Origin: a virus | Length of the DNA stretch: 30,525 nt | IMG/VR virus record: IMGVR_UViG_3300044911_001514 | Location: 1-30,525 of that record | Reading direction: 5' to 3' (one strand) | Part shown: positions 1-30,525 of the stretch, piece by piece | How positions within the stretch are numbered: the stretch's first letter is position 1 | Layout: each line of letters begins with the position of its first letter | Notes under the pieces: model-generated | Told to the model about the DNA's origin: nothing | Seen by the model: the letters and a program-made list of their open reading frames with translations, nothing else | Databases searched by the model: none | Program-made: the position numbers and the translations under genes

Positions 1-297
1 GGTAGCTCCACAGGTGAGGTGCTGATCACGGATCGCAAGCCTGCTGGTTCCTGCCTGATCGAAGCGCCGACCATTGCAGCGAAGGACTTCTTCACCGTGG
101 CCTTGGGCAGCAGCACCGGCAGCGTGAGTTTCCTGCACGGCACCACAGCCGGTAACCGGGTGACCTTCACCTCTGCTCAGTCCGACATCACCTCGCCGAC
201 TTATTCGGAGAATGACGGTGTTCAGATGATGAACCTCCCGTTCGTCGCTACCCCCACAACTGCTGGGAACGACGACTTTGCGCTTAGCTTTACTTAG
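1..297 (+). CDS. Major tail (tube) protein, C-terminal part
   Basis: The reading frame is open from the first base of the window, so this is the 3' end of a gene that begins upstream; the GTG at position 19 is only an internal codon. The visible 98 residues are rich in Ser, Thr, Gly and Ala and look like the outer beta-strands of a tail tube subunit. The call rests mainly on position: it stands directly before the frameshifted tail chaperone and the tape measure gene, where siphophages encode the major tail protein. No diagnostic motif is visible in the fragment. A CTAGCTAG sequence lies in the short gap before the next gene. Confidence 0.6.
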   Translation, partial: GSSTGEVLITDRKPAGSCLIEAPTIAAKDFFTVALGSSTGSVSFLHGTTAGNRVTFTSAQSDITSPTYSENDGVQMMNLPFVATPTTAGNDDFALSFT

Positions 298-311
298 ACC
301 TAGCTAGCCCT

Positions 312-692
312 ATGGCATTTGTTCTCAAGCAGTCCGACACCTACAGCTGGCCGGTTTCCTTTGACATTCCCGTTGATGGGGGCCGGCATGAAAAGCAAAC
401 TTTTGACGCTGAGCTGAAGCGCCTGCCGCAAAGCCGCATCATCGAAATCCAAGAGGCCGTTCAAAAACGCCTAAGCGCTATTCAGCGTGATGACGACACT
501 GACGGCATGATCACTGATCAGGAAATCGCCGATGAGATTCTGGTTGGCTGGTCTGGGGTGCTGGACGACAAAGCCGAGCAGGTGCCGTTCTCTGAAAAGG
601 CCAAGGCACAACTGATGAACGTGCCTACCGTCACGGCTGCCATCGTGTCGGCGTACTTTGCCAGCCTTGCAGGGGCAAAACGAAAAAACTGA
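312..692 (+). CDS. Tail assembly chaperone (gpG-like, unshifted product)
   Basis: This 126-residue acidic protein ends Ala-Lys-Arg-Lys-Asn immediately before a TGA. In siphophages the gene between the major tail protein and the tape measure encodes the chaperone that coats the tape measure protein before tail tube polymerisation. Size, position and the slippery heptamer at its last codons all fit the G part of the G/GT pair. The ATG at 312 follows the tube gene by 14 bases. The ribosomes that do not slip make this product; a minority should continue into the next frame to make the GT form. The protein fold itself I recognise only by context. Confidence 0.75.
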   Translation: MAFVLKQSDTYSWPVSFDIPVDGGRHEKQTFDAELKRLPQSRIIEIQEAVQKRLSAIQRDDDTDGMITDQEIADEILVGWSGVLDDKAEQVPFSEKAKAQLMNVPTVTAAIVSAYFASLAGAKRKN

Positions 693-721
693 TTGAGGCC
701 GCTGAGTATTGGGCCGGCGGC
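683..721 (+). promoter_or_regulatory. -1 programmed frameshift site with downstream hairpin
   Basis: The heptamer A AAA AAC occupies 683-689, in phase with the zero frame (codons AAA and AAC), immediately before the TGA of the chaperone gene. Eight bases after it, GCCGC (698-702) can pair with GCGGC (717-721). This is the X-XXY-YYZ form of slippery site with a stimulatory stem at normal spacing. After slipping, the ribosome reads CTG ATT GAG and stays open to 1015. Tail-chaperone frameshifting of this kind is well known in lambda and many other siphophages. Confidence 0.85.
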
Positions 722-1015
722 GACCCTGGAGACAAGGATCTAGAAAAGGCAGCGCAGGCCTTCAACATCATCACAGACGAGGCGTCTATTTCGTCTGATT
801 TTGAGGTGCTGGAGGAGAACTGGGCGGTCGTTGAAATGTTCCTGCGATTGCAAACTCAATGGCGCACGTCGATGAGTGGTGTGCTGGGTTTGGATTATGT
901 AGCAGTGGAATGGATGCTTAGACTTTATGGAGTAGAGGATCAGCGCTCCATGCTGGAGGACCTGCAGGTGATGGAGGGCGCTGCACTGACCCTGATCAAC
1001 AAAAACGAGGGCTAA
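689..1015 (+). CDS. Frameshift extension of tail assembly chaperone (T domain, DUF1799-like)
   Basis: This frame is entered by the -1 shift at 683-689 and adds about 108 residues, giving a GT fusion of about 234. The segment from AEYWAGGD through the Trp- and Leu-rich stretch with LRLQTQWR and WMLRLYGV resembles DUF1799, a family found beside tape measure genes. In lambda the T domain contacts the tail tube while the G domain binds the tape measure. The only internal start is a GTG near 806, well inside the conserved part, so independent translation is unlikely. It ends three bases before the tape measure ATG. Confidence 0.75.
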   Translation: MIEAAEYWAGGDPGDKDLEKAAQAFNIITDEASISSDFEVLEENWAVVEMFLRLQTQWRTSMSGVLGLDYVAVEWMLRLYGVEDQRSMLEDLQVMEGAALTLINKNEG

Positions 1016-1018
1016 GTC

Positions 1019-3589
1019 ATGGCGATGAATGTTGATTCAGTCCTGAGGCTTAGCGCCAAGGTTGATGGCCTGAACGGCATCGTCGCGTTTAATCGTGGCT
1101 TGCAATCTGTAGAGACAACAGCAAAGGGCGTTACTGGTGCTATGCGTGGCATGACCGGCGCTGCTGCTGGATTGTCAGGTGCATTGGGCACTCTTGCGCC
1201 GCTGCTAAGCGTGGCTGGCCTAGTTGGCATGGTGCAGAACACCATCAAAGCTGGAGATGCCATGTATGACCTGAGCCAAAAAACAGGCGTCAGCGTTGAA
1301 GCATTGGCACGTTTTAAAAAGGCTGCAGCTACCAGCGGAACTGATCTTGAGAATGTCAGTAAATCCCTGGTGAAGTTAAGCAAGTCCATGCTTGAGGCAA
1401 ATAGTGGCAGCGCCACCGCCTCTAAAACATTTCAAGCATTGGGGATCAGCATCAAAGGCAGCAACGGGCAGCTCAAATCGGCAGACGCCGTAATGCTTGA
1501 GGTTGCCAATCGGTTTAAGGCAATGCCAGACGGTGTTGCCAAGACAGCTCTAGCGCTGAGATTGTTTGGAAAGTCTGGGGCCGAAATGATCCCCATGCTC
1601 AACATGGGTGGCAGTGCCATTGAAAGCCTCAGCGTCAAGATGACCGAAGCCTTTGCGAAAAAGGCAGATGAATACAGTGACAAGCTGGCAATCCTTAGCG
1701 GCAAGGTTGGGGCCTTGGGGGCTGACCTGACGATTGCGCTACTTCCAGCCCTTCAATCAATAACCGATGCAGTGACCAGTTTTGTGACTGCATTCAACGC
1801 TTTGCCTGATGTAGTCAAGAGTGCAGCCGTTAGCGGCGCGGCATTGGCTTTCGCATGGGGGCCACTCACTGGAATCATTAGAGGTGTGGTGTCAGCTGTC
1901 GCTGTATTGTCCAATGGATTGGAGATCTTGCGTTATCAGACGGCTTTGGCTGGTGGGGTGATGCCAATGCTTACAGGTAATGTCAGAGCCCTTGGTGCTG
2001 CAATTCTCGCGCTTCCTGGTTGGGGCTGGATTATTGCTGGAGTCACAGCTTTGGGCCTGCTCTCAAAAGCCCTGTACGACAACAATTTGGCATTTAGAAA
2101 TTGGGTTAATAACATCGGATCTGTAATTGCAAATGATTTTACGAACTCAATGAAAGGCCTTGGGGACCGAGCCCAAAAGGCTATTGAATATGTAAAAGGA
2201 TTGCTGCCTGATCTTGAAAGCAAGAGCCAAATTAGCGCCAGCAGCATGAGCAATTCCTTTGCATCAGCTTTTAAGGCAATGAGCGCAAATGCAACGTCTT
2301 ATTTTGCTGCTATTGGAAATACGATTGCAAGGTGGTGGAATCAACTAAACCCAACTCTTCGCGGTATTCTTGCCAGCCAATTTTCAGGTTCTGGTGCAGG
2401 CTTAATTTCTAGGGTTGTTGGTTATGGTGTAGGAGCAAGCTCGCGTGCATCTGCCCCATCTGTTGCTGACATGGGTAGGTATGCGCCTGGCTCGGCGCAG
2501 AGACAGTTTCGACCCAGCACGTCAAGCGGAAATGCAATGGGTTCTGGGTTTGACCCAAACTTGGCTGCATTAGCCAGCGGTGGTGGTGGTGCTAAGTCGT
2601 CCAAGGGCCGTGAAAGCCAGCTTCAAGCAATCAATGCTGCCAATGGTTTGCTTCGATCTCAGGAAGCTTTAAAGGTACGCATAGCAGCAGCTGAACGTTC
2701 GCAGAATACCGGTGAAAAACTTCGCCTTGAAATGATTGATCGCGGAGTCAAACTTCTTGCTGAAGCTGCTGAAATTCAACGCGAAAAGATTTCACAGGCT
2801 GATAAAGATGCAAAGCTGCAAGGGATTGCAGATAGGTTTCAAGCCAGTCAAGCGCAATATGCACGTGAGATTGCTGCGTTCCAGAAGCAAAACATTGATG
2901 CTCTGCCTTTTTATGTGAATGAGCTTGAACTAATTACTTCTGAATATGGCAAGAACGTAGTGGCGGCCAAGCAGTTCACTGCTGAACAAGAAAAGCAAAA
3001 GCAACTTGCTGACAGCATCGGCAACAGCATCGGGCAGGGTATGGCATCCGCGTTTGATGCGTTGATCACAGGCGCTGAAGGTTTTGGGGCAAGTCTGCAA
3101 AAGATTGCATCTGGCGTATTGACTGACATCGCCAAACAGTTGATGCAGATTTATGTGATTAACACCGCAATTAATTCAATATCAAGTTTCTTTGGTCCTA
3201 AGACAGGTGGCAGCTCATTGTTTAAACCAAACTTTGCCGCCCTTGAGTTCGTCGGCAACGGCATGGTCGCTGCAAATGGCATAAAGCCGTTCGCTATGGG
3301 TGGCGTTGTGAGCCGGCCTACCTTGTTCCGCTTTGCCAATGGTGGAGCTGGAAACCTCGGCTTGATGGGTGAGGCAGGCCCTGAGGCGATCATGCCGCTG
3401 AAGCGTGGACGTGACGGGAAGCTAGGGGTTTCAGGCAGTGCTAATACCAGCATCGTTGTTAATGTCGATGCAAGCGGTTCAAGCGTTCAAGGTAATGCTT
3501 CAGATGCAAATGCCTTGGGTCGTGTCGTTGGTGCAGCAGTTCAAGCAGAATTGATTAAGCAGAAGCGCCCTGGAGGCTTGCTTGCATAA
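1019..3589 (+). CDS. Tail tape measure protein
   Basis: At 856 residues this is the longest gene of the tail module's first half, in the expected place. It fixes tail length and is ejected during DNA entry. The N-terminal 200 residues are Ala/Gly/Ser-rich and include the LSQKTGVSVEAL-type segment common in tape measure proteins. Two hydrophobic membrane-like stretches lie near residues 265-300 and 320-350. A charged helical stretch follows at about 530-650. The C-terminus has the usual pattern MGGVVSRPTLF then GLMGEAGPEAIMPL. Its TAA overlaps the next ATG as TAATG. Codon use is more AT-rich in the middle (about 2100-3000) than in flanking genes, which suggests a divergent central part. Confidence 0.95.
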   Translation: MAMNVDSVLRLSAKVDGLNGIVAFNRGLQSVETTAKGVTGAMRGMTGAAAGLSGALGTLAPLLSVAGLVGMVQNTIKAGDAMYDLSQKTGVSVEALARFKKAAATSGTDLENVSKSLVKLSKSMLEANSGSATASKTFQALGISIKGSNGQLKSADAVMLEVANRFKAMPDGVAKTALALRLFGKSGAEMIPMLNMGGSAIESLSVKMTEAFAKKADEYSDKLAILSGKVGALGADLTIALLPALQSITDAVTSFVTAFNALPDVVKSAAVSGAALAFAWGPLTGIIRGVVSAVAVLSNGLEILRYQTALAGGVMPMLTGNVRALGAAILALPGWGWIIAGVTALGLLSKALYDNNLAFRNWVNNIGSVIANDFTNSMKGLGDRAQKAIEYVKGLLPDLESKSQISASSMSNSFASAFKAMSANATSYFAAIGNTIARWWNQLNPTLRGILASQFSGSGAGLISRVVGYGVGASSRASAPSVADMGRYAPGSAQRQFRPSTSSGNAMGSGFDPNLAALASGGGGAKSSKGRESQLQAINAANGLLRSQEALKVRIAAAERSQNTGEKLRLEMIDRGVKLLAEAAEIQREKISQADKDAKLQGIADRFQASQAQYAREIAAFQKQNIDALPFYVNELELITSEYGKNVVAAKQFTAEQEKQKQLADSIGNSIGQGMASAFDALITGAEGFGASLQKIASGVLTDIAKQLMQIYVINTAINSISSFFGPKTGGSSLFKPNFAALEFVGNGMVAANGIKPFAMGGVVSRPTLFRFANGGAGNLGLMGEAGPEAIMPLKRGRDGKLGVSGSANTSIVVNVDASGSSVQGNASDANALGRVVGAAVQAELIKQKRPGGLLA

Positions 3590-3924
3590 TGGCCACGTTT
3601 ACTTATACGCCAAGCTTTTCTGCAAGCGAACAAAGTCAGCCACGTGTGCGGCGTGTGCAGTTTGGCGATGGCTATGAGCAGCGCTTGCGGTATGGCTTGA
3701 ACACTGATCCTAAGATTTGGCGTTTGTCGTTTGCCAACAGAACTGATAGTGAACGTGACAACATCCTGGCATTTTTAGAGGCAAGGGCAGGCTCTGAATC
3801 CTTTGACTGGACACCGCCTCGCGGGACAGCTGGTAAATATATCTGTATGCAATGGTCTGTTGAAATGACTAGTTACAACAACAACACCTTGCAGGCTGAA
3901 TTTGTTGAGGTATTTGAGCCATGA
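3589..3924 (+). CDS. Minor tail protein M (phage_min_tail family)
   Basis: This 111-residue protein has the features of the lambda gpM family: a beta-strand-rich N-terminus, the block RRVQFGDGYEQR near residues 21-32, a central W-x-L-x-F strand and the FDWTPP block before the C-terminal third. gpM belongs to the tail tip complex that nucleates tail assembly. It is translationally coupled to the tape measure gene (TAATG) and overlaps the following gene by four bases (ATGA), so the tail tip proteins are probably made in fixed proportion. Confidence 0.92.
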   Translation: MATFTYTPSFSASEQSQPRVRRVQFGDGYEQRLRYGLNTDPKIWRLSFANRTDSERDNILAFLEARAGSESFDWTPPRGTAGKYICMQWSVEMTSYNNNTLQAEFVEVFEP

Positions 3925-5489
3925 GCGAGATGTTTGGAGAGCTGCTTAGCTCTAATCCATATGCCATTATTGAGCTTTTTGAGTTGCACCTAGATTTAGA
4001 GTTGCATGGTAGTAGTGAGATAGTTCGTTTTCACGCTGGCGTTAATCAGAAAACCCCGGCCGGTGATATCTACTGGCAAGGTGAGCCATACCAACCGCTA
4101 CCTATTCAGGCTGAAGGCTTTGAGTACAGCGGCAATGGCCAGCTCCCACGGCCGCGAATCCGAGTTTCAAACCTGCTCGGCAGCATTTCAGCATTGTTGC
4201 TTGGCGTCAATGAGATCACACCCGGTAATGATTTGACAGGTGCAAAGCTAATTCGTATTCGTACGCTTAGCCGGTTCCTGGATCCAGTCAATTTCACTGG
4301 CGGCGTCAACCCTTATGGCACACCAGCAAATGAGGAGATGCCCCGTGAGGTCTACTACATTGACCGTAAGGCAATTGAAAACCGCGAGATTGTTGAGTTT
4401 GAGCTTGCCGCAGTTTTTGACCTAGCTGGTGTTAGAGCACCAAAGCGTCAAGTCATTGCCAACATCTGTCAGTGGAAATACCGCAGTGCTGAATGCGGTT
4501 ATACGGGCACAAATTATTACGACGAATACGACAATCCGTTAGGCGCAACACCTGCAGTCAACTTTGCCGCAAGTGCATTTGGTAACCAGCTAACGGCCGG
4601 CGAGACACTAAATAACGGTGACTACATCACATCTGCCAACGGATGGTACAAAGGGATCATGCAAAACGACGGCAACTTTGTCGTCTACAAAAAGCCTGGC
4701 CCGCAAGGCATTCCTGGTAACAATGCAGTCTGGGCAACCAACACTGTTCGGGGCAGTGGGTCGTACCAGCTCAGGATGCAAACCGATGGCAACGTTGTCC
4801 TCTACAGGAATGGCAGCGAAGTGCTGTGGGCAAGCAACACCGCCTCAACAGCTTCGCCCACCACCGTTTCCTTTATTAACTGGTATCCCACCAATGTAAG
4901 CATTGGCCGTAGTGGCGGTTTTGGCTATGAGATGGTTGGATCCTCGCCCAGCGCTTTAGGACAAACGCAATCTGTCACTTACACCTTTACGATCAGTGCC
5001 GGTAAGACAATTCGGTTAACTGTTGGCTTTGGTTCTGTTGCTTTGGAGCCAACGCATTACACGGGTTTGCCGTTTGCTTGGTCTGCTAATTCCTATTCAA
5101 TTGTGAGTTCCACAGGCGTTTGGTACCAAGGCGAAGTTTTTAATGCAACACGAACCCTAAGCAGTGGCAATCCTTTTAGAAATCACAACCCCGATGTAGA
5201 TGTTCTTGACTCAGCTGGTCCACAGCTTGAAATCACTGGCGTCACCGGCAACGTAAACAACCGCCTTACCCTCAACGCTGATGGCGGCTTGACCGTTTAC
5301 ACCAACACAAACACAGTGTTGTACGCCTCGGGCTACAGCAACAGCAATGAACCTTTGGTGACCACCGGCACGGTCGACCCACTGCGGGATGTATGCGGCA
5401 AGCGCATTAGCTCTTGCAAAAAGCGTTTTGGTGATTATGCCGATCTACCGTTTGGATCATTCCCAAGCGCTGGCACCTTCTACGGATGA
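3921..5489 (+). CDS. Minor tail protein L with inserted bulb-lectin-like module
   Basis: The N-terminal 190 residues and the last 35 match the lambda gpL family, a tail tip protein with a C-terminal iron-sulfur domain. Four cysteines are present: C183-x8-C192 and C492-x6-C499. The x8 and x6 spacings match the cluster ligands of lambda gpL, but lambda has only about 22 residues between the two pairs and this protein has 299. That loop holds two perfect Q-x-D-x-N-x-V-x-Y motifs (residues 248-256 and 287-295), the signature of bulb-type mannose-binding lectins. A degenerate third copy lies at 452-460, and about 140 beta-rich residues of unknown type stand between the second and third. The protein is 522 residues against roughly 230 in lambda. 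It overlaps both neighbours by four bases. Confidence 0.9.
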   Translation: MSEMFGELLSSNPYAIIELFELHLDLELHGSSEIVRFHAGVNQKTPAGDIYWQGEPYQPLPIQAEGFEYSGNGQLPRPRIRVSNLLGSISALLLGVNEITPGNDLTGAKLIRIRTLSRFLDPVNFTGGVNPYGTPANEEMPREVYYIDRKAIENREIVEFELAAVFDLAGVRAPKRQVIANICQWKYRSAECGYTGTNYYDEYDNPLGATPAVNFAASAFGNQLTAGETLNNGDYITSANGWYKGIMQNDGNFVVYKKPGPQGIPGNNAVWATNTVRGSGSYQLRMQTDGNVVLYRNGSEVLWASNTASTASPTTVSFINWYPTNVSIGRSGGFGYEMVGSSPSALGQTQSVTYTFTISAGKTIRLTVGFGSVALEPTHYTGLPFAWSANSYSIVSSTGVWYQGEVFNATRTLSSGNPFRNHNPDVDVLDSAGPQLEITGVTGNVNNRLTLNADGGLTVYTNTNTVLYASGYSNSNEPLVTTGTVDPLRDVCGKRISSCKKRFGDYADLPFGSFPSAGTFYG

Positions 5490-6196
5490 CCCACTGGAAA
5501 CACGACGCATTGGAGCACGCGCTTCAGGAGGCGCCACGGGAAGCGTGCGGTTTGGTGTTGGTTGTCAAGGGGCGCGAGCGTTACTGGCCATGCAAAAACC
5601 TTGCCGCCGACCAGGACTTTTTTGTCATTGACCCAGAGGACTATGCCGCTGCTGAGGATGCCGGCGAAATAACGGCAATCTTCCATAGCCATCCACGCAG
5701 TCCTGCTCAACCCAGTGAGGCAGATCGCATGTCCTGTGAAAAGTCAGGTCTGCCGTGGTTTATCTGCAACCCTGGCACCCAGATGTGGTGCGAGATTCAT
5801 CCAACCGGCTATAAAGCTCCGCTAATCGGGCGGCAATGGGTGTGGGGCGTAAGCGATTGCTGGACCTTGGTGCGTGACTGGTACAAGGAAGAGCTGGGGC
5901 TTGATTTGCCGGATTGGAATCGCCCGCCATCAATGATGGACTTTCACCAAGCACCATGGTTCGAGAAGTATTGTTCGGAAGCTGGTTTTGTTGATCTGGG
6001 CCTTAGCGCTCCTGAATATGGCGACGCGATACTGATGCAACTTGATGGCTCTCCAGGCCTTAATCACGTTGGTGTCTACCTAGGTGACCAACTGTTTTTG
6101 CACCATCTACGCGGCCGCCTAAGCAGTCGGGATTTATGGGGCGGCTACTATCAGAAGAGCACTGGCTTGATCGTTCGGCATACCAGCAGGTGTTGA
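5486..6196 (+). CDS. Tail tip protein K: JAMM peptidase plus NlpC/P60 domain
   Basis: Two domains are visible. Residues 1-105 form a Mov34/JAMM fold with E19, H67-S-H69-P, S77 and D80, the complete zinc site. Residues 110-236 form an NlpC/P60 cysteine peptidase with C125 (DCWTL), H194 (NHVGVYLG) and H206/H207 as candidate third residue. This is the architecture of lambda gpK, a tail tip protein thought to cut peptidoglycan or process tail components. The ATG overlaps the L gene's stop as ATGA. All catalytic residues appear present, so both domains may be active. Confidence 0.93.
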   Translation: MTHWKHDALEHALQEAPREACGLVLVVKGRERYWPCKNLAADQDFFVIDPEDYAAAEDAGEITAIFHSHPRSPAQPSEADRMSCEKSGLPWFICNPGTQMWCEIHPTGYKAPLIGRQWVWGVSDCWTLVRDWYKEELGLDLPDWNRPPSMMDFHQAPWFEKYCSEAGFVDLGLSAPEYGDAILMQLDGSPGLNHVGVYLGDQLFLHHLRGRLSSRDLWGGYYQKSTGLIVRHTSRC

Positions 6197-6197
6197 G

Positions 6198-6854
6198 ATG
6201 TTCCGAGTCATCAAGGTTTACGGCAAGTTGGCCAAGCACTTGGGACAACGGAGTTTCAAGGCTGCGGTGAAGTCACCGGCTGAGGCCATCCGTTTCCTGC
6301 TGGCTAACTTCCCAAGCCTTCGTGGTGTGATGAGCGAGGGTGAATATCAGGTAACCGTTGGCCGTCTTGGCTTGCAGCTGTCTGATGAGCCGATGCAGCT
6401 TCACTACCCAGCAGCGCCGCAGGAAGCCATCAGGATCGTTCCGGTTGTTGGTGGTGCGGGAAGCGGCACTGGCCAGATCTTGGCAGGCGTAGGACTGATT
6501 GCTGCCGCAATTCTTTTGGGCCCTGCTGCTGGTGGTTTTCTTGGCCTAGGTGCTGGTTTGGGTGGGGCGACTGGTGCAGGTTCTGCCGTCAGCCTTGGAC
6601 TTGTGGGCGGTGGCTTTGCGTCTGCTATTGGCGCTGTCGGTGCAGCCTTGGTGCTTGGTGGTGTTTCTCAGTTACTGACCCCAACCTCAACAATTAGTTC
6701 TGGGACTGACAGCGCAACAGATCCCAAACGTTCATATTCGTTTAGTGGCATTCAAAACGTCAGCCGCCAGGGCGTTCCGGTACCTGTGATTTATGGCGAA
6801 GTTTTTACAGGCAGCGTCATTGTCTCTGCCGGTATCAACACCGATGAAGTCTGA
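6198..6854 (+). CDS. Tail assembly protein I
   Basis: This 218-residue protein follows K by one base, as in lambda. It begins with the ubiquitin-like segment MFRVIKVYGKLAKHLG, typical of the lambda tail I family. After residue about 90 comes a long Gly/Ala-rich hydrophobic stretch with GGAGSGTGQILAG and further small-residue runs that could span a membrane. The last 35 residues carry the QNVSRQGVPVPVIYGE block that precedes J in many siphophages. Family members are needed for tail tip assembly and are not found in mature virions in lambda. Confidence 0.9.
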   Translation: MFRVIKVYGKLAKHLGQRSFKAAVKSPAEAIRFLLANFPSLRGVMSEGEYQVTVGRLGLQLSDEPMQLHYPAAPQEAIRIVPVVGGAGSGTGQILAGVGLIAAAILLGPAAGGFLGLGAGLGGATGAGSAVSLGLVGGGFASAIGAVGAALVLGGVSQLLTPTSTISSGTDSATDPKRSYSFSGIQNVSRQGVPVPVIYGEVFTGSVIVSAGINTDEV

Positions 6855-6855
6855 C

Positions 6856-9800
6856 ATGGACAAGCATCTGATTGCTGGCGCTGGCGGCGGCGGTGGCGGT
6901 GGTGGTGGTAAGGGCGGCGGCGGTGGTGGTGGCGGGTCAGCCAATGTCACCCGTGACAACCTCGATTCACGTCAAGTTGCACGAATCATTGACCTAATTG
7001 GTGAAGGTGAAATTGAGGGATTTCCCTCTGCCAAGGATTACACCGTTGGCACAACGAATTACAACGTCGCGATGTTGAAGGATGTTTACCTCAACAACAC
7101 ACCAGTTTTGCGTGGCGATGCCGACCCCACCAACGCCCAAGCATCTGACTACAACTTTGACATCACGAACGCTGTATTTGAGTTCCGCACTGGCACGCAA
7201 AACCAGACCTATACCCAGAACGTAGGTGACGCCAACCAAAGCACAACGCTAGTCAATACAAAGGTCACGCAGTCGACCCCTGTCACACGTTCGATCACTG
7301 ATCCGGATGTGAATGCAGTGCGTGTCACGATTGGCACCCCCGCGCTCCAGGTCTTCAAAAGCAATGGTGACGTAGAAGGTGCTGTTATTCAATACCGAAT
7401 CCAAACGTCATACAGTGGCGGTCCTTTCACAACTGTTGAAGAGAAGGAAATTCGCGGCCGGACTGCTGACCTCTATCAACGCATTCATCGCATTGATTTG
7501 ACCGCACCCCCGCCAGTTGATATTCGCGTGGTACGCGTTAATGCTGATGCTGCACCGTCAGGCAGCACGACTGAAAACAGTGATTTCTATTGGTATGACT
7601 ACACCGAAAAGATCAACGCCAAAACGACCTACCCAAATAGCGCACTATTTGCAGTCAAGCTCAATGCTGAGCAATTCAGCAGCATCCCATCACGTGCTTA
7701 CCGCGTTCGCGGCATCAAAGTTCGTATACCCAACAATGCAACGGTCAACCCGCAGAACGGTCGCCTGATTTACGCCGGCACATGGAACGGCACGTTTGCA
7801 GCAGCGCAGTGGACAACTGACCCCGCTTGGATCCTGTGGGACCTACTAACAAGCAAGCGTTACGGTTTTGGTGATCACATCGACGCAGCGCAACTCGACA
7901 AGTGGAGCTTTTTAGCCGCAAGTCAGTATTGTGCCGAGGTTGTCTCTAATGGCAAAGGTGGACAAGAACCTCGCTTTGCTTGCAACGTTGTTATTCAAAC
8001 TCAAGAGCAGGCTTTCAAGCTAATCAACGACTTGTGCTCGGTTTTCCGTGCAATGCCCTTCTGGTCTGCTGGTGCATTAGAGATATCGCAAGATCGCCCG
8101 CAGGATTATTCCTACATCTTTAACCAAACCAACGTCACAGAAGAAGGTTTTACTTATAGCGGCAGCAGCCTCAAGACTCGCCACACCGTTGCAGTGGTGC
8201 AGTATTTCGATATGGAGCTACGCGACCTTGCTTATGAGGTTGTTGAAGACAAGGAAGGCATCGACAAGTTCGGCGTCGTCAAAATCGAGGTTTCTGCCTT
8301 TGCCTGCACCAGCCAAGGACAAGCGCGGCGTGTTGGTGAGTGGCTGCTTTACACCGAACAAAACGAGACTGAGATCGTCAGCTTTAGCACTGACATTGCC
8401 GCCGGCATCACTGTTCGACCTGGTGACCTAATCAATATCGGTGACCCGGTACGCGCAGGCGTCATGCGCTCTGGCCGTTGCACCACTGGATCGACCACCA
8501 CCCGCGTCCGCCTAGATCGCACAGACGTTGATCTGTTCCCCAGCGGTCCGCCTGCCAGCTTCACCTTTAACGTCCTGCTGCCCAGCGGCCAACTTGCAAT
8601 AGTCCCTGGCTCAACGCTTGTTGGCAACTCGATCTTTACTGGTAGCACCCTTGCTGAGGCGCCAGCGGTTGGCGCACCTTGGACCATCGGCACCACTGAG
8701 GTAGCCATGTCCACTTGGCGTGTGCTCAACGTCAAGGAAACCGATGGCGCGACCTATGACATCACTGCTGTTGCCTACAACTCCACTAAATACGACTATG
8801 TGGAGCGAGACGTTCCGCTCGGCACCCGCGACGTTTCTGACCTGAACGAACCCCCACTGGCACCAACCAACTTGGTGGTTAGAGAGGTTCTCTACGAAAG
8901 CAACGGCCAGGTCTTGGCAAAGTTGATTGTTGGCTGGCGTGCTGCTGAACGTGCTCTGACCTATGAGGTGCGCTATCGCTTTAACAACGGCAACTGGGTC
9001 ACCGCCAACGTTCGTTCCGTTGACTACGAGATTCAAAACAGTGACGTGGGGCGCTATGAGATTGAGGTGACCGCGATTGGTGCGATCAATAGCAAGCGAT
9101 CCACCGCTGCCACCAAGACCTATGACGCCATTGGCAAGACGGCGCCACCAGAGACCATCCCAGATCTGTTCATCGCCCCAATTGATGAGCACACCGCTGA
9201 GCTGTACTGGCCGCAGGCCGTTGACCTTGACGTGAGGATTGGCGGCAAGATCCGCATTCGCCATACCCCGCTGACCGATGTGACCGCCACATGGGGACGC
9301 TCGAACGACATCGTGCCTGCCGTTGCTGGCAGCAGCACTCGCAAAATCGTTCCACTGCTTGAGGGCACCTACTTCATCCGTGCCGTTGATTCCCTTGGCA
9401 ACGAATCTGCCAATACGGCCAGCGTGGTTGTTGACCTGCCGGCACCTCAAGACCTGTTGCTGATTCAGGAATATCGCGAGGAGGACAACAGTCCGCCTTT
9501 TAACGGTAGTGCCACGGATATGTACTACAACGAAACGGAACTCGGTCTGGTGCTGGCAGCTGATGAGCCAGTAGACAATATGGCAACCGATGGCAACTGG
9601 GACGCTCTAGGTCTGATCGACTACATCGGTGGTGCAGTAGCCGATGGCGAATACCAGTTTGCTGAGACACTCGACCTTGGTGCTGTCTATGACCTAGGCC
9701 TTCAACAGATTCTCAAGACACGTTCATTTGAGCCTGGCAACACCTATGACGAACGGATCGAGCTGATTGATTCTTGGGATGACATAGACGGCGATGACCT

Positions 9801-10242
9801 TGGTGCGGCGAACTGCCAATTGTTTGTTCGTACAACGTCTGACAACCCCGCGAGCACACCGGCCTGGCGCGACTGGCAGCCCTTTGTCAACAACACCCAC
9901 CGTGGCCGCGGTTTTCAGTTCAAGCTCATAGCCACTAGCAGCAACCCGGCCCAGAACGTTGTCGTTGAAGAGCTAGGCGTTCGCGGTGAGTTTGAACGCC
10001 GCACAGAGCAACAGCGCAACCTGGCCAGTGGGTCGGCAGCCTATAGCGTCACCTTCCCCACCGCGTTCTACGGCACACCAAGCGTTGGCATCACTGCGCA
10101 GGATATGGCAACCGGCGATTACTTCACCCTTTCAAGCATTAGCCGTACTGGTTTTACTGTGACCTTTAGAAACAGCGCGAATAGCATGGTGAGCAAGACC
10201 TTTGACTATCAAGCCGTTGGCCACGGCAGGCAGATCACCTAA
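6856..10242 (+). CDS. Central tail fibre / host specificity protein J
   Basis: From the ATG one base after the I stop the product is 1128 residues; the open frame extends back to 6793, and ATG 6844 is an alternative start. Residues about 8-35 are almost all glycine with one lysine, then the J-family core begins (DLIGEGEIEGF, LLTSKRYGFGDH). A fibronectin type III-like segment lies near residues 665-755. The end has the beta-sandwich pattern VTFPTAFYGTPSVGI to TFDYQAVGHGRQ seen in many phage fibre tips. J forms the distal tail tip and usually decides receptor choice. The stop overlaps the next start as TAATG. It is close to lambda J in length (about 1130). Confidence 0.93.
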   Translation: MDKHLIAGAGGGGGGGGGKGGGGGGGGSANVTRDNLDSRQVARIIDLIGEGEIEGFPSAKDYTVGTTNYNVAMLKDVYLNNTPVLRGDADPTNAQASDYNFDITNAVFEFRTGTQNQTYTQNVGDANQSTTLVNTKVTQSTPVTRSITDPDVNAVRVTIGTPALQVFKSNGDVEGAVIQYRIQTSYSGGPFTTVEEKEIRGRTADLYQRIHRIDLTAPPPVDIRVVRVNADAAPSGSTTENSDFYWYDYTEKINAKTTYPNSALFAVKLNAEQFSSIPSRAYRVRGIKVRIPNNATVNPQNGRLIYAGTWNGTFAAAQWTTDPAWILWDLLTSKRYGFGDHIDAAQLDKWSFLAASQYCAEVVSNGKGGQEPRFACNVVIQTQEQAFKLINDLCSVFRAMPFWSAGALEISQDRPQDYSYIFNQTNVTEEGFTYSGSSLKTRHTVAVVQYFDMELRDLAYEVVEDKEGIDKFGVVKIEVSAFACTSQGQARRVGEWLLYTEQNETEIVSFSTDIAAGITVRPGDLINIGDPVRAGVMRSGRCTTGSTTTRVRLDRTDVDLFPSGPPASFTFNVLLPSGQLAIVPGSTLVGNSIFTGSTLAEAPAVGAPWTIGTTEVAMSTWRVLNVKETDGATYDITAVAYNSTKYDYVERDVPLGTRDVSDLNEPPLAPTNLVVREVLYESNGQVLAKLIVGWRAAERALTYEVRYRFNNGNWVTANVRSVDYEIQNSDVGRYEIEVTAIGAINSKRSTAATKTYDAIGKTAPPETIPDLFIAPIDEHTAELYWPQAVDLDVRIGGKIRIRHTPLTDVTATWGRSNDIVPAVAGSSTRKIVPLLEGTYFIRAVDSLGNESANTASVVVDLPAPQDLLLIQEYREEDNSPPFNGSATDMYYNETELGLVLAADEPVDNMATDGNWDALGLIDYIGGAVADGEYQFAETLDLGAVYDLGLQQILKTRSFEPGNTYDERIELIDSWDDIDGDDLGAANCQLFVRTTSDNPASTPAWRDWQPFVNNTHRGRGFQFKLIATSSNPAQNVVVEELGVRGEFERRTEQQRNLASGSAAYSVTFPTAFYGTPSVGITAQDMATGDYFTLSSISRTGFTVTFRNSANSMVSKTFDYQAVGHGRQIT

Positions 10243-11048
10243 TGGCACAGGCATCTGATTACAACCTTGCTAACCAGTCCGGCGCCAACTTCCGGTCTGA
10301 GTTGAACACGATCTTGGCTGCAGTCGTAAGTCAGAACTCAGGTTCAACCGCACCCACCACCACCTACGCCTATCAGCTTTGGATTGATACCAGCGTCAGC
10401 CCCAACCCGCTGCTGAAACTGCGCAACGGTGCCAACAGCGCCTGGATCACCATCGGTGACGTGACCGTCGCCAACTTGGGTTTGGCTGCCCTCTCTGGTG
10501 CGACCTTCACGGGCGACATCACGCTGAACGCCCAATCTGACCTGCGTTTTGCGGATTCAGACAGCAGCAACTGGGTTGCACTGCAGGCACCGGCCACGGT
10601 TAGCAGCAACGTCACATGGACCTTGCCGAGTGCTGATGGGACCAGCGGCCAAGCACTGAGCACTAACGCCTCTGGTGTTCTGTCTTGGGCAAGCTATGCC
10701 GCACTGGCAACAGCGCAGACCTTCACGGCTCAACAGCGTGGTGCGATCTCTGCTCTGACCGACGGCGCTACTGTGACGCCCGATTTCAGCTTGGCGAACA
10801 ATTTTTCTTTATCCATCGGTGGAAACAGGACACTTGCCAACCCGACCAATTTGACTGCTGGTGCAAGCGGCTGCATCTGGATTACTCAGACGACTGGCTC
10901 GCACACCTTGGCTTATGGCAGCTATTGGGACTTCAGTGGCGGCACCGCACCAACGCTAAGCACTGCAGCCAGTGCCGTGGATTGTCTGGTGTATTCAGTT
11001 CAGTCCACTACAAAGATCACCGCAACCCTCATTACCAACCTGAGCTGA
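10242..11048 (+). CDS. Putative tail fibre protein
   Basis: This 268-residue Thr/Ser/Ala-rich protein is coupled to J by a TAATG overlap. Its N-terminus (ASDYNLANQSGANFRSELN) matches the short attachment-like start found in other phage fibres downstream of J. The segment TFTGDITLNAQSDLRFADSD and the following NVTWTLPSADGTSGQ-type strands are common in trimeric phage fibre proteins. No catalytic motif is seen. It probably attaches to the tail tip by its N-terminus, with the beta-rich C-terminal half exposed. Exact role and receptor cannot be judged from sequence. Confidence 0.65.
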   Translation: MAQASDYNLANQSGANFRSELNTILAAVVSQNSGSTAPTTTYAYQLWIDTSVSPNPLLKLRNGANSAWITIGDVTVANLGLAALSGATFTGDITLNAQSDLRFADSDSSNWVALQAPATVSSNVTWTLPSADGTSGQALSTNASGVLSWASYAALATAQTFTAQQRGAISALTDGATVTPDFSLANNFSLSIGGNRTLANPTNLTAGASGCIWITQTTGSHTLAYGSYWDFSGGTAPTLSTAASAVDCLVYSVQSTTKITATLITNLS

Positions 11049-11051
11049 TCA

Positions 11052-14000
11052 ATGGGAGTTCCCGGCAACGCCAATGCGCTTCTCCTGCGCAGTGCAACCG
11101 CTGCTGCCTCTGGCGGGGTGAGTAGATCACTACGCTTCTCTTCCGGTGATTCCAGTTATCTGAGCCGAACTCCCGCTTCTGCAGGTAACCGTCAAGCTTG
11201 GACTTGGGCGGGGTGGGTAAAGAGGTCCGCTTTAAGTCCTGCAATTAGCAACAGTATATTTACCACCAATTACTCAACTTCTGGAGCGCTGGGTGGATTT
11301 GATTTGCGCTTGCTTAGCGATAACACGTTCAATGTCTTTTCGTATGTCAGTGGCGCCACGCAGATCGAGTTGACAACAACGCAGGTTTTTCGAGATACAT
11401 CTGCCTGGTATCACATAGTTGTTGCGTTAGACACGACTCAGGCCACAGCGGCAAACAGATGCAGGCTCTACGTCAATGGTACGCAAGTGACCACGTTTTC
11501 CACTGCCACGTATCCGTCGCAGAACTATGCAGGAGTACAGGTCAACAGCACAGATACTCATTACGTTGGATGCCTGAACCTGAACGGCACACCCCAGCGG
11601 TTCTTTGATGGTTACCTGGCCGACGTTCACTTCATCGACGGCCAAGCATTAGACCCCACCAGCTTTGGCGAGTTCGACGCCACCACCGGCGTGTGGAACC
11701 CCAAGGCATACACCGGCAGCTACGGCACCAACGGCTTCCACCTTGAGTTCGCGGACAACAGTGCAGCAACCGCGACCACATTAGGGAAGGACACTTCGGG
11801 CAACGGGAATAACTTCACCCCGTCGAATTTGTCCGTCAGCTCAACTCCAAACGCCATCCAATTCCCCAGTGGCGTCAGCAGCGTCGATTACCTCGTTGTA
11901 GGTGGTGGCGGTGGCGCAGGTGGCGACCTGTCAGGTGGTGGCGGTGGCGGTGGCGTTCTTGCCTCGTCCACTTCAATCACCAGTTCCTCCCTTTACCAAG
12001 TCATCGTTGGTGCTGGGGGCAGTGGCAACACAGGTAATACCGCAGGCTCTAACGGCGGCGACTCTCGCTTCGGATCAATCGTTGCGTATGGCGGTGGCGG
12101 CGGTGGTGGAGATAACGGCGTTCCTACTACTGGCGGCAGTGGTGGTGGTGGATCGACTGGTGGATCTAATTCTTCAGCTCGTACCGGCGCCGCTGGAACA
12201 TCCGGCCAAGGCTATGCGGGTGGCAACGGCTTTGGCTATCCCGGTGGTCCTGGCGGCGGTGGTGGTGCTGGAGGAGCAGGTTCTAACGGCACGACCAGCA
12301 CGGGTGGCGGTGGTAACGGCGGCATCGGCGCAACTTCGTCCATTACTGGCACATCCACCTATTACGGCGGTGGCGGTGGCGGCGCAGGAGACACACGGCT
12401 GTCTGGTGGCGCGGGCACAGGCGGCCAAGGTGGCGGCGGGAATGGCGCGTTCACCTCAGGAGGCGCAGGCAGTAACGGCACCGCAAATACTGGTGGCGGC
12501 GGCGGTGGCGGCAGTCAGTTCGGTGGAGATGGCGGCAATGGTGGTTCTGGCGTTGTTGTAATCCGCTATGCCGATACCAATCCCGATTTGTCGTTTATTG
12601 GCTCCAGCCTGACCTATACAAAAACAACATCCGGCGGCTACAAGATTTATAGCTTCACTGCATCCAGCTCTGTTCTGAGCGATCCCGGCAACGATTCCGT
12701 AGTTGACGTTCCCTCTTCGAGCGGCACGGATACGGGCGCGGGGGGTGAGGTTCGTGGCAATTACTGCACATGGAACCCGCTAGATACGTTCGGTCCGACT
12801 TTTGCAAACGGCAATCTTGATGCTTCCTACAACACAACTTCGTGGAAGGGTTATCGGTCAACAATCGCTCCAACAAGCGGCAAATGGTACTGGGAAGTTA
12901 CCGTTAACACGCTGAGTGGATCCAATTTCACTAACATCGGCGTTTCGAAAGCAATAGGAGCAGGCGGTGTCGCTATCAACAGCGACTTCGACAACACCGC
13001 CGAAACCGCAGGATACAACTCCACTGGGGTCAAAGTCTCGTCTACATACGGTGGCGGAAGTTACGGTGCCTCGTTCACGGCTGGTGATGTTATTGGGGTC
13101 GGTCTAGATGTTGATGCTGGCACCCTTGTCTTCTATAAGAATGGAACAAGCCAAGGAACTGCATATAGCAATCTGACTGCAAATGCAGCGTGGACGCCAG
13201 CCATGTCCATGTATGGCAACGTGGCGATCTCGGTCAACTTTGGCCAGCGACCGTTTGCCTATCAAACGGCTGGCACCAATCGCCCAGCCTCAACGTACAA
13301 AGCCCTCTGCACGGCAAACCTGCCCGCGCCAGTAGTCACAAAGCCTTCGACGGTTTTTGATACCAAGCTCTACACGGGCAATGGCTCTGGTCGCAGTATC
13401 ACAGGCTTTGGTTTCAGCCCCGATCTGGTCTGGACTAAGCAGCGTAGTGGTTCGGCAACAGCGCACTCGTTGCATGACATTGTGCGTGGAACAAACAAGC
13501 ACCTTGCGTCAAACTCAACAGATGCAGAGGTTGATGTTGGTCAGTACGGCGGCGGCGTAACTGCCTTTAACTCGGACGGCTTTTCCCTTGGGACTTGGGG
13601 TGCTGTCAACGAGAACAATCAAACCTACGTTGCATGGGCGTTTGACGGAGGATCGACAACTTCATCCAACACCCAAGGCTCCATCACTTCTAGTGTGCGA
13701 GCTAACGCCACAGCGGGATTTTCGATTGTCACGTACACAGGCACGGGTGCAACCGGCGGGTCTGTTGGGCATGGACTCGGGGTGGCGCCGGGTTTGATTA
13801 TCGTTAAAAACCGTGATCGCTCTATTGTTTGGGTTTGTTATCACTCAGCACTGGGCGCCGGTTCTTACCTTTTTCTGAACACTACCGACGCAAAAGCCAA
13901 TGAAAGCTCCTACTGGGGTAGCGGCGTCACTTCAACAGTGTTCGGCGTTCAAGCGAATAATGCTTCTGGCATCAACTACTTAAATGAAAAGCATGTGGCG

Positions 14001-14363
14001 TACTGTTTCGCCCCAGTATCCGGGTACTCTTCTTTCGGCAGCTACACCGGCAACGGCAGCTCGGATGGTCCGTTTGTGTTCACCGGACATAGAAGCAGAT
14101 GGATCATGGTGAAGCGGACGGATACAACCGGAAACTGGGTAATTATCGACACCGCCAGAGACACCTACAACTACATTGACAAAGCGCTGTATGCAGATTC
14201 AAGCCAATCGGAGTCAAGCGTTGGTGCCGGTCCGTACTGCGATGTGCTCTCCAATGGCTTCAAGGTTAGAACAAGTGCATACGGAAACTGGAACGCAAAT
14301 GGCGGTACTTATGTGTACGCAAGTTTCGCCGAGTCACCCTTTAATTACTCCCGCGCCAGGTGA
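11052..14363 (+). CDS. Multidomain tail adhesin: LamG-like, polyglycine, SPRY-like, triple repeat
   Basis: This 1103-residue protein is modular. Residues about 25-260 look like a LamG/concanavalin-A-like jelly roll (YLSRTP, WTWAGWVKRS, WYHIVVALD, RLYVNGTQV, DGYLADVHFIDG). Residues about 280-507 are glycine-rich, opening YLVVGGGGG and closing VVVIRYA, a domain known from phage and bacterial surface proteins that probably forms a polyglycine-helix bundle. Residues about 597-737 resemble a SPRY domain (GKWYWEVTV, GDVIGVGLD, LVFYKNG). The rest holds three related modules (about 770-870, 892-990, 995-1100), each with a Y-T-G-x-G start, a P-x-L-I/V-x-x-K strand and an aromatic-Val/Ala-x-F/W-A end. 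All are typical of carbohydrate or surface binding. It starts four bases after the previous gene. Confidence 0.75.
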   Translation: MGVPGNANALLLRSATAAASGGVSRSLRFSSGDSSYLSRTPASAGNRQAWTWAGWVKRSALSPAISNSIFTTNYSTSGALGGFDLRLLSDNTFNVFSYVSGATQIELTTTQVFRDTSAWYHIVVALDTTQATAANRCRLYVNGTQVTTFSTATYPSQNYAGVQVNSTDTHYVGCLNLNGTPQRFFDGYLADVHFIDGQALDPTSFGEFDATTGVWNPKAYTGSYGTNGFHLEFADNSAATATTLGKDTSGNGNNFTPSNLSVSSTPNAIQFPSGVSSVDYLVVGGGGGAGGDLSGGGGGGGVLASSTSITSSSLYQVIVGAGGSGNTGNTAGSNGGDSRFGSIVAYGGGGGGGDNGVPTTGGSGGGGSTGGSNSSARTGAAGTSGQGYAGGNGFGYPGGPGGGGGAGGAGSNGTTSTGGGGNGGIGATSSITGTSTYYGGGGGGAGDTRLSGGAGTGGQGGGGNGAFTSGGAGSNGTANTGGGGGGGSQFGGDGGNGGSGVVVIRYADTNPDLSFIGSSLTYTKTTSGGYKIYSFTASSSVLSDPGNDSVVDVPSSSGTDTGAGGEVRGNYCTWNPLDTFGPTFANGNLDASYNTTSWKGYRSTIAPTSGKWYWEVTVNTLSGSNFTNIGVSKAIGAGGVAINSDFDNTAETAGYNSTGVKVSSTYGGGSYGASFTAGDVIGVGLDVDAGTLVFYKNGTSQGTAYSNLTANAAWTPAMSMYGNVAISVNFGQRPFAYQTAGTNRPASTYKALCTANLPAPVVTKPSTVFDTKLYTGNGSGRSITGFGFSPDLVWTKQRSGSATAHSLHDIVRGTNKHLASNSTDAEVDVGQYGGGVTAFNSDGFSLGTWGAVNENNQTYVAWAFDGGSTTSSNTQGSITSSVRANATAGFSIVTYTGTGATGGSVGHGLGVAPGLIIVKNRDRSIVWVCYHSALGAGSYLFLNTTDAKANESSYWGSGVTSTVFGVQANNASGINYLNEKHVAYCFAPVSGYSSFGSYTGNGSSDGPFVFTGHRSRWIMVKRTDTTGNWVIIDTARDTYNYIDKALYADSSQSESSVGAGPYCDVLSNGFKVRTSAYGNWNANGGTYVYASFAESPFNYSRAR

Positions 14364-14416
14364 GTAGTGAACAAGACTAATCGCCCCATTTAGACTCAAT
14401 CCAGCGCATCAGACCC

Positions 14417-14941
14417 ATGTTCATCCTTGACGGCCAGCCGCTTGCTCCTGGGGTTCCGTTCACCCATGCAGGCATTCAATACCCAGCCAACTGGTTGGCT
14501 TTAAGCACTCAGAAGGAACGCCTCGCCATTGGCATTACAGAGGTTCCTGATCCGCCGGTATGGGATCAAAGGTTTTACTGGGGCTATGACGACAAAGGCA
14601 ACCTGATCCCCAAAGACCACGGCCAGCTGGTCGACCAATGGGTCAATCAGACCCGCACTACCGCCAACACCCTGCTGGCCCCTACGGACTGGATCATCAT
14701 CCGCGAAGCTGACAACGGCAAACCCGCCGACCCTGTTCTCAAAACGTGGCGTGAGGACATTCGCGTGGCCACCGGCGTCAAGCTGACCGCAATCCGTGAC
14801 ACCACCGACACGGAAGAATTAGCCGCGTACATTACTAGCGCTAACTACCCCGAATGGCCCCGTGACCCTTATGGCCCTGCTCCTGTTGAGCTTTCTGCTG
14901 ATGACGGGCTGGAGTCTGCTGGCGACAGCGAAGAGGGCTGA
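14417..14941 (+). CDS. Putative tail fibre assembly / accessory protein
   Basis: The product has 174 residues. The first 55 (LDGQPLAPGVPF, YPANWLALST) recur in small phage proteins beside fibre genes. The middle DWIIIREADNGKPADPVLKTWREDIR resembles the tail fibre assembly pattern D-W-x3-R-x8-P-x5-W-R, used by chaperones that fold fibres. The last 25 residues are acidic. It lies 53 bases after the large adhesin and overlaps the next small gene (TGATG). A chaperone role is inference from place and the weak motif. Confidence 0.5.
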   Translation: MFILDGQPLAPGVPFTHAGIQYPANWLALSTQKERLAIGITEVPDPPVWDQRFYWGYDDKGNLIPKDHGQLVDQWVNQTRTTANTLLAPTDWIIIREADNGKPADPVLKTWREDIRVATGVKLTAIRDTTDTEELAAYITSANYPEWPRDPYGPAPVELSADDGLESAGDSEEG

Positions 14942-15084
14942 TGGCGGTTAAGTCCAAAAAGGGCGTAAGCGTTGTAAAGCGTGTCCATCAGCCGGGTCCT
15001 CCTAAAACCACCTCACAGGGTTTTGGTCAACAGTCACGCCCGCGCCGGCGTGGGAAGAAACCACTAAGGGGCCAAGGGCGCTAG
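14941..15084 (+). CDS. Small very basic protein
   Basis: This 47-residue frame starts with an ATG that overlaps the stop of the previous gene (TGATG). The product is extremely rich in Lys, Arg, Gly and Pro (it begins MAVKSKKGVSVVKRV and has a PRRRGKK stretch) and has almost no acidic residues. Coupling to its neighbour supports expression. Such peptides could bind nucleic acid or a virion component, but I recognise no family. The short length keeps confidence moderate. Confidence 0.5.
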   Translation: MAVKSKKGVSVVKRVHQPGPPKTTSQGFGQQSRPRRRGKKPLRGQGR

Positions 15085-15106
15085 AGCTTGCTATCGCTAC
15101 GATGCG

Positions 15107-15358
15107 ATGGGGCTGTTGCCTGTCATGGATGACGACAAAAACACGGTCGGCAACATCCTGACCGCATCCCTTCCTACGGCCTTAGCGGCAGGCATGTTGG
15201 CCATCGGTGCCTTGCTCATTTCCCTGCAGGTGCAATCGGCACGTGTTGAAGCGACCGTTCAACAAATGGCCAAGGCTGTTGAAGAATTGAAGAACGACAC
15301 CAGAGAGCAAATCATTCAGCTGGATCAGCGCGTCAGAGTGCTGGAAATGAAGAACTAG
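15107..15358 (+). CDS. Membrane protein with coiled coil, lysis-associated
   Basis: The 83-residue product has one hydrophobic segment (about residues 21-42, LPTALAAGMLAIGALLISL) and then a charged heptad-like helix to the C-terminus (VEATVQQMAKAVEELKND). This is the layout of XhlA-like or holin-accessory proteins, and the gene stands just before a second membrane protein and the endolysin. Two starts are possible: ATG 15107 or ATG 15125 (MDDDKNT); the second gives the more usual short acidic N-terminus. Assignment to lysis is inference from context. Confidence 0.55.
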   Translation: MGLLPVMDDDKNTVGNILTASLPTALAAGMLAIGALLISLQVQSARVEATVQQMAKAVEELKNDTREQIIQLDQRVRVLEMKN

Positions 15359-15384
15359 CCTGAGTTAGATGCTTCTCTGAAGTC

Positions 15385-15570
15385 ATGCTTCACCTACCTG
15401 AGTTCATCGCAATCATCGTTGCGGCTCACGCGCTGGCGTTGGCCATCGTGAATTTGACGCCAACCCCGAAGGATGACGAAACCCTTGACACGATTGCCCG
15501 CATGGGTGTGAAGGTCTACCGCGCCATTGAACTGCTGGCTGGTGTCATCACTCCTCTTGTTAAGCGTTGA
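15385..15570 (+). CDS. Small membrane protein, candidate holin
   Basis: This 61-residue protein has a hydrophobic N-terminal helix (FIAIIVAAHALALAIVNL) and a second amphipathic helix ending AGVITPLVKR. It ends three bases before the endolysin start. Size, predicted membrane insertion, basic C-terminus and position suit a holin or pinholin, which would set lysis timing. No family is recognised, so the role is inferred from order only. It and the preceding membrane protein could act as a holin/antiholin pair. Confidence 0.5.
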   Translation: MLHLPEFIAIIVAAHALALAIVNLTPTPKDDETLDTIARMGVKVYRAIELLAGVITPLVKR

Positions 15571-15573
15571 ACA

Positions 15574-16659
15574 ATGGCGAACCCTGCGCCGATCACTCTT
15601 GAACAGCTGTTTCGCTTCTTTAATCGTGGCCTGCCGCACCAGCTGGCTGCAATCAGTGAGCTAGAGGCTGACCTAAAGGAAAATGGCTATGAAGCGGCCA
15701 TGCGGCGTGATCGGCCATGGTTCAAGACTTGGAGCACTGACCCGAAGCAGGATGACCTGAGTGCTGCACTCAAGCTGGTCAAGGAATTTGAAGGATGCAA
15801 GCTACAGGCCTACCCGGATCCGTTGTCCGGTGGTGAGCCTTGGACCATTGGCGTTGGTTGCACGCGCTATCCCGATGGTTCGCCAGTGCGGCCAGGTGAT
15901 GTGATCACTGAGGTAGAAGCTGACCAAATGCTGCGGCTTGAAATCGACCGCACTGCTGCTGCCTTGGCAAAGCGCATCCCCCATTGGTGTGAGATGACGG
16001 CTAACCAAAAGTCAGTGCTCGTCAGCTTTGCTTTCAACCTTGGCTCAAACTTTTTTGGCGCCTCAGGGTTTGGCACTATCACCCGCGTGCTTCATGACAA
16101 GCAATGGGATCAGGTGCCGGATGCAATGCTGCTGTACCGCAACCCTGGCACCAACGTTGAAGCTGGCCTGAAGCGTCGCCGGCTTGCGGAAGGTGATCTA
16201 TGGGGTCGCGTCCGTCAGACCAAGGCCCCCCTCTCAGCCATGTTCACGCCTGAGTCACCGTTCAGCTTCAAGATCACACCGCACTTCACCGCTGGTGAGT
16301 TTGCCCTTGGTGACCCTGCACGTCGCTTTCAACATCAGTTCCAGTGCGACACCGCGCTAAAGCTGGCGCAATTCTTGGAGCGTGTGCGTGCGCAGTTCGG
16401 CGGCAAGCTGGTGACAATCACCTCGGGCTACCGTCCACCTGCTATTAACCGAAGCGTTGGTGGTGCCAGCGGCAGTGAACACCTCTACTCAACCGTTGGC
16501 GAGGGTGCAGTCGACTTCTACGTTGATGGTGCCAATATCTACGCCGTGCAGGACTGGTGCGATAAAAACTGGCCACACAGCTTGGGCTATGGCGCACCGA
16601 AAGGCTTTGTTCACCTTGGTATCCGTAAAGGCGGACCTAGGGTTAGGTGGGATTATTGA
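15574..16659 (+). CDS. Endolysin: GH24 lysozyme plus M15 peptidase
   Basis: The 361-residue product joins two peptidoglycan-cutting domains. After about 60 linker residues, a T4-type lysozyme domain shows E73 in EFEG, D82 in YPD and T91 in the WTIGVG strand, with a longer loop than T4 between Asp and Thr. Residues about 230-361 form an M15-type zinc peptidase with SGYR (284-287), H303, D314 and H347. GH24 cleaves glycan strands and M15 cleaves cross-bridge peptides. No signal peptide or membrane segment is seen, so export should depend on a holin. The N-terminal 60 residues (LEQLFRFFNRGLPHQ) are of unknown role. Confidence 0.92.
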   Translation: MANPAPITLEQLFRFFNRGLPHQLAAISELEADLKENGYEAAMRRDRPWFKTWSTDPKQDDLSAALKLVKEFEGCKLQAYPDPLSGGEPWTIGVGCTRYPDGSPVRPGDVITEVEADQMLRLEIDRTAAALAKRIPHWCEMTANQKSVLVSFAFNLGSNFFGASGFGTITRVLHDKQWDQVPDAMLLYRNPGTNVEAGLKRRRLAEGDLWGRVRQTKAPLSAMFTPESPFSFKITPHFTAGEFALGDPARRFQHQFQCDTALKLAQFLERVRAQFGGKLVTITSGYRPPAINRSVGGASGSEHLYSTVGEGAVDFYVDGANIYAVQDWCDKNWPHSLGYGAPKGFVHLGIRKGGPRVRWDY

Positions 16660-16665
16660 TGACCT

Positions 16666-17178
16666 GTGCTGCTTCCTGATCACGAAATCCGCCGGCTCTG
16701 CAAACAGCACGGCATGGTCACGCCATACAACGATGAATTGATCAACCCGGCCAGCTTGGACTTAAGGCTTGGTGATCGCATCATGATTGAGCAGGAGGAC
16801 ACCCCTGACCTGCAAATCGTTGGCCTGTGTGAATACAGCGCTGAAAACCCCTTCATGATCCATCCGGGTGAATGGTTCCTTGGTGAAACCCAAGAGATCT
16901 GCCACCTACCGGATCATGTCGGCGCTCAGTTCGTGCTCAAGTCATCCCGCGCTAGGGAAGGATGGGACCATGCGGAGGCCGGCTGGGCTGACCCTGGCTA
17001 CTGCGGGCGTTTGACGCTTGAGCTGAAAAACACACGCCAATACCACCCCTTGCCGATATGGCCAGGCCTACGCATTGGCCAGCTCAAGTTCCTTCTGGTC
17101 AGTGGTAGCCCTGAACGCTCCTATGCCGTCACTGGCCGCTATCAACACGACTTGGTTGTCACCGCCAGCAAGGGCTAA
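16666..17178 (+). CDS. dcd: dCTP deaminase
   Basis: The family marks are clear: NPASLDLRLG at 27-36, KSSRAREG at 92-99, then GWADPGYCGRLTLEL at 106-120 with the catalytic Glu (E119) and a conserved Gln in GLRIGQL. The enzyme turns dCTP into dUTP on the way to dTTP. At 170 residues it is a little shorter than the E. coli protein (193). The start is GTG, since no in-frame ATG lies nearby; it is six bases after the endolysin. A phage copy would raise thymidine nucleotide supply during replication, so a place in the lysis region is unusual. Confidence 0.9.
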   Translation: MLLPDHEIRRLCKQHGMVTPYNDELINPASLDLRLGDRIMIEQEDTPDLQIVGLCEYSAENPFMIHPGEWFLGETQEICHLPDHVGAQFVLKSSRAREGWDHAEAGWADPGYCGRLTLELKNTRQYHPLPIWPGLRIGQLKFLLVSGSPERSYAVTGRYQHDLVVTASKG

Positions 17179-17257
17179 TTCTTAAGGCCCCCTAAATACA
17201 ACTGCTTTAGTTGGCAGTGTCATTGCCGCTACCGTTTGACAGGCCGCGGCTGCGCTC

Positions 17258-17443
17258 ATGCGGGCGTTCATTGTTGAGGTCAGCGCAAAGCTGATCGTTC
17301 GGTCTGCCACCGATCCCGAGGAGCTGCCCGCTGATGTTTACTCCCGCATTGCTGAGTTCATAAGCAACGACAACGACATTCTCGACCTTGAGGTCAACGT
17401 TGTTCCATTGCCTGCTGATCTCAGTGGAACAGCATCACATTGA
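17258..17443 (+). CDS. Small hypothetical protein
   Basis: A 61-residue acidic protein beginning MRAFIVEVSAKLIVRSATDPEELPADVYSRI. The beta-alpha pattern (strand, acidic loop, helix, strand LDLEVNVVPLP) suggests a small folded domain. It overlaps the likely GTG start of the HNH gene. The 79 bases before it hold a CAACT/AGTTG hairpin and a TTGACA box with no clear partner at -10. No function can be assigned. Confidence 0.5.
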   Translation: MRAFIVEVSAKLIVRSATDPEELPADVYSRIAEFISNDNDILDLEVNVVPLPADLSGTASH

Positions 17444-17729
17444 TGAAACCAGGCTGGTCACCAGGCGCAGTGCTCGTGATCAAATCCACCTTGCTTGGAA
17501 TTATCAGTGTTGTTATTGCGCAGAGCCACTGGGTCGTAGCGCCACCCTTGACCACATCATCCCGAAAGCCCATGGCGGGTTGACGGTGCGTGAAAACTTA
17601 GCCAGCTGCTGCTTTGCTTGTAATAGCTCCAAAGGCCATAAGCCATGGGTCGACTGGTATCGCGCACAACCCTTCTGGTCAGCTTTAGGTGAGTGGGCAA
17701 TCGTGCAATGGATGACCCAAGGGGATTAG
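17424..17729 (+). CDS. HNH endonuclease
   Basis: The product (101 residues from GTG 17424) has the HNH layout: C29-x2-C32, D43-H44 in LDHIIPKAHGG, Asn in the RENL helix and C63-x2-C66-N, giving a zinc-supported metal-dependent nuclease fold. An upstream TTG at 17388 is an alternative start; no ATG is available. Free-standing HNH proteins in phages are either homing nucleases or partners of terminase in DNA packaging. This one is far from any visible terminase, so homing or a general nicking role is equally possible. Confidence 0.85.
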   Translation: MEQHHIDETRLVTRRSARDQIHLAWNYQCCYCAEPLGRSATLDHIIPKAHGGLTVRENLASCCFACNSSKGHKPWVDWYRAQPFWSALGEWAIVQWMTQGD

Positions 17730-17821
17730 AATTTTGGTCCTACGTAAAAACGTGGGGCGTCCGTTGTCGGCCGGCAGCGGCAAGGTGGGTTAGGCGCGAG
17801 AGCCACCATCACCGGCCACCC

Positions 17822-17908
17822 CTATCCAAGCTGCGTCAGGTACACGGTTGCCGCCAGCATCCCTAGCAGCCAAGTCAGGCCAAAAACCACAACAGGTGGA
17901 ACGTTCAT
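17822..17908 (-). CDS. 28-residue membrane peptide
   Basis: The ATG overlaps the TGA of the upstream leftward gene (ATGA), which is the main reason to call it. The peptide begins MNVPPVVVFGLTWLLGML and is almost entirely one transmembrane helix. It is the last member of a leftward three-gene chain. The 92 bases between its stop and the HNH stop hold a seven-base stem with an A4 loop (CCTACGT/ACGTGGG) but no T-run. Function unknown. Confidence 0.45.
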   Translation of the reverse strand: MNVPPVVVFGLTWLLGMLAATVYLTQLG

Positions 17909-18075
17909 GGCTTGAGCATTTGGTTTAGGTAGATCTCGGCCTGAAATAGGTCTGAGCTATAGCGACAGATGCCACCCACACAGCTGCGGTAATACAGCTC
18001 ATAACCGGGCCGGTGCAGCGTCTCGATATAGCCGCCGTTACGTTCAATCCTGCTGATCACTTCAGTTTCGTCCAT
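17905..18075 (-). CDS. Small hypothetical protein
   Basis: I chose the ATG at 18075 because GGAGG stands eight bases before it, one of the few good ribosome sites in the window; the open frame extends upstream to 18153. The 56-residue product begins MDETEVISRIERNGGYIETLH and has two cysteines in the stretch YYRSCVGGIC. It overlaps the downstream membrane peptide by four bases and the upstream gene by 19. No family recognised. Confidence 0.6.
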   Translation of the reverse strand: MDETEVISRIERNGGYIETLHRPGYELYYRSCVGGICRYSSDLFQAEIYLNQMLKP

Positions 18076-18266
18076 TGCGCCTCCTCGCGATGAATCCATG
18101 TCTTTAAACCTGCCACGTAAACACGCAACACATCCGCCTGTTGTAGGTGCCACTCCTCACCAGAGTCAAACCACAGCCTGTTGTGCCGATCAATCGCCTG
18201 CAAAGACTGATGAATCAGCGCATTCCACGGCTCTCTAATTGGCGTGTTGAATTCACGCTTTGACAC
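18057..18266 (-). CDS. Small hypothetical protein
   Basis: A 69-residue frame from a GTG start (a TTG at 18275 would add three residues). The product is charged and helical, with IHQSLQAIDRHNRLWFDSG and a C-terminal WIHREEAQWTKLK. It is the first gene of the leftward three-gene chain and overlaps its neighbour by 19 bases. The 111 bases upstream separate it from a rightward gene and should hold divergent promoters, but I find no strong -35/-10 pair there. Function unknown. Confidence 0.45.
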   Translation of the reverse strand: MSKREFNTPIREPWNALIHQSLQAIDRHNRLWFDSGEEWHLQQADVLRVYVAGLKTWIHREEAQWTKLK

Positions 18267-18386
18267 GGTGACCAAGGCGGCCGCATTCAGTCTGGCTGGA
18301 TTAATTGGCCTCTTCTGACTTGATCGTCTCAGCAGATTCAGTTAACAGTCACCTGGCTAACGTCAAAAGGCCCAGCGTGGTTTGCG

Positions 18387-18602
18387 ATGGCTTGGGGTGA
18401 ATGGATGGCCCCGGAACCAGGGCCCGAGCATTACCTAACGCTTGAAAGGCAACGACGTGCTGTGCAGCAATATGACGAACAAGAAGCCAAGGCAATGCTG
18501 ATAAAGCTGTGTCAACTGGCTATGCACCAAGACTTAATTATCAGAGCAGCTACGCGGCACATCGCAGAGCTTGAATGTCTTCAGGCCTTGCAGAATAATT
18601 GA
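18387..18602 (+). CDS. Small helical protein, NblA-like pattern
   Basis: This 71-residue protein is isolated on the plus strand and converges on the sigma factor gene, overlapping its 3' end by 53 bases. The sequence YLTLERQRRAVQQY followed by AKAMLIKLCQLAMHQDLII resembles the two-helix NblA pattern (L-S/T-L/V-E-Q-x, then L-x-I/L-x3-Q-x-M-x-x-E/D-N-x-I). NblA triggers phycobilisome breakdown and occurs in several cyanophages. The spacing between the two blocks is shorter than in host NblA, so homology is only a suggestion. If wrong, it is an unknown small coiled protein. Confidence 0.45.
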   Translation: MAWGEWMAPEPGPEHYLTLERQRRAVQQYDEQEAKAMLIKLCQLAMHQDLIIRAATRHIAELECLQALQNN

Positions 18603-19470
18603 GCTTTAACCGCAGTTTGCGCAGTGCAGCATCATGGCGCTGATTTGCAGTTTGGCGAGAGATGCCTAGCTCTTTTCCAATCCTGGTAAACGGAACAGGC
18701 TGATCCTCGCCACTCATGTACCGTCGCTTAATAATCACCTGCTCCTCAGGCGCCAGGTCATTCAGCAGCTTTGGCAGCATCGCCACAATGTTGTCCAGCT
18801 CGCTCAGCATTGACGGCTCAATCGGCACATCAGCCAACAGCTCAAGGTAAGTGCTGGTTTCGCTTGTGCTGGATTGGCTTTTCACTCGATCATCCAAGCT
18901 GATCACCGACGCGCTATGCGGTAGGTAATGCTTCAGCGTCGGCAGGGAAACACCGCAATGCTCTGCCACCTCCCCCAGGCTTGGCACGCGACTGTTCTCT
19001 CGCTGCTGCGTGCGCATGTAGTCGTTCGCCTTTTTGATTGAAGCAATGGCCCCGCACGGGATGCGGATTGAGCGTGACTTATTGCTGATCGCCCTGTTGA
19101 TTGATTGCCTAATCCAGTTGAAGGCGTAGGTGCTGAACTTATACCCACGTTGCGGATCGAACTTGATGATTGCCCGCTCAAGCCCTAGCAACCCCTCCTG
19201 GATCAGGTCGTCCAAGCCAAGTGACCCAGAGATTTTTGTGTAGCGGCTAGCTACCTTGACGACCAAGCGAATGTTGCTCAGAAAGAAGCTGTCATAGGCG
19301 TGCTTACCCCTACGAACAATTTTCTGCTGCTCTTTAGTCAGTTCCGCTAGATCACGGATCTCAACCCATGCCTGCACTTGCCTTGCCAAAACAATTTCTT
19401 GTTCAGCCGTTAGCAATGGGTAGTTGTGTGATTGCTGGAGAATCCACTCGACGGTTTCAGTGCTTGCCAC
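18550..19470 (-). CDS. Sigma-70-family RNA polymerase sigma factor
   Basis: A 306-residue sigma factor from a GTG start. Region 1.2 is at about 5-40, region 2 at 55-135 (NIRLVVKVASRYT, LDDLIQEGLLGL, RGYKFSTYAFNWIRQSINRAI), region 3 at 150-190 and region 4 at 235-290. The layout matches cyanobacterial group-2 factors. Several DNA-contact positions differ from primary sigma factors: the melting tryptophan equal to E. coli W433 is N118, T440 is N125, and in the -35 helix E585 and R588 are Q273 and N276. It may redirect host polymerase to a phage promoter class. A hairpin with a T-run stands 11 bases before its start. Confidence 0.9.
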   Translation of the reverse strand: MASTETVEWILQQSHNYPLLTAEQEIVLARQVQAWVEIRDLAELTKEQQKIVRRGKHAYDSFFLSNIRLVVKVASRYTKISGSLGLDDLIQEGLLGLERAIIKFDPQRGYKFSTYAFNWIRQSINRAISNKSRSIRIPCGAIASIKKANDYMRTQQRENSRVPSLGEVAEHCGVSLPTLKHYLPHSASVISLDDRVKSQSSTSETSTYLELLADVPIEPSMLSELDNIVAMLPKLLNDLAPEEQVIIKRRYMSGEDQPVPFTRIGKELGISRQTANQRHDAALRKLRLKLNYSARPEDIQALRCAA

Positions 19471-19481
19471 GGGTTCAAAGG

Positions 19482-19509
19482 AAAAAAGGAGGCCGGTGGT
19501 GGCCGGCCT
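19482..19509 (-). terminator. Rho-independent terminator or attenuator before sigma gene
   Basis: On the minus strand AGGCCGG and CCGGCCT (7 bp, loop of six) are followed by CCTTTTTTCC. The hairpin lies after the stop of the 58-residue gene and only 11 bases before the sigma GTG, so transcripts from the early operon must read through it to express the sigma factor. Confidence 0.75.
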
Positions 19510-19515
19510 GGTGTG

Positions 19516-19692
19516 TTAGTTGGTGACTGAGGGTGTTGGCTGAGAGTTCACCAGTGATTTGTACGCTTCCGTTTCGGCCAACCCCGTATAAAGGCTGTGC
19601 ATCGGATGCTCACCATCACGGCCATCAGCCATGTAGGCCTCCTCTAACAGGTCTTGGCGTGCCTGTTGCTTACTCGGTTCGCAAGGGTTCAT
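19516..19692 (-). CDS. Small hypothetical protein
   Basis: A 58-residue acidic product beginning MNPCEPSKQQARQDLLEEAY. Its ATG overlaps the stop of the upstream gene as TGATG, which supports translation by coupling. The sequence looks like a helix-rich cytoplasmic protein with a disordered C-terminus (NSQPTPSVTN). It is the last gene before the terminator. No family recognised. Confidence 0.6.
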   Translation of the reverse strand: MNPCEPSKQQARQDLLEEAYMADGRDGEHPMHSLYTGLAETEAYKSLVNSQPTPSVTN

Positions 19693-19979
19693 CAGAAGGG
19701 CAGCCGGTTAGATGTTGCAGCCTTGGCTTTCTGATCACTGATTGCCAACAGCAGGTAGTCATTACCTGAACGGCTGGTCTTGGGCCGCAGGCTGGCACGC
19801 ATAGGCACACAGTGTTGACCCTTGTCATTTCTGATGGGGTCCTGCTGCAGCGCCCAGTTGTACAGCTTTTCAATTTCCTCAATAGGAACCTCAGCTGCCG
19901 CCCAGTAGGCGCCTTGTGTTTTTTGATCTTGGTTACAGCTGAACCAAAGCGTGAATGCGTCGGGTGCGAAATTAGTCAT
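19692..19979 (-). CDS. Hypothetical early protein
   Basis: A 95-residue protein (MTNFAPDAFTLWFSCNQDQKT) with a beta strand, a helix (IEEIEKLYNWALQQD) and a C-terminal strand pair (RASLRPKTSRSGNDYLLLAISD). It lies three bases after the RHH gene and is coupled to the next gene by TGATG. It belongs to the leftward operon that starts with ERF, so a role in DNA metabolism is plausible but not shown. Confidence 0.65.
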   Translation of the reverse strand: MTNFAPDAFTLWFSCNQDQKTQGAYWAAAEVPIEEIEKLYNWALQQDPIRNDKGQHCVPMRASLRPKTSRSGNDYLLLAISDQKAKAATSNRLPF

Positions 19980-19982
19980 CGG

Positions 19983-20171
19983 TCAATTGATGGTGGGTAG
20001 TTTGAAATAGCGGCGTAGGCAGTCATGAACCGCACCGCTTGGAGTGAGCTGATGCTCAATGGCGTGCTTCTCAATGAGCTGCATTACGTCAGGCCAGAGG
20101 TGAACGCCAACCCCCTTGGACTGGGTACTACGGCCATAACGCCGTGGTTTGCCTTCGCTAGTGCTAGTCAT
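19983..20171 (-). CDS. Putative ribbon-helix-helix protein
   Basis: From the ATG at 20171 (the open frame runs back to 20240) the product has 62 residues. It has a basic N-terminal arm (EGKPRRYGRSTQSKG), then a strand (GVGVHLW) and two helices (PDVMQLIEKHAIEHQ, SGAVHDCLRRYF), the order of the RHH DNA-binding fold. The chosen start overlaps the stop of the upstream gene by eight bases. RHH proteins bind operators as dimers, so this could be an early-region regulator. The fold call rests on pattern only. Confidence 0.55.
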   Translation of the reverse strand: MTSTSEGKPRRYGRSTQSKGVGVHLWPDVMQLIEKHAIEHQLTPSGAVHDCLRRYFKLPTIN

Positions 20172-20403
20172 CGCTGGCGCACCAAAGATGGGGGCTGGCT
20201 CGATGGGCATAGAAATCAATGGGCTTAATTGACAGTCCATCTACACATAAATCATGCGTTTGGCGTAGCGCAAGCCACCGCGCCTTTACCGCCTCATGTG
20301 ACAAACTCAGCAGCCTTTCAGGTATGTCATTTGGCGATTTGACCCAGTGCAGCACATTGCCGCAGATTGCAGCAAGATACATACCCTCACTGTTCGTCAG
20401 CAC
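20164..20403 (-). CDS. Hypothetical protein, start uncertain
   Basis: The frame is open back to an ATG at 20607, but the upstream half overlaps a more protein-like gene in another frame. I therefore place the start at the internal GTG 20403; ATG 20382 is another choice. The resulting 79 residues (VLTNSEGMYLAAICGNVLHWVKSPNDIP, then EAVKARWLALRQTHDLC) look like a genuine folded protein. The better-looking sequence begins slightly before the GTG, so a frameshift or an unusual start cannot be excluded. No family recognised. Confidence 0.5.
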   Translation of the reverse strand: MLTNSEGMYLAAICGNVLHWVKSPNDIPERLLSLSHEAVKARWLALRQTHDLCVDGLSIKPIDFYAHRASPHLWCASDD

Positions 20404-20623
20404 CCAATAAACCCGGTGCAGATAAGGATCTATGGAGTAACGACAGGTCGTGTTTGATGCGCTGGAGCAGGGCGCGATGGGCGCAGTGGTTGCCGAAGTT
20501 AACCAGTCGTGCGTTGTATGCAGCTTCTGCATATGCTTCCGCTGATGAAGATTCGTACACGGCGATGGCATTGCATACATGCGCGAGAGCCAGTCGAATG
20601 TCGTCATTTGCTTGATACGGCAT
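20387..20623 (-). CDS. Hypothetical helical protein
   Basis: A 78-residue, almost all-helical product (DDIRLALAHVCNAIAVYESS, AEAAYNARLVNFGNH, LLQRIKHDLSLLHRSL). It overlaps the end of ERF by 20 bases and is preferred over the competing frame starting at 20607, whose N-terminal 55 residues look like shadow translation. The competing start does form an ATGA overlap with ERF, so the choice is not certain. Function unknown. Confidence 0.55.
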   Translation of the reverse strand: MPYQANDDIRLALAHVCNAIAVYESSSAEAYAEAAYNARLVNFGNHCAHRALLQRIKHDLSLLHRSLSAPGLLGADEQ

Positions 20624-21266
20624 TTAATTCCTTCAGCAGAAAATCGCGATGAATTGCCGTCTTCACATAGTCAGCAGCTTTCCCCTTTTCTGGGATGGCA
20701 AAACGGGCTTTAAACGCGGCGACCACCTCTTCGCGCCGCCCCTGGGGCAAAGCCACAACGGCATTCACCAGCTCATCTTTTTCCTGTTGGCTTAGCCGCT
20801 CAGGGTTTACGGAGTTCAGCCGCTTTGCGCTTGGCTTCTCCTGATCTTCGCTAGCGCTAACCGCCTTTGCAGCAGCAGGCGCGGCTTGAGTTGCATGGTC
20901 ACCGTCATCGTCTTCAATGCCAGCCGACAAGGACAAGATGGCCAACAACGCATAGCGGCGGCTGTAAGTGGTAGCGCCTCCCCAGTCATGCAGTGGATTG
21001 CGACCCTTTGGCACAACCAAGGGCAGCCTGCTTTCAATGCGCTCACCACTTGTATGCAGCAAAGCGGTCACCAGCACTTGCTCACCGTCAGCACAAGGCT
21101 CAAACGTCTGAACAACAGCAAGACCGTTTTTTGATAGCGCTGGCAGCACAGTGCTCAGAACAGCAGCCAGGTCTGCATATTTGCCGTATTGGGCGTGTGC
21201 CTCTTTGTGGATCGTGGACACATCACGATGAAAGGCGCATAACGCCTTTGTTAGCTCGGCGGTCAT
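20604..21266 (-). CDS. erf: ERF-family single-strand annealing protein
   Basis: This 220-residue protein has the ERF core: YGKYADLAAVLSTVLPALSKNGLAVVQ near residues 26-52, HTSGERIESRLPL in the middle and GGATTYSRRYALLAILSL before an acidic DDDGDH at about 130. ERF (phage P22) anneals complementary single strands in recombination and genome circularisation. The C-terminal part is Ala/Lys-rich and ends in a second small helical domain. It is the first gene of a leftward operon directly behind a clear promoter (21308-21336). The natural partner is the exonuclease in the right arm. Confidence 0.88.
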   Translation of the reverse strand: MTAELTKALCAFHRDVSTIHKEAHAQYGKYADLAAVLSTVLPALSKNGLAVVQTFEPCADGEQVLVTALLHTSGERIESRLPLVVPKGRNPLHDWGGATTYSRRYALLAILSLSAGIEDDDGDHATQAAPAAAKAVSASEDQEKPSAKRLNSVNPERLSQQEKDELVNAVVALPQGRREEVVAAFKARFAIPEKGKAADYVKTAIHRDFLLKELNAVSSK

Positions 21267-21307
21267 GGATGCGGTTTACGGATGCTGCGGATCTGCAGCA
21301 CCGGCGC

Positions 21308-21336
21308 ACCATAGGCTAGGCAAGCCTAGTCGTCAA
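21308..21336 (-). promoter_or_regulatory. Leftward promoter with CTAG-N6-CTAG operator
   Basis: Read on the minus strand, TTGACG (21336-21331) and TATGGT (21313-21308) are 17 bases apart. The spacer holds a perfect inverted repeat CTAGGC-AA-GCCTAG (21316-21329). It lies just before ERF and over the stop of the HTH gene. The element closely matches the promoter at 27824-27852. Confidence 0.75.
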
Positions 21337-21994
21337 CTGCTTTATCCCACGCCGCTAACGCCACGTCTACTGGGTCGTTGCCGTTCGCGCAAATCGCCTC
21401 CCATTCGCCCGGATCCCACACGTGCCACCCGCTTAGCACGTTGCGCAACAGGTCCTTCTGGCCAGCAGTCAGGCCATTGCAATGCTGCTCCAGCTGCTTC
21501 CATGCCTGTGCTGGCTTAAGGCCTTTGGTCTCGGCTATCGCCTCAAAGCGCTCCTGGTGCTTGGCACTCATCGCCTCAGCCTCCTTTGCCGTCAGCGGTT
21601 CTGGCAGTTGCAGCGACGTAGGCGCCTCAAGCTCACCCACGAAATGCCCGAAAAACTCCATGGCCCCCCATGGCTTGCCGGTGGCATCGCAAATCGCCTC
21701 GGAATCCTTGAGCCGGTCCTTCAGTTGACGGTCACTCACACCCTTGTAATCGCCTGCTGCCACACGGGCATTGGCCATCGCTAGCTGAATAAAGGTCAGG
21801 GGTGACGGCTGCTCTGTCTTGGAGTTCTGCAGACGGTTAAAGCTGCTGTCTCGCACCGCCGGGAACCCAGCCTGTTCACCCCATTCATGCAGCGTGCTGT
21901 GGGTCCAGCCGTTGCGGATCACCCAAGCGTTGAGCGTGCGCCCGAACCGTTGCCTGGCGGCTAGCGAAGGGTGCTTGTAACGGTCGTGCTCCAT
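21326..21994 (-). CDS. Putative HTH transcriptional repressor
   Basis: A 222-residue protein whose first 75 residues fit an XRE-like helix-turn-helix with long loops: RFGRTLNAWVIRNGW, then STLHEWGEQAGFP, then LTFIQLAMANARVA. The remainder is helical and shows no S24 peptidase motif, so RecA-driven self-cleavage is not expected. It stands between integrase and ERF on the leftward strand, where a lysogeny repressor would be. A cluster of three CTAG sites lies 22 bases before its ATG, as expected if it controls itself. The role is inference. Confidence 0.55.
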   Translation of the reverse strand: MEHDRYKHPSLAARQRFGRTLNAWVIRNGWTHSTLHEWGEQAGFPAVRDSSFNRLQNSKTEQPSPLTFIQLAMANARVAAGDYKGVSDRQLKDRLKDSEAICDATGKPWGAMEFFGHFVGELEAPTSLQLPEPLTAKEAEAMSAKHQERFEAIAETKGLKPAQAWKQLEQHCNGLTAGQKDLLRNVLSGWHVWDPGEWEAICANGNDPVDVALAAWDKAVDD

Positions 21995-22015
21995 GGGGCT
22001 TGGCTCCGGTATTGG

Positions 22016-22040
22016 CTAGCTTACCGCTAGGAACTGCTAG
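22016..22040 (-). promoter_or_regulatory. Triple CTAG operator cluster before the HTH gene
   Basis: Three CTAG tetramers stand at 22016-22019, 22027-22030 and 22037-22040, with gaps of seven and six bases. The cluster covers the stop of the integrase gene and lies upstream of the HTH gene start. No strong -35 box is visible here, so it may act as operator more than promoter. Confidence 0.55.
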
Positions 22041-23451
22041 GCGCACTTGCCCCTGTCCTTAGCTTTGTCTCCACCACCACCCCATCGCGCACCACCATCC
22101 GCTCAAGCCACTGGCTAAACAGCTCCCTCTGGCGCTCTGGCGTTGCCAGCAGTTCATCCCATACCTCCTGACGGTCCAACGCAGCCTCCGCATCGTCCAA
22201 GCTGAACCGTGAGCCACCATCCGCGATCCGCTCATTGATCAACGCATCCAGCCGCTTGGCCTTACGCGCAATCACGCCAGCCACCTCTGGATCCTCTAGC
22301 AGCTTCAAATCCCTGATCTGTGCCTGCAGCTTCTGCACCTCAGGACTTAGCTGCTGCCGTAACTGCAGCTCCTTAATCACGCCCCCATAGGCCAGCAGCT
22401 GGCGATGATCAGCCAACACGTCAACAGCCGCCTGCACCGCTTCGTCCTCCCTAATTGCCGTATGAGGCCGCTTTGCGCAAAGCCGATACGTGCATCTGTA
22501 GTAATGGGGCCCATCCTTTCGCGGATAGTGGTGAGACATGGTGTGCCCGCAGTAACCGCACTCCAGCAGGTTGGTCAGCACCCTTGTCCGCCTTGGACTT
22601 ACGGGCGTCAGCCTCCTGTGCCCCAATGAATGCACCACAGCTGCCACCCTCTTCTGTTGTTCAGCGCTAATCAACGCTGGATGGGCATTTGGATAGGTCT
22701 CCATTACTTGGCCTGGTGGATTGATCAGTCTTCTCTTGCTGCTATCGGGCTTGATCACCCATTTGCACGTTCCATAGACACGGGCGCCAGTAATGGCTGG
22801 ATTCAGTAGCCATCGCTTTAAGCCCTCTGTGCTTTTGAACGGTGCCCCACAATGCGCCTCTTGGTATGCAAAAGCCTTTTGCAGGCTCGCTGTCGCCAGC
22901 AACTCGTTGACAATTTCTTGCGCGAAGGGCGCCAGCTTTTCGTCAACCTCGTAATTCATCTTCCCCTCTGTGTACCGATAGCCCCACGGCGGTTTGCCTG
23001 CCTGTGGCTTCATCTGCGTGCGTGCATACACCTGGCCGTGATGGACCCTTTCGCCAATCAGCTCTGACTCCATTTGCGCCAAGCTCATCAGCAGTGATGC
23101 GTAAAAACGCCCGGCCGCTGTAGCCAAGTCAATCGGCTGATCAAGGCAAATCAGGTTTGGCCAATGGTCTTGGTTGAACAGGCGCAGCAGCCTGCCGCCG
23201 TGGACCGTTGAGCGGCTCATCCGGTCAAGCCGCGTGCAGATCACCGTGGTCAGCTGCCCACCATCACAAGCCTTCAGCAGCCGCGTCAGTTCCGGCCTGT
23301 CATCCCGCGTTGCGCTGGCCACGTCCACAAACTCAACTAGCGGCTCCCCAAGCTCTGCCGCCTTCAACCGCAGGCGATGCAGCTGCTGCTCAAGTGCGTG
23401 TGCCTGCTCCTCTGACTGGGTTGAGACGCGGGCGTAAATCGCCGTGGCCAC
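22027..23451 (-). CDS. Large serine integrase
   Basis: A 474-residue serine recombinase from a GTG start. The catalytic domain has YARVS with nucleophile S10 and R74-x-D76-R77-x-x-R80 (TRLDRMSR). The recombinase domain covers about 145-260. A zinc ribbon has C298-x2-C301 and C320-x4-C325. A coiled-coil-rich segment (about 340-400) follows. Such enzymes integrate phage DNA at attP/attB without supercoiling and need a separate directionality factor for excision. The gene faces away from the right arm; the 93 bases before its start are a candidate attP region but show no clear core. No cognate excision factor is recognisable. Confidence 0.92.
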   Translation of the reverse strand: MATAIYARVSTQSEEQAHALEQQLHRLRLKAAELGEPLVEFVDVASATRDDRPELTRLLKACDGGQLTTVICTRLDRMSRSTVHGGRLLRLFNQDHWPNLICLDQPIDLATAAGRFYASLLMSLAQMESELIGERVHHGQVYARTQMKPQAGKPPWGYRYTEGKMNYEVDEKLAPFAQEIVNELLATASLQKAFAYQEAHCGAPFKSTEGLKRWLLNPAITGARVYGTCKWVIKPDSSKRRLINPPGQVMETYPNAHPALISAEQQKRVAAVVHSLGHRRLTPVSPRRTRVLTNLLECGYCGHTMSHHYPRKDGPHYYRCTYRLCAKRPHTAIREDEAVQAAVDVLADHRQLLAYGGVIKELQLRQQLSPEVQKLQAQIRDLKLLEDPEVAGVIARKAKRLDALINERIADGGSRFSLDDAEAALDRQEVWDELLATPERQRELFSQWLERMVVRDGVVVETKLRTGASAPSSS

Positions 23452-23544
23452 TGCTGTGCAAAGGCTTCTCTATTTGCTAGCTTATGGACACAGGCCTAGG
23501 ACTTCCAGAGGTACTTCGCCTGTAACCACGCTGCGTAAACCCGC

Positions 23545-23805
23545 ATGACCACAGCATTTCGCGCCTTGACAGGGCAGCCGATCAGTGCCAGCACGTTGAC
23601 CGATTTGATGGGCCAAGAGGGCCTGGCGTATGAGTCGCTAGGGGCTGGCGTGCGTGACGCTTTGAGGTGCTTGTCGGATGCGCGTGAGTTCTATGCCCTA
23701 CCGGAAGCGCTTGGGCCGGGGCTGAGCCGGTTTGAGGGGCATTTGAAGCAGGCGCTGGTGGTGCTGGGCGAGCTGCAGAGTGACGCAAATCTGCTGCATT
23801 CTTAG
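23545..23805 (+). CDS. Small hypothetical protein beside integrase
   Basis: An 86-residue helical protein (TLTDLMGQEGLAYESLGAGVRDALRCL, then GLSRFEGHLKQALVVLGELQ), divergent from the integrase and first of the rightward genes. It has no DNA-binding motif that I can see. Position makes a directionality factor, an antirepressor or a copy-control protein possible, but nothing in the sequence decides. Its codon use is normal for the region, which supports coding. Confidence 0.55.
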   Translation: MTTAFRALTGQPISASTLTDLMGQEGLAYESLGAGVRDALRCLSDAREFYALPEALGPGLSRFEGHLKQALVVLGELQSDANLLHS

Positions 23806-23841
23806 GTTTGTCGCTAGCGGAGCCTATTGTTCTTAGGTCAA

Positions 23842-23855
23842 CTAGCAGCCGCTAG
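23842..23855 (+). promoter_or_regulatory. CTAG-N6-CTAG operator before RHH gene
   Basis: CTAGCAGCCGCTAG stands 26 bases before the RHH gene. GTCAA touches the left CTAG, a reversed copy of the TTGAC box found at the other sites. It shares the CTAGC-A/T-GCCGCTAG form with the site at 25250. No matching -10 box is clear on the plus strand. Confidence 0.5.
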
Positions 23856-23881
23856 GCCGCTGGGAACAACCGAGAACCGCA

Positions 23882-24088
23882 ATGACCGCTTCACTTCAAC
23901 GGGTGTCGCGTAGCCCCAAACGCATCACGATTACCGTCTCGCACTCCGTCAGCGAACACCTGCTGACCCTCAGCGATGAACAGGGGCGGAGCACCAGCAA
24001 CTTGGCGGCCTACCTGTTGGAGGTGGCGCTGGATGCGCTGGATGGGAAGCCACCAATCCCCAAGCGCTGGCCCGGCCAAGCCGCCTGA
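23882..24088 (+). CDS. Ribbon-helix-helix regulator (CopG/Arc-like)
   Basis: The 68-residue product has a basic start, the strand KRITITVSHS, helix VSEHLLTLSDEQ and second helix TSNLAAYLLEVALDAL, the full RHH order. Such proteins bind DNA as dimers through the paired strands. It follows a CTAG operator and is followed directly by a strong terminator, so it is probably a single-gene transcript. Its position near the integrase suits a Cro-like or other switch protein; that is inference. Confidence 0.7.
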   Translation: MTASLQRVSRSPKRITITVSHSVSEHLLTLSDEQGRSTSNLAAYLLEVALDALDGKPPIPKRWPGQAA

Positions 24089-24090
24089 TC

Positions 24091-24116
24091 GCCCCGGCCC
24101 CCACCGGGGCCTTTTT
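24091..24116 (+). terminator. Rho-independent terminator
   Basis: GCCCCGG (24091-24097) pairs with CCGGGGC (24104-24110), followed by C and five T. It begins two bases after the RHH stop and ends the RHH transcript ahead of the first 68-bp repeat element. Confidence 0.88.
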
Positions 24117-24128
24117 GTGCCCCACCCC

Positions 24129-24224
24129 GTAACCCATTTGTGACAGGTGGTGAAGCGGCCACCACCGACCCCTGATCTGTGTCACGTGTGGGTTACAGTT
24201 AGTTCATCGGAGGCAAGGCCCTCC
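24129..24224 (+). promoter_or_regulatory. 68-bp inverted-repeat control element, copy 1, with leader hairpin
   Basis: Left arm GTAACCCATTTGTGACA (24129-24145) and right arm TGTCACGTGTGGGTTAC (24180-24196) are inverted copies with three mismatches in 17. Each arm contains two GTNAC units 11 bases apart. Thirty-four bases separate the arms, and GGTGGT/ACCACC can pair in the spacer. After the right arm, GGAGG (24209-24213) pairs with CCTCC (24220-24224), which could hide a ribosome site before the ATG at 24240. A TACAGT near the right arm end is a possible -10 box. Confidence 0.7.
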
Positions 24225-24239
24225 ACCGCACCGCAAACC

Positions 24240-24578
24240 ATGACCACCAACACCTTCAACCCCCAAATCGGTGATGCCTGCAGCTGGGCCATCTACACCG
24301 ATGTTGAGCCCTGCACCGTCATTGCCCGCACTGCCAAGACCGTCAAAGTCCGCGTCAACAAGACCGAGATCGCCAAGGCGCCCGAGATGATCCCTGGCGG
24401 TTTTGCTGGCGTCGTAACCGAGCCGGCCGAGTGGCGCATCCTTGATGAGCTGGAGGAGCGGGTCCTGACTTTTTCCCAGCGAGGCAACGGTTCCTGGAAG
24501 CTCAAGGGCACCAGCAGCAACAGCCGAGGTAACTTCCTGCGCCCCGGCCACCGCAAGTTCTACGACTACGGCTTCTAG
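24240..24578 (+). CDS. Hypothetical protein, small beta-rich
   Basis: I use the ATG at 24240, because the open frame before it lies inside the inverted-repeat element. The 112-residue product begins MTTNTFNPQIGDACSW and has a strand-rich part (EPCTVIARTAKTVKVRVNK) and an end rich in Gly, Arg and Tyr (FLRPGHRKFYDYGF). The VIARTAKTVKV and PGxxxFYDYxF blocks recur in small proteins of unknown role in diverse phages. It belongs to the first of two cassettes with the same control element. Confidence 0.65.
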   Translation: MTTNTFNPQIGDACSWAIYTDVEPCTVIARTAKTVKVRVNKTEIAKAPEMIPGGFAGVVTEPAEWRILDELEERVLTFSQRGNGSWKLKGTSSNSRGNFLRPGHRKFYDYGF

Positions 24579-24592
24579 GCCGCTTGCCAGCC

Positions 24593-24684
24593 GTAACCCA
24601 TTTGTGACAACGTGTGAACTGGCACGGCCGCGGCCTCCCCTGCTGTCACGTGTGGGTTACTATTAATTCAACGGGGGCGACCCC
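24593..24684 (+). promoter_or_regulatory. 68-bp inverted-repeat control element, copy 2, with leader hairpin
   Basis: The left arm (24593-24609) is identical to copy 1 and the right arm (24644-24660) is identical too. The spacer is again 34 bases, but its sequence is different and contains CGTG/CACG and the palindrome GGCCGCGGCC. After it comes TACTAT (possible -10), then GGGG-GCGA-CCCC (24673-24684), a hairpin with a GNRA loop, 15 bases before the ATG at 24700. Confidence 0.7.
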
Positions 24685-24699
24685 ACCGCAAAACCAACC

Positions 24700-24939
24700 A
24701 TGACCACCGCTCCTCTGCTCAGCATCGGCACTTTCGGCACCCAGCTTGTTTGCTGCAGCGGCACCTACTCCTTCAGCGGCACCGTGCCTACAAGCATCAA
24801 AGTTGGTGGCTACCTCAGCGAGCAGGCTGGCCTGGAAGCGTTTGCTGCATGGTTCAAAGCCCAAGACGCCTCCTTCCAGCGTGAGCACGTTGCCGACCTT
24901 CGCAACGACGTGTTCGCTCTTGTGATTGCATCCGCCTGA
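24700..24939 (+). CDS. Small hypothetical protein
   Basis: A 79-residue product (MTTAPLLSIGTFGTQLVCCSG) with strands in the first half and helices in the second (EQAGLEAFAAWFKAQD, EHVADLRNDVFALVIASA). It is preceded by the second 68-bp control element and followed by a terminator, so it forms a self-contained cassette. It does not resemble the product of the first cassette beyond the MTT start. No family recognised. Confidence 0.6.
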   Translation: MTTAPLLSIGTFGTQLVCCSGTYSFSGTVPTSIKVGGYLSEQAGLEAFAAWFKAQDASFQREHVADLRNDVFALVIASA

Positions 24940-24948
24940 TTCCTTACC

Positions 24949-24971
24949 GGCCCCTACGGGGGCCTTTTCTT
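24949..24971 (+). terminator. Rho-independent terminator abutting next start codon
   Basis: GGCCCC-TAC-GGGGGCC followed by TTTTCTT. The T-run ends at the base before the ATG of the zinc-ribbon gene, so that gene has no leader of its own unless polymerase reads through. Confidence 0.85.
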
Positions 24972-25187
24972 ATGCCTGACACCGACGCCACTAGAGCCAA
25001 GCGCTACCGCGACCGCAAAGCGGGGCTGCTGCCTGATCTGCCTGATTGTCCCAAGTGCGGGAAGCAGGTGCGCAATGCCGACAAGGGGGGCCTGTGTAGC
25101 CGCTGCTGGCGCCTGACGCCTGAGGGCCGTGAGTGGAACGCCGCTAAGACGGCTCGCAGCCGTAGCCGCGCCAAACGGGAAGGGTGA
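24972..25187 (+). CDS. Small zinc-ribbon protein
   Basis: A 71-residue, strongly basic protein with two cysteine pairs, CPKCGK (about 26-31) and LCSRCW (about 41-46), forming a zinc ribbon. Both ends are rich in Arg and Lys (RAKRYRDRKAG, SRSRAKREG). The N-terminal R-x-K-R-Y-R-x-R-K block is common in small phage proteins of this kind. DNA or RNA binding is likely. It begins directly behind a terminator T-run with no ribosome site, so its expression is unusual or the start is leaderless. Confidence 0.65.
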   Translation: MPDTDATRAKRYRDRKAGLLPDLPDCPKCGKQVRNADKGGLCSRCWRLTPEGREWNAAKTARSRSRAKREG

Positions 25188-25238
25188 TGCATCCCGCAGC
25201 AGGTCGCGGTGGACTCAGTGATTAGGGCCGTGCAGGGG

Positions 25239-25266
25239 TTGACCTATGACTAGCTGCCGCTAGTTT
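25239..25266 (+). promoter_or_regulatory. Rightward promoter with perfect CTAG operator
   Basis: TTGACC (25239-25244) and TAGTTT (25261-25266) are 16 bases apart. The inverted repeat ACTAGC-TGCC-GCTAGT spans 25249-25264, so a bound dimer would cover the spacer and -10. It stands 79 bases before the replication-type gene at 25346; the leader between them holds no other clear signal. Confidence 0.6.
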
Positions 25267-25345
25267 CTCCGGTAGCCGAGCAATACCGCAGCACTACTGC
25301 TGGTGGGCTCAGCACTACCTACCCACTACTGCACCGCTACCGCTT

Positions 25346-26071
25346 GTGCCACAGCTGAATTTCACGATTCCAGCGCACCTGCTGGACAGGATCGACGCCG
25401 CAAAGCCTGACTTCCTAGACAGGAAGGGCTTTATCTGCCTGCTGCTAGCTAACGCTATTGACACGGGGTCTAAGCTACCCGCGTACCGTGTCGGTGCGGG
25501 AAACACAGGTCACACGGCAACGGAGACAGACTCTGCACCTCTACCGCAGCCAAGCTGGGTAGAAGACCGTCTCTCTCCTGAACAAACGTTTACTGACCTC
25601 CCTTCCCATATAGATCTGGGGGATGGTGTCGGGAGGGAGTCTGAGGGAGGACCTAGGAAGGGGGATTTATGGATTCCTCGGAACAAGAAAGACCACCTGC
25701 CCAGCATTCCTCGCACCAAGGTCAAGAACAGCCGTGACCTGCGTGGCAACTTGCTGGCGCATGACGACCTGATCAAAGAGTTTTGGCAGATCAAGGGAGG
25801 AAGCAGAGGCGACCGTGCCTGGGCCCTTTTGCAAACCGAGCTGACCAAGATTCAGGAGAAGCATGGCGACGCGGTGGTGCGTCAGCAGCTGGAGCTGGCG
25901 ATCAATGGCAAGTGGAAGGGCGTGACCCTGGCCAACCTTGAACGCTTTGATGCCCCTGCTGGGCAACGAGGTCAAACAGGCAGCGCGGCTCCCAAAACCC
26001 CTCAGCAGTTGATCGTCGAATCGGTCATTCGCAAGCACCAAGAGATGGAGGCGAACCGTGCTCCCTTTTGA
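25346..26071 (+). CDS. Putative replication/DNA-binding protein
   Basis: The 241-residue product starts at GTG; no ATG is close. The first 40 residues (LNFTIPAHLLDRIDAAKPDF, then GFICLLLANAI) fit a ribbon-helix-helix arm. A polar linker covers about 50-110. The C-terminal 110 residues (FWQIKGGSRGDRAWALLQTELTKIQEKHG, then LELAINGKWKGVTLANLERF) look like the helical domain found after DNA-binding modules in phage replication proteins. It heads three overlapping genes of the replication region. Role by context only. Confidence 0.6.
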   Translation: MPQLNFTIPAHLLDRIDAAKPDFLDRKGFICLLLANAIDTGSKLPAYRVGAGNTGHTATETDSAPLPQPSWVEDRLSPEQTFTDLPSHIDLGDGVGRESEGGPRKGDLWIPRNKKDHLPSIPRTKVKNSRDLRGNLLAHDDLIKEFWQIKGGSRGDRAWALLQTELTKIQEKHGDAVVRQQLELAINGKWKGVTLANLERFDAPAGQRGQTGSAAPKTPQQLIVESVIRKHQEMEANRAPF

Positions 26072-26453
26072 GCATTTCACCGCCACGCTCGGCGCCCTGA
26101 GCGAAGCACTGCCACGCGGTAAGCGGATGGCGGAATCGACCTTTGCTCTGCTGTGGGCCACCTTCCCTGCCAAAGCCAAGGAAGACCTCACGCCTGAGAT
26201 CTGGATTTACGCCGCTGCGCAGCGCCTGCTCGACCCCGACCCCATGGAAGACCTGCCCCTGCCTATGCAGCTTTTGAATTACGTGTTCCGCAACGAGAAC
26301 GGCCGCGCCAACGTCGCGTGGGGCCTGAAGGCTGATCTACCGGAGCGGATGGCCAGACCTGATTGCTTCAACCCTCAGCCCACGCCAGGTGCTGTTGTCC
26401 TTTTGCCGGAAGAGCCCGTGACCAACCCTGTGCTGCAGGGGGTGCAATGGTGA
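26058..26453 (+). CDS. Hypothetical replication-region protein
   Basis: A 131-residue protein from a GTG start overlapping the previous gene by 14 bases. The helical core (FALLWATFPAKAKEDLTPEIWIYAAAQRLLD, then MQLLNYVFRNENGRANVAWGL) is hydrophobic and Trp-rich, with a Pro-rich tail. Its place after the initiator-like gene suggests a helicase-loader-like or other accessory factor, but no ATPase motif is present. No family named. Confidence 0.6.
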   Translation: MLPFEHFTATLGALSEALPRGKRMAESTFALLWATFPAKAKEDLTPEIWIYAAAQRLLDPDPMEDLPLPMQLLNYVFRNENGRANVAWGLKADLPERMARPDCFNPQPTPGAVVLLPEEPVTNPVLQGVQW

Positions 26454-26788
26454 CGCAATTAACCCTGTGCCTTGAAGGCGAAGCCAACAAAGCCATCGGC
26501 ATGGCACGCGCCTATGACAACGCCAACACCGAATGGCGTGATGCAGCCTTGGCCATCGTCCGCAACTTGGCCGCTACCTGCTGTGAGTTCACGTCTGATC
26601 AGGTCTGGGCAGAACTTGACGCCCAAGGTTTCCGCACGCGAGAGCATCGCGCCATGGGTGCTGTCATGCGGGCCGCGGCAATGGACGGCCTGATCATCAA
26701 AACCGACCGCGTGGTGCCCACCATCAGGCCCTGCGCTAATCGCCGCCCAGTAGCCATTTGGCGTTCGTTATTGACTAGGGCTAACTAG
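26447..26788 (+). CDS. Putative winged-helix protein
   Basis: The ATG at 26447 follows GGGGGT and overlaps the previous stop; the open frame before it is antisense-like sequence. The 113 residues contain a winged-helix-like pattern: DAALAIVRNLAATCCEFTSDQVW, then REHRAMGAVMRAAAMDGLI, then SR-type basic end RPVAIWRSL. Similar short proteins with the motif (F-T-x-D-x-V-W ... R-A-x-G-x-x-M/F-R-x-A) occur in replication regions of many phages. DNA binding is likely. Confidence 0.6.
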   Translation: MVTQLTLCLEGEANKAIGMARAYDNANTEWRDAALAIVRNLAATCCEFTSDQVWAELDAQGFRTREHRAMGAVMRAAAMDGLIIKTDRVVPTIRPCANRRPVAIWRSLLTRAN

Positions 26789-26796
26789 CTTTTGAT
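26768..26796 (+). promoter_or_regulatory. CTAG-N6-CTAG operator directly before a start codon
   Basis: CTAGGGCTAACTAG (26775-26788) covers the stop of the winged-helix gene and ends eight bases before the ATG at 26797. TTGACT at 26771 overlaps the left CTAG. A -10 at normal spacing would fall on the start codon, so the site either silences read-through or drives a nearly leaderless transcript. It matches the operator at 27831 in 13 of 14 bases. Confidence 0.55.
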
Positions 26797-27291
26797 ATGA
26801 ACAGCATCTTTGACAACGCATCTGTTGCATTAACTCTTCGCCACGGCATTGAAAAGGGCCTCTGGACCCTTGAGCAGCTCGATCAACCATCACCCGGTTA
26901 CGAACTCTGCCTGCGCGAAGCACGCCGCAACAAATACTTCGGCTTTGATTTCTTCCCGCCAGTCCCCTATGCCAACCCCCTCCGCCGCACCGAAACCGTT
27001 GAAGTCGTCGCCGCCAACGTGCCCATCCCCGATTTGGCTTCAGCCGTTAGGGCTAACGAGGGACAGCCAAACGTGGACATACCTCAGCCCGAGCGGTCAG
27101 CCCTTCCCGGTGAGCGTCACCCAGCTGATTGGAGCGGTGACCAAGACCGAGAAACAGATCGAAGCCATCATGGCCAGCAAGGCGACATGGGAGCCGAGGG
27201 GCAACACGCTGCACCAGACGCTGGAGGCATTCGTCAACCAACGCTGGAATCCCAACCCACCGCCGAACCTGCAAGCACCGCCCCTTGGTGA
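26797..27291 (+). CDS. Hypothetical protein overlapping exonuclease gene
   Basis: The first 85-95 residues (MNSIFDNASVALTLRHGIEKG, LEQLDQPSPGYELCLREARRN, FGFDFFPPVPYANPLRR) look like real coding sequence. From about residue 95 the frame runs through the exonuclease domain of the next gene and reads as Asp/Gln/His-rich shadow sequence to the stop. Either the gene really has this long tail, or the true protein continues into the exonuclease frame by a +1 shift. The start lies directly after a CTAG operator. Confidence 0.55.
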   Translation: MNSIFDNASVALTLRHGIEKGLWTLEQLDQPSPGYELCLREARRNKYFGFDFFPPVPYANPLRRTETVEVVAANVPIPDLASAVRANEGQPNVDIPQPERSALPGERHPADWSGDQDRETDRSHHGQQGDMGAEGQHAAPDAGGIRQPTLESQPTAEPASTAPW

Positions 27292-27673
27292 CTACGCCGA
27301 GTGGATCGAACCGCTGCTGGCCTCACCGTTATGGGACCGCATCACAGTGGTGGGCAGTGAAATCATGGCCTACAGCACACGCCGCAACGTTGCCGGCACC
27401 GCTGATCTGGTCATTCAGTTCCCGGATGGCTCCTTTGGCATCGCTGACCTGAAAACCCAGAGCAGCAAAACCAGCCAGCCCTATGACACCAAACCGCAAC
27501 TGGGCGCCGGTGTGGAGATGATCGGGGAGCTGTACGACCTGCCGATCAGTCGTTGCCTCACCCTTTGGTCACGCCCTGGCAGCCTCACGATCCAAACCCA
27601 CACCGCCGACGAATGCCTGCAGGCCTGGTCCTACGCCTGTGAGCAGTACGCAGCACGCTTTCGCCCCTGGTAA
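26969..27673 (+). CDS. PD-(D/E)XK exonuclease (RecB/Cas4-like)
   Basis: From ATG 26969 the product has 234 residues. The nuclease residues are complete: H82 (NTLHQTLEAF), E131 (VVGSEIMAY), D146 (GTADLVI), D160-x-K162 (IADLKT). This is the RecB-nuclease layout of phage exonucleases that resect ends for an annealing partner, here ERF. The start is doubtful: the conserved part begins near TWTYLSPSG (about 35), no start codon lies close, and residues 1-30 look like shadow of the overlapping gene. The open frame extends back to 26849. Confidence 0.85.
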   Translation: MPTPSAAPKPLKSSPPTCPSPIWLQPLGLTRDSQTWTYLSPSGQPFPVSVTQLIGAVTKTEKQIEAIMASKATWEPRGNTLHQTLEAFVNQRWNPNPPPNLQAPPLGDYAEWIEPLLASPLWDRITVVGSEIMAYSTRRNVAGTADLVIQFPDGSFGIADLKTQSSKTSQPYDTKPQLGAGVEMIGELYDLPISRCLTLWSRPGSLTIQTHTADECLQAWSYACEQYAARFRPW

Positions 27674-27707
27674 GTCCCTAATTAGCCGCACCTAGCCCCA
27701 TAGGCTC

Positions 27708-27824
27708 CCATCCCATGTCACTCTGTACCTGCCGGGATGGCCTGAATACAACACCCGAAAGGGGAATCAGGGCGGGTTTTTGCGGACCATCGGAATCCCG
27801 GCACCCCTTCTCTGCAATAGGGGT
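27708..27824 (+). other. Structured intergenic region with terminator-like T-run
   Basis: Several stems are possible. GCCGGGAT (27731-27738) pairs with ATCCCGGC (27795-27802) and would close a branched structure containing CCTGA/TCAGG (27741-27745/27767-27771) with CCC-GAAA-GGG inside. CCATCCC (27708-27714) pairs with GGGATGG (27734-27740) and competes with the first stem. ACCTGCC (27727-27733) can pair with GGCGGGT, followed by five T to 27781. ACCCC/GGGGT forms a last hairpin up to the promoter. It ends the exonuclease operon and may be a terminator, attenuator or small RNA. Confidence 0.5.
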
Positions 27825-27852
27825 TGACGACTAGGGCTGACTAGCCTACCTT
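27824..27852 (+). promoter_or_regulatory. Rightward promoter with CTAG-N6-CTAG operator
   Basis: TTGACG (27824-27829) and TACCTT (27847-27852) are 17 bases apart and CTAGGGCTGACTAG (27831-27844) fills the spacer. The -35 box, operator position and the CTAGCCTA after the second CTAG are shared with the leftward ERF promoter. It stands 30 bases before the first small gene of the right end. Confidence 0.75.
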
Positions 27853-27882
27853 CCGTCTGGGGCGACCCTCCGCATCTCAGAC

Positions 27883-27975
27883 ATGAACGCACAACACGCT
27901 GCGGCAACATCACGCCGCACACCTCTTGGCCTCGCGCTATTAGCGCTAGCTACAGCTACCAGCGTTGAGCCATGA
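27883..27975 (+). CDS. 30-residue leader-like peptide
   Basis: The peptide begins MNAQHAAATSRRTPL and has a hydrophobic Leu/Ala stretch (GLALLALATAT). It is the first frame after the promoter at 27824 and its TGA overlaps the next ATG (ATGA). It may be a real membrane peptide or simply a translated leader that couples to the next gene. No family. Confidence 0.4.
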   Translation: MNAQHAAATSRRTPLGLALLALATATSVEP

Positions 27976-28139
27976 CCTACTTCATCACCTACGTGCCCAC
28001 CGGCCCGGCGTACCCCTGCCATGCCGAACAGGTCACCGAATGGATCACGCCTACAGGCATGACCGAACAGCAGGCAAAGGCCGCCTTCCTCAAGCAATTC
28101 CCTTCCGCCGCAATCGTCAACTGTCAGCCCAAACCATGA
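27972..28139 (+). CDS. Small hypothetical protein
   Basis: A 55-residue product (MTYFITYVPTGPAYPCHAEQ) with two N-terminal strands and a helix (EQQAKAAFLKQFPSAAIVN). It is joined to both neighbours by ATGA overlaps, which supports coding. The strand-helix-strand arrangement suggests a small compact domain. Function unknown. Confidence 0.55.
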   Translation: MTYFITYVPTGPAYPCHAEQVTEWITPTGMTEQQAKAAFLKQFPSAAIVNCQPKP

Positions 28140-28312
28140 CCACACCAACCTTGCCTGCCTTTGCATCCACCTCACGCAACCGCTACATCAGACGCCAACA
28201 ACGCACCAAACAGCAACAAACCCTTCGCCGTCAACAACGCAATGCCGACTTCTTCCTCTTCCTCTGGTCCTGCGGCCTCATCGCTCTCCTTGTCCACCTT
28301 GCCCTCTCTTGA
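28136..28312 (+). CDS. Small membrane protein with basic N-terminus
   Basis: A 58-residue protein with a very Arg/Gln-rich first half (NRYIRRQQRTKQQQTLRRQQ) and one C-terminal membrane helix (FFLFLWSCGLIALLVHLAL). The positive-inside rule puts the N-terminus in the cytoplasm, where it could bind nucleic acid. ATGA overlap with the previous gene; the next gene starts inside it in another frame. Function unknown. Confidence 0.5.
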   Translation: MTTPTLPAFASTSRNRYIRRQQRTKQQQTLRRQQRNADFFLFLWSCGLIALLVHLALS

Positions 28313-28604
28313 ATATACCCTCAACGAACTGACAGCTTTAGCCCGTAGTGAAAAGACCCTTCAAACCAGACGCCAGGAACTCCTTGACCTATTGGATCAA
28401 ATGGTGGAAGCGGGTGAAGCTGAGGAGAAGATGGAATGGAACGACTACAAGATCAATAGGCGATCAAAAAAGTCTTACGTCTACCCTGAATCCATCCTTG
28501 AGCAACGTGAACAGCTCAAGTCAGCTGAACGACTATCGGTCGCCATGGGCGAAGCCAAGATAAAGATCAACACCTACTGGGAAGTACGCCTGCCAAGTTC
28601 ATGA
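28242..28604 (+). CDS. Hypothetical coiled-coil protein
   Basis: From ATG 28242 the product has 120 residues; the open frame runs back to 28161, but that part reads as shadow of the membrane gene. After a Ser-rich start, LEYTLNELTALARSEKTLQTRRQELLDLLDQM forms a heptad helix, followed by a charged middle (EEKMEWNDYKINRRSKKSY) and a second helix. It resembles the general shape of phage coiled-coil early proteins (such as Gp157-like), but the match is weak. It overlaps the next gene by four bases. Confidence 0.55.
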   Translation: MPTSSSSSGPAASSLSLSTLPSLEYTLNELTALARSEKTLQTRRQELLDLLDQMVEAGEAEEKMEWNDYKINRRSKKSYVYPESILEQREQLKSAERLSVAMGEAKIKINTYWEVRLPSS

Positions 28605-28918
28605 CTGATCACCCCATCAACCCTCCGCTGGAGCTGGCCTTGCTTTGGATAGGCCTTTTTGAATCCTGTTTAGATGAAAATGTATTCAGCCTCGCTGCCC
28701 AATGGGGCGCAGACCAGGAGCTGGAGGCGTGCTGTGAGTGGCTCGATCGCCGCTTGTTTGGGCGAGACGAGATTCGTCAACTCCATGCCTTTCGCCGACC
28801 CAAGCCGCCGAGCTTGAAGGAGCAGGCGTTGAAAGCATTGGAATTACTGCAGCAACGAACCACGGATCCAAACATTGTCGAACCACTTCGCCGTGCTCTG
28901 GAGCAACTTAATGACTGA
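28601..28918 (+). CDS. Hypothetical helical protein
   Basis: A 105-residue acidic protein (LELALLWIGLFESCLDENVF, then CCEWLDRRLFGRDEIRQL, then ALKALELLQQ). All predicted helix, with a Pro-rich hinge near residue 68. It is joined to both neighbours by overlapping start and stop codons, so it is part of one translational chain up to the resolvase. No family recognised. Confidence 0.6.
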   Translation: MTDHPINPPLELALLWIGLFESCLDENVFSLAAQWGADQELEACCEWLDRRLFGRDEIRQLHAFRRPKPPSLKEQALKALELLQQRTTDPNIVEPLRRALEQLND

Positions 28919-29138
28919 CCTGTCCCCCGCCGCACAACAAGTGTTTTGGGAGTTCAACCGTGTTGCCGGCGGGAACGCGGACGATTGGCACTATCTGCCT
29001 GCCATCGCCGCCGCCCTGCGAGCTGTTGTCGAGCAGCTTGGTTACTCCAACGTGCCCGAAGAATTTGCTGACCAAAGGCCTCTTGTCATTGATTCCGATG
29101 ATCTCCTCGCCATCGCCGCCGAGCTGGATGCTGATTAA
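28911..29138 (+). CDS. Small hypothetical protein
   Basis: The ATG at 28911 overlaps the stop of the previous gene by eight bases; an earlier in-frame GTG at 28875 would lie deep in that gene. The 75 residues are helical and acidic (AAQQVFWEFNRVAGGN, LPAIAAALRAVVEQLG, DDLLAIAAELDAD). It ends two bases before the resolvase gene. Function unknown. Confidence 0.6.
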   Translation: MTDLSPAAQQVFWEFNRVAGGNADDWHYLPAIAAALRAVVEQLGYSNVPEEFADQRPLVIDSDDLLAIAAELDAD

Positions 29139-29140
29139 AA

Positions 29141-29563
29141 ATGCTGACCTTCACCGTTGCAGGTATGCCCCCAGCACCCCAAGGCTCAAAACGGCACGTT
29201 GGCAATGGGCGCATGATCGAATCCTCTACACAGGTCAAGCCTTGGCGCTACCTCGTGCAGCAAGCGGCCGTCGCCACACAGCAACCCACCATCACAGGCC
29301 CAGTCTCCCTCTCATGCGTCTTCCTCTTCCCGCGGCCAAAGTCTCACTACAACACCAAAGGCATCCTCAAGCCATCAGCACCAACATTCCATAGCGTCAA
29401 GCCCGATGGCTCTAAATGCCTCCGCTCTACTGAAGATGCTCTCGTGGATAGCGGACTGCTTCAAGATGACGCACGAATCGCCGTCTCATCCTTCACCAAG
29501 CGCTACACCGTTGGCTCAGAACACCCAGGCGCCATCATCACCATCATCCCCCTGCAAAACTAA
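29141..29563 (+). CDS. rusA: RusA-type Holliday junction resolvase
   Basis: A 140-residue protein with the family marks PPAPQGSKR (10-18), the strand CVFLFPRPKSHY, KPD-x-S-K (87-92), EDAL (98-101), QDDARI (108-113) and K120. RusA dimers cut Holliday junctions and branched DNA left by recombination or before packaging. D89 and D109/D110 fit the catalytic acids of E. coli RusA (D70, D91), but the second Asp of the D-x-D pair (D72) is Ser91 here. Activity may therefore be lowered or use a different acid. It sits in the early right arm. Confidence 0.85.
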   Translation: MLTFTVAGMPPAPQGSKRHVGNGRMIESSTQVKPWRYLVQQAAVATQQPTITGPVSLSCVFLFPRPKSHYNTKGILKPSAPTFHSVKPDGSKCLRSTEDALVDSGLLQDDARIAVSSFTKRYTVGSEHPGAIITIIPLQN

Positions 29564-29582
29564 CCACAACGCCATCCCTGCA

Positions 29583-29900
29583 ATGGCTGAACCGTGGTCA
29601 ATCGTTTCCAATCACCCCATAACAGGCGAGCCGTTTGGCCTGGTGATGAACGATGATTCCACATTTGCACAAGCAGAAGATATAGGCTTGCAACTCCTCG
29701 CTACATTTGAACTAACAGGTCTATACATCCAAACCTCATCTGACCATAAAAAACATGGTCACTATCTATTTAATTACTTAGTCTCAGATCACGATGAACC
29801 ACGCCTAGCCACCATCTGGGCAGACTGTTATGACGACGCCCTGCTGCGCCTCAACACCCTCGCAGCTGATGGCATCCTCCTCTTCCTGCACTCCTCCTAG
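29583..29900 (+). CDS. Hypothetical protein
   Basis: From ATG 29583 the product has 105 residues; the frame is open back to 29406, where it is shadow of the resolvase gene. It begins MAEPWSIVSNHPITGEPFG, with alternating strands and two helices (FAQAEDIGLQLLATFEL, CYDDALLRLNTLAADGI). It is acidic and soluble. It lies between the resolvase and a tail protein with only two bases to the latter. No family recognised. Confidence 0.55.
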   Translation: MAEPWSIVSNHPITGEPFGLVMNDDSTFAQAEDIGLQLLATFELTGLYIQTSSDHKKHGHYLFNYLVSDHDEPRLATIWADCYDDALLRLNTLAADGILLFLHSS

Positions 29901-29902
29901 CC

Positions 29903-30481
29903 ATGGCCTTTCGCTTTGATTGCCAACTAACAGGAGTCTCCGACCTTCTCAAAATGAAGGCCTACACCGACCCCAAGCTCTACGAAAAAGCACTTAAAGG
30001 CGGCCTCTCTTACGCCTCACGTGCAGTACCAACAGCAGCTGCTAAATCCATCCGCGAGCGCTACAACATCGGTTCAGCACGCATCAAGCAAGATATCAAA
30101 GGCCCATTCATCGCAGGCGATAGAGCAACCCTCATCTTTTCTCGTAAGCCACCATCAGCTCTTCAATACGGTGGCAAAGACGCCATGCGCCCAGGTCGTG
30201 GTCTCACCGTCATGATCGAACGCGGCCAACGCAAACCAGTCGCACGTGGCTTCATCATCCGTTCAGGCTCGCTTCAAGGCAAGCCATTCCAACGCATCAA
30301 CAATCAACCCAACTCAAAGCTCCGCTTCGTATCCGGCCCATCAATCGGCTCCATCGTCCTTCGTAACTCCACTCACGGTCAACTCATCCGCACTGAACTT
30401 CAGCTACGCATGAACGAACAGTTCATCAAAGGCGTCCAGCGCGTCCTTGACTCCGCCTCTCGTGGCTATGGCCGCCGATGA
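29903..30481 (+). CDS. Minor tail protein Z-like
   Basis: A 192-residue basic protein. The N-terminal half (KALKGGLSYASRAVPTAAAKSIRERYNIGSARIKQDI) has the helix-R-E-R-Y-N-I pattern of the prophage minor tail protein Z family, and the middle GRGLTVMIERGQRKPVARGFI fits the beta part of that family. Z-like proteins complete the tail end that joins the head. Its place after RusA, away from the main tail operon, suggests that head genes follow beyond the window. It overlaps the next start as ATGA. Confidence 0.75.
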   Translation: MAFRFDCQLTGVSDLLKMKAYTDPKLYEKALKGGLSYASRAVPTAAAKSIRERYNIGSARIKQDIKGPFIAGDRATLIFSRKPPSALQYGGKDAMRPGRGLTVMIERGQRKPVARGFIIRSGSLQGKPFQRINNQPNSKLRFVSGPSIGSIVLRNSTHGQLIRTELQLRMNEQFIKGVQRVLDSASRGYGRR

Positions 30482-30525
30482 CCTCCGGGTCCTTCCTGCT
30501 GGATCATTTACGGGTCCACGAATCG
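30478..30525 (+). CDS. Start of next gene, truncated by window end
   Basis: An ATG overlapping the Z stop (ATGA) opens a frame that runs to the last base: MTSGSFLLDHLRVHES. Only 16 residues are visible, so no family can be named. The coupling to Z is the reason to call it. The stretch also holds CGGGTCC twice (30486, 30511), 25 bases apart. Confidence 0.45.
   Translation, partial: MTSGSFLLDHLRVHES

Follow-up and report, generated by a model that had tools for sequence, protein, structure and literature searches.

The six CTAG-N6-CTAG sites of this viral DNA almost certainly form an operator network, a putative assignment that is based on the statistics of the sites and on their conservation, and the probable binder and repressor is a protein of 222 amino acids encoded among them. 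In the whole stretch of 30,525 bases (the window), a complete scan found exactly six occurrences, at 21316, 22027, 23842, 25250, 26775 and 27831, all of them confined to the part from 21.3 to 27.9 kb. The initial annotation had listed these same six coordinates, all of which are exact, and there is no seventh site. It had also placed the sites between genes or over stop codons, and this is borne out: The sites at 23842, 25250 and 27831 are intergenic, those at 22027 and 26775 make up the final 14 bases, including the stop codon, of the integrase gene and of ORF 26363-26788, respectively, and the site at 21316 shares bases with the stop codon of the 222-aa ORF.

This arrangement is not a matter of chance. 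The window contains 65 CTAG tetramers (about 60 by the earlier hand count), and for any one given spacing 0.14-0.15 pairs are expected as compared to the six that are present; the earlier estimate of fewer than one pair agrees with the computed expectation of 0.14. Among 400 dinucleotide shuffles, the mean number of CTAG-N6-CTAG sites was 0.15 and the maximum 2, and the highest count at any spacing from 0 to 40 in any shuffle was 3. The Poisson probability of six sites is 9e-9, or 4e-7 once it is corrected for the 41 spacings, and if each CTAG was moved by up to 50 bases, six N6 pairs were obtained in 0 of 100,000 trials. The observation is therefore confirmed as real.

The two sites at the outer ends of the region lie inside promoters of the two early arms, and the promoter elements had been read correctly in the initial annotation. 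On the left, a PL-like promoter on the minus strand (TTGACG-N17-TATGGT; -35 at 21336-21331, -10 at 21313-21308) precedes the first gene of the leftward arm, which encodes an ERF single-strand annealing protein (20604-21266, minus strand; PF04404, phrog_2324), and the putative operator CTAGGCTTGCCTAG (21329-21316, minus strand) lies within its 17-nt spacer. On the right, a PR-like promoter on the plus strand (TTGACG-N17-TACCTT, 27824-27852) contains the putative operator CTAGGGCTGACTAG (27831-27844) in its 17-nt spacer; the marker gene immediately before it encodes an exonuclease (26849-27673, plus strand; phrog_298). Each arm promoter has one strict site, and additional CTAGs and near-sites, e.g. 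at 27682, surround the arm promoters here as well as in relatives. Between the arms, the gene of the 222-aa candidate repressor (21326-21994, minus strand), whose N-terminal fold is Xre-like in the model, is preceded by three CTAGs (22016, 22027 and 22037; 22016-22040) at the end of the gene for a large serine recombinase, the integrase (22027-23451, minus strand; PF00239, PF07508, PF13408, phrog_95). The strict putative operator among them (22027-22040) is a candidate autoregulatory site.

Further sites are found in leaders. A 68-aa ribbon-helix-helix (RHH) protein of the CopG/Arc type, RHH1 (23882-24088, plus strand; PF07878, 41 bits), which is the rival candidate for the binder, is preceded by a promoter-like element (TTAGGT-N17-TATTGT, 23802-23830, plus strand). 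Its spacer holds the one-mismatch operator CTAGCGGAGCCTAT (23814-23827), which ranks seventh by score within the window, and the putative operator CTAGCAGCCGCTAG (23842-23855) follows in the leader. The putative operator CTAGCTGCCGCTAG (25250-25263) is contained in a promoter-like element (TTGACC-N16-TAGTTT, 25239-25266, plus strand) in such a way that its right half overlaps the -10 element. The protein encoded downstream (25346-26071) had been taken for a second RHH protein, a detail that is less well supported: at a threshold of E <= 1e-3, no RHH domain was matched. Finally, the putative operator CTAGGGCTAACTAG (26775-26788) covers the end of ORF 26363-26788, stop codon included, immediately 5' of the exonuclease region. 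A promoter considered at this site (TTGACT-N17-GATATG) was dropped because the site lacks conservation and the -10 element would run into the start codon of the next gene.

Homologs of the 222-aa protein are encoded on about 59 viral contigs of IMG/VR, and the two arm promoter sites are kept in sequence and position among them. Nearly all relatives have the 29-nt pattern TTGACnnCTAGn6CTAGnCTAnnnT at two positions. On the left, it lies between the 222-aa gene and ERF (TTGAC-N2-CTAG-N6-CTAG-N2-TAnnnT), a design found at 46 related loci with 20 distinct 29-mers; on the right, the promoter follows the exonuclease gene in nearly all relatives whose contig extends there, with the site usually 149-152 nt past the exonuclease stop codon. 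The CTAG half-sites are fixed while the six inner bases vary. Related contigs carry one to four strict sites as compared to 0.1-0.3 expected, and hence both checks that the initial annotation had proposed for relatives, enrichment of the spacing and conservation in dozens of them, came out in its favour. Conservation in place applies to 21316 and 27831 and, in a looser form, to 25250, for which an N6 site is kept in the leaders of L012, L014, L017, L018, L020, L025, L028, L031, L038, L047 and L049. The sites at 22027, 23842 and 26775 are not conserved in place and look lineage-specific: around 22016-22040 the relatives retain CTAGs mostly at spacings other than N6, and at the place that matches 23842 they have a CTAG, again with a different spacing. 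The near-site before RHH1 (23814) is kept in most relatives and is a strict CTAG-N6-CTAG in L017, L018, L028, L032 and L046. Two contigs, G007 and G008, have an additional copy, CTAG-N6-CTAGTTATACT, ahead of the scaffold and capsid genes, and G006 has the same stretch. CTAG pairs at spacings of 2 and 24 recur in relatives too, partly inside coding sequence; the common gap-2 pairs (CTAGNNCTAG) were set aside with several of them located within genes. No near DNA match to the window was found among phages, and a pattern scan for the integrase did not detect relatives even though 48 of 50 loci hold a similar integrase gene.

Given the sites, their statistics, the conserved promoter geometry, synteny and co-occurrence, we infer that they serve as operators of an immunity-type phage repressor. 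The initial annotation had proposed a single repressor for both arms, encoded by the HTH gene, and this is supported for the 222-aa protein as a candidate. The argument that three CTAGs precede this gene is weak; however, independent evidence from distant prophages points to the same gene. Seven such prophages encode homologs that are 40-44% identical and adjoin ERF, and in each of the seven a strict or degenerate site (several with one or two half-site mismatches) lies at the promoter of the homolog's operon, ahead of its first gene and 465-553 nt 5' of the homolog. Family homologs in the same order that lack ERF (L121-L143) have no strict site nearby. In close relatives, co-occurrence cannot separate the possible binders because the 222-aa gene and RHH1 are always together there. 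We regard the 222-aa protein as the best candidate since the operator accompanies the HTH-ERF pair into the distant prophages, whereas no homolog of RHH1 was found in the three examined (G018, L064 and L065; tblastn with the window protein against 20-24 kb of each). With ORFs of the relatives as queries, the same three contigs produced a single weak match (E 0.008, 42 aa), located at 21 kb of G018.

In the proposed model, two subunits of the 222-aa protein would form a dimer with one HTH on each CTAG; the half-sites are 10 bp apart from centre to centre, i.e. one helical turn, and would thus be presented on the same face of the DNA. With the operator occupying the 17-bp spacer, both the leftward (ERF) and the rightward promoter (small genes, RusA) would be closed to RNA polymerase once a dimer is bound, and the position of the operator fits such a steric repression. 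Both early arms would be silent as long as the repressor is bound and would fire together upon its loss. For the RHH gene and ORF 25346, silencing may come from the sites in their leaders, and the repressor may regulate its own expression through those close to its gene or operon.

The 222-aa protein itself has no match in Pfam, PHROG or NCBIfam. The profile of the Xre/Cro-CI HTH (PF01381) matches neither the window nor any of 21 homologs of the protein, Pfam gave no S24 peptidase domain for the protein or its homologs, PDB sequence searches had no match, and no relatives were found among the isolated phages and plasmids searched; a scan of genome contigs yielded none with the single sequence and two with the alignment. 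The AlphaFold model (pLDDT 86.6) has N-terminal helices at 11-28, 34-42, 49-56 (the presumed recognition helix) and 65-80 and an all-helical C-terminal part, which had no clear fold when the C-terminal half was modelled alone. The structural neighbours of the model are mostly Xre/Cro-CI domains, among them 434 Cro and the 434 repressor, with VIA-align Z-scores of 4-6.7, all below 8, which may reflect a common helical arrangement; none of the Foldseek matches was individually significant. As modelled, the N-terminal fold thus weakly resembles Xre/Cro-CI domains.

The sites could be operators for a different binder, RHH1, with one RHH dimer per CTAG and the dimers 10 bp apart. Tandem half-sites at a distance of about one turn are a frequent target of RHH repressors, RHH1 is clearly a PF07878 protein, with conservation in 40 of 50 loci, and there are sites in its own leader. 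Nevertheless, we consider this assignment unlikely: the distant prophages with matching sites have the 222-aa homolog while RHH1 was not found in the three contigs, and the RHH1 leader in relatives also has another inverted repeat, a wider one (CTAGTCCCGC..TGCGACGGCTAG), that could be RHH1's own operator. It is very improbable that the CTAG pairs are instead an architectural promoter element for an activator or for the sigma-70-family protein that the phage encodes (ORF 18550-19470). The pairs stand in a fixed register to the -35 and -10 elements at both arm promoters, but TTGAC and TAnnnT at a 17-nt spacing are already ordinary promoter elements for which an activator in the spacer is unnecessary, a second register exists with the right CTAG overlapping the -10 element, and the dyad looks like a dimer site.

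The idea that the phage borrows a host regulon by binding a host regulator has the lowest probability, and we reject it. The promoters do resemble ordinary host sigma-70 promoters; however, there is no host regulon because Synechococcus SynAce01 (2.8 Mb) and Cruz-7E5 (3.2 Mb) have just 1 and 2 strict sites, respectively, no more than chance given the local CTAG density. The sole site in SynAce01 (1,191,919) lies within the reported range of the prophage phiSynAce2 (1,186,119-1,204,368; PMC6337551) and was not counted; a transposase-like ORF and small genes surround it, with no 222-aa homolog. An HTH homolog is encoded in SynAce01 at 76,795-77,406, in a region with distant HTH-ERF-exonuclease-terminase relatives that is close to phiSynAce1, reported at 65,524-73,790 (PMC6337551). 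That prophage description is not known to include a repressor or operator analysis.

The network run by the 222-aa protein as its candidate repressor looks like that of lambda and 434, with an uncharacterised repressor family without an S24 domain. As for CI and Cro in the lambdoid switch, short dyads lie over the -35/-10 region of the main early promoter in each arm (21308-21336 and 27824-27852), the candidate repressor gene is located between the arms, and its product is predicted to have a DNA-binding fold with a weak resemblance to Xre. The operators of 434 have 4-bp half-sites 6 bp apart, the same spacing as in the window. In contrast to the lambdoid phages, the half-site is CTAG, there is mostly one strict site per promoter (the lambdoid OL and OR are clusters of three adjacent operators, and additional CTAGs and near-sites lie around the arm promoters here), neither a recognisable relation in sequence nor an S24 auto-cleavage domain is seen in the candidate repressor, and putative operators are also present in leaders outside both arms. 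CTAG half-sites are known from TrpR operators, where they are closer together; no relation of the 222-aa protein to TrpR emerged from any of the searches described above. Actinophage L5 has many dispersed sites for a repressor without an S24 domain, and like here, several operator copies are spread over the genome, in relatives of the window with one near structural genes. The L5 sites are asymmetric and mostly transcription roadblocks, whereas those of the window are dyads inside promoters. A literature search for CTAG phage operators found none.

To our knowledge, lysogeny control in the phages of picocyanobacteria is poorly understood. The window belongs to a temperate virus of Synechococcus-type cyanobacteria, and the putative switch recurs beside a repressor-like gene in dozens of related viruses. 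Tentatively, the 222-aa protein may represent an uncharacterised family of cyanobacterial-phage repressors with an Xre-like N-terminus and a helical C-terminus without S24 that would bind CTAG-N6-CTAG in promoter spacers and repress the two early arms and regulatory genes, as well as a promoter ahead of the scaffold/capsid genes in relatives; one protein might thus gate much of the genome and be released in a way other than RecA-driven self-cleavage. Pfam, PHROGs and NCBIfam do not name this conserved protein family, for which a function is hereby suggested. With a concrete candidate repressor-operator pair and predicted promoters, present both in environmental phages by the dozen and in prophages of Synechococcus strains whose genomes are sequenced, the lysogeny control of such cyanophages becomes directly testable, and temperate cyanophages may be searched for by means of the operator.

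The six copies of CTAG-N6-CTAG that the initial annotation placed at 21316, 22027, 23842, 25250, 26775 and 27831 lie exactly there, and the 30,525-base record contains no further copy: Three are intergenic, one overlaps a stop codon, and each of the other two forms the final 14 bases of an ORF. The 65 CTAG tetramers in the window give 0.14 expected pairs at any one spacing, in agreement with the earlier estimate of fewer than one chance pair. Dinucleotide shuffles of the window averaged 0.15 pairs and never exceeded 2, six pairs were never regenerated when the CTAGs were jittered locally, and every other spacing with a gap of up to 60 occurs at most twice in the window. The Poisson probability of six sites is 9e-9, or 4e-7 when corrected for 41 spacings. 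With the 222-aa protein (21326-21994, minus strand) as the query we found 50 IMG/VR loci, and 59 with an alignment, mostly at 60-82% identity. The enrichment on which the operator idea depended is also present in these relatives: The contigs of 15 of them carry one to four strict sites each as compared to 0.1-0.3 expected for one spacing, and the six sites of the window are thus at the high end.

Leftward from about 23.45 kb, the window encodes a large serine recombinase, the 222-aa protein, which has no family match, and the ERF annealing protein (20604-21266). Rightward follow a conserved 86-aa ORF, a 68-aa RHH protein (PF07878; 23882-24088), more small ORFs, an exonuclease and a RusA-like resolvase. 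A sigma-70-family protein (18550-19470, minus strand) has a similar ORF in 31 of the 50 relatives; a dCTP deaminase-like protein of the late region (PF22769; 16666-17178) has a counterpart in one of the 50 loci, which often end short of this region. The record probably covers only part of a phage genome, and the relatives found point to a Synechococcus-type cyanobacterium as the probable host.

In nearly every relative, TTGAC-N2-CTAG-N6-CTAG-CC-TAnnnT stands directly past the 222-aa gene and reads into the ERF gene (21308-21336 in the window, minus strand), and a second copy of this 29-nt design points the other way on the right arm (27824-27852, plus strand). The left set, drawn from 46 loci, comprises 20 distinct 29-mers; the right set has about 15, with the left-arm sequences of loci L047 and L049 sorted into the right-arm list. 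The half-site bases are nearly constant and the inner bases differ (cgttgg, cgaagg, gggaag, cagaag, gcttgc and others). In most relatives, 149-152 nt separate the exonuclease stop codon from the start of the right promoter (151 nt in the window); the distance is greater in a few, e.g. L007 and L031, and in some (L014, L017, L018 and L047) one half of the right-arm site is degraded.

As counterparts of site 25250, many relatives carry either CTAG-N6-CTAG or CTAG-N6-CTAA in the leader of the corresponding ORF, and at sites of this type the right CTAG overlaps a -10-like TAGnnT. The leader of the RHH gene contains a promoter-like TTAGGT-N17-TATTGT and, at 23814, a one-mismatch site that most relatives share, with a strict form in five; at the place of the strict site 23842, relatives have no strict site. 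Sites 22027 and 26775 are not conserved in place in relatives, although loci L055 and L059 do carry strict sites close to the position of 22027. The related genomes G007 and G008 carry CTAG-N6-CTAGTTATACT immediately upstream of scaffold and capsid genes, in a stretch shared by G006. What looks like a second, distinct operator or promoter element, GTAACCCATTTGTGACA ... GTCACGTGTGGGTTAC, is present twice (24129-24196 and 24593-24660) ahead of small ORFs around 24240 and 24700; its two arms, whose starts lie 52 nt apart, form a rough inverted repeat. A wide inverted repeat, GCGCTAGTCCCGC..TGCGACGGCTAGCG, is conserved right before the RHH gene in relatives (e.g. L020, L029 and L031) and is not present in that form in the window; it is possibly an RHH operator.

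The 222-aa protein is the candidate binder, and here the comparative evidence outweighs that from its fold. Its AlphaFold model (mean pLDDT 86.6) has four N-terminal helices. Foldseek returned no significant match, with Xre/Cro-CI domains predominating in its list, and VIA-align gave Z scores of up to 6.7 for this class and 4.3-4.4 for 434 Cro and 434 repressor; a Xre/Cro-CI-like fold is thereby only suggested. Xre sequence profiles did not match the protein. More distant homologs (40-44% identity) adjoin ERF in genomes of the Synechococcus order and in one additional viral contig. Upstream sequence was sufficient for seven of them, and each of these has an operator, strict or degenerate, 465-553 nt upstream and a short way in front of the first gene in the homolog's operon (CTAGCGCCAGCTAG, CTAGCGGAAGCTAG, TTAGCGCCAGCTAG, CTAGCGCTTGCTAC, CTAGCGGTCTGTAG, GTAGCGTCACCTAG and TTAGCGAGCGATAG). 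Scored with a matrix made from close relatives, host background contains only about 0-6 equally good sites per 100 kb; seven in the same short interval are therefore not due to chance, although the seven loci are related to each other. For the RHH protein, the rival candidate, no homolog was found in the three distant-homolog contigs tested. Many Synechococcus-order genomes contain several members of the 222-aa family (loci L121-L143 included), roughly 234-256 aa long and with no adjoining ERF, and no strict site was found close to such ERF-less homologs. At about 72-87 kb of SynAce01 (L065) there are ERF, exonuclease, replication-initiation-like and terminase genes. Since these lie partly past the published borders of phiSynAce1 (65,524-73,790; PMC6337551), this prophage is probably larger than reported.

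A dimer site with two 4-bp halves 10 bp apart within a 17-bp promoter spacer has the layout of a steric repressor target, and this leads us to read the set as a putative immunity-type switch. What the sequences show is the sites themselves, their significance, the promoter geometry, the synteny and the association with the 222-aa gene. We infer that a single repressor, probably the 222-aa protein, would bind and act at both arms, and might also regulate its own synthesis and control the RHH gene and further early genes in lysogeny. Induction by RecA-driven self-cleavage of this protein is unlikely, since profiles detected no S24 domain and the helices modelled for its C-terminal half have no clear relative. 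The proposed switch would work like lambdoid repressor-operator systems, but its half-site is different and the candidate protein comes from an unnamed family. A limited literature search found no published report of a CTAG-N6-CTAG operator. To our knowledge, there is no tested example of lysogeny control in picocyanobacterial phages, and it is for this reason that such a switch would be of interest.
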